From an uncultured Oscillospiraceae bacterium (GTDB taxonomy: Bacteria; Bacillota; Clostridia; Oscillospirales; Oscillospiraceae), in the NCBI GenBank assembly GCA_947625355.1, contig CANQOA010000007.1, positions 1 through 61,773 of the forward strand: a DNA stretch of 61,773 nucleotides, read 5' to 3'. The position numbers and the translations under genes are program-made. Shown piece by piece: positions 1 through 61,773 of this stretch (the stretch's first letter is position 1; the number at the start of each line of letters is the position of its first letter). The notes beneath the pieces are model-generated. The model saw only the letters and a program-made list of their open reading frames with translations, ran no database searches and was not told where the DNA came from.

Positions 1-107
1 TCGGAGGTCTCCGCTCTCTGCTCTCATATAGGGTCCACTCCGATCATGTTGAAGCTCAGCTTCTCATACCGCTCCTCACAGCCTGTCCGTCCATCCCGAT
101 CCCCCTC
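1..107. other. Left window edge, no gene assigned
   Basis: The minus strand has a short open frame here ending near position 19, but it has no usable start codon inside the window after the stop of the neighbouring gene. A 12-codon ATG frame with a weak purine-rich leader also exists. Neither can be supported as a gene. Confidence 0.3.
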
Positions 108-365
108 TCAGCCGACGCCAAAAACACCGGGGTAGTCGCGCTCGAAGCCGTCCCGATGGCCGGGGCTCAGGGCTGCCATATTCTCCATCCACCCTCTGTA
201 TGTCGCATCCGGCCATGGTGTGGGCGCCGGCGGCGCCGGGCGCATGGTCCAGGAGCCAGCCAGCAGCATGACCGCGGCCGCCGCGGCCAGGGCCAGCGCC
301 TTCGCCCGCCGGCGGAGCTTCCGCCGCCTCTGGCGGGGCCCGGCTATGACTGACCACCTGCGCAT
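108..365 (-). CDS. Small single-pass membrane protein (phage-type)
   Basis: 85 residues. The N-terminus is strongly basic (RQRRRKLRRRAK), followed by one hydrophobic segment at about residues 20-38 (ALALAAAAAVMLLAGSW), then a Pro-rich stretch and a polar tail. This suggests a type II single-pass membrane protein with a cytoplasmic basic N-terminus. An open frame extends further upstream, but the chosen ATG lies inside the 3' end of the preceding gene, giving a 22-bp overlap as in tightly packed phage operons. No family recognised; a lysis accessory or packaging-region small protein is possible but unsupported. Confidence 0.5.
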   Translation of the reverse strand: MRRWSVIAGPRQRRRKLRRRAKALALAAAAAVMLLAGSWTMRPAPPAPTPWPDATYRGWMENMAALSPGHRDGFERDYPGVFGVG

Positions 366-580
366 GTGGCTCGCACCTCCTCTGCATATCGCTCCATCGC
401 CGCCCAGGCTGTGAGCGCCTTTTCCTGCGTCAGGTGCGGGCCTGTCCGCCGGCCGCACACTGGGCACCGGATGAACCACGTCCGCGTCTCCCGCCCGTAC
501 AGCTCTTCCGCCAGGCTCCCGCATCCGCTGCACCGGGGCTGATCGAGCGCCGGTACCTCCCGCAGATCAGGCTCGTCCAT
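344..580 (-). CDS. Lar-like zinc-ribbon phage protein
   Basis: 78 residues with two CxxC pairs (CSGCG near residue 18 and CPVCG near residue 40) separated by an aromatic-rich strand (TWFIRC), then a helix ending in ALTAWAAM. This is the layout of the Lar/restriction-alleviation-like family found in phages, where a C-terminal 'A..AW' motif follows the second cysteine pair. Family members are small zinc-binding proteins; restriction alleviation is proven only for the Rac prophage Lar, so function here is inferred. Overlaps both neighbours, so it is translated from one polycistronic leftward message. Confidence 0.6.
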   Translation of the reverse strand: MDEPDLREVPALDQPRCSGCGSLAEELYGRETRTWFIRCPVCGRRTGPHLTQEKALTAWAAMERYAEEVRATCAGGQS

Positions 581-731
581 CTTCGCTGCCTCCCCGCCGG
601 GCCCGGCCCATCAGCCAGCCGATGCGCCCCACGGCCATCACCAGCGCCGCGGCGCCGATGATCGCCATCCCCGGCGCCAGCTTGTCCCATATGCCGGCAG
701 CCGCCAGCATCAGCATCTCCCAGATCATCAT
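567..731 (-). CDS. Small hydrophobic membrane protein
   Basis: 54 residues beginning MMIWEM, with two hydrophobic stretches (about residues 4-12 and 19-38, GMAIIGAAALVMAVGRIGWL) and a basic, Gly-rich tail. The start is fixed by an ATGA overlap with the stop of the upstream gene (728-730) and by AAAGGAG just before it; a competing ATG three bases upstream in another frame makes no conserved product. Size and topology would suit a holin-like or membrane-anchoring phage protein, but no family signature is visible. Confidence 0.5.
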   Translation of the reverse strand: MMIWEMLMLAAAGIWDKLAPGMAIIGAAALVMAVGRIGWLMGRARRGGSEDGRA

Positions 732-907
732 CCATTTCTCCTTTCTTTGAACACGGTACATTCCTCTCCTCGGGGGCATGTCCGCGCCCGGCCTGTCCGC
801 ATCCGGTAGGTGCAGCAGAGCATCAGCTCGTGCCCGTCCCCCACCGTCACCGTCCCGCCATACCAGCACCGCCGGCATCGCTCCAGCGGGTCCTGCCGCG
901 CCGTCAT
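728..907 (-). CDS. Cysteine-rich 59-residue phage protein
   Basis: The frame opens with ATGA overlapping the stop of the preceding gene (904-906) and closes with a TGA overlapping the start of the next, so it is translationally coupled on both sides. The product has cysteine pairs near residues 11/14 (CRRC) and 31/32, and single cysteines near 44 and 50, which could bind a metal. No named family recognised. The double start/stop overlap is the main evidence that it is real. Confidence 0.5.
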   Translation of the reverse strand: MTARQDPLERCRRCWYGGTVTVGDGHELMLCCTYRMRTGRARTCPRGEECTVFKERRNG

Positions 908-1092
908 AATGATGCCTCCCCCTGCTGAGCCGGACGGAAAACCGCCTTCCCGGCGAACATCCCGTTGAGGTAATCCACCTTCAACCGTGTTGCCAGCTCC
1001 ACTTTTTTCTCGGGCGGCAGGGTGTCCACGTCCACCAGCTCGTCGCCCACATGCACAAACGCCTTCACGGTGATCTTCTGCTGCTTTTTCAT
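904..1092 (-). CDS. Small hypothetical phage protein
   Basis: 62 residues starting MKKQQKITVKAF with GAAAGGAGG 8-12 bases upstream. The middle carries a short motif LPPEKKVELATRLKVDYLN resembling a C-terminal helical motif seen in many small Firmicute phage proteins, where a beta segment is followed by 'LP.e.r.e...rl...yLN'. No function is known to me. It heads a chain of four genes joined by start/stop overlaps running to position 108. Confidence 0.55.
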   Translation of the reverse strand: MKKQQKITVKAFVHVGDELVDVDTLPPEKKVELATRLKVDYLNGMFAGKAVFRPAQQGEASL

Positions 1093-1111
1093 CTCGCCGC
1101 CCTCCTTTCTG

Positions 1112-1309
1112 TCAGCCTATTCGCCCGCCGGGATGTCCTATGCCCGCCGGCGGCCGCCAGTCCTCCGGATACGCGATCCGGCACAGCGCCACGAACTCAT
1201 CGAAGGCCAGGTCGCCCTCCTGCTCCGCGCGGTGCAGGATCAGCTCTTTGAGCCGGGGCCCCGCGTGCTCCAACTCTGCCTTGTAAGCTTCATAGGTGTT
1301 CTCTGCCAT
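1112..1309 (-). CDS. Small acidic phage protein
   Basis: 65 residues starting MAENTYEAYKAELEHAG, preceded by AAAGGAGGGACAAC, a near-perfect ribosome-binding site that overrules a much longer upstream open frame antisense to the neighbouring gene. Predicted mostly helical with the aromatic motif CRIAYPEDW near the C-terminus. Family not recognised. First gene of the leftward cluster on this side of the DUF2513 gene. Confidence 0.5.
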   Translation of the reverse strand: MAENTYEAYKAELEHAGPRLKELILHRAEQEGDLAFDEFVALCRIAYPEDWRPPAGIGHPGGRIG

Positions 1310-1328
1310 GTTGTCCCTCCTTTCTGTC

Positions 1329-1357
1329 TTGTCCGCCTCCCGCTCCTGTGGTAGAAT
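1329..1357 (+). promoter_or_regulatory. Promoter for the DUF2513 gene
   Basis: TTGTCC and TAGAAT separated by 17 bases, about 25 bases before the ATG at 1382, which has AAAGGAG in its leader. Confidence 0.55.
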
Positions 1358-1381
1358 CAGCGCGAAAGGAGCTGAAATATA

Positions 1382-1792
1382 ATGCGCATTGACAGTGATT
1401 GTGTCCGGGACATTTTGCTCTCTGTTGAAGGTCAAACTTCCTATAGCTCCGGTATGTACTTCCGTATCGGTTACACCACATACCCAGAGCCATTGCAGAA
1501 GTACGACAGCGAAAAGCTCATGTACCATGTCCGCTATCTTCTTCTCGCCGAATACCTTTACCATCCCGACGATTCAAGCGCCTCAGCCGAGTGGATGAAC
1601 TTCGTTGACCTGACGCCGCGGGGACATGAATTTTTGAACACGATTCGTTCCCCCGTGATTTGGTCAAAGACCAAACGGATATTGGAAAAAGCCGGCGCAT
1701 TCAGCTTGAAGATCGTAGAGGCCACTGCCGAGGGCATCGCCACCGCCATTATCAAAGAGCTCACCGGTTCAAATACCTTCCTGACGCCCTGA
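1382..1792 (+). CDS. DUF2513 family phage protein
   Basis: 136 residues. The N-terminal MRIDSDCVRDILLSVE, the central YHVRYLLLAEYLY and the later LTPRGHEFLNTIRSP...W follow the DUF2513 pattern: a winged-helix-like fold with a conserved 'LT..GH.FLd.ir' motif, common in prophages and mobile elements and often next to repressors. A role in element regulation is inferred from fold and context only. The gene has its own promoter and points against the flanking genes; its stop lies 4 bases from the convergent stop at 1797. No membrane segment. Confidence 0.75.
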   Translation: MRIDSDCVRDILLSVEGQTSYSSGMYFRIGYTTYPEPLQKYDSEKLMYHVRYLLLAEYLYHPDDSSASAEWMNFVDLTPRGHEFLNTIRSPVIWSKTKRILEKAGAFSLKIVEATAEGIATAIIKELTGSNTFLTP

Positions 1793-1796
1793 CCCT

Positions 1797-1997
1797 TTAC
1801 CGCTGTTTCCTCTTGAGCTTCAATACGACCGGCAGCTCTGCCAGCGCCGCCTTGCATCCCCGTTCCAACTCGCTGTCAGTTGGTTCGGGGATCTTCTTTT
1901 CTTCCAGATACCAGTAGACGGCGCAGAACGCCACCCTGGCGATGAACCACTTGACCGCAAACACCGCCGTGGTCACCAGAAAAATAATCGTCCACAT
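1797..1997 (-). CDS. Small membrane protein after cro-like gene
   Basis: 66 residues. Residues 2-29 are hydrophobic (TIIFLVTTAVFAVKWF onward), ending in a Trp/Tyr-rich boundary, followed by a charged tail with EEKKIPEPTDSELERG and a basic C-terminus. One or two transmembrane passes are likely. AAAGGAGGTGAGAAAAGGC before the ATG fixes the start. It lies behind the cro-like gene and behind its own operator copy at 2027-2040, so it is probably controlled by the same switch. No family recognised. Confidence 0.5.
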   Translation of the reverse strand: MWTIIFLVTTAVFAVKWFIARVAFCAVYWYLEEKKIPEPTDSELERGCKAALAELPVVLKLKRKQR

Positions 1998-2026
1998 GCC
2001 TTTTCTCACCTCCTTTCTGTCGATTT

Positions 2027-2040
2027 TTGCACTACGCAAA
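2027..2040. promoter_or_regulatory. Phage operator copy (TTGCACTACGCAAA)
   Basis: An imperfect palindrome TTGCACTACGCAAA, matching the operators at 2268-2281 and 2351-2364 at 11 or more of 14 positions. It lies between the cro-like gene and the membrane protein gene. Confidence 0.5.
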
Positions 2041-2247
2041 TTATGAGGCAAAAAAATATGCCGCAAACTCCCTATCTTCTATGTCAAGAGCTCTCGCGAC
2101 CTTCTCCGCCTCATCCAGCGTGATGGGCCGTATATTGTGAATCTTCTGGTTCATCGTCGGCGTGGCAATGCCCACTGCGGCGGCGAGTTTAGCCTGTGTC
2201 ATCCCAGCCTCCTTCATTCTGTCCTTGATTGCCTGTGTGTTTATCAC
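2041..2247 (-). CDS. Cro-like XRE helix-turn-helix regulator
   Basis: About 68 residues if started at the GTG at 2247, which has GGAGGTGAT just upstream; the longer ATG-initiated frame would place this ribosome site inside the coding sequence. The helix-turn-helix is clear: MTQAKLAAAVGIATPTMNQKI, followed by a dimerisation helix with ALDIEDREF. It faces the CI-like gene across a shared operator region, the standard Cro/CI arrangement, so it probably represses at the same operators to favour excision or lytic-type expression. Confidence 0.75.
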   Translation of the reverse strand: MINTQAIKDRMKEAGMTQAKLAAAVGIATPTMNQKIHNIRPITLDEAEKVARALDIEDREFAAYFFAS

Positions 2248-2267
2248 CGATAAATCACCTCCGTTGA

Positions 2268-2281
2268 TTTGCATAGCGCAA
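2268..2281. promoter_or_regulatory. Phage operator copy (TTGCGCTATGCAAA)
   Basis: Read on the minus strand as TTGCGCTATGCAAA. It overlaps the expected transcription start of the leftward promoter, where bound repressor would block transcription. Confidence 0.55.
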
Positions 2282-2309
2282 TTTTAGCATTGTGCAAACC
2301 GTCTGTCAA
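2281..2309 (-). promoter_or_regulatory. Leftward promoter of the cro-like gene
   Basis: TTGACA (2304-2309) and TAAAAT (2281-2286) on the minus strand with a 17-base spacer, close to consensus. A degenerate operator copy (2284-2298) sits inside the spacer and a stronger one overlaps the start point. Confidence 0.75.
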
Positions 2310-2350
2310 GTAGTTTTATATAAAAATTTGCAGGGCGCTAAAAGTTTTTG

Positions 2351-2379
2351 TTGCGCTCCGCAAACATTCGTGCTATAGT
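2351..2379 (+). promoter_or_regulatory. Rightward promoter of the CI-like gene, overlapped by operator
   Basis: TTGCGC (2351-2356) and TATAGT (2374-2379) with 17 bases between. The -35 box is the first half of operator TTGCGCTCCGCAAA (2351-2364), so the repressor can occlude its own promoter. A further degenerate operator lies at about 2328-2342. Confidence 0.65.
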
Positions 2380-2405
2380 GGCTCTAGGCCAAGGAGGACC
2401 AGTCT

Positions 2406-3032
2406 ATGAATAATATTGAAATCGGCCAGCGCATCAAACAGCGCCGCCTCGATATGGATCTGACCCAGGGCGACATTGCGAACGAGATAGGCGTCGCCAT
2501 ATCTACTATACAACGCTACGAAACCGGCGCCATTGATAAGATCAAGCTCCCGGTGATCGAGGCAATCGCCCGCGTTCTGCGGGTCAATCCCGACTGGCTC
2601 ATCGGTAAATCCGACTCTCCCCTCCCCTCCAACATCATTCCCATGCCAAAGACCCGGCGCATCCCGCTCATCGGGACCATCGCCTGCGGGGAGCCCATCC
2701 TGGCAGAGGAGAACCTGGACGGCGAGGTGGACCTCCCGGAGCACATCCGGGCGGACTTCGCTCTGCGGTGCAAGGGGGATAGCATGATCAACGCCCGCAT
2801 CTTCGACGGGGATATCGTATACATACAGATCGACCGGGAGATCCGCGACGGGGACATCGCCGCCGTGCGCATCGGGGACGAGGCCACCCTGAAGAGGGTC
2901 TACCGGTACCCCTCCCGCCTGGAACTCCGGCCTGAGAACCCCACCTTTCCCGTCCTGCAGTATGAAGGGGAGCAGCTGGCGGACGTACAGATCATCGGCA
3001 AGGCCGTGGCCTTCACCAGCACGGTGAGGTGA
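2406..3032 (+). CDS. CI/LexA-like repressor with S24 peptidase domain
   Basis: 208 residues. Residues 5-65 form an XRE helix-turn-helix (LTQGDIANEIGVAISTIQRY); residues 85-205 are an S24 autopeptidase domain. The catalytic serine is S126 in KGDSM and the lysine K163 in ATLKRV. The self-cleavage site is Cys-Gly (IACGEP, residues 92-97) in place of the usual Ala-Gly, an accepted variant. The protein should keep the element silent and be inactivated by RecA after DNA damage, which would link induction to the SOS response. AAGGAGG precedes the ATG. It transcribes away from the cro-like gene. Confidence 0.9.
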   Translation: MNNIEIGQRIKQRRLDMDLTQGDIANEIGVAISTIQRYETGAIDKIKLPVIEAIARVLRVNPDWLIGKSDSPLPSNIIPMPKTRRIPLIGTIACGEPILAEENLDGEVDLPEHIRADFALRCKGDSMINARIFDGDIVYIQIDREIRDGDIAAVRIGDEATLKRVYRYPSRLELRPENPTFPVLQYEGEQLADVQIIGKAVAFTSTVR

Positions 3033-3141
3033 TTTAACCTCTATCCCCGCTGTTCCCTGGTGGTGCAATACTTACTGAGCCCTTTGAGCTGTAAAGCTCC
3101 GCTTCTCATACAAAAATCAAGACATTCGGAGGACTCCTCAA

Positions 3142-4173
3142 ATGAAAAAGCTTTTTCCCTTCTTTCTTGCGATCGTTGTGTTGCTTTCCCTTATCCCCTC
3201 CGCCTATGCCGACGCCGCCTCATCGGCCGCCTGGGATGACCTCCTCCTGGCTGACCTTGACGTCATCCCGCAGATCAGCGTGTTCTCCGCCGTCCCGATC
3301 CCAGCCTTCGTCAGTGTCGGTAGCACTGATCTCCACATAAAAAAGGGCCCCGGCAGTTATTACGATACCGTTTCGTCCGTCCCCTCCTGGGAATCGGTGA
3401 ATGTCTATGCGGATTTATTCGGCTGGGCCCTTATCTGCTATGACGGCATATGGGGCTGGGTCGAGTCCCCATATCTCATCATGGATAGCTCGGGCAGTTC
3501 ACCGGACGCTGCCGCAACAGCGACCGCTGAAAATCCTGATCCCCGACCGGCTCAAATTGACGGCTCCTCCTATGAGATCACCTACCAGAATGTTCGGGTT
3601 TTTGATGAATACGGGTATACAAAAGCTATCGTCATGATAGAAATAACGAATAACGGCACCAAAGACCTCTATCTCGACATCTGTTCTTACGACCTGGAGG
3701 ACAGCGCTGGCAGCCTGATCGCCACCGAATCAATGGTATCCTGCTTCCCGTCTGTGCTTTCTCCCGGTGAAAAGGGCTATTTGTACGAGACCTCCTATCT
3801 CGATGATTATTCGGGAGATGGGAATGTCGTTGTTCTTCCTCACCTGAGCATCGAAGATGCCACCATCAAAAACACGCGGTATCCCGTGTCTGATATTTCG
3901 ATAACCGATGACGGCTACGGCGGCATTAAGGTCCTGGGGCGCGTGGAGAATAATACAAACGAGACAGAGGACTCCCCCGAGGTCGCTGTTGTTTTTTACG
4001 ACGATAACGGCACCCCTCTCGGCCTTGACTACGATTTACTTCTTCCCTCCCTCGCTCCTGGGGATAAAACTGGATTTGAGATAAATTATGACGATCTTCC
4101 CGACGGCATCACTGCCGCACAAATCGCCGATTATACTGTCTACGCATACCCAGCGTGGCAGCTCCAGTGGTGA
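3142..4173 (+). CDS. Secreted protein with SH3b domain
   Basis: 343 residues with a signal peptide (MKKLFPFFLAIVVLLSL, cleavage expected after AYADA). Residues about 55-115 look like a bacterial SH3 domain (VGSTDLHIKKGPGSYYDTV... WGWVES), usually cell-wall binding. A low-complexity linker (~118-135) leads into two beta-rich modules (about 140-235 and 245-343) with 'ITNNGTKDLYLD' and 'VENNTNETEDSPEVAVVFYDD' strands, similar to FxLYD-type modules of surface proteins. Probable role is outside the membrane, bound to peptidoglycan. As an element cargo gene it may alter the host surface, but that is inference. Good leader GGAGGACTCCTCAA before ATG. Confidence 0.7.
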   Translation: MKKLFPFFLAIVVLLSLIPSAYADAASSAAWDDLLLADLDVIPQISVFSAVPIPAFVSVGSTDLHIKKGPGSYYDTVSSVPSWESVNVYADLFGWALICYDGIWGWVESPYLIMDSSGSSPDAAATATAENPDPRPAQIDGSSYEITYQNVRVFDEYGYTKAIVMIEITNNGTKDLYLDICSYDLEDSAGSLIATESMVSCFPSVLSPGEKGYLYETSYLDDYSGDGNVVVLPHLSIEDATIKNTRYPVSDISITDDGYGGIKVLGRVENNTNETEDSPEVAVVFYDDNGTPLGLDYDLLLPSLAPGDKTGFEINYDDLPDGITAAQIADYTVYAYPAWQLQW

Positions 4174-4208
4174 TCAGATAATATCTACAGCAAGAAAGGA
4201 GACTCCCC

Positions 4209-4511
4209 ATGTTAGAAAAACAAGACCTGCAGGCCATCAAGGAACTGATCGACACTTCCGTCACCACTGCCATCACCGCCTCCGAGGAGCGCATGTCGGC
4301 AAAGATCGACGCCTCGGAGAACCGCATTATGGCCTACATCGAGAACGCCGTCATGCCTAACTTCAAGCTGCTGGCCGAAGGCCACCAGACCTTGCTGGAG
4401 ACTCTGGCCCGGAAAGATCGAGTGGAGGCGCTGGAAGAGGAAGTCGTGTTCTTAAAATCCGTCGTCTCCGCCCTGGCCCAGGATGTGACCGAGCTGAAAA
4501 AGGCCCAATAA
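4209..4511 (+). CDS. Coiled-coil hypothetical protein
   Basis: 100 residues, charged, no membrane segment or signal. Two heptad-rich helices are visible: residues 5-50 (around EERMSAKIDASENRIMAYIE) and 70-98 (EALEEEVVFLKSVVSALAQD). AAAGGAGACTCCCC precedes the ATG. It follows the secreted SH3 protein by 35 bases in the same direction and probably shares its transcript. Function unknown. Confidence 0.6.
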   Translation: MLEKQDLQAIKELIDTSVTTAITASEERMSAKIDASENRIMAYIENAVMPNFKLLAEGHQTLLETLARKDRVEALEEEVVFLKSVVSALAQDVTELKKAQ

Positions 4512-4516
4512 AAAAC

Positions 4517-4547
4517 GCCGCCCCCGGTCTCGCACACCGGGGACGGC
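4517..4547 (-). terminator. Hairpin with U-run in minus orientation
   Basis: Twelve-base arms (one mismatch) around a 7-base loop; on the minus strand it is followed by six T residues, on the plus strand there is no T-run. It may insulate the regulator region from leftward transcription. Confidence 0.5.
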
Positions 4548-4569
4548 AACGTAGAAAACCACCCGAACC

Positions 4570-4620
4570 GCCTAGGGGATCGTCTACCCTTTTATGGTAC
4601 CATATCCCCTCAAAAATTGC
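4570..4620 (+). promoter_or_regulatory. Nested inverted repeats before recombinase 1
   Basis: The leader contains AGGGGAT ... ATCCCCT arms (about 4573-4614) enclosing a perfect palindrome ATGGTACCAT. I could not identify a confident sigma-A, sigma-E or sigma-K promoter. The repeats are candidate operator or RNA-folding sites controlling recombinase expression. Confidence 0.35.
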
Positions 4621-4632
4621 AAGGAGGACCCC

Positions 4633-6129
4633 ATGGCTGCATCCTCTCCGCGTACCGCGGCGGCCTACATCCGTGTGTCCACCGAGGACCAAGCGGATCA
4701 GTCGCCCGAGAGCCAGCTTATTGAAATACGAAAATATGCCGCCCGGAACGGCCTCATCCTGCCGGACAACCTGGTCTTTGTCGACGAGGGCATCTCCGGC
4801 AAGCGGTCCGAGAACCGGCCGGCCTTCCAGCAGATGATCGGCACCGCCAAAGAAAAGCCCGCTCCTTTCGACGTGCTTCTCCTCTGGAAGTTCAGCCGGT
4901 TCGCCCGGAACCAGGAAGAGAGCATCGTCTATAAGTCGCTGCTGCGGAAACAATGCGGCGTCGACGTGGTGTCCGTGTCTGAGCAGCTGCCCGAAGGCCC
5001 CTTTGCCTCCCTGATCGAGCGCATCATCGAGTGGTTCGACGAGTTTTACTCCATCCGCCTCTCTCAGGAAGTCAAGCGCACCATGGCCGTCAAAGCCGGC
5101 CGCGGGGAATTCCAATCCTCGCCTCCCTTCGGCTATCGGGCCCGGATCATCCCCGGGAAAAAAACGGTGTTGGAGCCCATCCCCGAGGAAGCGGAGCTCG
5201 TTCGGCAGATCTTTGACCGGTTCAACCGCGGCGAGGGAGTATACGTCATTGCCCGGTGGCTGAACTCCCTGGGGATCACCACACACCGGGGAAACGCTTT
5301 TGAGAACCGCACCGTGGAGTATATCCTTCGGAACCCGGTCTATATTGGAAAGCTCCGGTGGACACCCACGGGCCGCACCCGAAGGGACTTTTCCAACCCG
5401 GACACCATCCTGGCAGACGGCGAGCATGAGCCTCTCATCACCCAGGAGACCTTCGACACCGCGCAGACGAACATTGCCCGAATCAAGGCCGTCTGGGGTT
5501 ACAAAGCCCGTCCAACCTACGAGCTGAAGGACTGGCTCAGCGGTCTCGTCCGCTGCGCCGCATGCGGAGGCACTCTCATCTTCCAGAGACCTCACTACTT
5601 CAAGTGCAACAACTACATGCGCGGTCGATGCACCTGCTCGCAACATATTCGGATCGACTTGCTGCATGGGGCGATCACAGAGCGCCTCATGCAGGACATG
5701 ACCGGCAGCAACGCCCTGGACTGCGCTGTCGTGCAGTCGGAGGCAGAGCAAAGCGGAGAGCTGCCCCGGCTGCGCACTTCCCTCACGGATCTCCGCCGGC
5801 GTGACGCGCGACTGCTGGACGCATACCTGGGAGGCGCTGTCGACCTTGCACAATTCTCCACTGCAAAGTCCAGTCTTGACTCTGAAATCGCAGACATTGA
5901 GGAAAGGATCGCTTCTCTGGAGTCCACCACCGCAGACCCGGATGCCGTCCGTGCAGCTTTGACCTCCCGCATCCGCGAGGCTTACGATACCATCTCCGCC
6001 CCAGATGCCTCTCTGGAAGAGAAAAATACTGCGCTCCGCAATATTACGGAACGCATCACCTTTGATAAAAGCCAAATGGTCATCAATATTACATACCGTG
6101 TTTTTTGTAGCCAGTATTATAGTCTATAA
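4633..6129 (+). CDS. Large serine recombinase (integrase/excisionase) of element 1
   Basis: 498 residues. N-terminal resolvase domain has the catalytic serine S16 in AYIRVSTEDQ and the downstream FSRFARNQEES arginine motif. It is followed by the recombinase domain (about 175-285) and a zinc ribbon with CAACGG near residue 307 and CNNYMRGRCTC near 325-337, then a coiled-coil (about 375-440). This is the phiC31/SpoIVCA architecture: DNA integration and, with a directionality factor, excision. ATG 4633 is chosen because AAGGAGGACCCC lies before it; an ATG 39 bases upstream lacks a ribosome site. The stop lies one base before the palindromic junction sequence in cotJC, so this is the enzyme that made the insertion. 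No directionality factor was recognised. Confidence 0.92.
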   Translation: MAASSPRTAAAYIRVSTEDQADQSPESQLIEIRKYAARNGLILPDNLVFVDEGISGKRSENRPAFQQMIGTAKEKPAPFDVLLLWKFSRFARNQEESIVYKSLLRKQCGVDVVSVSEQLPEGPFASLIERIIEWFDEFYSIRLSQEVKRTMAVKAGRGEFQSSPPFGYRARIIPGKKTVLEPIPEEAELVRQIFDRFNRGEGVYVIARWLNSLGITTHRGNAFENRTVEYILRNPVYIGKLRWTPTGRTRRDFSNPDTILADGEHEPLITQETFDTAQTNIARIKAVWGYKARPTYELKDWLSGLVRCAACGGTLIFQRPHYFKCNNYMRGRCTCSQHIRIDLLHGAITERLMQDMTGSNALDCAVVQSEAEQSGELPRLRTSLTDLRRRDARLLDAYLGGAVDLAQFSTAKSSLDSEIADIEERIASLESTTADPDAVRAALTSRIREAYDTISAPDASLEEKNTALRNITERITFDKSQMVINITYRVFCSQYYSL

Positions 6130-6230
6130 CAGTATGGACCACCATACTGGCTGATGATATACTTGGCCATGGCGGGGTTGGGATTCTTGATCCGCACGGG
6201 ATACTGCAGCTTTTTTTCATATACGAACAT
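6117..6230 (-). pseudogene. cotJC: cotJC 5' fragment, interrupted by element 1
   Basis: Starting at the ATG at 6230, which overlaps the stop of the cotJAB fusion (TAATG), the frame encodes MFVYEKKLQYPVRIKNPN... SQYGGP, the conserved N-terminus of CotJC, a manganese-catalase-like spore-coat protein. After about 31-32 codons the frame enters the element and stops at 6117-6119. In intact homologues the sequence continues Asp-Gly-Glu-Leu. The remaining ~160 codons should be at the far end of the element, left of the window. If the element leaves precisely in the mother cell the gene would be restored; otherwise it is a broken gene. Confidence 0.85.
6130..6149. other. Element 1 / cotJC attachment junction
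   Basis: Sequence cagtatggaccaccatactg: 8-base inverted repeats around an asymmetric 4-base centre. It lies immediately after the recombinase stop and coincides with codons 28-33 of cotJC (Gln-Tyr-Gly-Gly-Pro), where homology to CotJC ends. Imperfect symmetry around a short core is typical of serine-integrase sites. The exact crossover dinucleotide cannot be read without the other end. Confidence 0.65.
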
Positions 6231-6673
6231 TACTTCTTACCTGCCTTTCCGCCGTTCCAGGGCCAGGGACCCTCGGGCCAGACCCAGCAGTCGAATTTGG
6301 CCGTGTCGGCGCGCGTCACCGGGCCGTACATCTCCACGTAGCGCTTGCGCCCCTCCTTGGCCAGGGCGCTGAAGCTCTTCCAGGTCTTGAAGGCGTCCTT
6401 GTCGTCGGGATGGGTGTCCAGGTACAGCGCCAGCTCCTGGCAGACGAAATCCAGGGCCATCAGCTCGGCCTGGGGCGTATTCTCTACAGGGCCGACGGCC
6501 ACATAGTCCATAAAGGGCAGATCCAGCCCCGGGAACAGCGTGCCCTTGGCCAGGGCGTCGGCGCTGTCATAGGCCGGCTCGCTGCACGGCTGGGTGGCCA
6601 GCATCGGCACGGCCAGCGGCGCGCAGGAGGGCAGAGCGCCCTCTTTATAGGTGCAGGAATCTTTATCTTGCAA
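6230..6673 (-). CDS. cotJA-cotJB: CotJA-CotJB fusion spore-coat protein
   Basis: 147 residues combining two proteins that are normally separate. Residues ~17-57 match CotJA (ALAKGTLFPGLDLPFM); residues ~68-147 match CotJB (LALYLDTHPDDKDAF... YGPVTR... WVWPEGPWPW). In Bacillus CotJA, CotJB and CotJC form an inner-coat complex made in the mother cell. The fused gene sits directly before cotJC with a 1-base overlap, as in a normal cotJABC operon. The only sensible start is TTG at 6673, whose Shine-Dalgarno-like AAAGGGGG lies in the 3' arm of the hairpin after ligA. An internal start cannot be excluded. Confidence 0.82.
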   Translation of the reverse strand: MQDKDSCTYKEGALPSCAPLAVPMLATQPCSEPAYDSADALAKGTLFPGLDLPFMDYVAVGPVENTPQAELMALDFVCQELALYLDTHPDDKDAFKTWKSFSALAKEGRKRYVEMYGPVTRADTAKFDCWVWPEGPWPWNGGKAGKK

Positions 6674-6681
6674 AAAAACTT

Positions 6682-6713
6682 CCCCCTTTGCATGCCATAC
6701 TATGCAAAGGGGG
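6682..6713 (-). terminator. ligA terminator hairpin / cotJAB leader
   Basis: Perfect 12-base arms (CCCCCTTTGCAT) with an 8-base loop, then AAG and seven T on the minus strand: an intrinsic terminator for ligA. The T-run contains the TTG start of cotJAB, and the 3' arm its ribosome-binding sequence. Confidence 0.8.
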
Positions 6714-6729
6714 CTTTCGTTGTTATCCT

Positions 6730-9364
<2,635 letters not shown>

Positions 9365-9412
9365 GATATCACCCCCATAGGAGCAGTATATGCCCGCCAA
9401 AGGACGCTTATG

Positions 9413-10432
9413 TCACTTTGCCATCTCCTCCAGGAACAGCCGCGCCAGCTTTGCCTGGTCCTCGCACTCGGAGATCCTGGCCACGCTGGCTGGGGAGTGG
9501 ATGTTCCGCACCGCCACGGACAGCGCCGCCACCTGGACGCCGCAGCCGCTGCGCTGAACGGCGGAGCCGTCGGTGCCGCCGGCGATGACAGACTTGGTCT
9601 GCCAAGGGATGCCGTTCTCCTCCGCCAGCCGGATCAAGGTCTGGCGCAGGCCGCGGTCGTAGATCGTCCCCCGGTCCATGAACGGCAGCACCACGCCGCC
9701 GCCCACCCGGCAGATCTTGTCCGGCCCCTCCGCCGTGGGGATATCGGCGGCGGTGGTCCCCTCCAGGACCAGCGCCACGTCCGGCTGGATATTCCGGGCG
9801 GCCACGGTGGCACCCCGGGTGCCCACCTCCTCCTGGACGGTGAACACGAACCAGCAGTCGCACGCGATCTCGTTCTCGATGAGCTCCAACATGGTGGCGC
9901 AGCCGGCCCGGTCGTCGATCGCCTTGGCCTTCACCAGACCGTCGCCGAAGCGGACCACCGTGTCGTCAAAGGCGGCCAGATCCCCCAGATGCACCAGCTT
10001 TTCCGCCTGGGCCCGGTCGGCCGCGCCGATGTCGATGTACATGTCCTTCATGGCCGGGAGCGTCCTGCGCTGCTCGGGCGTGGTCAGATGGAACGCCTTG
10101 CAGCCGATGACGCCTAGGACCCGGTCCGGGCCCACATACACCCGCTTGCCGGGCAGGACCCGCCGGTCGATGCCGCCGGCGTTCTCAAAGTGCAGATAGC
10201 CGTCGTCGGTGATGGACGTGACGATCAGGCCCACCTCGTCCATGTGGGCGCAAAGCATGATCCTGCGTTTCGGCGTCACAGCGCCCTTTTTGAACACCAT
10301 CAGGTTGCCCATAGGGTCGGTGCGGATCTCGTCGGCGTGGGCCATGGCCCGCTCCAGGATGTAATCCCGGACCTCCTCCTCGCCGCCGGTAACGCCGCCC
10401 AGGCAGCACAGGGTCTCTAACGTATCCAGCAT
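9413..10432 (-). CDS. M42 family metalloaminopeptidase (copy 1)
   Basis: 339 residues. Cytosolic dinuclear-metal aminopeptidase of the glutamyl-aminopeptidase/TET class, trimming short peptides. Family motifs are all present: first metal ligand in CAHMDEVG (about residue 62), bridging Asp in KAIDDRAGC (about 172), general base Glu in QEEVGTRGA (about 205), and a late TDGSAVQ and NIHSP ligand region. It directly follows a second M42 gene with a 4-base gap and lies in the murD transcript. Substrate preference cannot be read from sequence. Confidence 0.92.
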   Translation of the reverse strand: MLDTLETLCCLGGVTGGEEEVRDYILERAMAHADEIRTDPMGNLMVFKKGAVTPKRRIMLCAHMDEVGLIVTSITDDGYLHFENAGGIDRRVLPGKRVYVGPDRVLGVIGCKAFHLTTPEQRRTLPAMKDMYIDIGAADRAQAEKLVHLGDLAAFDDTVVRFGDGLVKAKAIDDRAGCATMLELIENEIACDCWFVFTVQEEVGTRGATVAARNIQPDVALVLEGTTAADIPTAEGPDKICRVGGGVVLPFMDRGTIYDRGLRQTLIRLAEENGIPWQTKSVIAGGTDGSAVQRSGCGVQVAALSVAVRNIHSPASVARISECEDQAKLARLFLEEMAK

Positions 10433-10436
10433 CCCG

Positions 10437-11459
10437 TCACACCTCCCGATCCTCTATATAGGCCACCAGCAGCTCCACGATGGCCTCCATATCCGCGAGG
10501 CACACCGTCTCCACCGGCGTATGCATGTATTTCAGCGGCAGACTCACCAGCGCCGTGGCCACGCCCTCCCGTGCTACCTGGATGGCGTGGGCGTTGGTGC
10601 CGCTGTTGCCGCCGGGGACCACCTCCGGCTGATAGGCGATGCCCCGCTCCCTGGCCAGATCGAACAGCTCCTGGGTGATGGCCTTGTTCATGTTGGGGCC
10701 GATGCCGATGGCCGCCCCCCTGCCGCACGCGCAGGGCACGTCTCTCACGTCCGGGGTCTTTCCGTGGGTCACGTCCACCACCAGCGCCGCGTCCGGCGCC
10801 ACGGCATAGGCGCCCACCGTCGCGCCCCGGTGGCCGAGCTCCTCCTGGGTGCTGACCATGCAGCAGACGTCCACGTTCAGGTCCTTCCCCGCCAGGCGCT
10901 CGAATGCCTTCATGATGATGGCCGCGCAGGCCCGGTCATCCAGGGCCTTTCCCACCAGCTGTCCCTCGCCCAGCGGCTCGCAGAAAGCGGAATAGACCAC
11001 TGCCGTGCCCAGCGGTACGGCGGCCTCCGCCTCCTCCTGGGTCAGGCCCACGTCGATGTAAAGGTTTTTCGGGTCGATGGCCTTGCCCCGCTCCTCCTGG
11101 CTCAGCACGTGGGGCGGCATGGTGGCGATGACGCCGAACATGGGCGGTTCGGTCAGGACCATCACCTCGCGGGCCGGGAGCATCCGCTGGTCCACCCCGC
11201 CCAGAGTGGCGAAGGAGAGGTATCCGTCCCGCATGCCGGTGACCACGAGGCCGATCTCGTCCATATGCGCGTCCAGCAGCACCGTCTTGGCACCGGGCTT
11301 TCCGCAGCGCTTGAAAGCGATGCAGTTGCCCATCACGTCTGTGCGGACCTCGTCCGCCCAGGGGTGCAGATAGGAGGCGACATACTCGCAGACCGGCTGT
11401 TCATAGCCGGAGGGTCCGGCCAGCCCGGAAAGCCGCTGGGTCAATTCCAATAGTTCCAT
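10437..11459 (-). CDS. M42 family metalloaminopeptidase (copy 2)
   Basis: 340 residues from ATG 11459; a GTG three codons upstream overlaps the murD stop but has a worse spaced leader. Same fold as its neighbour with AHMDEIG, ALDDRACAA, QEELGHRGA and a late HTPVET region. The two copies differ widely between the motifs, so they are an old duplication or separately acquired. Tetrahedral M42 peptidases can form hetero-complexes, which a tandem pair would permit; that is inference. Cytoplasmic, no signal peptide. Confidence 0.92.
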   Translation of the reverse strand: MELLELTQRLSGLAGPSGYEQPVCEYVASYLHPWADEVRTDVMGNCIAFKRCGKPGAKTVLLDAHMDEIGLVVTGMRDGYLSFATLGGVDQRMLPAREVMVLTEPPMFGVIATMPPHVLSQEERGKAIDPKNLYIDVGLTQEEAEAAVPLGTAVVYSAFCEPLGEGQLVGKALDDRACAAIIMKAFERLAGKDLNVDVCCMVSTQEELGHRGATVGAYAVAPDAALVVDVTHGKTPDVRDVPCACGRGAAIGIGPNMNKAITQELFDLARERGIAYQPEVVPGGNSGTNAHAIQVAREGVATALVSLPLKYMHTPVETVCLADMEAIVELLVAYIEDREV

Positions 11460-11464
11460 GGCGA

Positions 11465-12850
11465 TCACTCCATTTCCTCGATGAGCCGGCGGAACCTGTC
11501 GCCCCGCTCGGCAAAGTTTTTGAATCGGTCGAAGGAGGTGCTGGCCGGGCTCAGGAGCACCGTATCTCCGGGCTCCGCCCCGGCGGCGGCCGCCTTCACC
11601 GCCGCGTCAAAATCGTCCATCGTGATGATCTCCGGCACACCGGTCCGGTATGCCGGGGCGCTTTCCACCGCCTCGCGGATCTTCTCCGCCGTCAGTCCGG
11701 TCAGATAGAGCCTCTTCACATGCTCGCACACCGCCGGGCCCAGGCTGTCAAAGGGCACGCCCTTATCCTTGCCTCCGGCGATGAGGATCACCTTCTCCCG
11801 GAAGCAGGCCAGCCCCGCGCGGGTCCTGTCCGGGCTGGAGGCGATGGAGTCGTTGATATAGGTAACGCCCCGCAGCACGCGCACGGTCTCCAGGCGGTGG
11901 GCCACCCCCAGGAAGGAGCGGGCTACCTGGCGCATAGCGTCCACGGGGACCATGCCCCACACCGCCGCGAAGGCGGCCATCATGTTCTCCACGTTGTGCA
12001 TCCCGGGGATCTTCATCTCCGCCGCGGGCAGCACTTCCCGCTCCTCCCCGCCGAAGCAGGCGCAGATCACCCCGTCCGGCCGCAGCCATACGCCGGGGCT
12101 CGCCTGCTCCCGCCGGCTGAACCAGCACACGAAGCTGTTGGCCTCGCCGGCGCAGGCGGCCGTGACGGCGTTGTCCCGATTCAGCACCAGGCGCGCGTTC
12201 TGCCGCTGATGCAGGAAGATCTGCTTTTTCGCGTCGATATAGTCCTGGTAGTCCTTATGGATGTCCAGGTGGTTGGGCGCGATGTTGGTGATCACCGCCA
12301 CGTCCGGGCTGCAGCGCATGGAGTGCAGCTGGAAGGAGCTCAGCTCCAGCACCGCCACGTCGGCCGGCGACATCTGATCCACCTCCGCCAGCAGCGGATG
12401 GCCAATATTGCCGCCCAGCCAGACCTTTCGCCCGGCGGCCTTGAGAAGCTCGGAGATCAGGGTGGTCGTGGTGGTCTTGCCGTCGGAACCGGTCACCGCC
12501 ACGATGGGGCACGGGCACAGGGCCATGAACACCTCCATCTCGCTGGTGACCACCGCGCCGGCCTTCACGGCGGCGGCCAGCTCTGGCCGGAAGGGCAAAA
12601 AGCTGGGGGTGCGGAAGATCACGTCCCCGGTCAGCCCCTCCAGATAGTTCTCTCCCAAATGGAACGCGACGCCCATGGCGCTGTATCGGTCATAAAACTC
12701 CCCCAGCGCGTCGGGCGCGGACTTATCATATACCGCCGTCTCCACGCCGGCCTCGGCCAGCAGCGCGATCAGCGGCCGGTTGGACAGCCCCGCGCCCACC
12801 ACGGCGACGCGCTTTCCCCGCAGAGAGGCCAGGTATTCCTTCAATGTCAA
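11465..12850 (-). CDS. murD: UDP-N-acetylmuramoyl-alanine--D-glutamate ligase
   Basis: About 461 residues. Adds D-Glu to UDP-MurNAc-L-Ala, the second Mur ligase step of peptidoglycan synthesis, in the cytoplasm with ATP. N-terminal Rossmann-like domain (VAVVGAGLSNRPLI), ATP P-loop VTGSDGKTTTT near residue 115, and the C-terminal ligase domain with a GGKDKGVPFD motif. The TTG at 12850 is preferred because GAGGTGTG precedes it; a GTG at 12865 in the same frame is the alternative. It stands apart from the usual dcw cluster and leads an operon with two M42 peptidases and probably yunB-ligA. Confidence 0.94.
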   Translation of the reverse strand: MTLKEYLASLRGKRVAVVGAGLSNRPLIALLAEAGVETAVYDKSAPDALGEFYDRYSAMGVAFHLGENYLEGLTGDVIFRTPSFLPFRPELAAAVKAGAVVTSEMEVFMALCPCPIVAVTGSDGKTTTTTLISELLKAAGRKVWLGGNIGHPLLAEVDQMSPADVAVLELSSFQLHSMRCSPDVAVITNIAPNHLDIHKDYQDYIDAKKQIFLHQRQNARLVLNRDNAVTAACAGEANSFVCWFSRREQASPGVWLRPDGVICACFGGEEREVLPAAEMKIPGMHNVENMMAAFAAVWGMVPVDAMRQVARSFLGVAHRLETVRVLRGVTYINDSIASSPDRTRAGLACFREKVILIAGGKDKGVPFDSLGPAVCEHVKRLYLTGLTAEKIREAVESAPAYRTGVPEIITMDDFDAAVKAAAAGAEPGDTVLLSPASTSFDRFKNFAERGDRFRRLIEEME

Positions 12851-12875
12851 GCGCTCACACCTCACATTCAGTGCT

Positions 12876-12904
12876 ATTATAATACAATATCTTGTGGTTT
12901 ACAA
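12876..12904 (-). promoter_or_regulatory. murD promoter with inverted repeat at -35
   Basis: TTGTAA (12899-12904) and TATAAT (12876-12881), 17-base spacer, minus strand. The -35 region overlaps an inverted repeat ATCTTGT-N5-ACAAGAT (12889-12907), with a third ACAAGAT half-site at 12918-12924, suggesting a repressor site. Confidence 0.65.
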
Positions 12905-12966
12905 GATACGAATATCTACAAGATGGTTTCAGTTGAAAAGAAGCGGATGCTATTTTCCACGAAAAA

Positions 12967-12991
12967 AGAGACAGGAAAATATCCTGTCTCT
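12967..12991 (-). terminator. rnpB terminator (bidirectional)
   Basis: AGAGACAGGA arms around a 5-base loop, flanked by T-runs on both strands. It ends the RNase P RNA transcript. Confidence 0.85.
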
Positions 12992-13005
12992 TTTTTTGAT
13001 ACGAG

Positions 13006-13345
13006 TCTTCGTGTAAGCCGGATTCTGTTAAAAATGGCCATCTATCTAGGCGCAGCGTTGCCGCAGCGCTCCAGCCACCTCCCCGGGGGAGCCGGGCCGG
13101 CCTGATCCCCCTCCACGGTGTTGCTCCGGATAGAGTTTACAGCGGCGGCCTGTCGCCAGGCCGTCGGGCGGTCTCTTACACCGCCTTTCCACCCTTACCG
13201 CGCCAAAAGCGCGGCGGTATATCTCTGTTGCACTTGTCCTGATGTCGCCATCGGCGGGCGTTACCCGTTATCCTTGCCCTGTGGAGCCCGGACTTTCCTC
13301 ACGCACAGCCTTTCGGCTCATGCCCGCGGCCATTCGGAAAACTCG
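13006..13345 (-). ncRNA. rnpB: RNase P RNA
   Basis: On the minus strand the region has the hallmark RNase P RNA blocks: GAGGAAAGTCCGGGCTCC near the 5' end (about 13280-13300), a central AAGGGTGGAAAGGCGGTG segment with GTAAGAGACCGCC, and the 3' block ACAGAATCCGGCTTAC (13011-13027). Length about 340 nucleotides is normal. The RNA is the catalytic subunit that cuts 5' leaders from tRNA precursors. Ends are approximate to ±10 bases. It follows yebC by a few bases and precedes a strong terminator. Confidence 0.95.
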
Positions 13346-13356
13346 GTACCTTTCGA

Positions 13357-14097
13357 TCACTCGTCGGGGTTATCCCAGTTGTGCCAGACGTTCTGCACGT
13401 CCTCGTTGTCCTCGAACACGTCCAGCATCTTCTGCATATTCTTCCGGTCGCCCTCGGCGGTGAGGGTGACATAGGTCTGGGGGACCATCTCCTCCTGGGC
13501 GGAGTCCAGCTTATAGCCGTGGGCGGTCATGTATTCCGCCACTGCGGTCACGTCCTCCGGCGCGGTATAGAGGGTGAACACGCCATCCTCCGTCTCCATA
13601 TCGGCCGCGCCCGCCTCCATGGCGTCCATCATCACAGTGTCCTCGTCCAGATCGCCGTCCTCGTTGTCCACCACGATGACTCCCTTGCGGTCAAAGGACC
13701 AGCTGACGCAGTTGGTGGGCCCCAGGTTGCCGTTATACTTGTCGAAGCAGTGGCGCACGTCGCTGGCGGTGCGGTTGCGGTTGTCGGTCATGGCCTCCAC
13801 GATGACCGCCACACCGCTGGGGCCGTAGCCCTCATAGGTGACAGACTCGAAGTTGGAGGTGTCGCCCGCGCCCAGGGCCTTTTCGATGGTGCGCTTGATA
13901 TTGTCGTTGGGCATGTTGGCGGCCTTGGCCTTGGTGATGACGGCGGCCAGACGCATGTTGTTCTTCGGGTCGCCGGAGCCGCCCTCTTTGACGGCCACGA
14001 TCATCTCACGGGCGATCTTGGTAAATGCCTGGGCCCGCTTGGCGTCCGCGGCGCCCTTCGTTTTTTGTATGTTGTGCCACTTGGAATGTCCGGACAT
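13357..14097 (-). CDS. yebC: YebC/PmpR family translation/transcription factor
   Basis: 246 residues, full length. Starts with the family signature MSGHSKWHNIQKTKGAADAK and contains EGYGPSGVAVIVEAMTDNRNRT and an F-D-K-Y-NGNLGPTNCVSWSF segment. Long viewed as a transcription regulator, the family (including mitochondrial TACO1) is now linked to relieving ribosome stalling at polyproline stretches in some bacteria. Cytoplasmic. It lies just upstream of rnpB in the same direction. Confidence 0.95.
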   Translation of the reverse strand: MSGHSKWHNIQKTKGAADAKRAQAFTKIAREMIVAVKEGGSGDPKNNMRLAAVITKAKAANMPNDNIKRTIEKALGAGDTSNFESVTYEGYGPSGVAVIVEAMTDNRNRTASDVRHCFDKYNGNLGPTNCVSWSFDRKGVIVVDNEDGDLDEDTVMMDAMEAGAADMETEDGVFTLYTAPEDVTAVAEYMTAHGYKLDSAQEEMVPQTYVTLTAEGDRKNMQKMLDVFEDNEDVQNVWHNWDNPDE

Positions 14098-14187
14098 GGT
14101 GAATATCCCCCTGTATCGTTTACGTTACAGGTCATTGTACCACAACTTTTCCTCAATAGCAACAGCAAACATGTCCGCTCGCCGCTC

Positions 14188-15684
14188 TTATCTCGCTTTC
14201 GGCACCAGCAGCAGGCCGCTGCTCCGCTCGCCGTTGGCGGCGGCAATGGCCTCCACGGTGGAGCGGTACCGCTTCGCCACGGCCCACATATCCGTGCCCG
14301 GCTCCACCCGCACCAGCGTCAGCGACGCCGGCGCCGGGGCGGCGGCAAAGCCCTCCGGGTCCTCGGTCAGGCCCGTCATGGCGGTGATGGCCCCGCCGGA
14401 GACGGCCAGCGCGTCCATCTCCAGCGCCGCCCGAACGTCCAGGCTCCCGCCCGAGGCGGAACAGTATACGTCCGCCGCGGAGACCGTCACGCCCTGCAGC
14501 GCCGTCTCCGGGCCGATGTCGGTGGTGAACTCCGCCGACAGGCGGCAGCGGGCGGCGGAAAAGCCGCCGTCCTCCCGGGCGGTGATCACGCGCACGTTCA
14601 CGGTGGTCTTGACCGTCTCATGCTCCACCGTCACGCCGCCCACAGCGGCGCTGATGGCCAGTACCTCGCCTGCCCCGCCCATGAGCTCCGCCGTGCCCGT
14701 CACGGTCTGGCGCATGCTCACCGCGTGCACGGCGCTCACCAGCTCCACCTGCTCTGGCTGGCCCACCAGCGCCGTGCGGTTGCTATAGAGGTCCGCGATG
14801 TAGGCAGCCTCTCCGGCCGCGTGGCAGACCGTCTGCGCCGCCAGATGCAGCTCCGCCGCCACCTTTCCGTCCTCCGTCTGCCGGTCCGGCAGGTCGAAAT
14901 AGACGCCGGTGAAGGCCAGCGCCACCTCCGACGTCACCTCCGGCGCCTGGGTATCCACCTCCATGATCTGGGTGAACTCTGTCTCATATCGGCCGGCGAT
15001 GGGCTCCGCCTCCCGGCGGGCAAAGACCAATCCGGCCCGGATGCGGCCCCGGAACACCACCTTGCCGGAGGCGTACTTCACGTCCTCCACCTTCACCTCC
15101 GCCCGCTGGGACAGGATCCGCTCCACCCCGCCGGCGGGCAGCTGGTATTCATCGGTGACCACAAAGGTCTTTTCCCGCACGTCCGCGATCGTGACCATAG
15201 GCGCGGTCTTGGTCAGGATATGCACCCCCGCCTGCGGCGTCTCCAGTCCCGAGGGGAGCTCTACGGTCCGCCGCTGATAGACCCGCGCCTCACAGTCCAC
15301 ATCCACCCGCACCGAGAGCTTCCGGCTGTTCACCGTCCGGGCGTCCAGCGCCCGGATGCGCAGCCGCGCCACCGTACGGCAGTCGGTGTCCGCCCCCGGC
15401 GCGTCCGCCCGCAGCTCCACCGGCACGGTCACCGCCAGACTCTCCATCGCGCCGCCGCCCTCCGGCATGTACATCACGGAAACGGCCACAGAGGCGGCCA
15501 GCGCCACCGCTCCCGCCTCTGTCTCCTTGCTGCGCAGGGTGATGATCCCGTCGGCATCCACCACCGCCGCCACGTCCGGCATAGCGTCCGGCACGATGCT
15601 CTCCGCCGTGAAATCCCGGCTGAAAGACCCCGACCATACCGGGGCCAACTGTTCATATCGATCCTTCTTCAGGGCCGTATCCAT
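14188..15684 (-). CDS. SPOCS-domain protein with C-terminal LysM
   Basis: 498 residues. Residues about 20-430 hold several SPOCS (DUF3794) repeats, recognisable by strands such as VEDVKYASGKVVFRGRIRAG and EFTQIMEVDTQAPE; the last ~45 residues are a LysM-like module (VRVEPGTDMWAVAKRYRSTV). This architecture matches spore coat and spore-peptidoglycan-associated proteins of Clostridia related to SipL/SafA. In C. difficile SipL partners SpoIVA for coat anchoring; equivalence is inferred. No signal peptide, in keeping with mother-cell cytoplasmic synthesis. ATG 15684 follows AAGGAG within a small hairpin. Confidence 0.82.
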   Translation of the reverse strand: MDTALKKDRYEQLAPVWSGSFSRDFTAESIVPDAMPDVAAVVDADGIITLRSKETEAGAVALAASVAVSVMYMPEGGGAMESLAVTVPVELRADAPGADTDCRTVARLRIRALDARTVNSRKLSVRVDVDCEARVYQRRTVELPSGLETPQAGVHILTKTAPMVTIADVREKTFVVTDEYQLPAGGVERILSQRAEVKVEDVKYASGKVVFRGRIRAGLVFARREAEPIAGRYETEFTQIMEVDTQAPEVTSEVALAFTGVYFDLPDRQTEDGKVAAELHLAAQTVCHAAGEAAYIADLYSNRTALVGQPEQVELVSAVHAVSMRQTVTGTAELMGGAGEVLAISAAVGGVTVEHETVKTTVNVRVITAREDGGFSAARCRLSAEFTTDIGPETALQGVTVSAADVYCSASGGSLDVRAALEMDALAVSGGAITAMTGLTEDPEGFAAAPAPASLTLVRVEPGTDMWAVAKRYRSTVEAIAAANGERSSGLLLVPKAR

Positions 15685-15695
15685 GATGCATCGCT

Positions 15696-15719
15696 CCTTG
15701 CATGTTATTCTGTGCAAGG
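15696..15719 (-). promoter_or_regulatory. Leader hairpin holding the SPOCS gene ribosome site
   Basis: CCTTGCA arms (15713-15719 and 15696-15702) with a 10-base loop; the 3' arm leads into AAGGAG, nine bases before the ATG. Folding would partly mask the ribosome-binding site. Confidence 0.45.
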
Positions 15720-15749
15720 GTATGCGCCCGCCGAAGGGTTTATGCCGCC

Positions 15750-15896
15750 CTAGCAGCGCGTCATCCAAATCCCGCCGCATACCAGAAGCCCGGCGCATAT
15801 CATCCACCAAAACCAACTGGGCAGGATCAGCGCCATGAAGATCACCGTCCCCGCCGCCACGGCCAGCCGGCCGCAGCCTCTGCCATTTCTGCGCAT
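15750..15896 (-). CDS. 48-residue membrane protein
   Basis: Starts MRRNGRGCGRLAVAAGTVIF after GGGAGGCGG; two hydrophobic stretches (about residues 11-24 and 25-41, including SWFWWMICAGLLVC) suggest a helical hairpin or one long membrane helix, ending with a CTRMTRC-like basic tail. Tiny hydrophobic proteins beside spore genes are common in Clostridia but I recognise no named family. It lies between rsgA and the SPOCS gene, same direction. Confidence 0.5.
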   Translation of the reverse strand: MRRNGRGCGRLAVAAGTVIFMALILPSWFWWMICAGLLVCGGIWMTRC

Positions 15897-15902
15897 AGAA
15901 AA

Positions 15903-15935
15903 CCGCCTCCCGTCCATTGTATGGACGAAAGGCGG
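15903..15935 (-). terminator. Hairpin after rsgA
   Basis: Outer arms CCGCCT/AGGCGG and inner arms CGTCCAT/ATGGACG with a 3-base loop, followed on the minus strand by TTTTCT and then the ATG of the small membrane protein. It probably ends the long cdaA-rsgA transcript and also contains the GGGAGG ribosome site of the next gene. Confidence 0.65.
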
Positions 15936-15942
15936 GTCGTGT

Positions 15943-16830
15943 TCAGACCGTCTCGATCTCCCAGCGGCGCAGCCGGGAGGCCTCTTCATATAAGCGCAGA
16001 TAGGAGCCGTACCGGCTGGGGTGGATCAGCCCTTGCTCCACCGCCTGGCGCAGGGCGCACCCCGGTTCCGACCGGTGGGTGCAGTCAACGAACCGGCACT
16101 TGTCCAGATACGGCCGGAATTCCGGGAACAGCCCCGCCAGCTCTTCCGGCAGGATGGGCGGCTCTCCCTCGTCGTCGAAGGAGGCAAAGCCCGGCGTATC
16201 CGCCGCCAGGGTGCCCTGGCCCAGGTCAAACAGCTCCACATGCCGGGTGGTATGCTTTCCCCGGCCCAGCTTCTCGCTGACCTGCGCCGTGGGGATATCC
16301 AGGCCGGGGGCCAGGGCGTTGAGCAGGCTGCTCTTACCCACGCCGGAGTTGCCGGTGAAGCAGCAGATCTTCCCCGCCAAAGCCTCCCGCAGCGGGCCGA
16401 TCCCCTCCCCGGTGCGCGCGCTGACGCAGTATACCGGGTAGCCCGTGCCCGCGTAGATCGTACGCAGCTGCTCGGCCGGATCCAGGTCGCATTTGTTGAT
16501 CACCAGCACCGCGCCGCAGCCGTTCTTCTCGCACCGCACCGTCACCCGATCCACCAAAAACGGGTCCGTCACCGGGATCACGGCGGAAAGGAGCATCACC
16601 AGACAGTCCACATTGGCCACCGCGGGCCTGGCGAAAGCGCAGCGCCGGGGCAGGATGTCTGTCACCGTGCCCGCTTCGCCGGCAACCTCCGCCACGACCC
16701 GGTCCCCCACCAGGGGCGTCAGCCCGTCTTTCCGAAAGCGGCCGCGGGCGCGACAGCGGACCAGCCTGTCCTCATGGCGGACGTCGTAAAACCCGCTGAG
16801 AGAGCGTATGATGACCCCCTCGAAACGCAA
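15943..16830 (-). CDS. rsgA: Ribosome small-subunit GTPase RsgA
   Basis: 295 residues. OB-fold N-terminal domain, then a circularly permuted GTPase with NKCD (about residue 112), P-loop GNSGVGKSSLLNAL (about 160) and DTPG (about 205), and a C-terminal zinc site (CRFVDCTHRSEPGCALRQAV). It helps late maturation of the 30S ribosomal subunit. It is the last gene of the long operon; in Bacillus it also follows prkC, and PrkC phosphorylates it, so the neighbourhood is functional. Confidence 0.96.
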   Translation of the reverse strand: MRFEGVIIRSLSGFYDVRHEDRLVRCRARGRFRKDGLTPLVGDRVVAEVAGEAGTVTDILPRRCAFARPAVANVDCLVMLLSAVIPVTDPFLVDRVTVRCEKNGCGAVLVINKCDLDPAEQLRTIYAGTGYPVYCVSARTGEGIGPLREALAGKICCFTGNSGVGKSSLLNALAPGLDIPTAQVSEKLGRGKHTTRHVELFDLGQGTLAADTPGFASFDDEGEPPILPEELAGLFPEFRPYLDKCRFVDCTHRSEPGCALRQAVEQGLIHPSRYGSYLRLYEEASRLRRWEIETV

Positions 16831-16833
16831 GCC

Positions 16834-18585
16834 TCAGCCCTGCCCTTCCGGCGGCGTGGTCTGTCCGCTGATCGTCGGGCCCGTGCCGATCTGCAGGTAC
16901 ACCTGGGTGCCCATGACGACCCGCGTGCCGGCGCTGTAGCTCTGCCACATGACCTTGCCGGCCATATCCACGGAGGAGCTGACATAGTAGATCTCCGACT
17001 CTCCGCAGACCAGGCCCGCCCGCTGCAGCTCCAGCAGGGCGTCCTGCTTGGTATCGTTGATGAGGTCAGGCACGTTGGTATAGGTGGCGGCCGGGCCGGC
17101 GCTGACCTTGATAGTGACGGTGGTGCCGCTGGATACGCTGGCGCCCGCCATCGGGTCGGAGGAGATCACATGGTTCTGGGTCACGGAGCTGGACTCCTCC
17201 CAGGTGACGATCACGTTCAGATTCAGCGCCGAGAGCCGCACCTGCACCTCCGTGTAGGGGGCGTTGACGATGTCCTCCGGGATGGTGACCAGCTGGATGC
17301 CGGAGCTGACGGTCAGATTGACTTTGATGCCCTCCGAGACGATCATACGGCTGGACCCGGGGGCCGGGTCCTGATCGATGATCATGCCCTTCTCATGGTT
17401 CGCGTCCGCGGTATAGGTCACCTCGAAATCATACAGCTCGTTCAAAGACTCGTTGGACAGCACTTCTTCGGCGGACAGGCCGATGAACGAGGACACGTCC
17501 GTCCGCTCCGCGTCGGAAAAAATATCCCGCAGCCAGTACTGCCACACGAACGCGAACAGCGCTAATGCGAAGGCCGCCACCAGGGCGAACCCCAGCAGCA
17601 TGCTGACGCTGCCGGCCCTGGCGCGCCGACGGGCATATCCCTCTTTGGACAGCTCGCCCGAACGGCTGATCCGGGGCACGTTCTTGGTGATGACGTGGAC
17701 CTCGTCCCGCGCCGTGGGGACGTCCTCCCTGACCGGCGCCGCGCCGCTCTGCGCCCGGCGGAAATCCTCCAGATCGGCCAGCATCTCATCCGCGGACGCA
17801 TACCGCTCGTCCGGGTCCGGCTGCATGGCCCGCAGGGCGATCGCCTCCAGCTCCGGCGGCACCGCCGGGTTCAGCTCTCCCGGCGCGTCCGGCAGCACGG
17901 AGTAGTGCTGCATCGCCACCTCCGCCACGCTCTTCCCCTCAAAGGGCAGGCGCCCTGTCAGCATCTCATACATGACGACGCCCAGGGAGTAGATGTCGGA
18001 CCGATCGTCCACCGCCTCGCTGCGGGCCTGCTCGGGGGAGATATAGTGGATGCTCCCCACGGCCTCTTCGGCGCCGTCGGACTCGGCGTTGTCGATCTGG
18101 GCGATGCCAAAATCAGCGATCTTGACCGTCCCGTCCTTGGGCAGCATGATATTCTGGGGCTTGATGTCCATATGCCGGATGCCCCGGTGATGGGCATGGC
18201 TCAGGGCGCGGGCGATCTGGGTAGTAAAGTGGAGCACCTCCTGCCAGGTCAGCACGCCCTGGGTCTTCATGTATTGCTTCAGGTTGATCCCATCCACATA
18301 CTCCATGACGATATACTCCGTATCCCCGGAGACCACCACGTCATAGACGGCGCGGATGTTGGGGTGGTTCAGCTTCTCCACCGCCTGGTATTCCTTGCGG
18401 AACTGCTTGCGGCTCTCCGCGTCCATGGACACGTCGTCCCGCAGCACCTTCAGCGCCACGTCCCTTTTCAATTTCAGGTCATAGGCCTGATATACCACCG
18501 CCATGCCTCCGATGCCCACCACGGACAGGATCTCATAGCGGTTATCCAACGTCTTCCCGAGACGCCAATTGACTTTGTTCTCCAC
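16834..18585 (-). CDS. prkC: PASTA-domain Ser/Thr protein kinase
   Basis: 583 residues. Cytoplasmic kinase domain (16-275): glycine loop GIGGMA, catalytic lysine K46, catalytic loop H-M-D-IKPQN (D140) and DFG (D158). The usual HRD arginine is a methionine, an unusual change in this family that may alter activation-loop control. A transmembrane helix (about 325-350) precedes three extracellular PASTA repeats (about 365-565) that bind peptidoglycan fragments, and a short Pro/Gly tail. PrkC senses the cell wall and, in Bacillus, muropeptides during germination. The matching phosphatase gene lies 2 bases upstream. Confidence 0.95.
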   Translation of the reverse strand: MENKVNWRLGKTLDNRYEILSVVGIGGMAVVYQAYDLKLKRDVALKVLRDDVSMDAESRKQFRKEYQAVEKLNHPNIRAVYDVVVSGDTEYIVMEYVDGINLKQYMKTQGVLTWQEVLHFTTQIARALSHAHHRGIRHMDIKPQNIMLPKDGTVKIADFGIAQIDNAESDGAEEAVGSIHYISPEQARSEAVDDRSDIYSLGVVMYEMLTGRLPFEGKSVAEVAMQHYSVLPDAPGELNPAVPPELEAIALRAMQPDPDERYASADEMLADLEDFRRAQSGAAPVREDVPTARDEVHVITKNVPRISRSGELSKEGYARRRARAGSVSMLLGFALVAAFALALFAFVWQYWLRDIFSDAERTDVSSFIGLSAEEVLSNESLNELYDFEVTYTADANHEKGMIIDQDPAPGSSRMIVSEGIKVNLTVSSGIQLVTIPEDIVNAPYTEVQVRLSALNLNVIVTWEESSSVTQNHVISSDPMAGASVSSGTTVTIKVSAGPAATYTNVPDLINDTKQDALLELQRAGLVCGESEIYYVSSSVDMAGKVMWQSYSAGTRVVMGTQVYLQIGTGPTISGQTTPPEGQG

Positions 18586-18587
18586 GC

Positions 18588-19328
18588 TCAGGCGCCCCCT
18601 TTCACTGCATAGATCACAACGGCTGTCACGTTGTCCCTGCTCCCATTCTCCATGGCCTCCTGCACCAGCTTCCGGCAGGCCCCTTCCGCGCTGTCCTCCG
18701 CCAGGAGCACCCGGTGCAGCTCCGCGTCCTCAACAGAATTCGTCAGTCCGTCAGAGCACAGCAGGAACCTGTCCCCCTCCCGTATCGGCACGGAGAACTC
18801 GTCGCAGGTGACGAACCGCTCCCCGCCGATGGCCCGGGTGATGATGTTCCGCCGGGGATGATGCCGGCCCTGGGCCGGGGTGATCTCCCCCTGGTCGATC
18901 ATCTGCTGGACGAGGGAATGGTCCCGCGTCACCTGCACGATGCCGTCCTTGGCCATCCGGTAGGCCCGGCTGTCGCCCACGTTCACGAAAAACGCGGTAT
19001 CGCCCTGCCAGTATCCGGCCACCAGCGTGGTGCCCATGCCGGCGTACTCCTCCGACAGCTCCGCGCACCGGAACACCTTCCGGTTGGCCGCGTCCGCCGC
19101 CTGGCGGAGGGCGTCGGCCGGGTCATCCCCGTCGGACGCCTCCAGCGCCGCCCGGGCAAAGGCCACGAACCGGGTCACGGCCATCTCGCTGGCCATGTTC
19201 CCCCCGGCCACGCCGCCCATGCCGTCGCAGACCACCGCCAGCACGCCGCCGCTGACCGTCAATATTTCGAAGCAATCCTGGTTCTCCGTCCGGTACTGCC
19301 CCTTGTCGCTCAGTCCAAAGTAGTTCAT
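18588..19328 (-). CDS. stp: PP2C-type Ser/Thr phosphatase
   Basis: 246 residues. Metal-binding motifs of the PPM family are in place: NQDCFE near residue 16, VCDGMGG near 35, SRAYRM, and late CSDGLTNSVED and GSRDNVTAVVI. Cytoplasmic partner that removes phosphates placed by PrkC (PrpC in Bacillus). Its start overlaps the rlmN stop by 4 bases and its stop is 2 bases from prkC, so phosphatase and kinase are made together. Confidence 0.95.
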   Translation of the reverse strand: MNYFGLSDKGQYRTENQDCFEILTVSGGVLAVVCDGMGGVAGGNMASEMAVTRFVAFARAALEASDGDDPADALRQAADAANRKVFRCAELSEEYAGMGTTLVAGYWQGDTAFFVNVGDSRAYRMAKDGIVQVTRDHSLVQQMIDQGEITPAQGRHHPRRNIITRAIGGERFVTCDEFSVPIREGDRFLLCSDGLTNSVEDAELHRVLLAEDSAEGACRKLVQEAMENGSRDNVTAVVIYAVKGGA

Positions 19329-20341
19329 GCTCTCCTCATCTCGCCCCGGCGAAGCTGGCCGCAGGCCGCGTCGATGTCGCTGCCCAGCCGCCGCCGCACC
19401 GTGACGGTCACGCCGCCGTCCTCCAGACGTTTGACAAAGTCCCGGACTGTCTGCTCCGGGGAGGGCAGCAGCCCCCGCTCGGACACATAGTTCAGCCGGA
19501 TCAGGTTCACATGGGAGCCGGTCCCCCGCAGCCGCCGCACCAGCATCTGCGCGTGGCGGGGCGTGTCGTTCACGTCCCGGACCATAGCATACTCGAAGGA
19601 GACCCGGCGGCCGGTGGCCGCGAAATACCGCTCACAGGCGGCATACAGCTCGTCCACCCCATACCGGGCGTTCACCGGCATGAGCTTGGAGCGGGTCTCG
19701 TCGTCCGGGGCATGCAGAGATACCGACAGGGTCAATTGTAAATGCTCGGCGGCCAGTTTGTCAATCTGTTCCACCAATCCGCAGGTGGAAAGAGAGATAT
19801 GGCGCATGCCGATGTTGGCGCCGGCCGGGTCGTTGACCAGGCGCAGGAACCGCATCACGTTGTCATAGTTGTCCAGCGGCTCCCCGATGCCCATCAGCAC
19901 GATGCCGCCCACCGGCGCCCCGGCGGCCAGCCCGGAAAAGATCACCTCGCCCAGCATCTCCGACGGGGCCAGATCCCGCACCTTGCCGCCGATGGTACTG
20001 GCGCAGAAGGCACAGCCCATGCGGCAGCCGACCTGGGAGGAGATGCACACGGTGTTGCCGTGCTTATAGCGCATGAACACCGTCTCCACGCTCTCCCCAT
20101 CCGGCAGGGCCCAGAGATATTTCTCCGTGCCGTCCTGCCGGGAGACCTGCCGGCGCAGCAGCGTCAGGGCCGGCAGATCGTAGGCCGCGGCCAGCTGCTC
20201 CCGCAGGGGCTTGGGCAGGTCGCTCATCTGCTCGAAGGACCGCACGCCCCGCCCCAGCCAACGGAACACTTGCCCCGCCCGATAGCCCGGCAGGCCCATG
20301 TCCTGGAACTGGGCCTTCAGCTCCTGGGGCAGCAGGGACAT
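19325..20341 (-). CDS. rlmN: 23S rRNA A2503 / tRNA A37 methyltransferase RlmN
   Basis: 338 residues. Radical SAM enzyme; iron-sulfur cluster motif CRMGCAFCAS near residue 110, and two functional cysteines expected near CGL and the C-terminus (the C-terminal one is in DAACGQLRRG). It methylates C2 of A2503 in the peptidyl transferase centre. ATG 20341 overlaps the rsmB stop as TAATG; a longer frame upstream belongs to rsmB in another phase. In Firmicutes rlmN commonly sits between rsmB and the stp/prkC pair, as here. Confidence 0.95.
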   Translation of the reverse strand: MSLLPQELKAQFQDMGLPGYRAGQVFRWLGRGVRSFEQMSDLPKPLREQLAAAYDLPALTLLRRQVSRQDGTEKYLWALPDGESVETVFMRYKHGNTVCISSQVGCRMGCAFCASTIGGKVRDLAPSEMLGEVIFSGLAAGAPVGGIVLMGIGEPLDNYDNVMRFLRLVNDPAGANIGMRHISLSTCGLVEQIDKLAAEHLQLTLSVSLHAPDDETRSKLMPVNARYGVDELYAACERYFAATGRRVSFEYAMVRDVNDTPRHAQMLVRRLRGTGSHVNLIRLNYVSERGLLPSPEQTVRDFVKRLEDGGVTVTVRRRLGSDIDAACGQLRRGEMRRA

Positions 20342-21591
20342 TATATCGCGTTTGCCCGATCCATCCGGCATAGGTAAAAACCGTCCGTTCCGTCCCGGTC
20401 GGGCCAGAAGGTCCGCTCCAGGGTCTTGGTGAAGGCAGGGTGTCCCGCCAAAAACGAGGCCGCCACCGCGCCATTTTCCATCTCCCGCCAGGTGCAGGTG
20501 GAGTAGATGAGCCGTCCGCCGGGCCGCACGGCCCGCGCCGCCGCGTCCAGCAGCTCGCTCTGCAGCTGGGGCAGCGCCGCCAGCTCCCGGGGGTCCCGAT
20601 AGCGGATATCCGGCTTCTTGCGGATGACGCCCAGCCCGCTGCAGGGCAGATCGGCGAACACCACGTCATATCGGACACCGCCGTCGATGTCCCGCGCGTC
20701 GCCGCACTGGCAGGTGATGGACCGCAGCCCCATCCGCGCGGCACCCTCCGCCACCAGCGCCAGCTTCTTGGCCAGGATGTCCCTTGCCGTGACGGCGCCC
20801 CGATCGGCCATGGCGATGGCGGCGGTAAAGCTCTTGCCGCCCGGCGCGGCGCACGCGTCCAGCACTGTCATGCCGGGACGCAGCTCCGCGGCCGTGACCA
20901 CGGCGTGGGCCGCCGGGTCCTGTACATAGAAAAGGCCCTTCTCAAACGCCTCCGTGCGGGTGATGTCGCCGTCCCGGTCCAGTACCAGCCCCGCCCCGGT
21001 CCGCCGGAGAGGCAGCAGCGTCATAAGCTCTTCCTCTGTGGTCCGGCAGGTGTTCGCCTGGATATAGACCGGCGGCTCGGCGTTGTCCGCCTCCAGCACC
21101 CTTTCAGCGCCGTCATAGCCCCGCAGAGCCACCAGCTCTTCCACCAGCCATTTCGGGTGGCTCCAGCGCACCGAGAGATACTCTTCCGTGCCCTCTCCGG
21201 GCACCGCCGGCAGCGCGCATCGCGTGTCGGCCAGCCTTCGCAGCACCGCGTTCACCAGGCCCGCCGCCCGGCCGTATCCCAAGCTCCTGCACAGCGCCAC
21301 CGACTCGTTCACCGCCGCGCTGGCGGGGATGCGGTCCATGAACGCCAGCTGGTAGGTCCCCAGCCGCAGGATGTCCCGCACCTTGGGCTCCAGCTTGCCC
21401 TTGGCAAAGCAGCCGATATAGAAGTCGCACAGGGCCATATTTTGCAGCACACCGTAAAAAAGCCGCGCCGCCAAAGCCGTGTCCCGGCTGTCCAGCCCCG
21501 CCTTCCGGGCCAGTCCGTCCAGCACCTGCCGGCTCCAGGCGGAGTCCCGCCTGAACCGTTCCAGGGCCTCCAGCGCCGTCCGTCTGGGCAT
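20341..21591 (-). CDS. rsmB: 16S rRNA m5C967 methyltransferase RsmB
   Basis: 416 residues. N-terminal NusB-like RNA-binding domain (about 1-140) and a C-terminal SAM-dependent Rossmann domain with DACAAPGGKS (about residue 245), the catalytic-cysteine motif DLPCSGLGV (about 310) and a second STCTWREMENG. Start MPRRTALEALERF lies 2 bases after the fmt stop. Standard length and complete. Confidence 0.95.
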   Translation of the reverse strand: MPRRTALEALERFRRDSAWSRQVLDGLARKAGLDSRDTALAARLFYGVLQNMALCDFYIGCFAKGKLEPKVRDILRLGTYQLAFMDRIPASAAVNESVALCRSLGYGRAAGLVNAVLRRLADTRCALPAVPGEGTEEYLSVRWSHPKWLVEELVALRGYDGAERVLEADNAEPPVYIQANTCRTTEEELMTLLPLRRTGAGLVLDRDGDITRTEAFEKGLFYVQDPAAHAVVTAAELRPGMTVLDACAAPGGKSFTAAIAMADRGAVTARDILAKKLALVAEGAARMGLRSITCQCGDARDIDGGVRYDVVFADLPCSGLGVIRKKPDIRYRDPRELAALPQLQSELLDAAARAVRPGGRLIYSTCTWREMENGAVAASFLAGHPAFTKTLERTFWPDRDGTDGFYLCRMDRANAI

Positions 21592-21593
21592 GC

Positions 21594-22511
21594 TCAGACC
21601 TCCATGGGATGGCCCAGCAGATAGGCGCCCGCCGCCATACGCTTGCCGCCGGCCGCCTGGAGCTCGGTGATGAGGATGCTCTCTCCCCCGCCGCAGGCCA
21701 CTTCGATCCCCGCCTTTCCGGCGGAGAGCACCGTGCCGGGTGCCTTGGCGGTGGGCCGATAGGTATAGGCGGCGGCGAAGATCTTGAACGCCGTCCCGCC
21801 CAGCTCCGCCGTGGCGCAGGGCCAGGGCTGCATACCGCAGATATGCTTGAGCACCATGCGGGCGCTCATGGACCAGTCGATGGGCGATTCCTCCCGGCTG
21901 AGCGGGGGCGCGTAGGTGGCCTTGGCGTGGTCCTGGGGCATTCTGGGGGCCGTGCCGGCCTCGATGTCCCGGAGCGTCCGCACCAAAAGCTCCGCGCCCA
22001 TGGGCGCCAGCCGGTCGAAAAGCGCCCCGCTGGTCTCCGTCTCCCCGATGGCGGTCTCGGCGGTATAGATCGTATCCCCCTCGTCCATCCCGGCGGAGAG
22101 ATACATGGTGGTCACGCCGGTGATCGCGTCGCCAGCAAGCACCGCCCGCTGGATGGGGGCGCTGCCCCGATATTTTGGAAGCAGCGAGCCGTGGACGTTG
22201 ACGCATCCATATTTTGGAAGAGCAAGGATGTCCTCCGGCAGGATGCGCCCGTAAGCCACCACCGCGATGACGTCCGGCGCCAGCTGGCGCAGCACGTCCA
22301 GCGCCGTGCCGTCCCGCAGCTTCTCCGGCTGCCATACCGGCAGGCCGGCGGCCAGTGCCGTCTGCTTCACGGCGCAGGGGAGCAGTTTATGCCCCCGGCT
22401 CTGGGGCTTGTCCGGCTGGCAGAACACCCCCGCCACCTCGAAGCCCTCGTCGATGAGCTTTTGCAGGGAACAGGCGGCAAAATCCGGCGTCCCCATGAAC
22501 ACGACCCTCAT
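21594..22511 (-). CDS. fmt: Methionyl-tRNA formyltransferase
   Basis: 305 residues. N-terminal formyltransferase Rossmann domain MRVVFMGTPDFAACSL, catalytic VNVHGSLLPKYRGSAPIQRA loop (Asn-His), C-terminal OB domain from about residue 205. Formylates initiator Met-tRNA with 10-formyl-THF. The ATG overlaps the def stop by 4 bases, coupling formylation with deformylation genes, a near-universal bacterial pairing. Confidence 0.97.
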   Translation of the reverse strand: MRVVFMGTPDFAACSLQKLIDEGFEVAGVFCQPDKPQSRGHKLLPCAVKQTALAAGLPVWQPEKLRDGTALDVLRQLAPDVIAVVAYGRILPEDILALPKYGCVNVHGSLLPKYRGSAPIQRAVLAGDAITGVTTMYLSAGMDEGDTIYTAETAIGETETSGALFDRLAPMGAELLVRTLRDIEAGTAPRMPQDHAKATYAPPLSREESPIDWSMSARMVLKHICGMQPWPCATAELGGTAFKIFAAAYTYRPTAKAPGTVLSAGKAGIEVACGGGESILITELQAAGGKRMAAGAYLLGHPMEV

Positions 22512-23017
22512 TCGCTGCCCTCGCTGCCATAATAGGCCGCCAGTTCCTCGTCGGTCATGATATGGTCGCACAGCTCTGTGAACATATGTCCGTCCAGGTG
22601 GTCCAGCTCGTGGCAAAAGGCCCTGGCGGTCAGGCCGACGCCGTCCGCCTCGAACCAGTTCCCGTTCCGGTCCTGGGCCCGGACGACCACGTGCTCCGGC
22701 CGCTTCACCATGCCGTAATCCCCGGGGGCGGACAGGCACCCCTCGGGTCCCTCCTGCTCGCCCTCGGCCAGGATGATCTCCGGGTTGACCAGTTCGATCA
22801 CATGCTCCTCGCCCTCGGGCGTGTTGGTCTCCAGCACCACCACCGCCCGGCGGAGGATGCCCACCTGAGGGGCCGCCAGGCCAACGCCGTTGGCGCTCAT
22901 CATGGTCTCAGCCATATCGTCCAGCAGATCGTGGAGCCGCCGGTTAAAGCCCGTCACCGGGCGGCAGTGTTTCGTCAGCGCCTCATCGCCCTGCATGCGG
23001 ATGCTTCGCAGTGCCAT
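22508..23017 (-). CDS. def: Peptide deformylase
   Basis: 169 residues. Metal-dependent removal of the N-formyl group from new proteins. The three conserved motifs are intact: GVGLAAPQVG, EGCLSAPG (metal-ligand Cys) and HELDHLDG (two His ligands and catalytic Glu). It follows priA by 17 bases and overlaps fmt. Confidence 0.97.
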   Translation of the reverse strand: MALRSIRMQGDEALTKHCRPVTGFNRRLHDLLDDMAETMMSANGVGLAAPQVGILRRAVVVLETNTPEGEEHVIELVNPEIILAEGEQEGPEGCLSAPGDYGMVKRPEHVVVRAQDRNGNWFEADGVGLTARAFCHELDHLDGHMFTELCDHIMTDEELAAYYGSEGSE

Positions 23018-23034
23018 ATCGTTCTCTCCATTCG

Positions 23035-25494
23035 TCAGTCTAGGGGGTCAAAGTCCGCGTACACGGACACGCCCTTATATCGTTTTCCGTCGTTGGCAAA
23101 CAGCAGCGTCCGGCCCACGGCGGCGCGGATCTCCCTCGACTCCGGGCAGCTGACCGTCACCCGGTAGCGCCACGCGCCCATCACCTTCGCCACCGGCAGC
23201 GGCGCCGGGCCCAGCACCCGCGCGCCCGGGATATCCCCGGTCAGGCGGAGCATCTCCGCGCGGATATCGCCGCAGCAGCGCAGCACCGCGCTCTCGTCCT
23301 CTCCGGAGGCGGTGAGCACATACAGGTCCGCGAAGGGCGGCGAGCCCGTCATGCGCCGGAGCGCGATCTCGTCGGCGTAAAAGCTCTCATAATCCTGCTT
23401 CGCGGCCTGGAGGATGATCTGGTTGGCCGGGGTGAAGGTCTGGATCACCGCCCGGCCGGGCTTTTCGAACCGCCCGCTGCGGCCGATGACTTGGGTGATC
23501 AGGGAGAAGGTCCGCTCCCCTGCCCAGTACTCGCTGCTATAAAGACTCTGATCGGCGTTCAGCACCCCCACCAGGGTCACGTTTTCAAAGTTGAGCCCCT
23601 TGGTCACCATCTGGGTCCCCACCAGGATGGGGATGCGCTGGGCCCGGAACTGCTCGAACAGCGCCCGATGGCTGCCCACAGGCGCCACCGCGTCGGTGTC
23701 CATCCGCAGTATGGGCGTACCCGGGAACAGCTCCTCCAGCTCCTGGACGACCTTCTGGGTGCCGGCGCCGACGAAACTGAGCTTTCCCCCGCACTGGGGA
23801 CAGGCAGCGTCCACCCGGCGCACATGGCCGCAGTAGTGGCACATGAGCCGGTCGCCTACGCTGTGGTAGGTCAGGGAGGCGGAGCAGTTGGGGCACTTAT
23901 AGGTATAGCCGCACTCGGAGCATGTCACCAGCTTGCTGGCGCCCCGGCGGTTGAGAAAGAGGATGGACTGCTCCCCCCGGTCCAGGTTCTCCGCCAGCTC
24001 CTGCCGCAGCAGCGAGGAGATGCTGCCGCCGTTGCCGGCCTTCAGCTCCCGCTTCATGTCCGCGATGCGCACCTGGGGCAGGTGCATGGCGTTGTAGCGT
24101 TCCGGGAGAGTGAACAGGTGATATCTGCCCGTCTCGGCCCAGTACCGGGAGCACACGTCCGGCGTGGCGCTTCCCAGCACCAGGGCGGCGTTGTGGCGGG
24201 CGCACAGGAATTTGGCCACATCGCGGGCGTGATACCGGGGGTTGGTCTCGGATTTATAGGTATCCTCCTGCTCCTCGTCCATAATGATGATACCCAGATC
24301 GGCCACCGGCGCAAACACCGCGCTGCGGGTCCCGATGACCACCCGCGCGGCGCCGGAGCGGATGCGCTTCCACTCGTCGTAGCGCTCGCCCATGGAAAGG
24401 GACGAGTGCAGCACGGCGATACTGTCGCCGAAGTGGGCGGAGAAGGTCTGCAGCATCTGGGGCGTCAGCGCGATCTCCGGCACGAGAAAGATGGCCCCCT
24501 TGCCCCGGAGCAGCATCTGATGGATCAGGTGGATATAGATCGTGGTCTTGCCCGACCCGGTGACGCCGAACAGCAGCGCCGCCTGGGGGGCTTTCCCGTC
24601 CGCCAGGGCCAGGATGCCCTCAAAAGCCGCCCGCTGGGCGTCGTTGAGCCGGGGCAGCGGCGCCGCGGCGGTACTGTCGAAGTCCGGCCGGCGGTATACC
24701 TCCTGCCGGGACACGGTGACCAGGCCCTTTTCCGCCAGACGCTTGACCGTCTCCCGGCCCGCGCCGGTGAAATAGCACAGGTCCGCAACGCTGGCACGGC
24801 CCAGTTGGGCCAGCACCCGCAGCACGGCGCCCTGCCGCACGGCCCGGCCGCAGCGTTCTGCCTGCCGCAGCGCCTCTTCCGGCGGCACGGCCAGCTCCGC
24901 CTGGGCGATGGTCTTGTCCCCGGCCCGACGGGCCGCGCCGGCCTCGGCGGTCAGCACGCCCTTTTTCACCAGGCTGGCCAGCGCCGGACCCGGATTCTTC
25001 TGGCCGAACACCGCCTCGATGTCCGCCAGCTCGCACCGGCCGCCATGGCCGGCCACCGCGTCCAGCACCAGCGCCTCCGCGCGGCTCTTGCCGGCGGCCG
25101 CATAGGCGGCGTCCCGGTCTATGCCGTCCGCCAGCCGGTATACCGGCCACACGCTGTACCACAGCCCCGCCGGGAGCATGGCCCGCACCGCGTCCATCAC
25201 CGTGCAGAAAAACCGCTCGCGCATCCACAAAGCCAGCTTCAGCTGCGTCTCGGTGAGCAGCGGCGTCTCGTCCAGCACCTCCAGCACGCTCTTCAGCCGC
25301 CGGCCGCCGTCGTCCCCGCCACCCAGCGCCAGCACCACCCCCTCCCGGGGACGGCTGCCGCCAAAGGGCACCGCCACGCGCACGCCCGGCCGGACACGTT
25401 CTGCCAGGTGCGCCGGCACCGCATAGGTATAGGGTCGGTCGACCCAGTAGGTCACCTCCGCGACGGCGACGCGCGCGGTCCGTTCTGTCGTCAT
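23035..25494 (-). CDS. priA: Primosomal replication-restart helicase PriA
   Basis: 819 residues. N-terminal 3'-DNA binding and winged-helix domains (1-270), Walker A GVTGSGKTTIY near residue 310, DEEQ Walker B in IIMDEEQEDTYKS, and a helicase core split by an eight-cysteine zinc region (CSECGYTYKCPNC... CHYCG... CPQCG). PriA reloads the replicative helicase at stalled forks. A MTTERTARVAVAEV start follows rpoZ by 22 bases, the widest gap in the operon. Confidence 0.96.
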   Translation of the reverse strand: MTTERTARVAVAEVTYWVDRPYTYAVPAHLAERVRPGVRVAVPFGGSRPREGVVLALGGGDDGGRRLKSVLEVLDETPLLTETQLKLALWMRERFFCTVMDAVRAMLPAGLWYSVWPVYRLADGIDRDAAYAAAGKSRAEALVLDAVAGHGGRCELADIEAVFGQKNPGPALASLVKKGVLTAEAGAARRAGDKTIAQAELAVPPEEALRQAERCGRAVRQGAVLRVLAQLGRASVADLCYFTGAGRETVKRLAEKGLVTVSRQEVYRRPDFDSTAAAPLPRLNDAQRAAFEGILALADGKAPQAALLFGVTGSGKTTIYIHLIHQMLLRGKGAIFLVPEIALTPQMLQTFSAHFGDSIAVLHSSLSMGERYDEWKRIRSGAARVVIGTRSAVFAPVADLGIIIMDEEQEDTYKSETNPRYHARDVAKFLCARHNAALVLGSATPDVCSRYWAETGRYHLFTLPERYNAMHLPQVRIADMKRELKAGNGGSISSLLRQELAENLDRGEQSILFLNRRGASKLVTCSECGYTYKCPNCSASLTYHSVGDRLMCHYCGHVRRVDAACPQCGGKLSFVGAGTQKVVQELEELFPGTPILRMDTDAVAPVGSHRALFEQFRAQRIPILVGTQMVTKGLNFENVTLVGVLNADQSLYSSEYWAGERTFSLITQVIGRSGRFEKPGRAVIQTFTPANQIILQAAKQDYESFYADEIALRRMTGSPPFADLYVLTASGEDESAVLRCCGDIRAEMLRLTGDIPGARVLGPAPLPVAKVMGAWRYRVTVSCPESREIRAAVGRTLLFANDGKRYKGVSVYADFDPLD

Positions 25495-25516
25495 GTCCGC
25501 TGCCGGAGCGCGGCGG

Positions 25517-25723
25517 TCACTGGTCGCGTCCGCTGTTATCGATGGTGAGCTTGCCGGTATACACCTCGTCGATGGCGGCGGAGACCGGCTTCTTCGTCAG
25601 GGGCTCGCCGGTGGCCTCCGCCTCGGCGGAGATGGCGCGGGCCCGCTTGGCCACCAGGTTGATCAGGGCGTAACGGCTGCCGACCTTTTCCACCAGGTCG
25701 GCCACGGGGGGATAGAGCATCAT
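25517..25723 (-). CDS. rpoZ: RNA polymerase omega subunit
   Basis: 68 residues. MMLYPPVADLVEKVGSRYALINLVAKRAR is the conserved omega N-terminus, with the SRYxLVxxxAKRAR box that clamps the beta-prime C-terminus. In Firmicutes rpoZ follows gmk, as here with a 4-base overlap. Start may be either of the two leading Met codons. Confidence 0.93.
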   Translation of the reverse strand: MMLYPPVADLVEKVGSRYALINLVAKRARAISAEAEATGEPLTKKPVSAAIDEVYTGKLTIDNSGRDQ

Positions 25724-26334
25724 ATCGATCGATCTCCTTCAAGAATAAAATGGTTTCTCAGCTCGCTGCGGCACAGCTGGGCGGTGATGATGGCGTCCAG
25801 CTCTCCCGCGGCCTTTTCCGCGTCGTCGTTGACGACGATATAGGTATAGTCCCTGGCCCTGGCGCACTCGGCCCGGGCCGTTTCCAGGCGGCCGGCGATC
25901 TTCTCCTCGGCGTCGGTGCCCCGGCCCCGGAGACGCCGCTCCAGCTCGGCCATGCTGGGCGGGGCGAGGAACACGCTGACCGCGTCCGGCCGCTTTGCCA
26001 GCACCTGGGCCGCGCCCTGGACCTCGATGTCCAGCAGCACGTGATATCCCTCGTCCAACTGCCGCTGGACGGCCTCCGCCGGGGTGCCGTAGCAGTTTCC
26101 CACATACTCGGCGTGCTCCAGGAACGCATCCTCGGCGATCATGCGCGCGAACTGTTCGCGGGTCTTGAAAAAATAGTCCTTTCCGTCCACCTCGCCCGGC
26201 CGGGGCGGCCGGGTGGTCGCCGAGACAGAGAACCGGATGTCGTCCCGCCGGCGCATCAGGGCGGCGATGACCGTGCTCTTGCCGGCTCCGGAGGGGCCCG
26301 ATATCACGATCAGAAGTCCTCTCTCACCGCGCAT
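25720..26334 (-). CDS. gmk: Guanylate kinase
   Basis: 204 residues. P-loop GPSGAGKST at residues 13-21, GMP-binding segment SVSATTRPPRPGEVDGKDY and the lid region. Converts GMP to GDP with ATP, controlling GTP and thereby (p)ppGpp chemistry. Overlaps remA by 11 bases upstream and rpoZ by 4 downstream. Confidence 0.96.
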   Translation of the reverse strand: MRGERGLLIVISGPSGAGKSTVIAALMRRRDDIRFSVSATTRPPRPGEVDGKDYFFKTREQFARMIAEDAFLEHAEYVGNCYGTPAEAVQRQLDEGYHVLLDIEVQGAAQVLAKRPDAVSVFLAPPSMAELERRLRGRGTDAEEKIAGRLETARAECARARDYTYIVVNDDAEKAAGELDAIITAQLCRSELRNHFILEGDRSI

Positions 26335-26581
26335 CGCCGTCTCCCCCTTCCGGTCCGATCCGGGCGGCCAGCTCCTCCGGTCCCACGGGACAGAGGATCA
26401 CATGGCCGCTGTCCATGACCAGAACGGTCTCGGTCTTGCGGCCATAGGTGGCGTCCACCAGGCGGCCGGCCTCCCTGGCCTGGGTGACGACCCTCTTGAT
26501 CGGATTCGACTCCGGGGCCACCGCGGCGATGATCCGCTCGGCGGAGACATAGCTGCCGAATCCGATGGGGATGAGCTTCAT
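26324..26581 (-). CDS. remA: RemA-like DNA-binding regulator (DUF370)
   Basis: 85 residues. MKLIPIGFGSYVSAERIIAAVAPESNPIKR matches RemA, including the arginine patch used to bind DNA around an octameric ring. In Bacillus RemA activates biofilm-matrix operons; in Clostridia its targets are unknown. The order yicC-remA-gmk-rpoZ-priA-def-fmt is the classic Firmicute arrangement, supporting the call. Tail after residue 75 is Gly/Asp-rich. Confidence 0.93.
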   Translation of the reverse strand: MKLIPIGFGSYVSAERIIAAVAPESNPIKRVVTQAREAGRLVDATYGRKTETVLVMDSGHVILCPVGPEELAARIGPEGGDGDAR

Positions 26582-26591
26582 AGACAGTACC

Positions 26592-27470
26592 TCACTCGAT
26601 GTTCTGGATCTGCTCGCGGATCTTCTCCAGCTCCGCCTTCATATCGATGACTGTCTTGGCAATGGCGCTGTCGGCGCACTTCGAGCCGGTGGTGTTGGCC
26701 TCCCTGTTCATCTCCTGGGTGAGGAAGTCCAGCTTCCGCCCCGCCGGAGAGCCCTGGGCCAGCAGCAGCCGGAACTGGGCGATATGGCTTTTCAGCCGCA
26801 CCATTTCCTCGTCCACCGCCACCTTGTCGGCGTAGATGGCCGCCTCCTGGAGGATGCGCCCCTCGTCCACCGACGCGTCCGCCAGCACCTCTTTCATCCG
26901 GCTCAGCAGCTTTTCCCGGTACTCGGCCACGGTCTGGGGCGAGCGCGCCTCCACCGCGGCCACCATGGCCTCCAGATTTTTGAGCTTGCCCTCGATGTCC
27001 TCCGCCAGCCGCTGGCCCTCCCGGGCGCGCATGGCGTCGAACTCCGTCAGCGCCTCGGCCAGCACCGCGCCGATGGCCTGGGCGACCGCGTCCCGGTCGG
27101 TATCGGTCTTGTCGGCGCTGAGCACCTCCGGGAACCGCAGCAGCGTGAGGGCGTTGACGTCCCCCTCCAGGCCGAAGCACTCCGCCGTGTCCTTCACCGC
27201 TTTCAGATAGGCCGCCGCCAGATCCCCGTTGACCTTTATCACGGCTTCCTCGGCGCCGGTGGTATCCACATTGATGAACACGTCCACCTTGCCCCGGCTG
27301 ATCTTTTCCGCCACGGCGGCCCGGACCGCCTCTTCCGCGAACAGGCAGCTCTTGGGCAGCCGCACAGATACGTCCAGATACCGGTTATTGACGCTCTTCA
27401 GCTCCGCCGTCACGGCGATGGCGTTCACCTCGCCCTTGGCGCCGCCATAGCCGGTCATGCTCTTGATCAT
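26592..27470 (-). CDS. yicC: YicC/YloC family endoribonuclease
   Basis: 292 residues. N-terminal MIKSMTGYGGAKGEV is the family signature; the C-terminal DUF1732 block (GRKLDFLTQEMNREANTTGSK) is complete. Family members form hexamers and act as Mn-dependent endoribonucleases; E. coli YicC is tied to decay of the RyhB small RNA. Overlaps the upstream membrane-protein gene by 4 bases. Confidence 0.94.
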   Translation of the reverse strand: MIKSMTGYGGAKGEVNAIAVTAELKSVNNRYLDVSVRLPKSCLFAEEAVRAAVAEKISRGKVDVFINVDTTGAEEAVIKVNGDLAAAYLKAVKDTAECFGLEGDVNALTLLRFPEVLSADKTDTDRDAVAQAIGAVLAEALTEFDAMRAREGQRLAEDIEGKLKNLEAMVAAVEARSPQTVAEYREKLLSRMKEVLADASVDEGRILQEAAIYADKVAVDEEMVRLKSHIAQFRLLLAQGSPAGRKLDFLTQEMNREANTTGSKCADSAIAKTVIDMKAELEKIREQIQNIE

Positions 27471-27970
27471 TGAAAATACCTCGCGATCTTCACGATGTAA
27501 TAGCGTATGAGCGACGAATATGCCAGATCATACAGGAAGAACACCACCGCTCCCAGCGGATAGAGGATATACCAGCTCAGCTCCCCGCCGGTGAAGGTGA
27601 ACAGCGCCTTGGCCAGCAGCCAATAGATCACGAAAGCAAAGGTGTACAGCGCGAACTTGCACACCCATCCCGCAGCCGCGCTGTGCATCCGCTCAAAAAG
27701 GCTCTTGGCGATGGGATAATATCCGAAAAAGGCGGTGTACATGATGACCGCCGCCCCCGGGAACAGCAGCGCCCCCAGCAGGCATGTCAGGGCGAACAGC
27801 CCCAGGGACCACTTGATCCCATACATCATCAGCGCGATGCACACCGGCAGGCTGGACACCGCCACCAGCGCCAGCCGCCCCGCCGGCAGCACCGAGCCCA
27901 ACAGCAGCAGTACGACCCCGATGGCCGCCAGGATGGCGAGCCGGGTCAGTCTTTTCGTAGAGGCTTTCAT
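27467..27970 (-). CDS. Multi-pass membrane protein of unknown function
   Basis: 167 residues, about five hydrophobic helices (roughly 10-30, 35-55, 55-80, 100-125, 135-155) with basic ends (KASTKRLTR at the N-terminus). The overall look recalls small ECF-transporter S-like or DUF2232-like proteins, but I see no diagnostic motif and assign none. It is translationally coupled to yicC by a 4-base overlap and starts 1 base after the DnaJ-like gene, so it is a fixed part of the long operon. Confidence 0.7.
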   Translation of the reverse strand: MKASTKRLTRLAILAAIGVVLLLLGSVLPAGRLALVAVSSLPVCIALMMYGIKWSLGLFALTCLLGALLFPGAAVIMYTAFFGYYPIAKSLFERMHSAAAGWVCKFALYTFAFVIYWLLAKALFTFTGGELSWYILYPLGAVVFFLYDLAYSSLIRYYIVKIARYFQ

Positions 27971-27971
27971 C

Positions 27972-28622
27972 TCACCGGCAGCCGATACAGGGGATCAGGT
28001 TGCCCCCCATCATCTCGCAGCAGCAGTCCGCGCAGATCAGGTTCTGGCACATGTTGCAGGCCGCGTCCCCGCCCATCATGTCCATGCCGCCGGAGGCCGG
28101 CCGGTAGGCCTGACCGCCTTGGTTCATGTACTGGACCGCGTTGCGGTACTCCACGTTGGAGGGGTCCATGGTGGCGGCGGTGCGGAAATACTGCCCCGCC
28201 TGATCCATCCAGCCCTTGCGCCAGCATACGCTGCCCATCAGGTAATACCACTCGGCGTCATGGGTCCCGATGGCGTTGAGCATGGCCTCCGCCTGGGCCA
28301 GGTTGTTGGCGTTGATCAGGTTGCGGATCTGGATGTACTGGCTGTTGGCCCGCTGTCCCTGGCCGGCGCTCTGGCTCTGATAGGCGCCGCCGCCATAGCC
28401 ATAGGAATACCCGCGGGAGGCGCCGCCCCCCTGCTCCCGGCTCTTGGTGATGGTGTCGTATGCCTCGTTGATCTCCTTCATCTTCTCCGAAGCCAGGTCC
28501 GCCAGAGGATTGTCGTGGTAGTTGTCGGGATGATACTTCCGCGCAAGGTCGCGGTAAGCCCGCTTCACCTCTTCGTCGCTGGCCGAGGGGGCCACGCCCA
28601 AGACGCTGTATGGATCGTTCAT
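27972..28622 (-). CDS. J-domain protein with TPR-like and Cys-rich tail
   Basis: 216 residues. Residues 1-65 are a J domain with intact HPD (RKYHPDNY), able to stimulate an Hsp70. A Gly/Tyr/Ser-rich linker (about 70-95) leads to a TPR-like segment (about 100-160, LAQAEAMLNAIGTHDAEWYYLMG). The C-terminus is cysteine-rich (ACNMCQNLICADCCCEMMGG... CIGCR), probably a metal site. It lacks the DnaJ zinc-finger and substrate domains, so it is a specialised type III J-protein. Neighbour DUF5685 is a frequent partner in this order, suggesting a joint role. Confidence 0.85.
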   Translation of the reverse strand: MNDPYSVLGVAPSASDEEVKRAYRDLARKYHPDNYHDNPLADLASEKMKEINEAYDTITKSREQGGGASRGYSYGYGGGAYQSQSAGQGQRANSQYIQIRNLINANNLAQAEAMLNAIGTHDAEWYYLMGSVCWRKGWMDQAGQYFRTAATMDPSNVEYRNAVQYMNQGGQAYRPASGGMDMMGGDAACNMCQNLICADCCCEMMGGNLIPCIGCR

Positions 28623-28624
28623 AG

Positions 28625-29503
28625 TCAGCTCCGTTTCCTGTGTATTTTCGCGTTGGCCTTCCAAACGCCGGCAAACACCGCCTGCGCCGCGACAGGAAGG
28701 CCAAGGTAGATCGTGTTGGAAAGGATGCCCGCATAGTCGCCGCTCTCCAGCAGCTCGAAGGCCCCCGCCAGAGCGTTGCGGCTCAGCTGCAGTCCGGCGC
28801 GGAGGGTCCGCGCATCCTCGTCGGACAGCTTCCCGTCCGAGACGCTGAACCGGTAACACAAAGGGTTGTACCGCCCGGCCGCCGTATCCTCGGCCAGGTC
28901 GTCCACCGCGTCCAGGATATAGATGATCCGGCCCAGGTGGTACAGCAGCTCTCCCAATATCCGCCCGCGGGGCCCCTTCTCCTCCGCGGCGACAGCCCGC
29001 AGGATCAGGGCGAATTTGTCCGCCGCCTCATCCACGCTGGGACACTCGGCCTGTTCCAGCGCGTGCAGCGCTTCCAGCTGCTCCTCCACCGAGGCGGCAA
29101 AGGCGGGCCGGGCGGCGGCCGCTTTTTTGTAGGCGCCCCGCAGCGCGGCGCAGGCCGCCTTGCATCCGAGGCGTGCCATCCCGGCGCTGTCCGCGGCGCC
29201 GTCCGCCAGCTTCCACCAGCCCAGGATCACGCTCATGTCCGCCGCCATGGCAAGGCTCGCGCTGCTCTCCAGACAGCTTCTCCTGCGCAGCGGATGGGCG
29301 GCGCAGCGGCGGGGGCAGGTCCGCCCCTCCCCGCGTTCTGCCAGGAGCATGGCCAGAAAGGTGAAGTCATAGTTCACCAGAAACCGGCTGAAAAAGCCGT
29401 ACCGCCGGGCCAGCTCATGGCACAGCCCGCAATAGACGCTCTGAAAGCGGTCGAACTCGGCCACCTTCAGCTCGTCCTTCACCGGCCGGACATAGCCGTA
29501 CAT
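28625..29503 (-). CDS. DUF5685 family protein
   Basis: 292 residues. Begins MYGYVRPVKDELKVAEFDRFQSVYCGLCHEL, with a CGLCH motif near residue 25 and further cysteines (CPRRC near 63, SCLES near 78), plus a helical bundle with LLYHLGRIIYILDAVDDLAED that resembles a prenyl-transferase-like Asp-rich helix. The cysteines may bind a metal. Function unknown; it pairs with the adjacent J-domain gene. No signal peptide. Confidence 0.8.
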   Translation of the reverse strand: MYGYVRPVKDELKVAEFDRFQSVYCGLCHELARRYGFFSRFLVNYDFTFLAMLLAERGEGRTCPRRCAAHPLRRRSCLESSASLAMAADMSVILGWWKLADGAADSAGMARLGCKAACAALRGAYKKAAAARPAFAASVEEQLEALHALEQAECPSVDEAADKFALILRAVAAEEKGPRGRILGELLYHLGRIIYILDAVDDLAEDTAAGRYNPLCYRFSVSDGKLSDEDARTLRAGLQLSRNALAGAFELLESGDYAGILSNTIYLGLPVAAQAVFAGVWKANAKIHRKRS

Positions 29504-29901
29504 CAGCGCTTATAGCCGGTGATGGCGTAGTCGATCTTCCGAAAGCGCTTTCCCAGCAGGGTACTCAGACCCGCGCCGGCCGCAAGCCCCAGGGCGCTGG
29601 TGATGACGCATTTTTCCTGATCCAGCCCCAGCAGCGCGCCCACGCCGTACCCCAGGAAAAGCCCCGCCACCGGCAGCATATAGATGAGCAGCGTCACCTG
29701 CAGGATGGTACGGGTCTCGCTCTCCAGCACCACCCGCTCGCCGGGCTGCGCAAAGATCTTGTTCTGCGCCTCCACAAGGATCTCCTTGCCGTAGATGCAC
29801 TCCCCGCAGCCGGCGCAGTGGGCGCAGGCGGTGATCCGCTCCACGGAGACCTCCGCCATGCCCTTGTCCAACAGCCGTTTCACGATGCCAGTCTGGGTCA
29901 T
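29503..29901 (-). CDS. rseC: RseC/MucC-like positive regulator of reducing system
   Basis: 132 residues. N-terminal soluble domain with a four-cysteine pattern CAHCAGCGECIYG (about 26-38), then two transmembrane helices (about 70-88 and 98-115) and a short basic tail. RseC-family proteins reside in the inner membrane and often accompany Rnf electron-transfer complexes or SoxR-reducing systems; no rnf genes lie here. Role in this operon unknown. Overlaps cdaR by 4 bases. Confidence 0.8.
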   Translation of the reverse strand: MTQTGIVKRLLDKGMAEVSVERITACAHCAGCGECIYGKEILVEAQNKIFAQPGERVVLESETRTILQVTLLIYMLPVAGLFLGYGVGALLGLDQEKCVITSALGLAAGAGLSTLLGKRFRKIDYAITGYKR

Positions 29902-31163
29902 TGCTGTTCCTCCAGTTGCACGTAAATGGGATAGTTGCCATACGCGCCGGCGCTCTCGAAGCCGTCGATGTATACCGTGGTGGGCACCCGTGACCTGCCG
30001 GGCGAGGCGTCGGTCAGGTCCGCCACGATGCGTATGTTGTTGGAGGTGATCTTGTCGAACACGTCCTCCGGCGCCCGGACCGTGACCACCTTGTTCAGAT
30101 CGATGATCTTGGCGTCGTAGCCATCCGGCACGTTCACGACGCTCAGGTTGGTGACGATGAAGGTATCATAGCGCAGGCCCGTGAAGGACATCTCCACCGT
30201 GGCGCTGGTCTCGCCGGACAGGCACTCCACCCCGTTGGGCAGCACGATGTTGTAGGAGGTGGGCTCAAAGCTCAGATAATTCGCCAGCTGCACGGAGGCC
30301 ACATTGATGATGTTCAGCCCGTCCAGAGTCGCCGCGTCGCCGGCCACGGTGATGGACTTGGGTTCGATGTCCACCAGCACGTTCTGGCTGGTGGCGCCGC
30401 CGCCCGGGACAAGATCCACCCCCAGGGCGACCTCCTTGATGGTGCTGACCGGCACGTTCACCGAGAGCGTGTCCACATCGGACTGCACGTCCTCGAACTC
30501 CAGGGTATTGCCCTCGCTGTCCAGCAGCACATAGTTGCCCACGGCGGTAAAGGCGGCGCTGACCTGTTCGCGGGCCACCACGACCTGCACCTTAGCGATT
30601 TGGTCCAGCTCCTCCTCCGGTCCGGTAAAGGTGACGCTGGCCGGGTCGAAGGTCATCTCCGTGGCGTCCACCATATACCCCTCGCTGACGGTCCCCTCGA
30701 ACGCGCCGGTGACCGGATAGCTCCTGGTGGAAAGCTTGCTGATCTGCAGGCCCACGGTGGAGGGCGTGCGGCTCTCCTCCCGGATGTTGGCCTGGTTGAC
30801 GGCGGACGGATAGCTCAGCGAATAGCTCATGGTCCGGTATCCGGCCATGGTGATGTTGGACAGGTTCACCACCGCGCGGATATCGGAGCTGGTCAGCTGG
30901 GCCAGGTCCCGTCTGGTGCCGCTCAGCGTCACGTTGACGGTGGACACATCCTGGTCGGAGACCACCAGGTTCAGCGTGTCCCGCATGGCGTCCTGGCCGG
31001 TGAAGGCGACCTCCACGCCGTAGAAGGTCTTTTTCTCCGTCGCGCCGTAGTTCGAAGTATAATATACCCATATGAGCAGCGCCAGACACAGGCTCAACAG
31101 ACACCAGAACAGGTTGTTGTCCCGCAGGCGGCCCCGGCTTTTGGTCTCAGGATCATTTTTCAT
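29898..31163 (-). CDS. cdaR: CdaR/YbbR-domain regulator of diadenylate cyclase
   Basis: 421 residues. Short cytoplasmic start with LRDNNLFWCLLSLCLALLIWVYY as membrane anchor, followed by four extracytoplasmic YbbR repeats (about 45-130, 135-220, 225-310, 315-405). In Firmicutes CdaR binds CdaA through the membrane and tunes c-di-AMP production. The gene overlaps cdaA by 11 bases; the usual third gene glmM is not in this operon. Confidence 0.93.
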   Translation of the reverse strand: MKNDPETKSRGRLRDNNLFWCLLSLCLALLIWVYYTSNYGATEKKTFYGVEVAFTGQDAMRDTLNLVVSDQDVSTVNVTLSGTRRDLAQLTSSDIRAVVNLSNITMAGYRTMSYSLSYPSAVNQANIREESRTPSTVGLQISKLSTRSYPVTGAFEGTVSEGYMVDATEMTFDPASVTFTGPEEELDQIAKVQVVVAREQVSAAFTAVGNYVLLDSEGNTLEFEDVQSDVDTLSVNVPVSTIKEVALGVDLVPGGGATSQNVLVDIEPKSITVAGDAATLDGLNIINVASVQLANYLSFEPTSYNIVLPNGVECLSGETSATVEMSFTGLRYDTFIVTNLSVVNVPDGYDAKIIDLNKVVTVRAPEDVFDKITSNNIRIVADLTDASPGRSRVPTTVYIDGFESAGAYGNYPIYVQLEEQQ

Positions 31164-32013
31164 CGGTATCCCTCATTTTGCGCTTGAAAAGCTGCTTCCA
31201 ACGGCTGCCGCCCTCCTCGGCGGGCATGAGCTCCCGCCGCAGCAGGGTCTCGAAGGTATCGGCGGAGAGGTGGCGCTTGAGCAGGCCGTCCTCCGCCACG
31301 CTGATGCCCCCCGTCTCCTCGGACACGATCACCACCAGCGCGTCCGAGCGCTCGCTCATGCCGATGCCGGCGCGGTGGCGCATGCCGAGATCGCGGCTCA
31401 GGTGGGAGTTCTCGCTCAGCGGCAGCATGCATCCGGCCGCAGCCAGCCGCCCGTCCCGGATGATCACCGCCCCGTCGTGAAGGGGGGACTTGTCGTAAAA
31501 GATGTTCTTGAGCAGTTCGCTGGTGACCAGCGCGTCTACCGGCGTGCCGGACGCCAGGCGCTCTCCCAGCCGGTTGGTCCGCTCGAACACGATCAGCGCG
31601 CCGGTGCGGCTCTTGGACATGTCGGTACAGGCATAGACCGTCTGGGCGATGACCCACTCCATGGACTGGCCGCCGGCGCTGCGCCCGAACAGAGAAAAGA
31701 CGCGGTAGGAGCCCACCCGTTCCAGCGCCCGGCGGATCTCCGGCTGAAACAGGATCACCACCGCCAGCACGCCGATCTCAAACACCTGCTGCAGCAGGAA
31801 GGTGGTGACCGTCAGGTGCAGCGCGCTGGCCAGCGCCAGCGCCACCAGCAGCAGCAAAATGCCCTGCGCAAAGCGAATGGAGTTGGTCCGGCGTATAAAA
31901 GATATGACAGCGTACACCGCCAGCGCCACCAGCAGCACGTCCACGATATCGCTCAGACCCATGGACAGGATCAGGTTGGCGGAGTCACGCAAGCTTGAAA
32001 GGATATTACTCAT
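31153..32013 (-). CDS. cdaA: Membrane diadenylate cyclase CdaA
   Basis: 286 residues. Three N-terminal transmembrane helices (about 15-95) and a cytoplasmic DAC domain with catalytic DGAVIIRDG and RHRAGIGMSERSD motifs. It condenses two ATP into c-di-AMP, an essential second messenger controlling potassium/osmolyte transport and wall integrity. Two starts are possible: ATG 32013 (used) or ATG 32025; neither has a strong ribosome site. First gene of an 18-gene run. Confidence 0.95.
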   Translation of the reverse strand: MSNILSSLRDSANLILSMGLSDIVDVLLVALAVYAVISFIRRTNSIRFAQGILLLLVALALASALHLTVTTFLLQQVFEIGVLAVVILFQPEIRRALERVGSYRVFSLFGRSAGGQSMEWVIAQTVYACTDMSKSRTGALIVFERTNRLGERLASGTPVDALVTSELLKNIFYDKSPLHDGAVIIRDGRLAAAGCMLPLSENSHLSRDLGMRHRAGIGMSERSDALVVIVSEETGGISVAEDGLLKRHLSADTFETLLRRELMPAEEGGSRWKQLFKRKMRDTDEK

Positions 32014-32068
32014 GATCGGCACCATTCATTCTCTCGGTAGGTTGGTGAACAAGCTATGTCAACTTAGT

Positions 32069-32097
32069 ATTATATTACAATTCCGCGTCTTTGGCAA
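32069..32097 (-). promoter_or_regulatory. cdaA operon promoter
   Basis: TTGCCA (32092-32097) and TATAAT (32069-32074) with 17 bases between, minus strand, about 55 bases before the start codon. It is the only strong promoter seen upstream of the following 16 kb of collinear genes. Confidence 0.75.
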
Positions 32098-32137
32098 TAT
32101 GATTTCTGTTCAAAAGCTTGTCCGCCCGGGAAGAAAA

Positions 32138-32165
32138 AATGGGCGCGGCGGTGCACGCCGCGCCT
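32138..32165 (-). terminator. Terminator after cysteine desulfurase gene
   Basis: GGCGCGGCG/CGCCGCGCC arms with a 5-base loop followed by CATTTTTTC on the minus strand. Confidence 0.85.
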
Positions 32166-32168
32166 TTC

Positions 32169-33287
32169 TCAGGCCAGCATCTCCTTTACCGCCGCCGCCG
32201 CGTCCCGGACCTCCCGGAGGGTGTTGAAGGGCGAGAAGCTGAACCGCACCGTGCCCTCCCGCTGGGTCCCCGCCGTGCGGTGGGCCAGGGGCGCGCAGTG
32301 GAGCCCCGACCGCACGGCCACGTCCCGCGCTGCCAGATGCGCGGCGGCGTCCTCGCAGTCCATGCCCCTGAACTGCACCGAGAGCACTCCCGCCTGACAG
32401 GACGGCTCCCGCGCGGCGAACAGGCGCACCCGCCCATCCCCCGCCAGCAGTTCGGAGAGCGCGGCCAGCAGCTCCCGCTCGTGGGCCAGCAGCGCCGCCG
32501 GCGTTTTCCTGCTCACCCACCGCACGCCTTCCAGGAGCCCGGCGATGCCCGGCACGTTGTGGGTCCCCGGCTCCAACCGGTCCGGCAGGAAGTCCGGCAT
32601 CTCCGCCTGGTCGCTGACCGAGCCGGTGCCGCCGTACATATAGGGCGCCGGCAGCGCCGTTCCGCACAGCAGCACCCCCGTGCCCTGGGGCCCCAGCAGT
32701 CCCTTGTGGCCCGGCATGGCGGCGAAGGCGCAGCCCAGCCTGTCGAAGTCCAGTCCCAGGCCGCCCGCCCCCTGGGAGGCGTCCACGATCAGCGGCACGC
32801 CCTGTTCCCGGCAGGCGGCCGCGATCCGGTCCACCGGCAGGATAAATCCGAACACATTGGACACTTGGGTGCACACCGCCGCGGCGGCTCCCGGCAGCTT
32901 CCGGCGAAAGGCCCCCAGCGCCGCGTCGGGGTCGAACAGCGGCGAGGCCGCCACATCCACCCTGGCGCCTATCCCATGGAGCGGCCGCCAGACGGCGTTG
33001 TGCTCATAGCCCGAGATCACCACCCGGTCCCCGGGCCTTACCAGGCTCCGGATGGCGATGTTCAGCCCATGGGTGGCGCTGGAGGTGAATACCACCCGCT
33101 CCGGGTCCTTCACGCAAAAAAGGTCCGCCAGGGCCAGCCGGCAGTCCAGGAGCGTGTCGGCCGCCGCCATGGCGCTCTCGTATCCGCCCCGGCCGGGGCT
33201 GGACATGGTCCGCAGCGCCCGGCTCATGGCGTAGGCCACCGCCGCCGGCTTTTGAAAGGAGGTGGCCGCACTGTCCAGATAGATCAT
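32169..33287 (-). CDS. Class V aminotransferase / cysteine desulfurase
   Basis: 372 residues. PLP enzyme with the Schiff-base lysine in MPGHKGLLGPQG (about residue 197), DASQGAGG cofactor Asp and N-terminal MIYLDSAATSFQKP. A cysteine in RSGLHCAPLAH (about 325) corresponds to the catalytic loop of SufS/NifS-like enzymes that liberate sulfur (or selenium) from Cys/Sec. ATG 33287 follows GGGAGGCGGTGAGCCC. Overlaps the DUF3343 gene by 4 bases; this pair is recurrent in Clostridia and is thought to move sulfur or selenium. Confidence 0.88.
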   Translation of the reverse strand: MIYLDSAATSFQKPAAVAYAMSRALRTMSSPGRGGYESAMAAADTLLDCRLALADLFCVKDPERVVFTSSATHGLNIAIRSLVRPGDRVVISGYEHNAVWRPLHGIGARVDVAASPLFDPDAALGAFRRKLPGAAAAVCTQVSNVFGFILPVDRIAAACREQGVPLIVDASQGAGGLGLDFDRLGCAFAAMPGHKGLLGPQGTGVLLCGTALPAPYMYGGTGSVSDQAEMPDFLPDRLEPGTHNVPGIAGLLEGVRWVSRKTPAALLAHERELLAALSELLAGDGRVRLFAAREPSCQAGVLSVQFRGMDCEDAAAHLAARDVAVRSGLHCAPLAHRTAGTQREGTVRFSFSPFNTLREVRDAAAAVKEMLA

Positions 33288-33535
33288 GGGCTCACCGCCT
33301 CCCACGTGCCGTCGTCATGGCGCAGCAGCACCCGCTCCGGGCTGAGCCCCGCCCCCCGGAGGACCGCCAGCGCCCGGTCCCGGTGCCGGGGCGCCACGGT
33401 CACACAGTAGGCGCAGCCCCGCTTGGCCGCGTCCTTGGGCACCCGCGAAAGGGTCCCGGTGACCCCCGCCCGCTCCAGGATCCGCGCCGCCCGCTGGGCA
33501 TAGGTCAGGCTGCGATAAGTCAGCAGATAGTGCAA
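33284..33535 (-). CDS. DUF3343 small sulfur/selenium carrier-like protein
   Basis: 83 residues from a TTG start. LHYLLTYRSLTYAQRAARILERAGV aligns with the family N-terminus, which argues against an upstream GTG at 33559. The conserved cysteine pattern is in KRGCAYCVTV (about residues 39-42). The family is predicted to be a carrier acting with cysteine desulfurase-like partners, such as the gene it overlaps. The ribosome site GGGGAGGGGATC lies inside the 3' arm of the ispF terminator hairpin. Confidence 0.8.
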   Translation of the reverse strand: MHYLLTYRSLTYAQRAARILERAGVTGTLSRVPKDAAKRGCAYCVTVAPRHRDRALAVLRGAGLSPERVLLRHDDGTWEAVSP

Positions 33536-33538
33536 AAA

Positions 33539-33594
33539 GATCCCCTCCCCAATGGTCACAGGCCATTGTATGCGGGAGGGGATCTTTTTGGTCC
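33539..33594 (-). terminator. ispF terminator / DUF3343 leader hairpin
   Basis: Sixteen-base arms AAAAAGATCCCCTCCC and its complement with an inner CAATGG/CCATTG pairing; T-run on both strands. The 3' arm carries the ribosome site of the DUF3343 gene and the T-run its TTG start. Confidence 0.75.
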
Positions 33595-33598
33595 CGGG

Positions 33599-34066
33599 TC
33601 AGCGCAGCAGCACCACCGCGTGGGCGCTGATGCCCTCGCCTGCGCCGGTGAAGCCCATCTTCTCCTCAGTGGTGGCCTTCACGCTGACGGCGCTGACGTC
33701 CAGGCCAAGGTCCGCCGCGATGTTGGCGCGCATCCGGTCGATATACGGCGCCAGCTTGGGCCGCTGGGCGATGACGGTCACGTCGCAGTTCTCCAGCGCG
33801 TAGCCCGCCTCTGCCGCCGCAGACGCCGCCGCCCGCAGGATCACGCGGCTATCGATGCCCTCCGTGGCCGGGTCGCTGTCGGGGAAGAGCTTCCCGATGT
33901 CCCCCAGCGCCGCCGCCCCCAGGATAGCGTCCGCCAGGGCGTGCAGCAGCACGTCCGCGTCCGAGTGGCCAAAAAGACCCTTTTCATAGGGGATCTCCAC
34001 TCCGCCCAGGACGAGCTTACGGCCCTCCGTCAGGCGGTGGGCGTCATATCCGTGTCCGATCCTCAT
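33599..34066 (-). CDS. ispF: 2-C-methyl-D-erythritol 2,4-cyclodiphosphate synthase
   Basis: 155 residues. MEP-pathway enzyme making MEcPP for isoprenoids. Start [12 protein letters not shown] with metal ligands Asp/His, [26 protein letters not shown] and C-terminal [21 protein letters not shown] are all intact. Overlaps ispD by 4 bases. Confidence 0.97.
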
Positions 34067-34785
34067 GCACCATTCCTCTCCTTCCATATGAGCTCCGCCA
34101 GACGCAGGTCCAGCGGCGTGGTGATCTTGATGTTCTCCTCGCTCCCGGCGGAAAGGGCGACGCGCCCGCCGATGCGCTCCACCGCCCGGCAGTCGTCCGT
34201 CACCTCCGGGGCGTTCTCCGCCGCGTCCGTCAGCGCCGCCCGGATCAGGTCCGCCTGGAAGCACTGGGGCGTCTGCACCGCAAAGAGCGCCGCGCGGTCC
34301 GGCGTGGACACCACCACCCCGTCATGGGCCACCTTCACCGTGTCCCGCACCGGGATGGCCGGCGCCGCCGCCGTATGGCGGTACGCGGTCCAGAGCGCGT
34401 CCAGGATGACCGCGCCCGTCACCAGCGGCCGGGCCCCGTCATGGATGGCGATGAGCTCCGCCCGGGGCGAGACGCGCATCACGCCGTTCAGGCAGGACTG
34501 CGCCCGCGTCTCCCCGCCGGGCACCACCGCGGACACCTTCCCGAGGCCGTTGTCCGCGCAGAGGGCCGTCATGGTCCCGACCCGATCCTCCCGCGTCACC
34601 ACCACGATCTCCCCCACGGCCTCCGCCGCCTGAAAGGCGCGCAGCGTCCGCAGGATCACCGGCTCTCCGGCCAGGTCCGCCATCAGCTTGTCGCTCCCGA
34701 AGCGGCTGGACGACCCCGCCGCTACGATCACCGCCGCGGCATAGGGGAGCCGGGCCTCTTTCAGTTTTTCCGCCGCAGTACCCAT
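34063..34785 (-). CDS. ispD: 2-C-methyl-D-erythritol 4-phosphate cytidylyltransferase
   Basis: 240 residues. Transfers CMP to MEP. Nucleotide-binding [17 protein letters not shown] near residue 17, IHDGARPLV near 110, and TPQCF near 165 match IspD. GTGGAGGAGCGGCC precedes ATG 34785; a longer open frame upstream has no ribosome site. Divergent from the flippase gene to the right. Confidence 0.95.
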
Positions 34786-34903
34786 GGCCGCTCCTCCACA
34801 TATCCGGCGTATTTGTCCCATATAGTGATTATACCCGTTTCCGGTCGCTTCTGCAACCCGATACCGGGTCATCGCTTGTATCTTCGCTGTGGGAGGGATC
34901 CAT

Positions 34904-36400
34904 TTGCTGCGGGATAAGACCCTGGCTCGCAACACCGCGCTGCTCACCATCTCGGGCCTGGCCATGCGGTTCGTGGGGATGATCTGGCAAGTCTGGCTGG
35001 TGGGACACATCGGCGAGGCGGGCATCGGCCTGTTCCAGCTGGTGATGAGCGTAGACGCCCTGGCCGCCACCGTCGCCGTCTCCGGCGGTCGGTACGCCGT
35101 GACCCGGCTGCTGGCGGAGGAAAAGGGCATGGACCGGCCGGCCGGCGCCGCCCAGGCGCTGGGAGAGTGCCTCGTCTACGGGCTGCTGTTCGGCCTCGGC
35201 GCCGGCTCGCTCATGCTCTTTACGGCCCGGCCGCTGGGCTTTCTGTGGCTGGAGGACGCCCGCACCGTGCGGCCGCTGATGCTTCTGGCGCTGACCATGC
35301 CACTCACCGGCGTCGACGCGGTGCTCCACGGCTACTTCACCGCCGTGGGCCGGGTGTGGAAGAGCGTGGCGGTGTCCGTGTGCCAGCAGCTGGCTGCCAT
35401 CGCCGCCACGGCGGGATTGCTGCTCCTGTCCCCCGCTGGCGACCTGGAGCGGGCGGTGGCCGTCATCGCCGCCGGGACCCTGATCGGCGACTGCCTGGGC
35501 GTAGCGGCCCTGGGCGTCCTCTGCGAGACGGACCGGCGCGCCCACGGCATCCGCCGGGACAGGACCGCCCCGCCGCTGAAGGGCATGGGAAAAAGGCTGC
35601 TGCGCCTGGCGCTGCCCCTGGCGGCGGCGTCCTACGCGCGAAGCGGCCTGTCCACCCTGCAGCACCTGCTGGTGCCCCGGGGCCTGCGGGCGTCGGGACT
35701 CACGGCGGACGCGGCGCTGGCCTCCTACGGCGTGATCCAGGGCATGGCCCTGCCCACAGTGCTGTTCCCCTCCTGTCTGATGATGGCGGTGGCGGAGCTG
35801 ATCGTGCCGAAGCTCACGGAAAAGCAGATCCGGGGCAAGGGCGAGTCCATCCGCCGGATCACGGAGGACGTGCTGTATAAGAGCCTGCTCTTCTGCGCCG
35901 TCACGGCGGGGCTCCTGCTGGGGCTGGGAGACAGCCTGGGCCGGCTCCTGTTCGGCTCGGAGGAGGCCGGCCGGGCCATCCAGATCTTCGCGCTGATCGT
36001 GCCGGTAATGTACATGGACATGGCCACGGACGGCTGTCTGCGGGGCCTGGGCGAGATGATGTACTGCATGGGGGTGAACATCGCCGACGTGGGGCTTTCG
36101 GCGGCGCTGGTATGGCTGCTGCTGCCGCGATGGGGCGTGGGGGCCTATATCTTCGTGATCTGTTTCACAGAGACCTTCAACTTCGCCCTCAGCATGGGCC
36201 GGCTGGAAAAGGTCACCGGCTTCGTCCTCCCCTGGCGGGAGCTGGGCCGGGCGGGGCTGTGGGCGGCTCTGGCGGGGTCGGCGGCGCGGCTGGCCGGGCT
36301 CTATACCGGCGCGGCGGTGCGCCCTGTGGCCCTGGCCTTCGCGCTGATCACGGGCCTGGCCGTCTACTGCGCCGCCATGGCAAAGCACATAAGCCTTTGA
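34904..36400 (+). CDS. SpoVB/MurJ-type MOP flippase
   Basis: 498 residues, about 12-14 transmembrane helices; no signal peptide. The start LLRDKTLARNTALLTISGLAMRFVGMIWQ is typical of Clostridial SpoVB-like proteins of the MOP (multidrug/oligosaccharidyl-lipid/polysaccharide) superfamily, which flip lipid-linked cell-wall precursors, in spores for cortex synthesis. TTG 34904 is chosen because GGGAGGG lies 8 bases ahead; an upstream GTG at 34889 would read through it. Which of SpoVB, YtgP or MurJ it replaces cannot be decided from this window. Confidence 0.85.
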   Translation: MLRDKTLARNTALLTISGLAMRFVGMIWQVWLVGHIGEAGIGLFQLVMSVDALAATVAVSGGRYAVTRLLAEEKGMDRPAGAAQALGECLVYGLLFGLGAGSLMLFTARPLGFLWLEDARTVRPLMLLALTMPLTGVDAVLHGYFTAVGRVWKSVAVSVCQQLAAIAATAGLLLLSPAGDLERAVAVIAAGTLIGDCLGVAALGVLCETDRRAHGIRRDRTAPPLKGMGKRLLRLALPLAAASYARSGLSTLQHLLVPRGLRASGLTADAALASYGVIQGMALPTVLFPSCLMMAVAELIVPKLTEKQIRGKGESIRRITEDVLYKSLLFCAVTAGLLLGLGDSLGRLLFGSEEAGRAIQIFALIVPVMYMDMATDGCLRGLGEMMYCMGVNIADVGLSAALVWLLLPRWGVGAYIFVICFTETFNFALSMGRLEKVTGFVLPWRELGRAGLWAALAGSAARLAGLYTGAAVRPVALAFALITGLAVYCAAMAKHISL

Positions 36401-36445
36401 CAGCGGGGCCGAACTCTGGTAAACTGGCCCTGGGAAGTGATACGA

Positions 36446-37219
36446 ATGATCCTCACAGTGGACTTATCCAACAGCCGCATCACCATGGCCGGCGTATCGG
36501 ACGGCCATGTCCTCTTCTCCTGCCACATGGCCACAGTGAAGAGCCGCACCTCAGATGAATACGCCGCGCTGATGGGCCTGCTGCTGGACCGGCAGGGCGC
36601 GGACCGCGGCGCTTTGGAGGGCTGCATCCTCTCCTCGGTGGTGCCGGAGCTGACGCTGCCCGTGACGCGGGCGCTGGAGCAGCTCACCGGTCAGTGCCCC
36701 ATGGTGGTAGGTCCGGGGGTAAAGACCGGGCTCAACATCCGCCTGGACGATCCCTCCCAGCTGGGCAGCGATTTCGTGGCCAACGCGGTGGCCGCCCAGG
36801 CGGCCTATCCCCTGCCGGTGATCACCGTGGAGATGGACACCGCCATCGGCCTGGGCGTCACCGACGGCGAGGGCCGGTACATCGGCGGCGTCATCGCCCC
36901 GGGCATCATGGCCTCCGCCGCCGCCCTCACCAGCCGGGCGTCTCTGCTGCACGACGTGCTGCCCCAGGCGCCGGGGAGCATCATCTGCCGCAACACCGAC
37001 GAGAGCATGCGCTCGGGCATCATCTACGGCGCCGCCGCCATGCTGGACGGCCTGCTGGCGGGCATGGAGGAGGAATTGGGCCAGAGCGCCCAGGTGGTGG
37101 CCACCGGACCCTGGGCCCCCGTGGTGATCCCCCACTGCCGCCGGGCCGGCATCCATGTGGACGGCGAGCTCATCCACAAGGGCCTGTGGCTCATCTGGAA
37201 GAAGAACCAAAAGCGCTGA
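36446..37219 (+). CDS. coaX: Divergent type III pantothenate kinase-like protein
   Basis: 257 residues with the acetate/sugar-kinase fold of CoaX: N-terminal ILTVDLSNSRITMAGV, GSDFVANAVAAQ near residue 110, GGVIAPGIMASAAALTSRAS near 150, and a late TGPWAPVV. Several otherwise fixed residues differ: the nucleotide motif is DLSNS rather than DxGNT, and the second catalytic block reads VEMDTAIGLGV where active enzymes have DxGTATT. It may have altered specificity or be a non-catalytic paralogue. ATG 36446 follows GGGAAG; a GTG nine bases upstream is possible. Same direction as the flippase, 45 bases after it. Confidence 0.75.
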   Translation: MILTVDLSNSRITMAGVSDGHVLFSCHMATVKSRTSDEYAALMGLLLDRQGADRGALEGCILSSVVPELTLPVTRALEQLTGQCPMVVGPGVKTGLNIRLDDPSQLGSDFVANAVAAQAAYPLPVITVEMDTAIGLGVTDGEGRYIGGVIAPGIMASAAALTSRASLLHDVLPQAPGSIICRNTDESMRSGIIYGAAAMLDGLLAGMEEELGQSAQVVATGPWAPVVIPHCRRAGIHVDGELIHKGLWLIWKKNQKR

Positions 37220-37269
37220 CGATAGGACCTGTCGCGCCTGTGAGCGCCGATATCCGTCCCAACGCCCCA

Positions 37270-37297
37270 AAAGCCCGGCCGCACCCAGCCGGGCTCC
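37270..37297 (+). terminator. Probable terminator after coaX-like gene
   Basis: AGCCCGGC/GCCGGGCT arms with an 8-base loop followed by CCCCTTTA; the T-tract is weak. Confidence 0.55.
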
Positions 37298-37364
37298 CCT
37301 TTACCCACGCAGGGAACATCGCTCCGCAGTTGAGCCACCGCCGTCATTTTCAAGGAACAGGTTA

Positions 37365-37393
37365 TTGAAAACGGCCTTGCGTGACGGTATATT
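37365..37393 (+). promoter_or_regulatory. Promoter of XRE regulator gene
   Basis: TTGAAA (37365-37370) and TATATT (37388-37393) with a 17-base spacer, about 40 bases before the start codon. Confidence 0.65.
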
Positions 37394-37434
37394 GGATGCA
37401 CAAAGGGCCTTTTGAACACAACGGGAGGGATAAC

Positions 37435-37962
37435 ATGGACGTTGAAGCGGTAGGCAGTCAGATCTCCGCTCTGCGCCGGGCCAGGGGCATGACCCAGGCG
37501 GAACTGGGCGAGCGGCTGGGCGTCACCTTTCAGGCCGTCAGCAAGTGGGAACGAGCCGAGACGCTGCCGGACACAGCGATCCTGCCTGCGCTGGCCGCGG
37601 CGCTGGAGACCACGGTGGACAACATCCTCTCCGGCGGGCGCCGGAGGATGGCCTACACCCGAAAGCTCACGGTGGAGGACCTGCGCAGAGCGATCAGGTG
37701 CCTTGACGATATGGGAAGGCTCCTGGGCCGGGACAGCCTTATTTACCTCTCCGCCGTAGAGGGGATAAACAGCCGTATGAACACCGAGATACGGGACGCC
37801 TTTTCAGACAGGCATATTTTTGAAGTTTTCGTGGCCGAAGCGGCCATCCAGGGGCTCATGGCAGGGGCGTATATCGACCCGAAGGACGTAAGAAACAGCT
37901 TTGAAAGCGTAAAACTGCGGGATGCCGTGCTGGAGAAATGCGCGGAACACGGGATAGAATAA
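37435..37962 (+). CDS. XRE-family transcriptional regulator
   Basis: 175 residues. Helix-turn-helix at about 7-60 (MTQAELGERLGVTFQAVSKWERAETLPD), the class that commonly senses a small molecule or peptide through the C-terminal part. The C-terminal ~110 residues are helical and contain DDMGRLLGRDSLIYLSAVEGIN; no named ligand domain recognised. GGGAGGGATAAC precedes the ATG, while in-frame upstream start codons have no ribosome site. Single-gene unit with its own promoter and terminator. Confidence 0.82.
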   Translation: MDVEAVGSQISALRRARGMTQAELGERLGVTFQAVSKWERAETLPDTAILPALAAALETTVDNILSGGRRRMAYTRKLTVEDLRRAIRCLDDMGRLLGRDSLIYLSAVEGINSRMNTEIRDAFSDRHIFEVFVAEAAIQGLMAGAYIDPKDVRNSFESVKLRDAVLEKCAEHGIE

Positions 37963-37968
37963 TAACGC

Positions 37969-38005
37969 AAGGCCCATGCCCTTTTTATCAAAGAGCACGG
38001 GCCTT
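37969..38005 (+). terminator. Terminator of XRE gene
   Basis: Eleven-base arms AAGGCCC..GC (one mismatch) around a 16-base loop, followed by TTTC. Confidence 0.5.
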
Positions 38006-38012
38006 TCACACG

Positions 38013-38045
38013 CCAAAAGCCAGACGGGGCCCGTCTGGCTTTTGG
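38013..38045 (-). terminator. Bidirectional terminator between XRE gene and nfnB
   Basis: Nearly perfect palindrome CCAAAAGCCAGACGGG with its complement; T-rich on both sides. It separates convergent transcripts. Confidence 0.85.
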
Positions 38046-38056
38046 TTTTATATCCG

Positions 38057-39451
38057 TCACTTGCTCATGATGTACTGGTCGATGCCCGCGGCGGCGGCCT
38101 TGCCGGCGCCCATGGCCTTGATGACCGTGGCCGCGCCCGTCACCGCGTCGCCCCCGGCGAACACGCCCGCGCGGGAGGTGGCGCCCGTGGCGTCGTCCGC
38201 CACGATGCCGCCCTTCTTCGTGGCCTCCAGGCCCGGCGTCGTGCTGAGGATCAGCGGGTTGGGGCTGGTGCCGATGGCGATGATCACCGAGTCCACGTCG
38301 ATGACGTACTCGCTGCCGGGAACCTCCACCGGACGGCGGCGGCCGCTGGCGTCCGGCTCGCCCAGCTCCATCTTGATGACCTTGATGCAGGTCACGTGGC
38401 CGGTCTCGTCCCCCACGATCCCCACGGGGTTGTTGAGCAGCTTGAAGATGATCTCCTCCGCCTCGGCGTGGTGGACCTCCTCCTTCCGGGCGGGAAGCTC
38501 GTCCATGCTCCGGCGGTAGATGACGTACACCTCGTCCGCGCCCAGGCGCTTGGCCGTGCGGGCCGCGTCCATAGCCACGTTGCCGCCGCCCACGATGGCC
38601 ACCTTTTTGCCCAGCTTGATGGGGGTGTCATACTCGGGCAGGTATGCCTTCATCAGGTTGGACCGGGTCAGGATCTCGTTGGCGGAGAACACGCCCAGCA
38701 GATTCTCCCCGGGGATGTGCAAAAACTGGGGCAGGCCCGCGCCGGTGCCGATGAACACCGCCTCGAAGCCCTGCTCGAAGAGCTCGTCGATGCTCTCCGC
38801 GCGGCCGATGACCGCGTCGGTGACGATCTGCACGCCGAAATACTCCAGCTTGGCGATCTCCTTGGCCACGATGGCCTTGGGCAGACGGAACTCCGGGATG
38901 CCGTATACCAGCACGCCGCCGGCCTTGTGGAATGCCTCGTACACCGTCACCTCATAGCCCTTCCGGGCCAGGTCGCCGGCGCAGGTCAGGCCCGCCGGGC
39001 CGGAGCCCACCACCGCCACCTTGTGGCCGTTGGGCTCGGGGCGCTGGGGAGGGCCGTCCTTGTGGCCGTCGGTCATGTGGTAGTCCGCCACGAACCGCTC
39101 CAGCCGGCCGATGCCCACGCTCTCGCCCTTGATGCCGCGCACGCACTTGCCCTCGCACTGGTTCTCCTGGGGGCACACGCGCCCGCAGATGGCCGGCAGG
39201 CTGTTGGTGGAGGTGATGACCTTATAAGCGCCGTCGAAGTCCCCCTCTGCCACCTTGGCGATGAACTGGGGGATATGTACGTTCACCGGGCACCCCTCCA
39301 CGCAGGCGGGGCGCTTGCAGTTGAGGCAGCGCTTGGCCTCATCGATGGCCATCTCGGCGGTGTAGCCCAGGGCCACCTCGTCAAAGTTCTTGTTCCGTAC
39401 CAGAGGGTCCTGCTCCGGCATGGGGTTTTTGTCCATGCGCATATTAGCCAT
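38057..39451 (-). CDS. nfnB: NADPH-binding large subunit of Nfn transhydrogenase (GltA-like)
   Basis: 464 residues. N-terminal ferredoxin-like region with cysteines CLNCKRPACVEGC and CPQENQCEGKC for [4Fe-4S] clusters, then two nucleotide-binding folds (VAVVGSGPAGLTCAGDLAR for FAD, VAIVGGGNVAMDAAR for NADP) and a late AGGDAVTGAATVI. The family is often labelled glutamate synthase small subunit, but pairing with the next gene identifies electron-bifurcating NADH-dependent reduced ferredoxin:NADP oxidoreductase. It balances NADH, NADPH and ferredoxin in anaerobes. Overlaps nfnA by 8 bases. Confidence 0.9.
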   Translation of the reverse strand: MANMRMDKNPMPEQDPLVRNKNFDEVALGYTAEMAIDEAKRCLNCKRPACVEGCPVNVHIPQFIAKVAEGDFDGAYKVITSTNSLPAICGRVCPQENQCEGKCVRGIKGESVGIGRLERFVADYHMTDGHKDGPPQRPEPNGHKVAVVGSGPAGLTCAGDLARKGYEVTVYEAFHKAGGVLVYGIPEFRLPKAIVAKEIAKLEYFGVQIVTDAVIGRAESIDELFEQGFEAVFIGTGAGLPQFLHIPGENLLGVFSANEILTRSNLMKAYLPEYDTPIKLGKKVAIVGGGNVAMDAARTAKRLGADEVYVIYRRSMDELPARKEEVHHAEAEEIIFKLLNNPVGIVGDETGHVTCIKVIKMELGEPDASGRRRPVEVPGSEYVIDVDSVIIAIGTSPNPLILSTTPGLEATKKGGIVADDATGATSRAGVFAGGDAVTGAATVIKAMGAGKAAAAGIDQYIMSK

Positions 39452-40298
39452 GTTCTCTCACACCTCCCGTGATGCGGCAGATATGTTTCTCCGCCTCTTT
39501 CTCCTCCTCGGCGTAAAACGTGCTGCGCTGGATGATGCCGTCCCAGTCCACCAGATGGCCGTCGAACTCCGGGCCGTCCACGCAGGCGAACTTGGTCTCG
39601 CCGCCCACGGTGAGCCGGCAGGCGCCGCACATGCCCGTGCCGTCCAGCATGATGGGGTTCATGGAGGCGATGGTCTTGATCCCATAGGGCTTGGTGGCCT
39701 CGCAGACCCGCTGCATCATCCGGGTGGGCCCCACGCACATGATCTCGTCGTACTGCTCGCCGGCGTCCAGCAGGGCTTTCAGCTTCGTCACGTTGAAACC
39801 CGCCTCGCCGTAAGAACCGTCGTCGGTGGTGATGTACAGGTGGGTGGTGCCGGCGCGCATCTCCTCCTCCAGGATCACGATGTCCTTGGAGCGGAAGCCC
39901 GCGATCATATCCACCTGGATGCCCCGGTCATGCATGCCCTTGGCCACGGGATAGGCGATAGCGTTGCCCACGCCGCCGCCCACGACGCAGACCTTTTTCA
40001 GCCCCTCCATATTGGTGGGCCGCCCCAGCGGGCCCACAAAGTCCGCCAGATAGTCCCCCGCCTCCATCAGGTTCAGCATCTTGGTGGTCTTGCCCACCGG
40101 CTGGACCATGATGGTCACGGTGCCCTTTTCCGGATCGGACGCGGCGATGGTCACCGGGACCCGCTCGCCGTACTCGTCCAGCCGGAAGATGATGAACTGG
40201 CCCGGCTTGGCCTTCCGGGCCACCAGCGGCGCTTCGATGACGAATTCCACCACGGTCTTCGCCTCGTTCAGCGGCCGCTTGCTCACGATTTTGAACAT
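39444..40298 (-). CDS. nfnA: FAD/NAD-binding small subunit of Nfn transhydrogenase
   Basis: 284 residues. Ferredoxin-NADP reductase fold: FAD domain (1-100, RVPVTIAASD), NAD domain with VCVVGGGVGNAIAYP, and C-terminal [2Fe-2S] ligands in CGACRLTVGGETKFACVDGPEFD. In the Nfn complex this subunit binds NAD. ATG 40298 is chosen because GGGGAGACGACC precedes it and residue 1 then fits family length. A longer frame upstream runs into the promoter. Confidence 0.9.
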   Translation of the reverse strand: MFKIVSKRPLNEAKTVVEFVIEAPLVARKAKPGQFIIFRLDEYGERVPVTIAASDPEKGTVTIMVQPVGKTTKMLNLMEAGDYLADFVGPLGRPTNMEGLKKVCVVGGGVGNAIAYPVAKGMHDRGIQVDMIAGFRSKDIVILEEEMRAGTTHLYITTDDGSYGEAGFNVTKLKALLDAGEQYDEIMCVGPTRMMQRVCEATKPYGIKTIASMNPIMLDGTGMCGACRLTVGGETKFACVDGPEFDGHLVDWDGIIQRSTFYAEEEKEAEKHICRITGGVREHG

Positions 40299-40322
40299 GG
40301 TCGTCTCCCCCAACAAATGTTT

Positions 40323-40416
40323 ATTGATACCGGTCGTCCATTGATATCCGCCCAAATGTTCCGCATGATATCAATTTGTGCTATTATATCAATAAATGCC
40401 GCATTTGTGAAGTGGA
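40323..40416 (-). promoter_or_regulatory. nfnAB promoter with four GATATC-type repeats
   Basis: TTCACA (40406-40411) and TATAAT (40383-40388) with 17 bases between, minus strand. Downstream and overlapping lie four copies of an ATTGATATC-like half-site (about 40323, 40340, 40366 and 40385), one of them overlapping the -10 box, which suggests a repressor binding several sites. Confidence 0.6.
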
Positions 40417-40457
40417 GATTGTGCGAAATTTGAAAAATTATCACATTTTACTTTCGG

Positions 40458-41792
40458 TTATTTCCGGAGAGCCTCCACGACGGCTTCAAAGCCCATGGCC
40501 CGGCTGGCTTTCACCAGCACTGTGTCCCCTGGACGTACGATCTCCGGCAGGGCCGCCAGAAGCGCGGCCACGTCCGGATAGTAGAGCGCGTCCGGTCCCG
40601 CGCCGGCGGCGATCTGGCTCGCCTCGGGGCCGCAGGCCGCTACCAGGGCGCATTTTTCCGCCGCGAAAGCGCCCACCTGCCGGTGCAGCGCCGGCCCCGC
40701 CGGGCCCAGCTCCCGCATGTCCCCCAATATGGCCACATGCCGCCCCGGCAGATGGCCCAGGCTCTCGATGGCGCTGCGGGTGCTGGTGGGATTGGCGTTG
40801 TAGCAGTCGTCCACGATGGTGATCCGGCCTGTGTCGATGATCCGGCCCCGGCTGCCCACGGTCTCATAGGCGGCCACGCCGGCGGCGATCTCGCCGTCCG
40901 TCAGGCCCAGCTCCAGCCCCACGGCGGCCCCCATCAGGGCGGCGTAGACCATATGGTCGCCGAAGGCGGGGATGCGCACCGGGATACGCCGCCCGCCGGA
41001 GACGATGGTGCACCGCATGCCCGCGAGCCCGTCCGGGGCCACATCCGCCGCCCGCACGTCGCACCGCTGGTCCAGCCCGAACAGCACCGTCCGGCGGCCG
41101 AAATCGTGCTCCCGCAGCAGCGCGTCGTCCCCGTTGGCGACGATCACCGCGTCAGGGCCCATGGCGGAGACCATCTCGCCCTTGGCCCGCAGCACCCCGG
41201 CCCGGTCGCCCAGAAACTCCAGATGCGCGTCGCCGATCAGGGTATAGACGCCGATGTCCGGGCGGACCATCTCCGCCAGGCGCGTCATCTCCCCAAAGCC
41301 GGAGATGCCCATCTCCACCACGGCGGCCTGGTGCTCCTCCCGCAGACGGAACAGGGTCAGGGGCACCCCCAGCTCGTTGTTGAAATTCTTCTCGGTCTTT
41401 AGCGTTCTGAACCGCTGGCCCAGCACCGAGGCGATCATCTCCTTGGCGGTGGTCTTGCCCACGGAGCCGGTCACGCCCACCACGGGGATATCGAACCGGG
41501 ACCGATACCAGGCCGCCAGGGCCCGCAGGGCGGCCTGGGTGTCCGGCACCCGGATCTGGGCCACGGCCGCGTCCGCGAAGCGCTCGCACAGCACGCAGGC
41601 GGCGCCCTTTTCCGCCGCCTGGGCGATGAAGTCGTGGCCGTCCACCCGCTCGCCGGGGATGGCCGCGAACAGGCAGCCCGGCACGACGGCCCGGCTGTCC
41701 ATAGTAACGGCGGTGATCTCCCCCGCCGGCAATGGGCCGCCGGCCTGCCCGCCGACGGCGGCCAGGACCGCCTGCGCTGTCATTTCCCGCAT
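40458..41792 (-). CDS. murF: UDP-N-acetylmuramoyl-tripeptide--D-alanyl-D-alanine ligase
   Basis: 444 residues. Adds the D-Ala-D-Ala dipeptide to the muropeptide precursor. P-loop VTGSVGKTTAKEM near residue 105, central domain with EMGISGFGEM, and C-terminal DDCYNANPTST near 335. ATG 41792 is preceded by GAGGAGGCGGGCTCC; it overlaps ddl's end by a few codons less than the longest frame. Directly downstream of ddl, which makes its substrate. Confidence 0.96.
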   Translation of the reverse strand: MREMTAQAVLAAVGGQAGGPLPAGEITAVTMDSRAVVPGCLFAAIPGERVDGHDFIAQAAEKGAACVLCERFADAAVAQIRVPDTQAALRALAAWYRSRFDIPVVGVTGSVGKTTAKEMIASVLGQRFRTLKTEKNFNNELGVPLTLFRLREEHQAAVVEMGISGFGEMTRLAEMVRPDIGVYTLIGDAHLEFLGDRAGVLRAKGEMVSAMGPDAVIVANGDDALLREHDFGRRTVLFGLDQRCDVRAADVAPDGLAGMRCTIVSGGRRIPVRIPAFGDHMVYAALMGAAVGLELGLTDGEIAAGVAAYETVGSRGRIIDTGRITIVDDCYNANPTSTRSAIESLGHLPGRHVAILGDMRELGPAGPALHRQVGAFAAEKCALVAACGPEASQIAAGAGPDALYYPDVAALLAALPEIVRPGDTVLVKASRAMGFEAVVEALRK

Positions 41793-41805
41793 GGAGCCCG
41801 CCTCC

Positions 41806-42834
41806 TCACGCATATTTCTTCAGCGACGCCTGGATGAGCCGGCTGCACAGCTGCCCGTAGCTCATGCCCATGGCCGCCCCCATCCGGGGGATCAGGCTGG
41901 TGGGCGTCATGCCGGGCAGGGTGTTGGCCTCCAGGCAGTAGAACGTGCCGTCCTTCGCCATGATGAAGTCCACCCGGCCGTATGCCTCCAGGCCCAGGAC
42001 CCTGTAGACCTTCTCCGCCAAAGCCTGGATGGCGGCAGTCTGATCGTCGGTGATGGGCGCCGGGCAGGGATCGTCGGTCATGCCGGGCTGGTATTTGTTC
42101 TTATAGTCATAAAACCCGCTCTTGGGGATGATCTCCGTCACGGGCATGGCCCGGCCGTCGATCACGCCCACGGTCAGCTCACGGCCGGGGACGAACCGCT
42201 CCGCCAGCACGCTGTCCTCATAGCGGAAGGCCAGCTCCAGAGCCGGCGCGTAGTCCTCCGGGGCCCGCACGATGGTGGTCCCCACGCTGCTGCCGCCGGA
42301 GCAGGGCTTCACCACACAGGGCAGCCAGGGCGCCTCCCCCGCCTTCTCTCCCCGCCGAAGGGTCACACTGTCCGGCGTCGGCACGCCCGCCGCCCGCATC
42401 AGCGCCTTGGACAGGGCCTTGTTCATCGCTACGGCGCTGCCCAGATAACCGCTGCCGGTATAGCGGATGCCATGCAAGTCAAAAAAAGCCTGGAGCTTCC
42501 CGTTCTCGCCCTCTTCCCCATGCAGGGCCAGAAAGACCATATCCGCCGCCCGGCACAGCTCCAGCACGTGGGGCCCTATCGGGCCCTGGCCCGGACGCAT
42601 GGCCCGCACCGCCTCCAGGTCCGGCGCCGCCTCCGCCACCGACTGGCCCGGTCCCCGATCCTCCTTCGTAAAAAGCGCATCCAGTGCCGCCGGGACCTCT
42701 TCCAATCCCAAAAACAGGTCCGCCAGCGCCACCGCATGGCCCTCCTCCCGCAGCGCGCGGGCGATCCCCGCGCCGCTGGACAGGGACACGTCCCGCTCGT
42801 TGGACAGCCCTCCGCATATCACCGCGATCTTCAC
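41806..42834 (-). CDS. ddl: D-alanine--D-alanine ligase
   Basis: 342 residues. ATP-grasp enzyme; N-terminal IAVICGGLSNERDVSLSSG, ATP-grasp motifs VVKPCSGGSSVGTT and EANTLPGMTPTSLIP, and the active-site HGEEGENGKLQ. GTG 42834 is chosen because GGGAGG lies 8 bases upstream; there is no ATG start in the leader in frame with comparable spacing. Operon ddl-murF is functionally coherent. Confidence 0.96.
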   Translation of the reverse strand: MKIAVICGGLSNERDVSLSSGAGIARALREEGHAVALADLFLGLEEVPAALDALFTKEDRGPGQSVAEAAPDLEAVRAMRPGQGPIGPHVLELCRAADMVFLALHGEEGENGKLQAFFDLHGIRYTGSGYLGSAVAMNKALSKALMRAAGVPTPDSVTLRRGEKAGEAPWLPCVVKPCSGGSSVGTTIVRAPEDYAPALELAFRYEDSVLAERFVPGRELTVGVIDGRAMPVTEIIPKSGFYDYKNKYQPGMTDDPCPAPITDDQTAAIQALAEKVYRVLGLEAYGRVDFIMAKDGTFYCLEANTLPGMTPTSLIPRMGAAMGMSYGQLCSRLIQASLKKYA

Positions 42835-42869
42835 AGTACCTGCCTCCCATTGCTCGCATATTCCGGGAT

Positions 42870-42898
42870 ATTTTATCATATGTGCTCCCGCCGTGCAA
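42870..42898 (-). promoter_or_regulatory. ddl-murF promoter
   Basis: TTGCAC (42893-42898) and TAAAAT (42870-42875), 17-base spacer, minus strand. Confidence 0.7.
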
Positions 42899-42903
42899 TT
42901 GTA

Positions 42904-42932
42904 TTGTTATTTTTTAAAACTTGTGTTACAAT
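42904..42932 (+). promoter_or_regulatory. Promoter of the exonuclease gene
   Basis: TTGTTA (42904-42909) and TACAAT (42927-42932), 17-base spacer, plus strand, back to back with the ddl promoter. Confidence 0.65.
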
Positions 42933-42970
42933 GCCCCCAGCGCGTTTTTTACGCAGGAAGGACGTAGACC

Positions 42971-43933
42971 ATGCCATACATTGTCATTGACCTGGAGTGG
43001 AACCAGGCCATGAGCGCAAAATCCTCCGTGTTCAACCATCTGCCCATCCATCTCCGGGGCGAGATCATCCAGATCGGCGCGGTAAAGCTGAACGACGACT
43101 TCACCCCCGGCGAGGAATTTCAGTGCGACGTGAGCCCGGTGTGGTTCCGCAAGATGCACTATAAAGTAAAAAAGCTCACCGGCTTCGACAACGACCGTCT
43201 GGCCCACGGTCTCCCCTTTCCCAAGGCCATGGAGCAGTTTCTCGCCTGGTGCGGCCCCGACTGCACCTTCATGACCTGGGGCTATGACGACAGCGGCATC
43301 ATGGAGCAGAACTGCATCATCCACGATCTGGACATCGACTGGATGGGCCAGTGGGTGAATCTGCAGCTGGTATACAACATGCTCACCGAGGACGAGGACC
43401 GCAACCAGAAATCCCTGGAGACCGCCATGGAGCACTTCGGCATCGAACAGACCCGCATGGCCCACGACGCCCTGGGCGACGCCTACAACACCGCGCTGGT
43501 GTGCTCCAAGCTGGATCTGGCCCAGGGACTGGCCAATTACGACCGTCTTGTGCGGCAGCTGACCCGCCGGACCCACGGCGCCGGCGACGGCCAGAACGGC
43601 CCGGAGCCCATCGAGCACAGCATCTCCAGCGCCTATCCCACCCGGGAGGCTCTGTGGGAGGCGGCGGACAGCGCCCACGCGGTGTGCCCCGTGTGCGGGA
43701 AGGAGCTGGAGCGGACGCGCTGGATCAGCCAGGGGGACCACCGCTATATGGCCCTGGCCACCTGCGAGGAGCACGGCGACTATCTGTGCCGCATCCGGCT
43801 GCGCCAGGCCGACGACGGCATGTGGTACGCCAACCGGCTGCTCTATCAGGCGGACCAGGAGATGGTGGACAGCTTCCGCGCCCGCCAGGCAAAGCCCCGC
43901 CGCCGCCGTCGCCGCGGGAAAAAACAGAGCTGA
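42971..43933 (+). CDS. DnaQ-like 3'-5' exonuclease with zinc-ribbon-like tail
   Basis: 320 residues. The DEDDh core spans about 1-195: first motif IVIDLEWNQ, second with FMTWGYDDSGIM, third HDALGDAYNT (His and Asp). This is the RNase T/KapD-like subgroup, acting on single-stranded DNA or RNA ends. After a linker (about 200-235) a C-terminal CPVCGKEL...ATCEEHGDYLC cluster suggests zinc binding, and the last 15 residues are strongly basic (KPRRRRRRGKK), typical of nucleic-acid contact. A single-gene unit with its own promoter and terminator. Confidence 0.88.
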   Translation: MPYIVIDLEWNQAMSAKSSVFNHLPIHLRGEIIQIGAVKLNDDFTPGEEFQCDVSPVWFRKMHYKVKKLTGFDNDRLAHGLPFPKAMEQFLAWCGPDCTFMTWGYDDSGIMEQNCIIHDLDIDWMGQWVNLQLVYNMLTEDEDRNQKSLETAMEHFGIEQTRMAHDALGDAYNTALVCSKLDLAQGLANYDRLVRQLTRRTHGAGDGQNGPEPIEHSISSAYPTREALWEAADSAHAVCPVCGKELERTRWISQGDHRYMALATCEEHGDYLCRIRLRQADDGMWYANRLLYQADQEMVDSFRARQAKPRRRRRRGKKQS

Positions 43934-43943
43934 ACATATGCAG

Positions 43944-43972
43944 CGCCGCCCCGGCTTCGAGTCGGGGCGGCG
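43944..43972 (+). terminator. Bidirectional terminator exonuclease/xerD
   Basis: CGCCGCCCCG arms around a 9-base loop with further outer AACATA/TATGTT pairing, between convergent genes. Confidence 0.75.
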
Positions 43973-43984
43973 GCGTATGTTCTC

Positions 43985-44875
43985 TCAGGCTCTGGGGTGG
44001 GCCTTGTTGTAGACGTCCTTCAGCTGCTTTTTCACCAGCTGGGAATAGATCTGCGTGGAGCTGATGTCCGCGTGGCCCAGCATCTCTTGGATGGAGTGCA
44101 GGTCCGCGCCGTTCTCCAAAAGATGGGTGGCGAAGCTGTGGCGCAGGGTGTGGGGCGTGATGTCCTTCTGGATGCCGGCCTTCTGCTGGTAACTCTTGAT
44201 GATCTTCCAGAAGCCCTGCCGGCTCATGCGCTCGCCGCTGACGTTCACGAACAGCGCCCGCTCACCCGGCGCGGCGATCATCTCCGGGCGGATGAAGTCC
44301 ACATAGTCCTTCAGCGCCTTGATGGCCTTGGGATACAGCGGGATCGCCCGGACCTTGTCCCGGCCGCGGCAGTTGATGATGCCCGCGGACAGATTCACGT
44401 CCGTCACGTCCAGGCCGATGAGCTCGCTGACCCGGATGCCCGTGGCGTACAGGAGCTCCAGCATGGCCCGGTCCCGATAACCCTTGCGGTCGGTACACTC
44501 CGGCTGGCTGAGCAGCAGCTCCACCTCCTGGGCCGTCAGGATCTCCGGCAGCTTGTGGGTGGCCTTGTCCGGCACCAGCTTGCCCGTGGGGTTCTGCTCC
44601 ACATAGCCGTTCAGCTTCATCCACACATAGAAGTTCTTCAGGGACGCGATATTACGGGAAACCGTGGCGACAGACTTGCCCTTCGCCCGGAGGTGGTCGA
44701 TATAGGCCCCCAGCTCCGCCTCGCCCGCAGTGACATAATCGCCGCCGTCATTTTCCTCCAGGTACTCCCCGAACTGACGGATATCACGCAGATAGGAGCT
44801 GAGCGTGTTCTGAGAAGCCTTTTTCTCATCGGTCAAGTACCGCTCATACTTCCCGAGGCACTCGGAATTTGTCAC
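43985..44875 (-). CDS. xerD: Tyrosine recombinase XerD
   Basis: About 296 residues. N-terminal SAM-like domain (1-95) and catalytic domain with the complete R-K-H-R-H-Y set: R in ATGIRVSEL, K in GRDKVRAIP, HTLRHSFATHLL, LGHADISS and Tyr in TQIYSQL. With a partner it resolves chromosome dimers at dif. Whether XerC or XerD cannot be settled by sequence alone; Firmicutes use this length for both. GTG 44875 or GTG 44884 are alternative starts after AGAGGAG. Confidence 0.92.
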   Translation of the reverse strand: MTNSECLGKYERYLTDEKKASQNTLSSYLRDIRQFGEYLEENDGGDYVTAGEAELGAYIDHLRAKGKSVATVSRNIASLKNFYVWMKLNGYVEQNPTGKLVPDKATHKLPEILTAQEVELLLSQPECTDRKGYRDRAMLELLYATGIRVSELIGLDVTDVNLSAGIINCRGRDKVRAIPLYPKAIKALKDYVDFIRPEMIAAPGERALFVNVSGERMSRQGFWKIIKSYQQKAGIQKDITPHTLRHSFATHLLENGADLHSIQEMLGHADISSTQIYSQLVKKQLKDVYNKAHPRA

Positions 44876-44892
44876 AGCGACCACACTCCTCT

Positions 44893-44906
44893 ATGTCATT
44901 TGACAT
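44893..44906. promoter_or_regulatory. Perfect palindrome before xerD
   Basis: ATGTCATTTGACAT lies between the xerD promoter and its start, in position for a repressor. Confidence 0.45.
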
Positions 44907-44921
44907 AATTTTCGTATGCTC

Positions 44922-44950
44922 ACTATATAACAAATTCAAGATGTAATCAA
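44922..44950 (-). promoter_or_regulatory. xerD promoter
   Basis: TTGATT (44945-44950) and TATAGT (44922-44927), 17-base spacer, minus strand. Confidence 0.65.
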
Positions 44951-45166
44951 GTGGTTTTTGCCAAAAATGTCATTTTTGTTACTTTTGACCGTGCTTATGT
45001 CAACACAATTCTTAATAAAGTTACATTTTGTAATCGACTTTTCCCGAAATAACCAGCCTTCACCCTGGTATTAGTGTCAATAGTTACATTTTATAACGAT
45101 ATTTTGTGTTTTTGTAACTCTTTATGTACACCTGCGCACTACATAACGGTTTGTAATATTCTCCCG
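44951..45166. other. AT-rich intergenic stretch with TTACA..TGTAA repeats
   Basis: No gene. It is far richer in A/T than its surroundings and holds a palindrome TTACATTTTGTAA (about 45021-45033), a close copy TTACATTTTATAA (about 45083-45095) and further TGTAAC/TGTACA words. These could be binding sites for a dimeric regulator. I do not see a recognisable dif sequence. Confidence 0.45.
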
Positions 45167-45568
45167 TCAACGCCGTTTCTTCCTATGGGCATTTTGACGA
45201 ACCGACACCATCGCCCCGACGAGGCCGCCGGCGAATGCCGCCGCCGCGAGAGCGGCCAGCCACATACCGAAGGCGGACCCCTTCCCTCCCAGCGCGCATG
45301 CCAGCGCCGCCAGCGCCGTATAGCCACCCGCCAGCGCTCCGCCGGTGGCCAGGGCCTGCCGGCCCCGCACCCGCGCGATGACCGCCGTGGGCACCAGCAC
45401 CGCCAGCCCCGCGCTCAGCGACGCGCACAGCCAGCCGGCCTCCTCCGGGATGGTCTGGCTCCGGATGGCCCAGGCAAAGGGCAGCAGCAGCGCCACCGTC
45501 AGCGCCCAGGCGCACCCCACCCCCATCGCCGCGCACAGGGCAAAGGACTTCTTTTTCAAAAACGACAT
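45167..45568 (-). CDS. TIGR04086 family membrane protein
   Basis: 133 residues, four predicted transmembrane helices (about 8-30, 38-60, 68-90, 95-118) with Gly/Ala-rich helices GVGCAWALTVALLLPFAWAI and a basic tail (QNAHRKKRR). This small four-helix protein, related to Bacillus YrzE, regularly lies next to yajC and tgt in spore formers; function is unknown, a sporulation link has been suggested by distribution. ATG 45568 follows GGGGGGAATCGTT. Confidence 0.75.
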   Translation of the reverse strand: MSFLKKKSFALCAAMGVGCAWALTVALLLPFAWAIRSQTIPEEAGWLCASLSAGLAVLVPTAVIARVRGRQALATGGALAGGYTALAALACALGGKGSAFGMWLAALAAAAFAGGLVGAMVSVRQNAHRKKRR

Positions 45569-45641
45569 AACGATTCCCCCCAAGATCAGGCTGATACAGC
45601 CTATTCCCGGGGGGAACGCGTTATTTGCGGAAACCGGGCGC

Positions 45642-46046
45642 TTACTTAGGCTCCTCGGTCTGCTTGCCCACGCTGGAGACGGACCACTTGGTCAACTGCA
45701 TGCGGACCCGGTCGTCGCTGGTCTCGATGACGATGGAGTTCTCGCGGACGCTGACGATCTTGCCCATGATGCCGCCGATGGTGGTGATGGTATCGCCCAC
45801 GGCCAGGTTGTCGCGCATCTGCTGGGCCTGCTTTTTCTTCTTGTTCTCCGGGCGGATCATGAAGAAATAGAACACCGCGATCATCAGCACGATCATGATG
45901 ATCATGCTCACGCCGCCGCCCGCCGCCGCGGCGTTCGGATCAGCTGTTCCCTCCGCCGTGGTGGGCACGCAGCCGGACCCCATCAGCGCGCCCAGCGCCG
46001 TCATAGCGGCCAGCGCAAAAACCTTCAAAAGGCGAGAAAGTTTCAT
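45642..46046 (-). CDS. yajC: Preprotein translocase subunit YajC
   Basis: 134 residues. The YajC core is at about 45-130: transmembrane helix SMIIMIVLMIAVFYFFMIRP followed by ENKKKKQAQQMRDNLAVGDTITTIGGIMGKI. Unusually there is an extra N-terminal hydrophobic segment (LLKVFALAAMTALGALMGSGC) resembling a lipoprotein signal with a weak lipobox, plus an Ala/Gly linker. YajC associates with SecDF. GGAGGTATTCAA precedes the ATG. Downstream of tgt as in most bacteria. Confidence 0.93.
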   Translation of the reverse strand: MKLSRLLKVFALAAMTALGALMGSGCVPTTAEGTADPNAAAAGGGVSMIIMIVLMIAVFYFFMIRPENKKKKQAQQMRDNLAVGDTITTIGGIMGKIVSVRENSIVIETSDDRVRMQLTKWSVSSVGKQTEEPK

Positions 46047-46086
46047 TTGAATACCTCCAAAAAAGTTACTTACATTATACCGGCGT

Positions 46087-47220
46087 TTATATCCTCATGT
46101 CAAGAAGTTTGGCATATTTTGCCCGATAGGCGGCAAAGGCACCAGCCTCCAGCGCCTGGCGGATCTCCGCAAGCAGGTCGTTATAGAACCACAGGTTGTG
46201 CATCACCGCCAGCCGCGGGCCCAGTATCTCCTCCGCCTTGAACAGGTGGCGGATATAGCCTCGGCTGAACCGGCGGCACACCGGGCAGGAGCATTCCGGG
46301 TCGATGGGGCTCTCGTCCCGGGCGTACTTCTCGTTTTTCAGATTGATGATCCCCTGCTTGGTAAAGAGGTGGGCGTGCCGGCCGTTTCGCGCGGGCATGA
46401 CGCAGTCGAACAGGTCCACGCCCCGCCACACGCCCTCGATGATGTTCCCCGGCGTGCCCACGCCCATGAGATACCGGGGCCGGTCCGCCGGCATATGCTC
46501 CTGCACCAGCTCGATGGTATCGTACATCTCCTGGTGGGTCTCCCCCACCGCCAGCCCGCCGATGGCGTAGCCGGGCAGGTCCAGCTCCGCGATGGCCTTC
46601 ATGTGCTCCACCCGCAGGTCGGGATAGACGCCTCCCTGGTTGATGCCGAAGAGCATCTGGCCGGGGTTGACCGCGTCCGGCTCGGCGTTATACTCCGCCA
46701 GCGCCTTCTTGCACCGCACCAGCCACCGGTAGGTGCGGGCGTTCGCCGCCTCGAAGTATTCCCGGGGGGACGGGATCTTGACGCACTCGTCGAAGGCCAT
46801 GGCGATGTCGCTGCCCAGGTTCGATTGGATGCGCATGCTCTGCTCCGGGCCGATGAACAGCCGCCGGCCGTCCACATGGCTCTGGAAGGACACCCCCTCC
46901 TCCGTCACCTTGCGCAGCCCCGCCAGGGAGAACACCTGAAAGCCGCCGCTGTCGGTGAGGATGGGGCCGTGCCAGTCCATGAACTTGTGCAGCCCGCCCA
47001 TGTCCCGGATGAGCTCGTCCCCGGGCCGCACATGCAGATGGTAGGTATTGGACAGCTCCACCTGGGTGCCGAGGGTCTCCAGATCCGCCGCCGAGAGGCC
47101 GCCCTTGATGGCCGCCACGGTGCCCACGTTCATAAAAGCCGGGGTCTGCACCGTGCCGTGGGGGGTGGTGAACTGGCCCCGCCGGGCATAGCCCTCGTCT
47201 TGTTTCAAAAGCTTATACAT
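46087..47220 (-). CDS. tgt: tRNA-guanine transglycosylase
   Basis: 377 residues. Swaps guanine-34 for preQ1 in tRNAs with GUN anticodons. Catalytic Asp in LTDSGGFQVFS (about residue 92) and DLFDCVMPARNGRHA (about 267), and the zinc site CSCPVC...H. Start at ATG 47220 after GAGGAAACT rather than the upstream GTG. Partner queA lies 11 kb away, split from it by the LRR gene, ybjQ and element 2. Confidence 0.96.
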   Translation of the reverse strand: MYKLLKQDEGYARRGQFTTPHGTVQTPAFMNVGTVAAIKGGLSAADLETLGTQVELSNTYHLHVRPGDELIRDMGGLHKFMDWHGPILTDSGGFQVFSLAGLRKVTEEGVSFQSHVDGRRLFIGPEQSMRIQSNLGSDIAMAFDECVKIPSPREYFEAANARTYRWLVRCKKALAEYNAEPDAVNPGQMLFGINQGGVYPDLRVEHMKAIAELDLPGYAIGGLAVGETHQEMYDTIELVQEHMPADRPRYLMGVGTPGNIIEGVWRGVDLFDCVMPARNGRHAHLFTKQGIINLKNEKYARDESPIDPECSCPVCRRFSRGYIRHLFKAEEILGPRLAVMHNLWFYNDLLAEIRQALEAGAFAAYRAKYAKLLDMRI

Positions 47221-47343
47221 AGTTTCCTCGCTCACGTCGTAGTCACAGGGGGTATTGTAACAGATTTTGCCAGGATGTCAACCGAGCGGCCCGCTCCTTT
47301 GAACGTCCGCGGCAATGCGGGCTGAGCAGCTGGACAAAAAAGC

Positions 47344-47365
47344 GGCGGCAGGTCTCTGCCGCCGT
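47344..47365 (-). terminator. Terminator after LRR gene
   Basis: CGGCGGCAG/CTGCCGCCG arms, 4-base loop, then CTTTTTT on the minus strand. Confidence 0.85.
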
Positions 47366-47374
47366 TTGTTCCAT

Positions 47375-48859
47375 TCATATCGCCGCGAAGGGGATCCGGT
47401 TCTCCCTTGCGTATCTCTCCGCGAATGACCCCGCCTCGCCGCGGATGGTGAGGCGGGCGCATCCGTCGAACGCCGCCTCGCCGATCTCGGCGACGCTCGC
47501 CGGCACGGCCAGCGAGGTGAGCGCGCCGCAGTTGGCAAAAGAGTACCCGCCCAGCTTTTGAAGCCCGTTTGGGAGGACCACCTCGGCAAGGGAAACACAG
47601 TCGCAGAAGCAGTATTCCCCGATCTCCGGCACGCCCTCCGGTATGGCTACGGCGCGGAGCGCCGGACAGTTGCCGAACGCGTCCTCCCCGATGTGCCGCA
47701 GGCTCTTGGGAAGGACCACGCTCTCCAGGCTCTCGCAGTCGCTGAAAGCGGAATCCCCGATATCCGTCACGCCCTCCGGGAGGACCGCGCGCACCAGTCT
47801 GCCGTGATCGCAAAACGCCGAATCACCGATGACCGTCACGCCCTCCGGAACGCGCACATGACTCGCCAGATCGTCGGCACAGCGTTTCAGCACGCCGTTT
47901 TCGATCACAAAGCGGCTGCGCTCCACGATCCGCGCCGGGAACGTGCCGGGGGCAGCCGTTTCCGCCCAGGGACATCCCCGAAAGGCCCCCAGGCCGACGT
48001 CCTTCAGCCCGGCGGGCATATTGACCGTCATGAGCTTCCCGCACGCGGCGAAAGCGTCCTCCCCGATGCTCTCCAAGCCATCCGGCAGGGTGACAGACCG
48101 CAGCTGCCCGCAGTTACGAAACGCGCTCCGGCCAATGGCCGTCACCCCCTCGGGTATGACAGCGGCGGCGAGATCAGCGCAGCCCTCAAAAAGGCCCTCC
48201 GCCACATCGCCCCGCAGACCCGCCGGCAGCTCCGCCGACGCAAGGCTCGTACACTGGGAGAACGCCCGCGGACCAATGGCCGTCACACCGGCGGGGACCC
48301 GGATCTCCCGGAGGGCAGCGCAGGCGTAAAACGCCTCCGCCTCTATGCCCATGAGCCCCGCCGGGAGCGCCACCGAGGTGATGCGTCCGTTCAACCGGAA
48401 GCAGCCGGGGCCGATACGCTCCACCGTTTCCGGGATCGTCACCCGCTCCTCCGTGCCGCCATAGCCGGTCAGCGTCCCTCCATCGATCCGAAAAACGCTT
48501 CGGAACGCGGCCCAGTCCGGCAGCGTCGTAAGGCTGCCGCAAAAGCCAAAGGCGCCCACGCCCACGTCTTTGACGCTGGCGGGGAGCTTCATGGACGCAA
48601 GACTGCGGCAGTCCCAAAAGGCTCCGTCGCCGATCTGCTCCAATCCCCTGGGGAGGTCCACCGATACCAGCCCGACACAGTGGCTGAAGGCATCCACGCC
48701 GACATGCGTGGTCCCCTTTGGGATGACGACCTCGTCGATGTCGGAGCGCCGCGCAAAGGCGCTCTTTCCGATGCGCTGCACGCCCTTCGGGATGACGACG
48801 CGGCCGCCGGGGCCGACGTACTTTTTGAGGGTCCCGTTCTCTATGATGAACTGGTCCAT
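47375..48859 (-). CDS. BspA-type leucine-rich repeat protein, cytoplasmic
   Basis: 494 residues made almost entirely of LRR_5 repeats of about 23 residues (pattern 'IP.GVT.IG..AF..C..L..V.LP'), roughly 16-18 copies; two inner spacers with FxIENGxLK (start and about residue 325) show that the protein consists of two related halves. No signal peptide, anchor or SLH domain, so unlike typical secreted BspA proteins it seems to remain in the cell, or leaves by an unknown route. Probably a protein-protein interaction scaffold. It separates tgt from queA. Confidence 0.85.
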   Translation of the reverse strand: MDQFIIENGTLKKYVGPGGRVVIPKGVQRIGKSAFARRSDIDEVVIPKGTTHVGVDAFSHCVGLVSVDLPRGLEQIGDGAFWDCRSLASMKLPASVKDVGVGAFGFCGSLTTLPDWAAFRSVFRIDGGTLTGYGGTEERVTIPETVERIGPGCFRLNGRITSVALPAGLMGIEAEAFYACAALREIRVPAGVTAIGPRAFSQCTSLASAELPAGLRGDVAEGLFEGCADLAAAVIPEGVTAIGRSAFRNCGQLRSVTLPDGLESIGEDAFAACGKLMTVNMPAGLKDVGLGAFRGCPWAETAAPGTFPARIVERSRFVIENGVLKRCADDLASHVRVPEGVTVIGDSAFCDHGRLVRAVLPEGVTDIGDSAFSDCESLESVVLPKSLRHIGEDAFGNCPALRAVAIPEGVPEIGEYCFCDCVSLAEVVLPNGLQKLGGYSFANCGALTSLAVPASVAEIGEAAFDGCARLTIRGEAGSFAERYARENRIPFAAI

Positions 48860-48934
48860 GCCCGATCTCTCCGTCCCCTCTCCCGCGCCATGGCCGCGGC
48901 ATCTATGAAACGATATCGGCCTTATGGGGGCGCT

Positions 48935-49252
48935 TTATCCCTTCAGCTTCACCGCCGTGCCGTACATGGTCACCTCCGCCGCGCCGGCCATGACGGCCGA
49001 GGAGGTGAAGCGCACCCCCAGGACGGCGTCTGCGCCCATGGCCGCGGCGCTCTCCTCCAGCCTCTGGGTGGCCACCCGGCGGGCATCCTCCAGCATCTCG
49101 GTATAGCCCTTGATCTCGCCGCCCACGATGGTCTTGAAGCTGGCCATCACATCCTTGCCCATGTGCTTGCTCATGACCACGCTGCCCGTGGCCATGCCCA
49201 GCACCTGCTCCGTGTCCCTTCCGGGCACATAGTCGATCGTAGTCAACAGCAT
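48935..49252 (-). CDS. YbjQ/UPF0145 family protein
   Basis: 105 residues. MLLTTIDYVPGRDTEQVLGMATGSVV and ARRVATQRLEESAAAMGADAVLGVRF are characteristic of the family, which forms pentameric rings and is sometimes called heavy-metal-binding, though biochemical proof is thin. Cytoplasmic. Before insertion of element 2 it stood 25 bases behind queA, so it was probably the next gene in a queA operon. Confidence 0.88.
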   Translation of the reverse strand: MLLTTIDYVPGRDTEQVLGMATGSVVMSKHMGKDVMASFKTIVGGEIKGYTEMLEDARRVATQRLEESAAAMGADAVLGVRFTSSAVMAGAAEVTMYGTAVKLKG

Positions 49253-49277
49253 GAGAACTTCCCCCTATATATGAATT

Positions 49278-49298
49278 TAATGGATGAACATGGCGTCC
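49278..49298 (-). pseudogene. queA: Displaced original 3' end of queA at element 2 left boundary
   Basis: On the minus strand GAC GCC ATG TTC ATC CAT TAA encodes Gly-Asp-Ala-Met-Phe-Ile-His-stop in frame (the Gly codon is element-derived here), the expected QueA C-terminus. The functional queA copy at the other end has Leu-Ile-Glu instead, taken from the element. Confidence 0.8.
49290..49298. repeat. Left attachment repeat of element 2
   Basis: CATGGCGTC, identical to 58102-58110; outside it lies the original queA tail, inside it element DNA. Confidence 0.8.
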
Positions 49299-49347
49299 CC
49301 CATGCTGGCGGTGTGCAAGCAAATTCTTACTTTTTAATATACTCCAT

Positions 49348-49629
49348 TCAGGGCGTAATGTCCACAGCCAGTTTCCAAAGGGCATACTGATTGAGGCTGA
49401 CGCCCTCGGCTGCTGCCTGCTCCCGGAGCTTCTTGTGGAGGCTCCTGGGGATGCGGATCACCAGCCGCCCGCTGCACTCATCCATGACCGGCGCCGGGCC
49501 ACCCTCCACGGGACAGCCCCCGGCTGCCTTCATCGCCTCTGCCTCCTCCGGGGAAAGCGCCCCAGGTCCCTGCGCGTCCTGCTCCATATAGAACGCCTCC
49601 ACCTCGGCCGGCGTCATCTTTTCAGCCAT
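49348..49629 (-). CDS. HicB-like ribbon-helix-helix protein
   Basis: 93 residues. The C-terminal part RLVIRIPRSLHKKLREQAAAEGVSLNQYALWKLA is a ribbon-helix-helix of the HicB/Arc class; the N-terminal half is acidic and helical (MTPAEVEAFYMEQDAQG) and lacks the HicB RNase-H-like fold. GGGGAGGTGAGCAG precedes ATG 49629. No HicA toxin is adjacent, so it is more likely a DNA-binding regulator of the element than an antitoxin. Last gene of the leftward operon. Confidence 0.65.
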   Translation of the reverse strand: MAEKMTPAEVEAFYMEQDAQGPGALSPEEAEAMKAAGGCPVEGGPAPVMDECSGRLVIRIPRSLHKKLREQAAAEGVSLNQYALWKLAVDITP

Positions 49630-49633
49630 CTGC

Positions 49634-49933
49634 TCACCTCCCCTCACAGGCCGACGCTTTCATCCAATGCTGCGCCGTCCCAGGGGGATGCGCGTACTGC
49701 TCTACGGGCCCGGCTCCATCATCAGCAGCGGTGGCCCGCTCCACGGCTGCGATCACCTCATTCAGTGCCTTGCCTTTGATCTCCCGGAGCAGTTCAGTGG
49801 TGGTCTTTTTCTCCCCGAACTCGTCCTCCATGTTGATTTCCACACAGAGCTGCCACACATCGCCACCCATAAAGGAGAACACCCCCAAGAGAGCCTTGAA
49901 GGCGCAGATCTGATGGAGCGTTTCGATCTTCAT
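49634..49933 (-). CDS. Small hypothetical phage protein
   Basis: 99 residues starting MKIETLHQICAFKALLGVF. Mixed helix with acidic centre (INMEDEFGEKKTTTELLREI) and a Gly/His-rich tail. The ATG lies 2 bases after the stop of the upstream gene. No family recognised. Confidence 0.5.
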   Translation of the reverse strand: MKIETLHQICAFKALLGVFSFMGGDVWQLCVEINMEDEFGEKKTTTELLREIKGKALNEVIAAVERATAADDGAGPVEQYAHPPGTAQHWMKASACEGR

Positions 49934-49935
49934 CT

Positions 49936-50241
49936 TCACAGGGCGTCGTCCTCCTCCCTGGGCCATCTCCATTTCGGACGGCACACTCCCACATTTTTGC
50001 ACTCGCCCATACAGATTCCGCAGGCCAAGTTTTCGTCGAAACTGCTTTCTAAATACATCAGCTTCTCCAGGTCCTCCACCGCCGCGTCGCGCTCCACCTT
50101 GAGGGCGACCACCTCCTCCGGGGTAAGGCCGGTATCCTCATAGGCTGCCAGGGTTGCCACAAGGCCGCCCTGCATCCCGGTCGGGACATCCAGGCGCATC
50201 ACTGCCACGCCGTGCTTATTTCTCTCGGTCAGCCGCTCCAT
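49936..50241 (-). CDS. Phage protein with AAYEDTGLTPEEV motif
   Basis: 101 residues. The segment LAAYEDTGLTPEEVVALKVERD is a recurring signature in small proteins of Firmicute phages and integrative elements; the C-terminus has a cysteine set CGICMGECKNVGVC that may bind zinc or an Fe-S cluster. GAGGAGGGCAGAGCG sets ATG 50241. It overlaps the YopX gene by 26 bases. Function unknown. Confidence 0.65.
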   Translation of the reverse strand: MERLTERNKHGVAVMRLDVPTGMQGGLVATLAAYEDTGLTPEEVVALKVERDAAVEDLEKLMYLESSFDENLACGICMGECKNVGVCRPKWRWPREEDDAL

Positions 50242-50683
50242 CGCTCTGCCCTCCTCTGATCTCCCGGAGAAGTCCGGGGTTGTCATGGATATTGCCGATG
50301 ATCTCAGTTTGATTCACACCAGCATGATGAATATAGTGGATGTCGGCAACATACTCCCCGGCCTCATCTGCAAGGCAGAACGCTCCCTCTATAAAGGCGA
50401 TCTGCATGACAGGCGGTTCAAAAGATGATACCTCCACCAGGTCGCCCTCAAAGATGCGGCGGCCTGTTTTGTCTTTCAGCCCGATGTACTGTCCAACAGT
50501 CACGGGATCAATATCGAGGGGTATCACCTTGTCCCGTATTGTTATTCTGCCTGTTCTGGCGTCGCGCGTTCTCCTCTGCTGATTTTGAAGAATATAACAC
50601 CCGCTTATACTGCTCTCGTAAAAATTCCCCTCGACCCATAGATCGGCGTCCCGAAGTTTGCCCCGGAAAAGTATATCTCTCAT
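50216..50683 (-). CDS. YopX family phage protein
   Basis: 155 residues. MRDILFRGKLRDADLWVEGNF, VGQYIGLKDKTGRRIFEGDLVEV and the late IIGNIHDNPGLL are the YopX hallmarks, a small beta-rich protein found in many Firmicute prophages. Role not known. Overlaps the upstream gene by 4 bases. Confidence 0.88.
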   Translation of the reverse strand: MRDILFRGKLRDADLWVEGNFYESSISGCYILQNQQRRTRDARTGRITIRDKVIPLDIDPVTVGQYIGLKDKTGRRIFEGDLVEVSSFEPPVMQIAFIEGAFCLADEAGEYVADIHYIHHAGVNQTEIIGNIHDNPGLLREIRGGQSDGAADREK

Positions 50684-50877
50684 GGCTGCTGCTCCTCCTC
50701 GGTGACATATTTGCCGTCCATGAACTGGCCGTTTATAATATCGAAGTCATCATCGCACCAATATGCGTCACAGGGGCCTTGATCTCGAAGTCGTAACCGC
50801 AGGCCCGGATAGGTGTTGCCGGTGCCCTTCTTCTCTCGGTGCCGGCGCACCGTGTAGCCGTTGCGGACCAGGATCAC
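50680..50877 (-). CDS. Small coupled phage protein
   Basis: 65 residues from a GTG that overlaps the stop of the upstream gene (GTGA). Basic N-terminus (VRRHREKKGTG) and acidic C-terminus (WCDDDFDIINGQFMDG...TEEEQQ). Supported by coupling on both sides; no family recognised. Confidence 0.5.
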   Translation of the reverse strand: MILVRNGYTVRRHREKKGTGNTYPGLRLRLRDQGPCDAYWCDDDFDIINGQFMDGKYVTEEEQQP

Positions 50878-51215
50878 GGCCAGGGCGTCCCTGCATCGAC
50901 GTCCGTTACCCCGCGCAGAGTAACCGTCTTTGCCCTCCTCGCATACTCCTCCGGGGTGCCGTCCCAGCCCTTGCAGTCAATGACGAGGAACTGCACCATG
51001 TACCGTTTCACTCCGGCCGGGACCAGTTCATAGTCCCTCACATCCTCCGGGGCAAGGGGCCTCTCATAGTTGATGCAGCCCCATGCCTCCCGGCCAAGCT
51101 CCTCGATAAACGTCCTCCTGTCGTAGTCGGTGATGCCCGCCACCTTATTCTCGGCGGAACGGGGGAAGGCCCCCGGCCACAACGGGCGCTGCGTGCTGTA
51201 GTATCTGTAGCTCAT
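50874..51215 (-). CDS. LPD28-like small protein (YSTQRP motif)
   Basis: 113 residues. MSYRYYSTQRPLWPGAFPRS followed by V..I.DYDRR.FIEELGREAWG and YERPLAPEDVRDYELVPAG is typical of small proteins in Firmicute mobile elements that match the large-polyvalent-protein-associated domain LPD28. GGGAGGTATAGAG precedes ATG 51215. The domain is thought to act in conflict or transfer systems, but its activity is unknown. Confidence 0.65.
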   Translation of the reverse strand: MSYRYYSTQRPLWPGAFPRSAENKVAGITDYDRRTFIEELGREAWGCINYERPLAPEDVRDYELVPAGVKRYMVQFLVIDCKGWDGTPEEYARRAKTVTLRGVTDVDAGTPWP

Positions 51216-51231
51216 CTCTATACCTCCCATC

Positions 51232-51594
51232 TCACTGCTTGCCGAGCAGTTCCCGGTTCAGGACCTTGACGACCTCCAGGGCCTCCTGCTGGGCCTCCAG
51301 GAACTTCACATATTCGTCGGCCTCCAGGGAGCCGTAGGACGTGGTCTGAATGGCGAAGCGCGGCTCCTTGTGATCCCAGTATCCGTCGCGGTAGTTGATC
51401 TCCGGGACGTACCGTGTCTCATCGCTCCAGTTGTCGAAGGGACAGACAACGCTGATGCTGCGGTGGGTGGTATTGTCGGCAAGGTATTTCGTGACATCCA
51501 CCGTGACGGTGTACGCGCCGATGGTGTAGATCTCCCGGACGATGTTCTGTCCGTTGTACGTTCCTTCCAGATGCTGCATGTGCTTCAATTCCAT
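51232..51594 (-). CDS. Hypothetical phage protein
   Basis: 120 residues from ATG 51594, which follows GGGAGGATATAGAA; two upstream in-frame starts have poorer leaders. Beta-rich centre (IVREIYTIGAYTVTVDVTKYLAD... HRSISVVCPFDNW), helical tail (VKFLEAQQEALEVVKVLNREL). No family recognised. Confidence 0.5.
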   Translation of the reverse strand: MELKHMQHLEGTYNGQNIVREIYTIGAYTVTVDVTKYLADNTTHRSISVVCPFDNWSDETRYVPEINYRDGYWDHKEPRFAIQTTSYGSLEADEYVKFLEAQQEALEVVKVLNRELLGKQ

Positions 51595-51703
51595 TTCTAT
51601 ATCCTCCCGGCCCATGGCCTTGACAATTTTTTTCGGATGGTGTATCTTCTCTAAAGAAGGGGGTTTTGGTAACCCTGACCCCCTCCGCAACAGGGCCGTG
51701 GAC

Positions 51704-51787
51704 TCACTCGGGTTCGTCCTGTTCATAGGCCTCGTCGATGGTCGCATACTCTATACCATCGAGGATGTATCCGTAATCGGTGTACAT
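51704..51787 (-). CDS. 27-residue microprotein
   Basis: MYTDYGYILDGIEYATIDEA and seven further residues, strongly acidic and Tyr-rich, no hydrophobic segment. Preceded by a near-perfect AAAGGAGGCCCACAG ribosome site, and first gene behind the leftward promoter of the element, so it is likely to be translated. Could be an anti-CRISPR-, anti-repressor- or DNA-mimic-type peptide by charge, but nothing proves that. Confidence 0.5.
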   Translation of the reverse strand: MYTDYGYILDGIEYATIDEAYEQDEPE

Positions 51788-51874
51788 CTGTGGGCCTCCT
51801 TTCACATCCCCGTCCCGGTGCTTGCTCCACCGGGGCGGTGAATTTTTGAAGGGCTCCTTTCAATTCCCTTCAGG

Positions 51875-51891
51875 CACTCGCTGGGGTGAGC
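51875..51891. promoter_or_regulatory. Element 2 operator copy (degenerate)
   Basis: CACTCGCTGGGGTGAGC, a variant of ACTCACC..GGTGAGT, downstream of the leftward promoter. Confidence 0.5.
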
Positions 51892-51902
51892 TCCATGGCT
51901 TA

Positions 51903-51930
51903 ATATTAACACGTTGAAGTGAGTTGTCAA
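51903..51930 (-). promoter_or_regulatory. Leftward promoter of element 2 small-gene operon
   Basis: TTGACA (51925-51930) and TAATAT (51903-51908), 16-base spacer containing an ACTCAC half-operator. Confidence 0.65.
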
Positions 51931-51970
51931 CACCCATTTTACACATTTTTGCGTTTTTTGCGAAATTTTT

Positions 51971-51986
51971 ACTCACCTTGGTGAGT
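51971..51986. promoter_or_regulatory. Element 2 operator, perfect palindrome
   Basis: ACTCACCTTGGTGAGT, perfectly symmetric; matches the operator in the promoter at 55627-55642 at 14 of 16 positions. Confidence 0.65.
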
Positions 51987-52089
51987 TCATGCCCCTTCTG
52001 CCACTAAAGGCACCTGTGGAGCCGCCAGCGGCCCCCTGTGCCACGTTTGAGGCCTTGGGAATATAACTACACCACTAAAACACAAAAAC
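51987..52089. other. Non-coding stretch left of lipoprotein gene
   Basis: Together with the operator region this makes a gap of about 350 bases without a gene between 51788 and 52139. Apart from the promoter, operators and terminator listed I see nothing coding. Confidence 0.5.
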
Positions 52090-52119
52090 GCGGAGAGGCC
52101 CGATTAAAAGCCTCTCCGC
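52090..52119 (-). terminator. Terminator of the lipoprotein gene
   Basis: Perfect GCGGAGAGGC arms, 10-base loop, followed by GTTTTTG on the minus strand. Confidence 0.85.
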
Positions 52120-52139
52120 ATCATTCTCTTTTTTGAGGT

Positions 52140-53241
52140 TTACTTTTCCTGGATAGCAGTAACTTTGCCGTCCTCAAAATATATATACCCTTTATCGTAT
52201 ACCCACTGCTCGCTCACGCCGTATGCCGTGGTGGTCTTGTTGCGATCTTTTGGGAACCCCCATGTCGATTGGTACACGTCCCACTCCGTCATGCCGATAG
52301 TGGGATCTTTCGTGACTTCCGGCACCACGGTGTTGTCGCTCACCTTCTCATAGGTCTTGGTCCCAAGCAGCTCGCTCTCATGTTCACAAACGAGCCGCCC
52401 GGCCTCATCCACCGCTGCCATGCAGTATCTCCGCCCAACATCATCCACCACGACCAGGGCCCCGGCCTCATCATACACGAAATAATAGGTAAAGACACTC
52501 TCCACTACATTCTCGTTGAATATATCGAGGTGAACAACATTAAATGTGTTCCCGTTGACGATCACCTTGGAATACTCGGTGGCCCATTCCCCTTGGAACA
52601 CATCCAGATCGGCGCCGAAGTCCGTGTCGGCTCCGGGCAAAGCGGGCTGTTCTTCCTCTTCCAGGTACCCCCGAAGATCATCCAAGGTTGCCCGGATGTC
52701 CACTTCATCAGTGTTCCCGTTCATATAAATACCAGTGGTGCCGTCCTCGGTAGTCCAGGAAATCATGTGTTCGATGTCCCCAGCGTTGGATTCGGAGTAC
52801 TCCATGACCTCAAATTTTGCTGCCGTGACGCCCAAGTCCTCCGCCATCTCAAAGAAAGCTGGCGCGGCACTCTCTATGACATCCAAGAAATACGCCCCGC
52901 CAGTTGCAACAGTCCGCACCATAACGTAATACTCATCCTCTAACACCATGCTATCTACGGAAGATATGGCCGGGGCAAGGTCTGTCCCCATGGCATCCAT
53001 GACGGCCTCCTCCAACGCCCGCTGGTTCTTCGCCTCGATCTCCTCCGGGGAAAGGGTGGGCTCCGGCGTAGGGCCCGCTTCACCTCCCCCGCTGCACCCC
53101 GCTATCAGCAAAAGCACCAGGACGAGCGCCGCCAGGGTCAGGCCCCTTCTATGCCGTGAAGGTGCCCCCCCCCCCGTGGATTTTTTGCCTATTTTGTCCG
53201 TGTTTCACGGACGCCTCACTGCCTGCCTGCGGTCGTATCAT
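52140..53241 (-). pseudogene. Lipoprotein gene, out of frame at a G11 tract (phase-variable candidate)
   Basis: The main frame (52140 to about 53165) encodes a lipoprotein: hydrophobic signal RRGLTLAALVLVLLLIAGC with lipobox IAGC, then a Ser/Gly/Pro linker and ~300 residues of beta-rich extracellular protein; the last ~70 residues (IGMTEWDVYQSTWGFPKDRN... YIYFEDGKVTAIQ) look like an SmpA/OmlA- or DUF-type beta-barrel repeat. No start codon lies in this frame upstream of the signal. ATG 53241, with AAGGAGGCGGCGATT and an extended -10 promoter, is in another frame and reaches it only if the run of 11 G (53165-53175) had 10 or 13. As sequenced, translation stops six codons after the tract. A GTG at 53208 is a second candidate start in the ATG frame. 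Confidence 0.75.
53165..53175. repeat. Homopolymer of 11 C (G on coding strand)
   Basis: The longest homopolymer in the window, located in the N-terminal coding region of the lipoprotein gene, where one-base slippage would switch the frame. Confidence 0.9.
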
Positions 53242-53272
53242 AATCGCCGCCTCCTTCTCATTTTGTCCCTGC

Positions 53273-53278
53273 ATTATA
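53273..53278 (-). promoter_or_regulatory. Extended -10 promoter of the lipoprotein gene
   Basis: TGGTATAAT on the minus strand, 32 bases before ATG 53241; the -35 region is only T-rich (end of the upstream terminator). Confidence 0.5.
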
Positions 53279-53303
53279 CCACGCTGCCGGGAAATAAAAA
53301 AGC

Positions 53304-53330
53304 CCCCTCCCTGCAATATACAGGAAGGGG
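53304..53330 (-). terminator. Terminator upstream of the lipoprotein gene
   Basis: CCCCTTCCTG/CAGGGAGGGG arms (one mismatch), 7-base loop, then CTTTTTTATTTC on the minus strand. Confidence 0.7.
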
Positions 53331-53353
53331 AGATGAAGCCAGAAATCAGCGTA

Positions 53354-53480
53354 TTGACAAAACAGGCCCGGGAGGTTTATACTGCAAATGAAAGGTGTTG
53401 CCGATGGACGGTCGGCCTCCTCTCATTGAGTTACGTAGAAGTAACCGCTTGCTTGGAGGCTGGGCGGTTACTTCTTCTTA
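53354..53480 (+). ncRNA. Putative antitoxin RNA of type I toxin-antitoxin locus
   Basis: A strong plus-strand promoter, TTGACA (53354-53359) and TATACT (53378-53383), fires toward the toxin gene. Transcription would start near 53390 and end at the hairpin GAAGTAACCGC/GCGGTTACTTC (53438-53474) followed by TTCTTA. The last part is complementary to the 3' end of the toxin message, the arrangement of RatA/TxpA and of clostridial type I systems. No open frame of note. Ends are estimates; the feature starts at the promoter. Confidence 0.6.
53438..53474. terminator. Shared hairpin of toxin mRNA and antisense RNA
   Basis: Perfect 11-base arms GAAGTAACCGC; the toxin stop codon (53468-53470) is inside one arm, as in known type I toxins. 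Confidence 0.65.
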
Positions 53481-53554
53481 CAGACCCCTATAACGAGGCC
53501 AATAACGCCAATGATTACCAGCGAATACTGAAACAGCTCCGCAAATGATACCAT
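53468..53554 (-). CDS. Small hydrophobic type I toxin (holin-like toxin family)
   Basis: 28 residues: MVSFAELFQYSLVIIGVIGL then a short hydrophobic end and a KKK tail. One transmembrane helix with a lysine terminus is the form of TxpA/BsrG/Hol-Tox peptides, which permeabilise or disturb the membrane when overproduced. AAAGGGGGGC provides a ribosome site. The stop codon lies in a terminator hairpin, and an antisense promoter opposes it. Promoter TTGCGC-17-TATCAT (53651-53679) would give a 5' leader of about 90 bases. Confidence 0.7.
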   Translation of the reverse strand: MVSFAELFQYSLVIIGVIGLVIGVCKKK

Positions 53555-53650
53555 CGGGCAGCCCCCCTTTCGTGAGATCAGAGGGCAAAGAAGCTGCCCT
53601 CTCCGTCGAGAGGAGCAACCGTCCATCATGGGCTTGGCAACACCATCGAC

Positions 53651-53679
53651 ATGATACCACACCACACGACAAAGCGCAA
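53651..53679 (-). promoter_or_regulatory. Toxin promoter
   Basis: TTGCGC (53674-53679) and TATCAT (53651-53656), 17-base spacer, minus strand. Confidence 0.5.
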
Positions 53680-53687
53680 CAAAAAAC

Positions 53688-53716
53688 GCCCCTCCCTGCT
53701 TCATGCAGAGAGGGGC
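53688..53716 (-). terminator. Terminator before the toxin locus
   Basis: GCCCCTCNCTGC arms around 5 bases, then GTTTTTTG on the minus strand; ends the lysis-region transcript. Confidence 0.75.
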
Positions 53717-53785
53717 TTAAAATTGTGCGGTTCATCGGGGAGAACCGTCATTTTTTCGGGGCGCGGGGCGGATGAGTTGAACTTT

Positions 53786-54058
53786 TCAGCCAGTAATTTC
53801 TCGGCTCATCTTCTCCCGCTGGATCGCCTGCACCTGGGCCAGGTCGTCCTGGAGGTCGCTGATCTCCTCCATGATGCCCTCGGCCACATTCGCCAGCAGC
53901 GCCGGGTCCAGGCTCTCCCATAAGGCGGGGCCAAAAACGGGAGATTCCGTGACCTGCACGGCGGGCTCAGGCTCCTGCCTGCTGCCTGCATCTATGCCCA
54001 GGACGAAGGCAAGGGCCAGGAGCAGCACCAGGGCCACCAGTCGGAGGGCTCTGCTCAT
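53786..54058 (-). CDS. Small membrane-anchored phage protein
   Basis: 90 residues. One N-terminal membrane segment (LRLVALVLLLALAFVLGIDAG), then a helical extracytoplasmic part with heptads (LQDDLAQVQAIQREKMSRE). Position directly behind an endolysin, overlapping its stop by 4 bases, and the topology of an inner-membrane spanin/Rz-like or lysis-accessory protein, though Gram-positive phages normally lack spanins. Could also be a non-canonical holin. No family signature. Confidence 0.55.
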   Translation of the reverse strand: MSRALRLVALVLLLALAFVLGIDAGSRQEPEPAVQVTESPVFGPALWESLDPALLANVAEGIMEEISDLQDDLAQVQAIQREKMSREITG

Positions 54059-54807
54059 TTGAGGAACACCACCTCAATGAGGGACGCCAGGGTGTCAGCC
54101 CCGACCTCGCCGTCATCATCCAGGCCGTGCTCCTTCTGGAAGGCCGCGACGGCCTTCTTCATCCCGGACCCGAACGATCCATCCAGGCCACCGGCGTCAT
54201 AGCCGGCAGCATACAGGAGGCCCTGGATGCACTTCACATAGTCGCCCTTGTAGCCCACCTTGACGGGGTACGCTTTTACCAGGGACGCGAACATCCGGGC
54301 GAAGTTGGCCTCCTGGGTCTTGGCCCCGGGGTCACCGTCAGGGTCCACCCCCAGCCACTTCTGCCAGTCCTTCACGAACTGCTTGGGATCCACCGGGGCC
54401 GGCTCGGGCTCCGGGGTCGGGGCCGGCTCCTTCCCGCTGTCATCATAGGGCGGGCGGAAGAAGATAAAGCCGGCGATTGCTGCCTTGCGGAAGCCGATGC
54501 CCTCATACGCGCTGCCGGTGCCATTTCTGGCGTCGGCCTTGGTCGCCTTGACGTGGCCGTAGTTGCCTTCCAGGGTCAGCATATAGCCGTTTCCCAGGTA
54601 CTCGTCGCAGTAGCCGGTGTGCATATCATCTCCCTCGATGAATATGTCACCGGGCTGCGGGGTCTTCACCTGGGGCCAGCCGGCGGCCTTCATGAAGCTG
54701 TGGAGCGTCGGGACGTACCAGGGGTTGCTGCACCCATCCAGCAGGGTGGAGCCGGCGTGCTTCTGTGCGTACTTCACAAAGCCGCCGCAGTACGGGGAGC
54801 CGACAAG
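54055..54807 (-). pseudogene. Endolysin lacking its N-terminus (CHAP + peptidoglycan-binding)
   Basis: The frame encodes the C-terminal two-thirds of a CHAP amidase/endopeptidase: catalytic Cys in SPYCGGFVKYAQKH, His in DDMHTGYC and EGNYGHV, a proline linker (PAPTPEPEPAPVDPK), then a peptidoglycan-binding domain (VGYKGDYVKCIQGLLYAAGYDAGGLDGSFG). The first ~40 residues of the CHAP domain and the start codon are missing; upstream the frame runs into the neighbouring repressor gene in a different phase. It is therefore the result of a deletion and should be inactive unless restarted internally. Confidence 0.8.
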
Positions 54808-55235
54808 GCCAGGTTGTCCACGCCTTCCAGGGCCTTCATGGCCGTCTCCATGGTCCCCATCTCGTCGGCAGTGATCTTCCCGTCCTTCGCTATTTCCATC
54901 AATGCCTTGGACGCCAGCTGGATGGTGCTCTGGTCCAGACTGAGGACCATCCGTAAAACGGCCCCCTCCAGGCTCCCGGCCTCCTGGGCAAGCGGGAAAT
55001 ACCGTCCTATGGGACATTCGTTCTTGCAGTAATACCGCTTTAGCTCCGGGGCCTTATAAAGCTCTGCCATCATCACCACGATGTCCACGGGGACATTCTT
55101 CACGACCCCCAGCTCATAATGGGCCAGGGTGGATTCAGACACCCCCAGCAGTTCGGCGGCCCCGGCGCGGCTCCTGAGCTTGTCGTTCTGCTCTGCAGCC
55201 CTTTTCCTGGATTCAAAATACACGTTTTCAGCCAT
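54774..55235 (-). CDS. XRE regulator with damaged C-terminus
   Basis: 153 residues from ATG 55235, where MAENVYFESRKRAAEQNDKLRSRAGAAELLG matches a common phage repressor-type family; the longer GTG start at 55268 extends beyond it. Helix-turn-helix at about 19-60 (LLGVSESTLAHYELGVVKNVPVD), then a small cysteine motif CKNECPIG near 70. The normal C-terminal helices stop after KALEGVDNLA, and the last ~9 residues (SAPRTAAAL) come from the endolysin DNA read out of frame. DNA binding is probably intact. Confidence 0.75.
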   Translation of the reverse strand: MAENVYFESRKRAAEQNDKLRSRAGAAELLGVSESTLAHYELGVVKNVPVDIVVMMAELYKAPELKRYYCKNECPIGRYFPLAQEAGSLEGAVLRMVLSLDQSTIQLASKALMEIAKDGKITADEMGTMETAMKALEGVDNLALSAPRTAAAL

Positions 55236-55301
55236 TTCCTGCACCCATTCTCCATTTCGTTCTGCCACTCACTGGGGTATAATCAGATCACAGGAAGGAA
55301 C

Positions 55302-55520
55302 TCACTCCCGCCCCTCATCCGTGGCATTGTAGTCGCTGTCCACCCCCAGGAAGTAGCTGATCCTCTTGACGGCCGCCGCTGCATACACCCGCCCATTGAT
55401 GATGGACGACACATACTGCGGCGTGTAGCCAAGGGCCCCGGCGATCTCCCCAGTCCCGATATTCTTGTCGATCATAGCGTGCTTTGCGTTCCTGCACCAC
55501 AGAGGCAGCTTCCGTCCCAT
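55302..55520 (-). CDS. Small XRE-like HTH protein
   Basis: 72 residues. EIAGALGYTPQYVSSIINGR is a helix-turn-helix recognition segment; the rest gives a compact single domain, like Cro/antirepressor-type regulators. GGAGGGGTCTAA precedes ATG 55520. First gene of the leftward operon started by the promoter at 55621-55649, which contains the element operator, so it may regulate itself. Confidence 0.72.
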   Translation of the reverse strand: MGRKLPLWCRNAKHAMIDKNIGTGEIAGALGYTPQYVSSIINGRVYAAAAVKRISYFLGVDSDYNATDEGRE

Positions 55521-55620
55521 TTAGACCCCTCCAGCATCTAAATCTTTACATTTCATGCCGCATCAGTTAAAATAAAATGTAAAATCTTTTTGCAACTCAC
55601 TTTTAACATCTTTTGGCCTT

Positions 55621-55649
55621 ACTATAACTCACTAAGGTGAGTCTGTCAA
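55621..55649 (-). promoter_or_regulatory. Leftward regulator promoter with operator in spacer
   Basis: TTGACA (55644-55649) and TATAGT (55621-55626); the 17-base spacer is almost entirely the operator ACTCACTAAGGTGAGT (55627-55642). Bound repressor would exclude RNA polymerase. Further half-sites ACTCAC lie at about 55594 and 55300, and ACTCACTGGGGT at about 55267. Confidence 0.75.
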
Positions 55650-55680
55650 CAAAAAAATAGCGTTGATGGAGGATTTTTTC

Positions 55681-56016
55681 ATGCTCTACGACAATTTCAG
55701 AAACGCCTGCTTCTCCAGAGGCACCACCCTCACAGAAACCCTTATCGAGATAGGCCGGGCCTCCAGCGGCGTCGGCAAGTGGAAGTCCGGCGCGTACCCG
55801 AATTTGAAGATCACCATGGAGATCGCCGACCACCTCCACATTTCCCTCGATGAACTCTGCTACGGCCCGGAGCGCGTCGGCCTCACCCAGGAAGAAACGA
55901 AGCTGCTGGGGCTGTTCCGGCGGATCCCGGAGGCCAAGCGGCAGATGTGCCTGGATTTTCTGAATACCCACGCGGCGGATGACCCCGCCGTCGATGCCGC
56001 TGAAAAAGATGCGTGA
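55681..56016 (+). CDS. XRE regulator, divergent (CI-position repressor)
   Basis: 111 residues. Helix-turn-helix at about 4-60 (LYDNFRNACFSRGTTLTETLIEIGRASS... WKSGAYPNLKITMEIADHL) and a short helical tail (LGLFRRIPEAKRQMCLDFL) for dimerisation; no S24 peptidase, so it would not be SOS-cleaved like the repressor of element 1. TGGAGGATTTTTTC precedes ATG 55681. It lies across the operator-bearing promoter from the leftward regulators and upstream of the recombinase. Confidence 0.8.
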   Translation: MLYDNFRNACFSRGTTLTETLIEIGRASSGVGKWKSGAYPNLKITMEIADHLHISLDELCYGPERVGLTQEETKLLGLFRRIPEAKRQMCLDFLNTHAADDPAVDAAEKDA

Positions 56017-56072
56017 TACCCTTTGCCTATGTCCGCGCCTACTCCAAAAAGCACCGATAGGAGGCTGCCACC

Positions 56073-56240
56073 ATGAACGAAGCACCTGACAACATCATCT
56101 CCATTGACAGCCGCAAAGAGGCCTACATCAAAGAGCTGCAACGCCTCCTTGCCTGTTACCAGCTCGCCAGCTCCGACGACGTGAAGGCTGTCTGGGCTAT
56201 CCTCAATAAATACGCCCCCTATATCGACATCGACCCATAA
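56073..56240 (+). CDS. 55-residue protein before recombinase 2
   Basis: MNEAPDNIISIDSRKEAYIK, then helix-forming residues with LQRLLACYQLASSDDVKAVW and a short Tyr/Asp tail. AGGAGGCTGCCACC precedes the ATG. Small helical proteins next to serine recombinases sometimes are recombination directionality factors; size and place are compatible, but nothing in the sequence proves it. A terminator follows. Confidence 0.6.
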   Translation: MNEAPDNIISIDSRKEAYIKELQRLLACYQLASSDDVKAVWAILNKYAPYIDIDP

Positions 56241-56255
56241 GCCCCGCCTGGGGCT
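56240..56255 (+). terminator. Terminator before recombinase 2
   Basis: AGCCCC-GCCT-GGGGCT followed by TTTTTC. It would limit read-through from the regulator genes into the recombinase. Confidence 0.75.
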
Positions 56256-56278
56256 TTTTCTTTACGGAGGATCCTCCC

Positions 56279-58018
56279 ATGAGTGAACGAAAGAAGCCGG
56301 CTGTGCGCCGTAGCCCGACCGCGCCGAGGAAGTGTGCCATTTATACCCGCGTGTCCACCTCCATGCAGGCGGACCAGGATTCCCTGCCTATGCAGCGGAA
56401 GGACCTGGTGGCATACAGCACCCTGATCCTAGGCATCGAGGACTACGACATTTTTGAGGATGCCGGCTACTCCGGGAAAAACACAGACCGGCCTGCCTTC
56501 CAGGCCATGCTGAAAAGGATACGGGCCGGGGAGTTTTCCCACCTGCTCGTCTGGAAGATAGACCGCATCTCCCGTAACCTCCTTGACTTCGCCGAGCTCT
56601 ACGAGGAGCTGCGCGAGCTCCGTGTCACCTTTGTCAGCAAGAACGAGCAGTTTGATACCTCCAACGCCATGGGCGAGGCCATGCTGAAAATAATACTGGT
56701 CTTTGCCGAACTGGAGAGGAACATGACCTCGGAGCGCGTCACCGCCACCATGATCTCCCGTGCTGCATCCGGGAAATGGAACGGGGGCCGCATCCCCTAC
56801 GGCTACGACTACGACCCGGACACGGAGACCTTCTCCATCCGCGAGGACGAGGCAAAGGTCTGCCTCATCCTAAAGGACGACTATATCAAAAACCGCTCAC
56901 TCGTCCACACGGCCAGGCTCCTCAATTCCAAAGGGTACACCACCCGCGCCGGCGTCGAGTGGTCCCCCAACGGTGTATGGATCATAGCGCAGAGCCCATT
57001 CTACGCTGGGATATACAGGTACAACCGCTATAAGGGCACAGAGAACAGGACGGAAAATCAGGAGGACGAGTGGGTGCTGGTGAAGGATCACCACCCAGCC
57101 ATTTGGACGGAGGCAGAATACGAAGCCATGCGCTCCATCAGGGCCACCAACGCCACCAATCGGAACGCCCCTGGGCGGGCTCATTACTCCACCAACGTCT
57201 ACGTGTTCTCGGGCCTTGCCTACTGCGGGAAGTGCGGCTCCAGGCTCCACAGCACCAGCGGGCGGGTGCTTACCAATAACTTCCGCACCACTGTGTACAG
57301 CTGCCCCAAGCGCCGCAAGACCCACGAATGCGACAATCCCTCAATAAACGACATGATCCTCGGTGAGTTCGTGATCAACTACATCCAGAATATGCTCCAG
57401 GCCAAGACCACCTTCTCCAAAATAGACACCCCTGCCGCCCTTGAAAAGGTGCTGCTCTCCGGCGGTGCCTTCTCCGACGTGGATCACATCGAGCCGGACG
57501 GGCTCGCCACCTTCTTCAACCTGCTCTCGCAATATCGGTCGGATGCCTCCTATACCTTCACCGTCCGCCGCAGCAGGAAGAAAAAGCAGGTGCAGGCCAA
57601 CCCGGAGATTGCAACCCTGTTCAAAGCCCGCAACCGGCAGGAGCGAGCTCTGCAAAGGCTCCAGGATCTGTACCTATACTCCGATGCCTCCATGTCAGAA
57701 AAGGACTATCTCATTCGCAGAGAGGCCATCACGGCGAACCTGGAGCAGATCAATGCCCAGCTCGGCATGGTGTCGAGGGGCCCGGATAGCTCTCTCTCCG
57801 ATGAAGATTTTGTCCGCCAGGCCAGTCATCTGCTCATCACGAAAAACCTCATGTCCAGGAAGTATATCTACTACAGGAGCTTGGCAGAGGCCATCCCAGC
57901 CGAAATCCTCAAAGAATATATGGCCTCCATCCTTGATTCGGTCTACGTGGTGGACGGGCACGTCACCTCCATCGTGTTCAAAAATGGCATGACCCATCGT
58001 TTCAGTTACAAAAAATAG
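56279..58018 (+). CDS. Large serine recombinase (integrase) of element 2
   Basis: 579 residues. Catalytic serine S26 in AIYTRVSTSMQ, arginine motif KIDRISRNLLDF, recombinase domain from about 185 (GGRIPYGYDYD), zinc ribbon at about 315-350 (YCGKCGSRLHS... SCPKRRKTHECD), coiled-coil region (about 455-510), and a C-terminal extension. Phase and length differ strongly from recombinase 1, so the two are not a recent duplication. GGAGGATCCTCCC, a palindrome containing the ribosome site, precedes the ATG. It catalysed insertion at the queA repeat CATGGCGTC. Confidence 0.92.
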   Translation: MSERKKPAVRRSPTAPRKCAIYTRVSTSMQADQDSLPMQRKDLVAYSTLILGIEDYDIFEDAGYSGKNTDRPAFQAMLKRIRAGEFSHLLVWKIDRISRNLLDFAELYEELRELRVTFVSKNEQFDTSNAMGEAMLKIILVFAELERNMTSERVTATMISRAASGKWNGGRIPYGYDYDPDTETFSIREDEAKVCLILKDDYIKNRSLVHTARLLNSKGYTTRAGVEWSPNGVWIIAQSPFYAGIYRYNRYKGTENRTENQEDEWVLVKDHHPAIWTEAEYEAMRSIRATNATNRNAPGRAHYSTNVYVFSGLAYCGKCGSRLHSTSGRVLTNNFRTTVYSCPKRRKTHECDNPSINDMILGEFVINYIQNMLQAKTTFSKIDTPAALEKVLLSGGAFSDVDHIEPDGLATFFNLLSQYRSDASYTFTVRRSRKKKQVQANPEIATLFKARNRQERALQRLQDLYLYSDASMSEKDYLIRREAITANLEQINAQLGMVSRGPDSSLSDEDFVRQASHLLITKNLMSRKYIYYRSLAEAIPAEILKEYMASILDSVYVVDGHVTSIVFKNGMTHRFSYKK

Positions 58019-58064
58019 GGCCCGGAAGGAATTGCGTCCTCCCGGGCCTTTCCGGCGTTTTTTT
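58019..58064 (+). terminator. Recombinase 2 terminator
   Basis: GGCCCGG/CCGGGCC arms around a 16-base loop, then TTT and a run of T near 58057-58063. Confidence 0.75.
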
Positions 58065-58089
58065 ATATTAAAAATGCAGAAAAACGGTG

Positions 58090-59112
58090 TTATTCTATCA
58101 GCATGGCGTCTCCAAAGGAGAAGAACCGGTATTCCCGCTCGACGGCCTGCCGGTACGCCTCCATGATATGCTCCCGCCCCGCCAGGGCGGACACCAGCAT
58201 CACCAGCGTGGAGCCCGGCAGATGGAAGTTGGTGACGAGCCCGTCGATGCACTTGAACCGGTAGCCGGGATAGATGAAAATGTTGGTCCAGCCGCTCTCC
58301 GGCCGCAGCAGCCCGTCCTCCCCGGTGAAGCTCTCCAGGGTGCGGCAGCTGGTGGTGCCCACGGCGATGACGCGGCCGCCGGCGGCGTGGGTATCGTTGA
58401 CGGCGCTGGCCGTGTCCTCGGGCACGGTGCAGAACTCCGAGTGCATCTCGTGGTCCTCGATGTCCTCCACCTTCACGGGCCGGAAGGTGCCCAGCCCCAC
58501 ATGCAGGGTGACGAACTTCACCCCCACGCCCATGGCCCGGATGTCGTCAAGGAGCTTTTCCGTGAAATGGAGCCCCGCCGTGGGGGCGGCGGCGCTGCCG
58601 GGATGGCGGGAGTACACGGTCTGGTACCGCTCCGGGTCCTGCAGCTGCTCCTTGATATACGGCGGCAGGGGCATCCGGCCCAGCCGCTCCAGGATCTCCA
58701 GGAAAATGCCCTCATAGGCGAAACGGATGACGCGATTGCCGCCCTCCGTCACCTCTTCCACCGTGCCGGTCAGCTCTCCGTCCCCGAAAACCACGCTGTG
58801 GCCCGGGCGCATCTTCTTTCCCGGCCGGACCAGGCATTCCCAGCGGTCGTCCCCCAGGTCCCGCAGCAGCACCACCTCGATGGCGCCGCCGGTGGGCCGG
58901 GCCCCGATGAGCCGGGCGGGGATCACCCGGGAGTCGTTCAGCACCAGGCAGTCGCCGGGGTGCAGGTATTCCGGCAGGTCGAAAAAGTGCCGGTGCTCCG
59001 TCTCGCCGCTGGCCTTATCCAGCACCAGCAGCCGGGAGCCGTCCCGCCGCTCCAGCGGCGTCTGGGCGATGAGCCGCTCCGGGAGCTCATACATAAAATC
59101 CGATGTTTTCAA
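58090..59112 (-). CDS. queA: S-adenosylmethionine:tRNA ribosyltransferase-isomerase
   Basis: 340 residues. Converts preQ1-modified tRNA to epoxyqueuosine by transferring the ribose of SAM. Complete family motifs: [25 protein letters not shown]-type [29 protein letters not shown] and the C-terminal FFSFGDAM. The last three residues (Leu-Ile-Glu) are encoded by element 2; the original Phe-Ile-His end remains at 49278-49298. Start lies 3 bases after the upstream gene's stop. Confidence 0.96.
58102..58110. repeat. Right attachment repeat of element 2
   Basis: CATGGCGTC inside queA, identical to 49290-49298; right of it is queA, left of it element DNA. Confidence 0.8.
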
Positions 59113-59115
59113 CGC

Positions 59116-61050
59116 TTATGCTCCTCTTTGGAGAGTCGTCCCCGGGAAATAGAAGCCCAGGATGCATTTATAATCCTTGCCGTACTCCACCGCCATGACG
59201 CGGGAGCCGTTGGCGCTCATACCCACGTGGTGGCTGGCGTTGACCCAGGTCTGGTAGTTGTCGCCCAGGTACTTGACCGCCTGCTTGTCATAGGGGTCGT
59301 CCTTGCTGACCAGGTAGTCCACCTTCCCCCAGCCGGCCTCGGCGGAGCTCTTGATGCGGCCGCCGTTGCAGGAGGAATACGCGGTGACGCAGAACTGGCC
59401 GTTGTATGTAAGGTAGATGCCCGCCGTGGCGTCGGCCGCGGCGTCGGAGTCCGCGCAGTAGGTGCCGCCGCCCTGGCCCTTGCCCCAGTAGACCTGGGTC
59501 CCGGTGCCGGAGATCACGTCCGCGCCGTAGCTGCTGTAGGTGTTCCAGTTGTAGCCCATGATATAGGTGCGCACCGCGATGGCCGCCGCCTTCAGCGCCT
59601 CCGTGGGCCAGTAGTTGCCGAACTCATAGGGCAGCACGCCCTTCACATAGTCCTCCACGCCCACGTAGTTGATGACGGCCACATTTCCGGGCGTATAGGC
59701 CGCCTGGCGCATCTCAAAGTCGCCGTAATAGCTGTATTTGCCCGCGCTGGTGACCACATGGCCGCCGCTGGGATGGACGGCGAAGGTGCCGGAGGAGGTA
59801 TAGACCACGTTCCCGGCAGAGTCCTTCACGGTGAAGGAGGAGCCGTCGGACGTGACGGAGACGGTGCTGTCGGCGGTGGTCACGCCGGCGGAGACGAACT
59901 GCCGGTCCGACATGGCGCCAAACGCAAAGCCGCTGCCGGACAGGTTGGTCAGCGTAGCCGTTTTCACACTGTTTTGGCTGGACCCGGTGTCGATCATGAT
60001 GCCCACGCGGACCACCGACGCTTTCGTCGTGATGGGGGTGTCGATCAGCTGCACCGGCGTATCCGGCGGCATCTCGCCCTCCGGCGGCGTCATCGTCCCG
60101 TCCCCCGGCGCGGGGGTGCCCTCCGGAGCCGCCGTGGGGGTGGTCTCCGGCGTGGCGGTGGGAGCGGGCGTAGGCTCCGGCGTGCTCTCCGGCCGCGTCG
60201 CCCCGGAGCCGGGACCGCCGCCGGCGGCGTCGAACCGCTGGAGCATGACCGCCACCTCCGCCCTGGTCGCGGAAGAGGCCGGCTCGAAAGCGCCGGCGTC
60301 CCGGCCGTTCACGACGCCGCTGCGCTGCATGGCGTAGACGTTCTCCCTGGCCCAGGAGCTGATGGAGCCGTCGTCGGTGAAGGTGACCGCGCCCACGGAC
60401 TGGGACAGGCGGATGCCCCGGACCGAGGCGAAGCGGCCCAGGATGGTGCACACCTGCTCCCGCGTCACATAGCCGTCGGGCGAGAACCGGTCCGGGCTGC
60501 CGTCGCCGGAGATGATGCCGTTCTCATAGGCCCAGATGGCGTATCCGGCATAATACTGGTCATAGCCTACATCAGAGAATACATGGTGGTCGGGCTGGAG
60601 ATAATCCGCGCTCACATACCCCGTGTTGGAGCCGGTCCTGACCTTATACCAGCCGTTCGCCTTGGAGAGGATGGTAACGGACGTGCCCTTCGCCAGCACG
60701 GTCAGCACCGTGCTGCCCGTGCTGGCCGCGCTGCGCAGATTCACGCCGGAGCCGGTGACCGTCCCGCTCCGCCACGCGGCCTCGCTGACCCCGGCATACC
60801 TGCCCAGGACCGTGATGAACATGCCCCGGGTGGTGGTCGTATTGGGAGAAAACTGGGTGGCCGAGGTGCCCTGGAACAGGCCCCGCTCCACCACGAACTC
60901 TACACTGGAATAAAACCAGTCCCCGGAGGAGACATCCGTAAAGCCGCCCGCGGAGGCGGCCATGCCCGCCGGCGCCGCGCCCAGCAGCAGCGCCGCCGCC
61001 AGCAGCAGCGCGATCAAAACACGCAAAGAAACGGTCGTCTTTCGTATCAT
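59116..61050 (-). CDS. Surface protein with SLH, SH3b and SpoIID/LytB domains
   Basis: 644 residues with a signal peptide (SLRVLIALLLAAALLLGAAPAGMA). Order: S-layer homology repeat (about 37-80, FTDVSSGDWFYSSVEFV), SH3b (about 93-145, GVNLRSAASTGSTVLTV), two more SLH repeats (about 155-200 and 215-265), a Pro/Thr linker (about 280-330), a beta domain (about 340-450) and a C-terminal SpoIID/LytB domain (about 455-620, EDYVKGVLPYEFGNYWPTEALKAAAIAVRTY). SpoIID enzymes are lytic transglycosylases that remodel peptidoglycan during engulfment; the SLH and SH3 parts anchor it to the wall. Probably a vegetative or spore wall enzyme rather than classical SpoIID. AGAGGGGCTCATT precedes ATG 61050. Confidence 0.88.
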   Translation of the reverse strand: MIRKTTVSLRVLIALLLAAALLLGAAPAGMAASAGGFTDVSSGDWFYSSVEFVVERGLFQGTSATQFSPNTTTTRGMFITVLGRYAGVSEAAWRSGTVTGSGVNLRSAASTGSTVLTVLAKGTSVTILSKANGWYKVRTGSNTGYVSADYLQPDHHVFSDVGYDQYYAGYAIWAYENGIISGDGSPDRFSPDGYVTREQVCTILGRFASVRGIRLSQSVGAVTFTDDGSISSWARENVYAMQRSGVVNGRDAGAFEPASSATRAEVAVMLQRFDAAGGGPGSGATRPESTPEPTPAPTATPETTPTAAPEGTPAPGDGTMTPPEGEMPPDTPVQLIDTPITTKASVVRVGIMIDTGSSQNSVKTATLTNLSGSGFAFGAMSDRQFVSAGVTTADSTVSVTSDGSSFTVKDSAGNVVYTSSGTFAVHPSGGHVVTSAGKYSYYGDFEMRQAAYTPGNVAVINYVGVEDYVKGVLPYEFGNYWPTEALKAAAIAVRTYIMGYNWNTYSSYGADVISGTGTQVYWGKGQGGGTYCADSDAAADATAGIYLTYNGQFCVTAYSSCNGGRIKSSAEAGWGKVDYLVSKDDPYDKQAVKYLGDNYQTWVNASHHVGMSANGSRVMAVEYGKDYKCILGFYFPGTTLQRGA

Positions 61051-61158
61051 AATGAGCCCCTCTTCTGCCGCGGGAACGAACGCTCCCGGGCAGCAGTCGC
61101 GATTGACGGAAAGCACATCCTGTGCTATACTTTTACAGCTTTACTGCGCTGTAGTTCT

Positions 61159-61187
61159 ACTATATACAAAAAATTACAATTTGTCAA
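61159..61187 (-). promoter_or_regulatory. Promoter of SpoIID-like gene and queA
   Basis: TTGACA (61182-61187) and TATAGT (61159-61164), 17-base spacer, minus strand: near-consensus sigma-A site. Confidence 0.8.
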
Positions 61188-61222
61188 CAAATATGTAAAC
61201 TTTATCCCATGATATGTAACCC

Positions 61223-61251
61223 TTCACCCTTCCGGCGAGGGCGCATATACT
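61223..61251 (+). promoter_or_regulatory. asd promoter
   Basis: TTCACC (61223-61228) and TATACT (61246-61251), 17-base spacer, 20 bases before the start codon. Confidence 0.65.
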
Positions 61252-61270
61252 GAATCAGGAGGTCAACACA

Positions 61271-61773
61271 ATGAACAAGCTCAAAGTTGGCGTGATCGGC
61301 GGCACCGGTATGGTGGGGCAGCGCTTCGTCTCTCTTCTGGCGGACCACCCTTGGTTCCAGCTCACCGCCATCGCGGCCAGCGCCCGCAGCGCGGGCAAGA
61401 CCTATGCCGAGGCGGTCGGCGACCGCTGGGCCCTGGAGACGCCCATGCCGGAAGCGGCCAAGGACATCATCGTCCAGAGTGCCGTCGACGACAAGGAGGC
61501 CATCGCGGCCAGCGTGGACCTGGTATTCTCCGCCGTGGACATGAAAAAGGACGAGATCCAGGCGCTGGAAGAGGCGTATGCCAAGCTGGAGTGCCCGGTG
61601 GTATCCAACAACAGCGCCCACCGCTGGACCCCCGACGTGCCCATGGTGGTGCCGGAGATCAATCCGGAGCATCTGGCCGTCATCCCCGCCCAGCGCAAGC
61701 GCCTGGGCACCAAGCGGGGCTTCATCGCCGTGAAGAGCAACTGCTCCCTGCAGAGCTACGTGCCCGCGCTCCA
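61271..61773 (+). CDS. asd: Aspartate-semialdehyde dehydrogenase (N-terminal part)
   Basis: 168 codons are present before the window edge. N-terminal NADP-binding VGVIGGTGMVGQRFVSLL and the catalytic cysteine in VKSNCSLQSYVP (about residue 159) identify Asd, which makes aspartate semialdehyde for lysine/diaminopimelate, threonine and methionine. The sequence style is that of the archaeal/clostridial-type Asd. GGAGGTCAACACA precedes the ATG. The C-terminal ~190 residues lie outside. Confidence 0.94.
   Translation, partial: MNKLKVGVIGGTGMVGQRFVSLLADHPWFQLTAIAASARSAGKTYAEAVGDRWALETPMPEAAKDIIVQSAVDDKEAIAASVDLVFSAVDMKKDEIQALEEAYAKLECPVVSNNSAHRWTPDVPMVVPEINPEHLAVIPAQRKRLGTKRGFIAVKSNCSLQSYVPAL

Follow-up and report, generated by a model that had tools for sequence, protein, structure and literature searches.

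Recombinase-carrying elements divide the spore-coat gene cotJC at recurrent sites in an uncultured Oscillospiraceae bacterium and its relatives

The cotJC gene of an uncultured Oscillospiraceae bacterium (G000) is interrupted at two exact positions by elements carrying recombinases, and their excision would quite probably rebuild this coat gene during sporulation. The gene pieces join in frame at short cores, recombinases lie at the junctions, the sites recur among relatives, the recombinases group by site, the joined element ends carry inverted repeats on average, and the split genes are under purifying selection. From such features we infer excision, its timing and a helper factor. Each recombinase, with a helper encoded by the element, would excise its own element in the mother cell. 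Precise excision of both elements would give an intact cotJC reading frame during sporulation, and the spore would retain the split form, since the mother-cell genome is not inherited.

The source genome comprises 2.1 Mb in 78 contigs, and the window, the whole stretch of 61,773 nucleotides analysed here, is the entire contig C7. The cotJ genes, which we take to form a sporulation operon, adjoin the first element (element 1), and the following features are found there:

1..6134, no strand assigned: left part of element 1, read up to the contig end
1382..1792, plus strand: DUF2513 protein of element 1
2406..3032, plus strand: LexA/S24-type repressor-like protein of element 1 (Peptidase_S24, HTH_3)
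3142..4173, plus strand: open reading frame of element 1, with an SH3_3 match below the cut-off
4633..6129, plus strand: large serine recombinase of element 1 (Resolvase, Recombinase, Zn_ribbon_recom), antisense to cotJC, with its 3' end at the junction
6135..6143, minus strand: 9-bp core GGTGGTCCA at site A, codons 30-32, common to the far junction on contig C18
6135..6230, minus strand: cotJC piece 1, codons 1 to 32, with its ATG at 6230 (PF05067 positions 1-32)
6230..6673, minus strand: fused cotJA-cotJB reading frame upstream of cotJC (Pfam CotJA 4.4e-09, CotJB 1.1e-23)

The CotJA-CotJB reading frame overlaps the cotJC ATG by one base at 6230, and from there cotJC continues for 87 nt up to the shared core. 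The initial annotation had proposed that the N-terminus of cotJC is broken by an element with a large serine recombinase. Both parts are borne out: the family match covers positions 1-32 of the Mn_catalase profile and ends at 6135, and Resolvase, Recombinase and Zn-ribbon domains are found within 4633-6129. The distance from the recombinase end to the junction, given there as one base, is 5 bp, because the stop codon ends at 6129 and the core occupies 6135-6143. The recombinase has an alternative in-frame ATG at 4594.

A profile search of the genome's contigs located the rest of the gene on C18. The piece at C18:35266-35598 (minus strand, profile positions 30-154) follows an identical GGTGGTCCA in the correct strand sense and frame, as expected of the remainder that had been predicted. 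The initial annotation did not foresee that this remainder lies on a separate contig and is itself interrupted, the last piece being at C18:30964-31119 (minus strand, profile positions 148-199). These three pieces are the sole Mn-catalase matches in the whole genome, with no second copy. Both sides of the first break carry the 9-bp core and both sides of the second carry GA. Joined at both cores, the pieces, which have kept their coding sequence, form one stop-free CotJC of 200 residues, so the anticipated restoration is full-length. Of the compared loci without an interruption, the most similar one aligns gap-free with it over all 600 nt at 92.3% identity. The element thus lies inside a sporulation gene, with CotJA and CotJB upstream and CotJC pieces around it, and the genome encodes SpoIVA.

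Both elements have a large serine recombinase near one end. What can be read of element 1 is 6,134 bp at one end, in the window, and 214 bp at the other, on C18; the assembly has a gap between the two. We infer that the left end of the window and the right end of C18 belong to one element because a congener, G016, has the same pair of ends, likewise on two contigs. G016:C6 is 97.9% identical to window positions 69-1371 and 98.2% identical to 4187-6300, a stretch that extends into cotJ, and a second G016 contig is 92.6% identical to the C18 end. On the G016 contigs there are genes for terminase, portal, minor and major head, scaffold, packaging and replication proteins and for an endolysin. The window itself has the repressor-like gene; the head and packaging genes occur in the G016 relative only. 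Element 1 is probably a prophage, given the head, packaging, replication and endolysin genes on the matching contigs. Among the matches listed, the nearest contig to element 1 is from an uncultured Oscillospiraceae metagenome-assembled genome (MAG), isolate Lapin-028. Element 2 measures 4,167 bp (about C18:31114-35280) and has its own recombinase. Its three largest reading frames encode a serine recombinase of 517 aa, an MBL-fold protein and a DUF4365 protein.

Split cotJC genes are widespread. In the genus, 34 of 35 genomes have a PF05067 match, and eight of these genomes have cotJC in pieces (G000, G016, G022, G011, G013, G021, G030 and G031); G010, G012 and G027 are ambiguous. Across the family, 318 of 400 genomes (106 genera) have a PF05067 match. 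When the 104 genomes with fragment-like scores were searched again (G000 apart), 88 had at least two matches and 16 had one. The 88 split genomes are defined by profile match ranges, with joints examined in fetched loci and ten weak single hits left out of the second search. G310 was rejected as a clean split, its two pieces overlapping.

The pieces were placed on a profile built from 21 intact CotJC proteins. An in-frame join at codons 30-33, 58-63 or 133-136 is obtained for 59 of the 64 pairs of adjacent pieces; those dropped, for lack of a clear joint, are from G073, G249, G397, G417 and G423. For the G417 break near codon 50, no join was found. The cut sites are:

Site A, codons 30-33: QYGG/PDGEL
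Site C, codons 58-63: DIG/TEELAH
Site B, codons 133-136: AA/EQKAR
Site E, codons 172-176: HFQRFGE, in two genomes (G336 and G403)

At least two bases are shared at the joint in 53 of the 59 pairs, and one or none in the other six. Such short cores, taken alone, are weak evidence. At site E, the cotJC tail is found further along the same contig and strand, beginning 23 bp (G336) and 21 bp (G403) past the end of another serine recombinase. This tail is present in those two genomes and in none of the fetched loci of other genomes that break at the same motif. Sites A, B, C and E all touch conserved motifs common to solved Mn catalases, and these motifs presumably hold metal ligands. The sites are also stacked: A and B occur together in G000 and G016, A and C in G183 (on one contig), and C and E in G336 and G403. 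In L242, a contig from a viral collection, one piece lies between sites A and C and the following one between C and B, which indicates three breaks in one cotJC. In G176:C1 (L112-L114) and G423:C122 (L115), the final cotJC piece is on the strand opposite to the first, as if by inversion between elements or assembly error.

For 56 of the 64 pairs, three of them among the pairs without an in-frame join, a recombinase of at least 330 aa is found no more than 300 bp from the joint, and in 51 of 59 cases it points its 3' end at the junction. A tree was built from 57 recombinases: one branch (support 100/97) sets apart all 16 site-A enzymes, that of element 1 included, another (100/100) sets apart all 14 site-B enzymes, and the 27 site-C enzymes fall into two groups, of 24 and of 3. 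A search of named genomes with site-A enzymes confirmed at least 464 relatives. Of the 80 kept, 59 adjoin a cotJC piece and four run off the contig. The hosts include Oscillibacter ruminantium GH1, Pseudoflavonifractor gallinarum DSM 107456, P. phocaeensis An569 and Ruminococcus flavefaciens SAb67. When the element ends are joined (attP), the mean inverted-repeat matches are 12.2, 10.9 and 10.9 of 17 for sites A, B and C, against about 8.4 in shuffled sequences, and attP exceeds all 30 of its own shuffles in only 27 of 59 cases. Joined gene ends (attB) have 8.1-8.6 matches of 17, that is, no repeat. For element 2 the attP repeat matches at 14 of 20 positions, and for element 1 it is weak (10 of 20).

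Several recombinase loci have other arrangements. In L190, L204, L205, L171, L178, L185, L195 and L202 (Blautia, Lachnoclostridium and similar), relatives of the site-A recombinase lie inside another gene. Four of the adjoining genes were tested: a peptidoglycan-binding domain is present in L185 and L202, and SpoIID is matched above the cut-off in L190 and below it in L204. The gene beside the L190-type recombinases is perhaps another split sporulation gene. In L061 and L062 (G123 and G246), the recombinase starts within about 240 bp after the N-terminal cotJC piece and in the same sense, so transcription of the cotJ operon could reach it. In site-C elements such as L037, L048, L053 and L058, the recombinase reading frame extends antisense about 30 bp past the joint into cotJC, and excision would therefore alter the last codons of the enzyme. 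The site-C element of L059 (G058) measures 2,437 bp, and the recombinase is its sole listed reading frame of at least 90 aa.

A broader reading, given slightly better than even credence, is that cotJC in Oscillospiraceae and their kin is served by dedicated recombinase systems, two or three in number, each of which is tied to the DNA of a single catalytic motif and would have to delete its element before the mother cell makes the coat protein. One gene would then be built by several programmed deletions.

Traces of excision and its control were sought in several ways. Sigma-E-like promoters were not in excess upstream of 53 recombinases, nor were they in the control region upstream of cotJA; the scan is uninformative. 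Patterns of excised attP for sites A and C had no matches in IMG/VR, and the site-A attP pattern had none in 297 loci. A looser site-A pattern matched one IMG/VR contig, which has neither a recombinase nor cotJC and was taken as a chance match. Two contigs of G010 have in common a stretch of exactly 99 bp that stops at the site-A core, and one of them continues into intact cotJC. This overlap is suggestive of a sample with both forms, through excision or strain mixture. The apparent mixture would also suit a switch, in which excision follows growth phase or occurs at random in all cells, independently of the mother cell. A precedent is yin, an element in yabG that was found excised at all time points (PMC10747680). 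Indirectly against such a switch, the split form is at least common, since 88 genomes of the family were assembled with cotJC in pieces, and this alternative is considered unlikely.

Selection bears on whether the split genes are still used. For 20 split congeneric pairs (177 codons), dN/dS ranges from 0 to 0.119. Comparisons of split with intact genes within the genus of G000 give medians of 0.049-0.112, and intact pairs have a median of 0.062 (185 of 210 pairs, the remainder being saturated or too close). Split and intact values are all far below 1, and some split pairs exceed the intact median, up to 0.119. Four congeneric pairs picked for a shared element have dN/dS of 0.005-0.021. In G087/G230, the shared element aligns over 4,838 bp at 84.9% identity, dN/dS is 0.005, and dS is 0.89 for the recombinase and 0.47 for cotJC. 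The corresponding values for G213/G335 (aligned over 4,355 bp at 78.2%) are 0.021, 1.01 and 0.72. In G198/G290 the element aligns in two stretches at about 79%, with values of 0.020, 0.77 and 0.69. Those for G123/G246 are 0.013, 0.72 and 0.79, its shared element being judged from an equal length in the two genomes (9,017 and 9,020 bp) and from the recombinases. The cotJC pieces appear to be kept intact by selection, and on these sequence comparisons the simplest reading is that cotJC stayed functional while split.

It is quite unlikely that these are ordinary mobile elements which use conserved cotJC codons as attachment sites, leaving the gene off in carriers and back on after chance loss. 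In-frame rejoining follows from any site-specific insertion, so a return to frame is automatic for such elements too. The G016 counterpart of element 1 is a prophage, and relatives of the element 1 recombinase occur commonly among IMG/VR contigs. Recombinase dS falls well short of cotJC dS in 6 of 18 pairs, including 0.05 against 0.23 for element 1 of G000/G016. Recombinases younger than the host split suit mobile elements and count against the view that cotJC stayed functional while split. Those elements have moved recently, and some elements move between hosts. Mere mobility accords poorly with the low dN/dS in congeneric pairs whose shared elements have diverged, such as G087/G230, and with compact elements that hold one recombinase and little else, as in G058 (2,437 bp).

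Assembly error, contamination or paralogue remnants could be suspected because many genomes are MAGs and the G000 pieces lie on two contigs. SpoIVA, used as a control, has a match in 330 of the same 400 genomes and a depressed score in eight. Seven of these were searched again, giving four with complementary pieces, two with single fragments at contig ends, and one with two adjacent stretches, likely a frameshift. In the RecA control, 113 of 120 genomes match, 109 with a full score and four as fragments without a convincing complementary piece. Contig breakage alone does not explain split cotJC, since SpoIVA and RecA are seldom broken. In addition, for 42 neighbouring pairs (G397 and G417 included) both pieces are on the same strand of a single fetched locus, separated by 2.4-19.2 kb. 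The split is also found in G131, a one-contig genome, and in isolates such as Oscillibacter ruminantium GH1, where a 5,215-bp element is present and the rejoined CotJC has 198 aa. Together with the single copy in G000, these cases make an artefact very improbable. The spoIVA genes in complementary pieces are those of G198, G240, G350 and G365; 46 positions are missing from the G240 pieces, and the G365:C20 pieces are 252 kb apart on one strand of one contig. That the cotJC pieces are expressed separately and their peptides assemble is scarcely credible, as piece 1 has 32 codons and runs into element sequence, the breaks lie within or beside the most conserved motifs, and no point in support of it was found.

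Programmed excision in spore formers has been described for a handful of genes. The preferred reading, excision that rebuilds cotJC during sporulation, resembles the skin element in sigK of Bacillus subtilis and Clostridioides difficile, where a serine-recombinase element splits a mother-cell sporulation gene. In contrast, sigK encodes a sigma factor and cotJC a coat protein, and the accounts of skin drawn on here describe no multi-site stacking. PMC10747680 and PMC5595907 name sigK, spsM, spoVFB, gerE and yabG as targets. Like the cotJC elements, yin lies in a sporulation gene and has a short direct repeat (14 bp), and it is prophage-like, as element 1 probably is; PMC10747680 reports it as unique to one strain, with its excision shown. 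The gin element in gerE has a 9-bp core and, as element 2 appears to, lacks phage genes; unlike the cotJC elements, it is described in PMC5595907 as 28.6 kb long with three recombinases and demonstrated excision. SPbeta in spsM and vfbin in spoVFB are likewise prophage-like elements that split sporulation genes, but their target genes differ, and the passages of PMC10747680 that name them describe no multi-site stacking. A CotJC homologue adjoins a C. difficile prophage, according to PMC11222575. Judged by search entries and the opening lines of abstracts, no paper on an element in cotJC was found in the open full-text literature, a body of work that most subscription papers and preprints lie outside.

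In this large family, cotJC seems to be in pieces in 88 of 318 profile-matching genomes, more than a quarter, at up to four sites and sometimes at several per gene. This provides many natural replicates for asking when such elements become fixed. Split cotJC could also mark sporulating bacteria in metagenomes, and the elements are a source of serine recombinases with predicted attB and attP sites.
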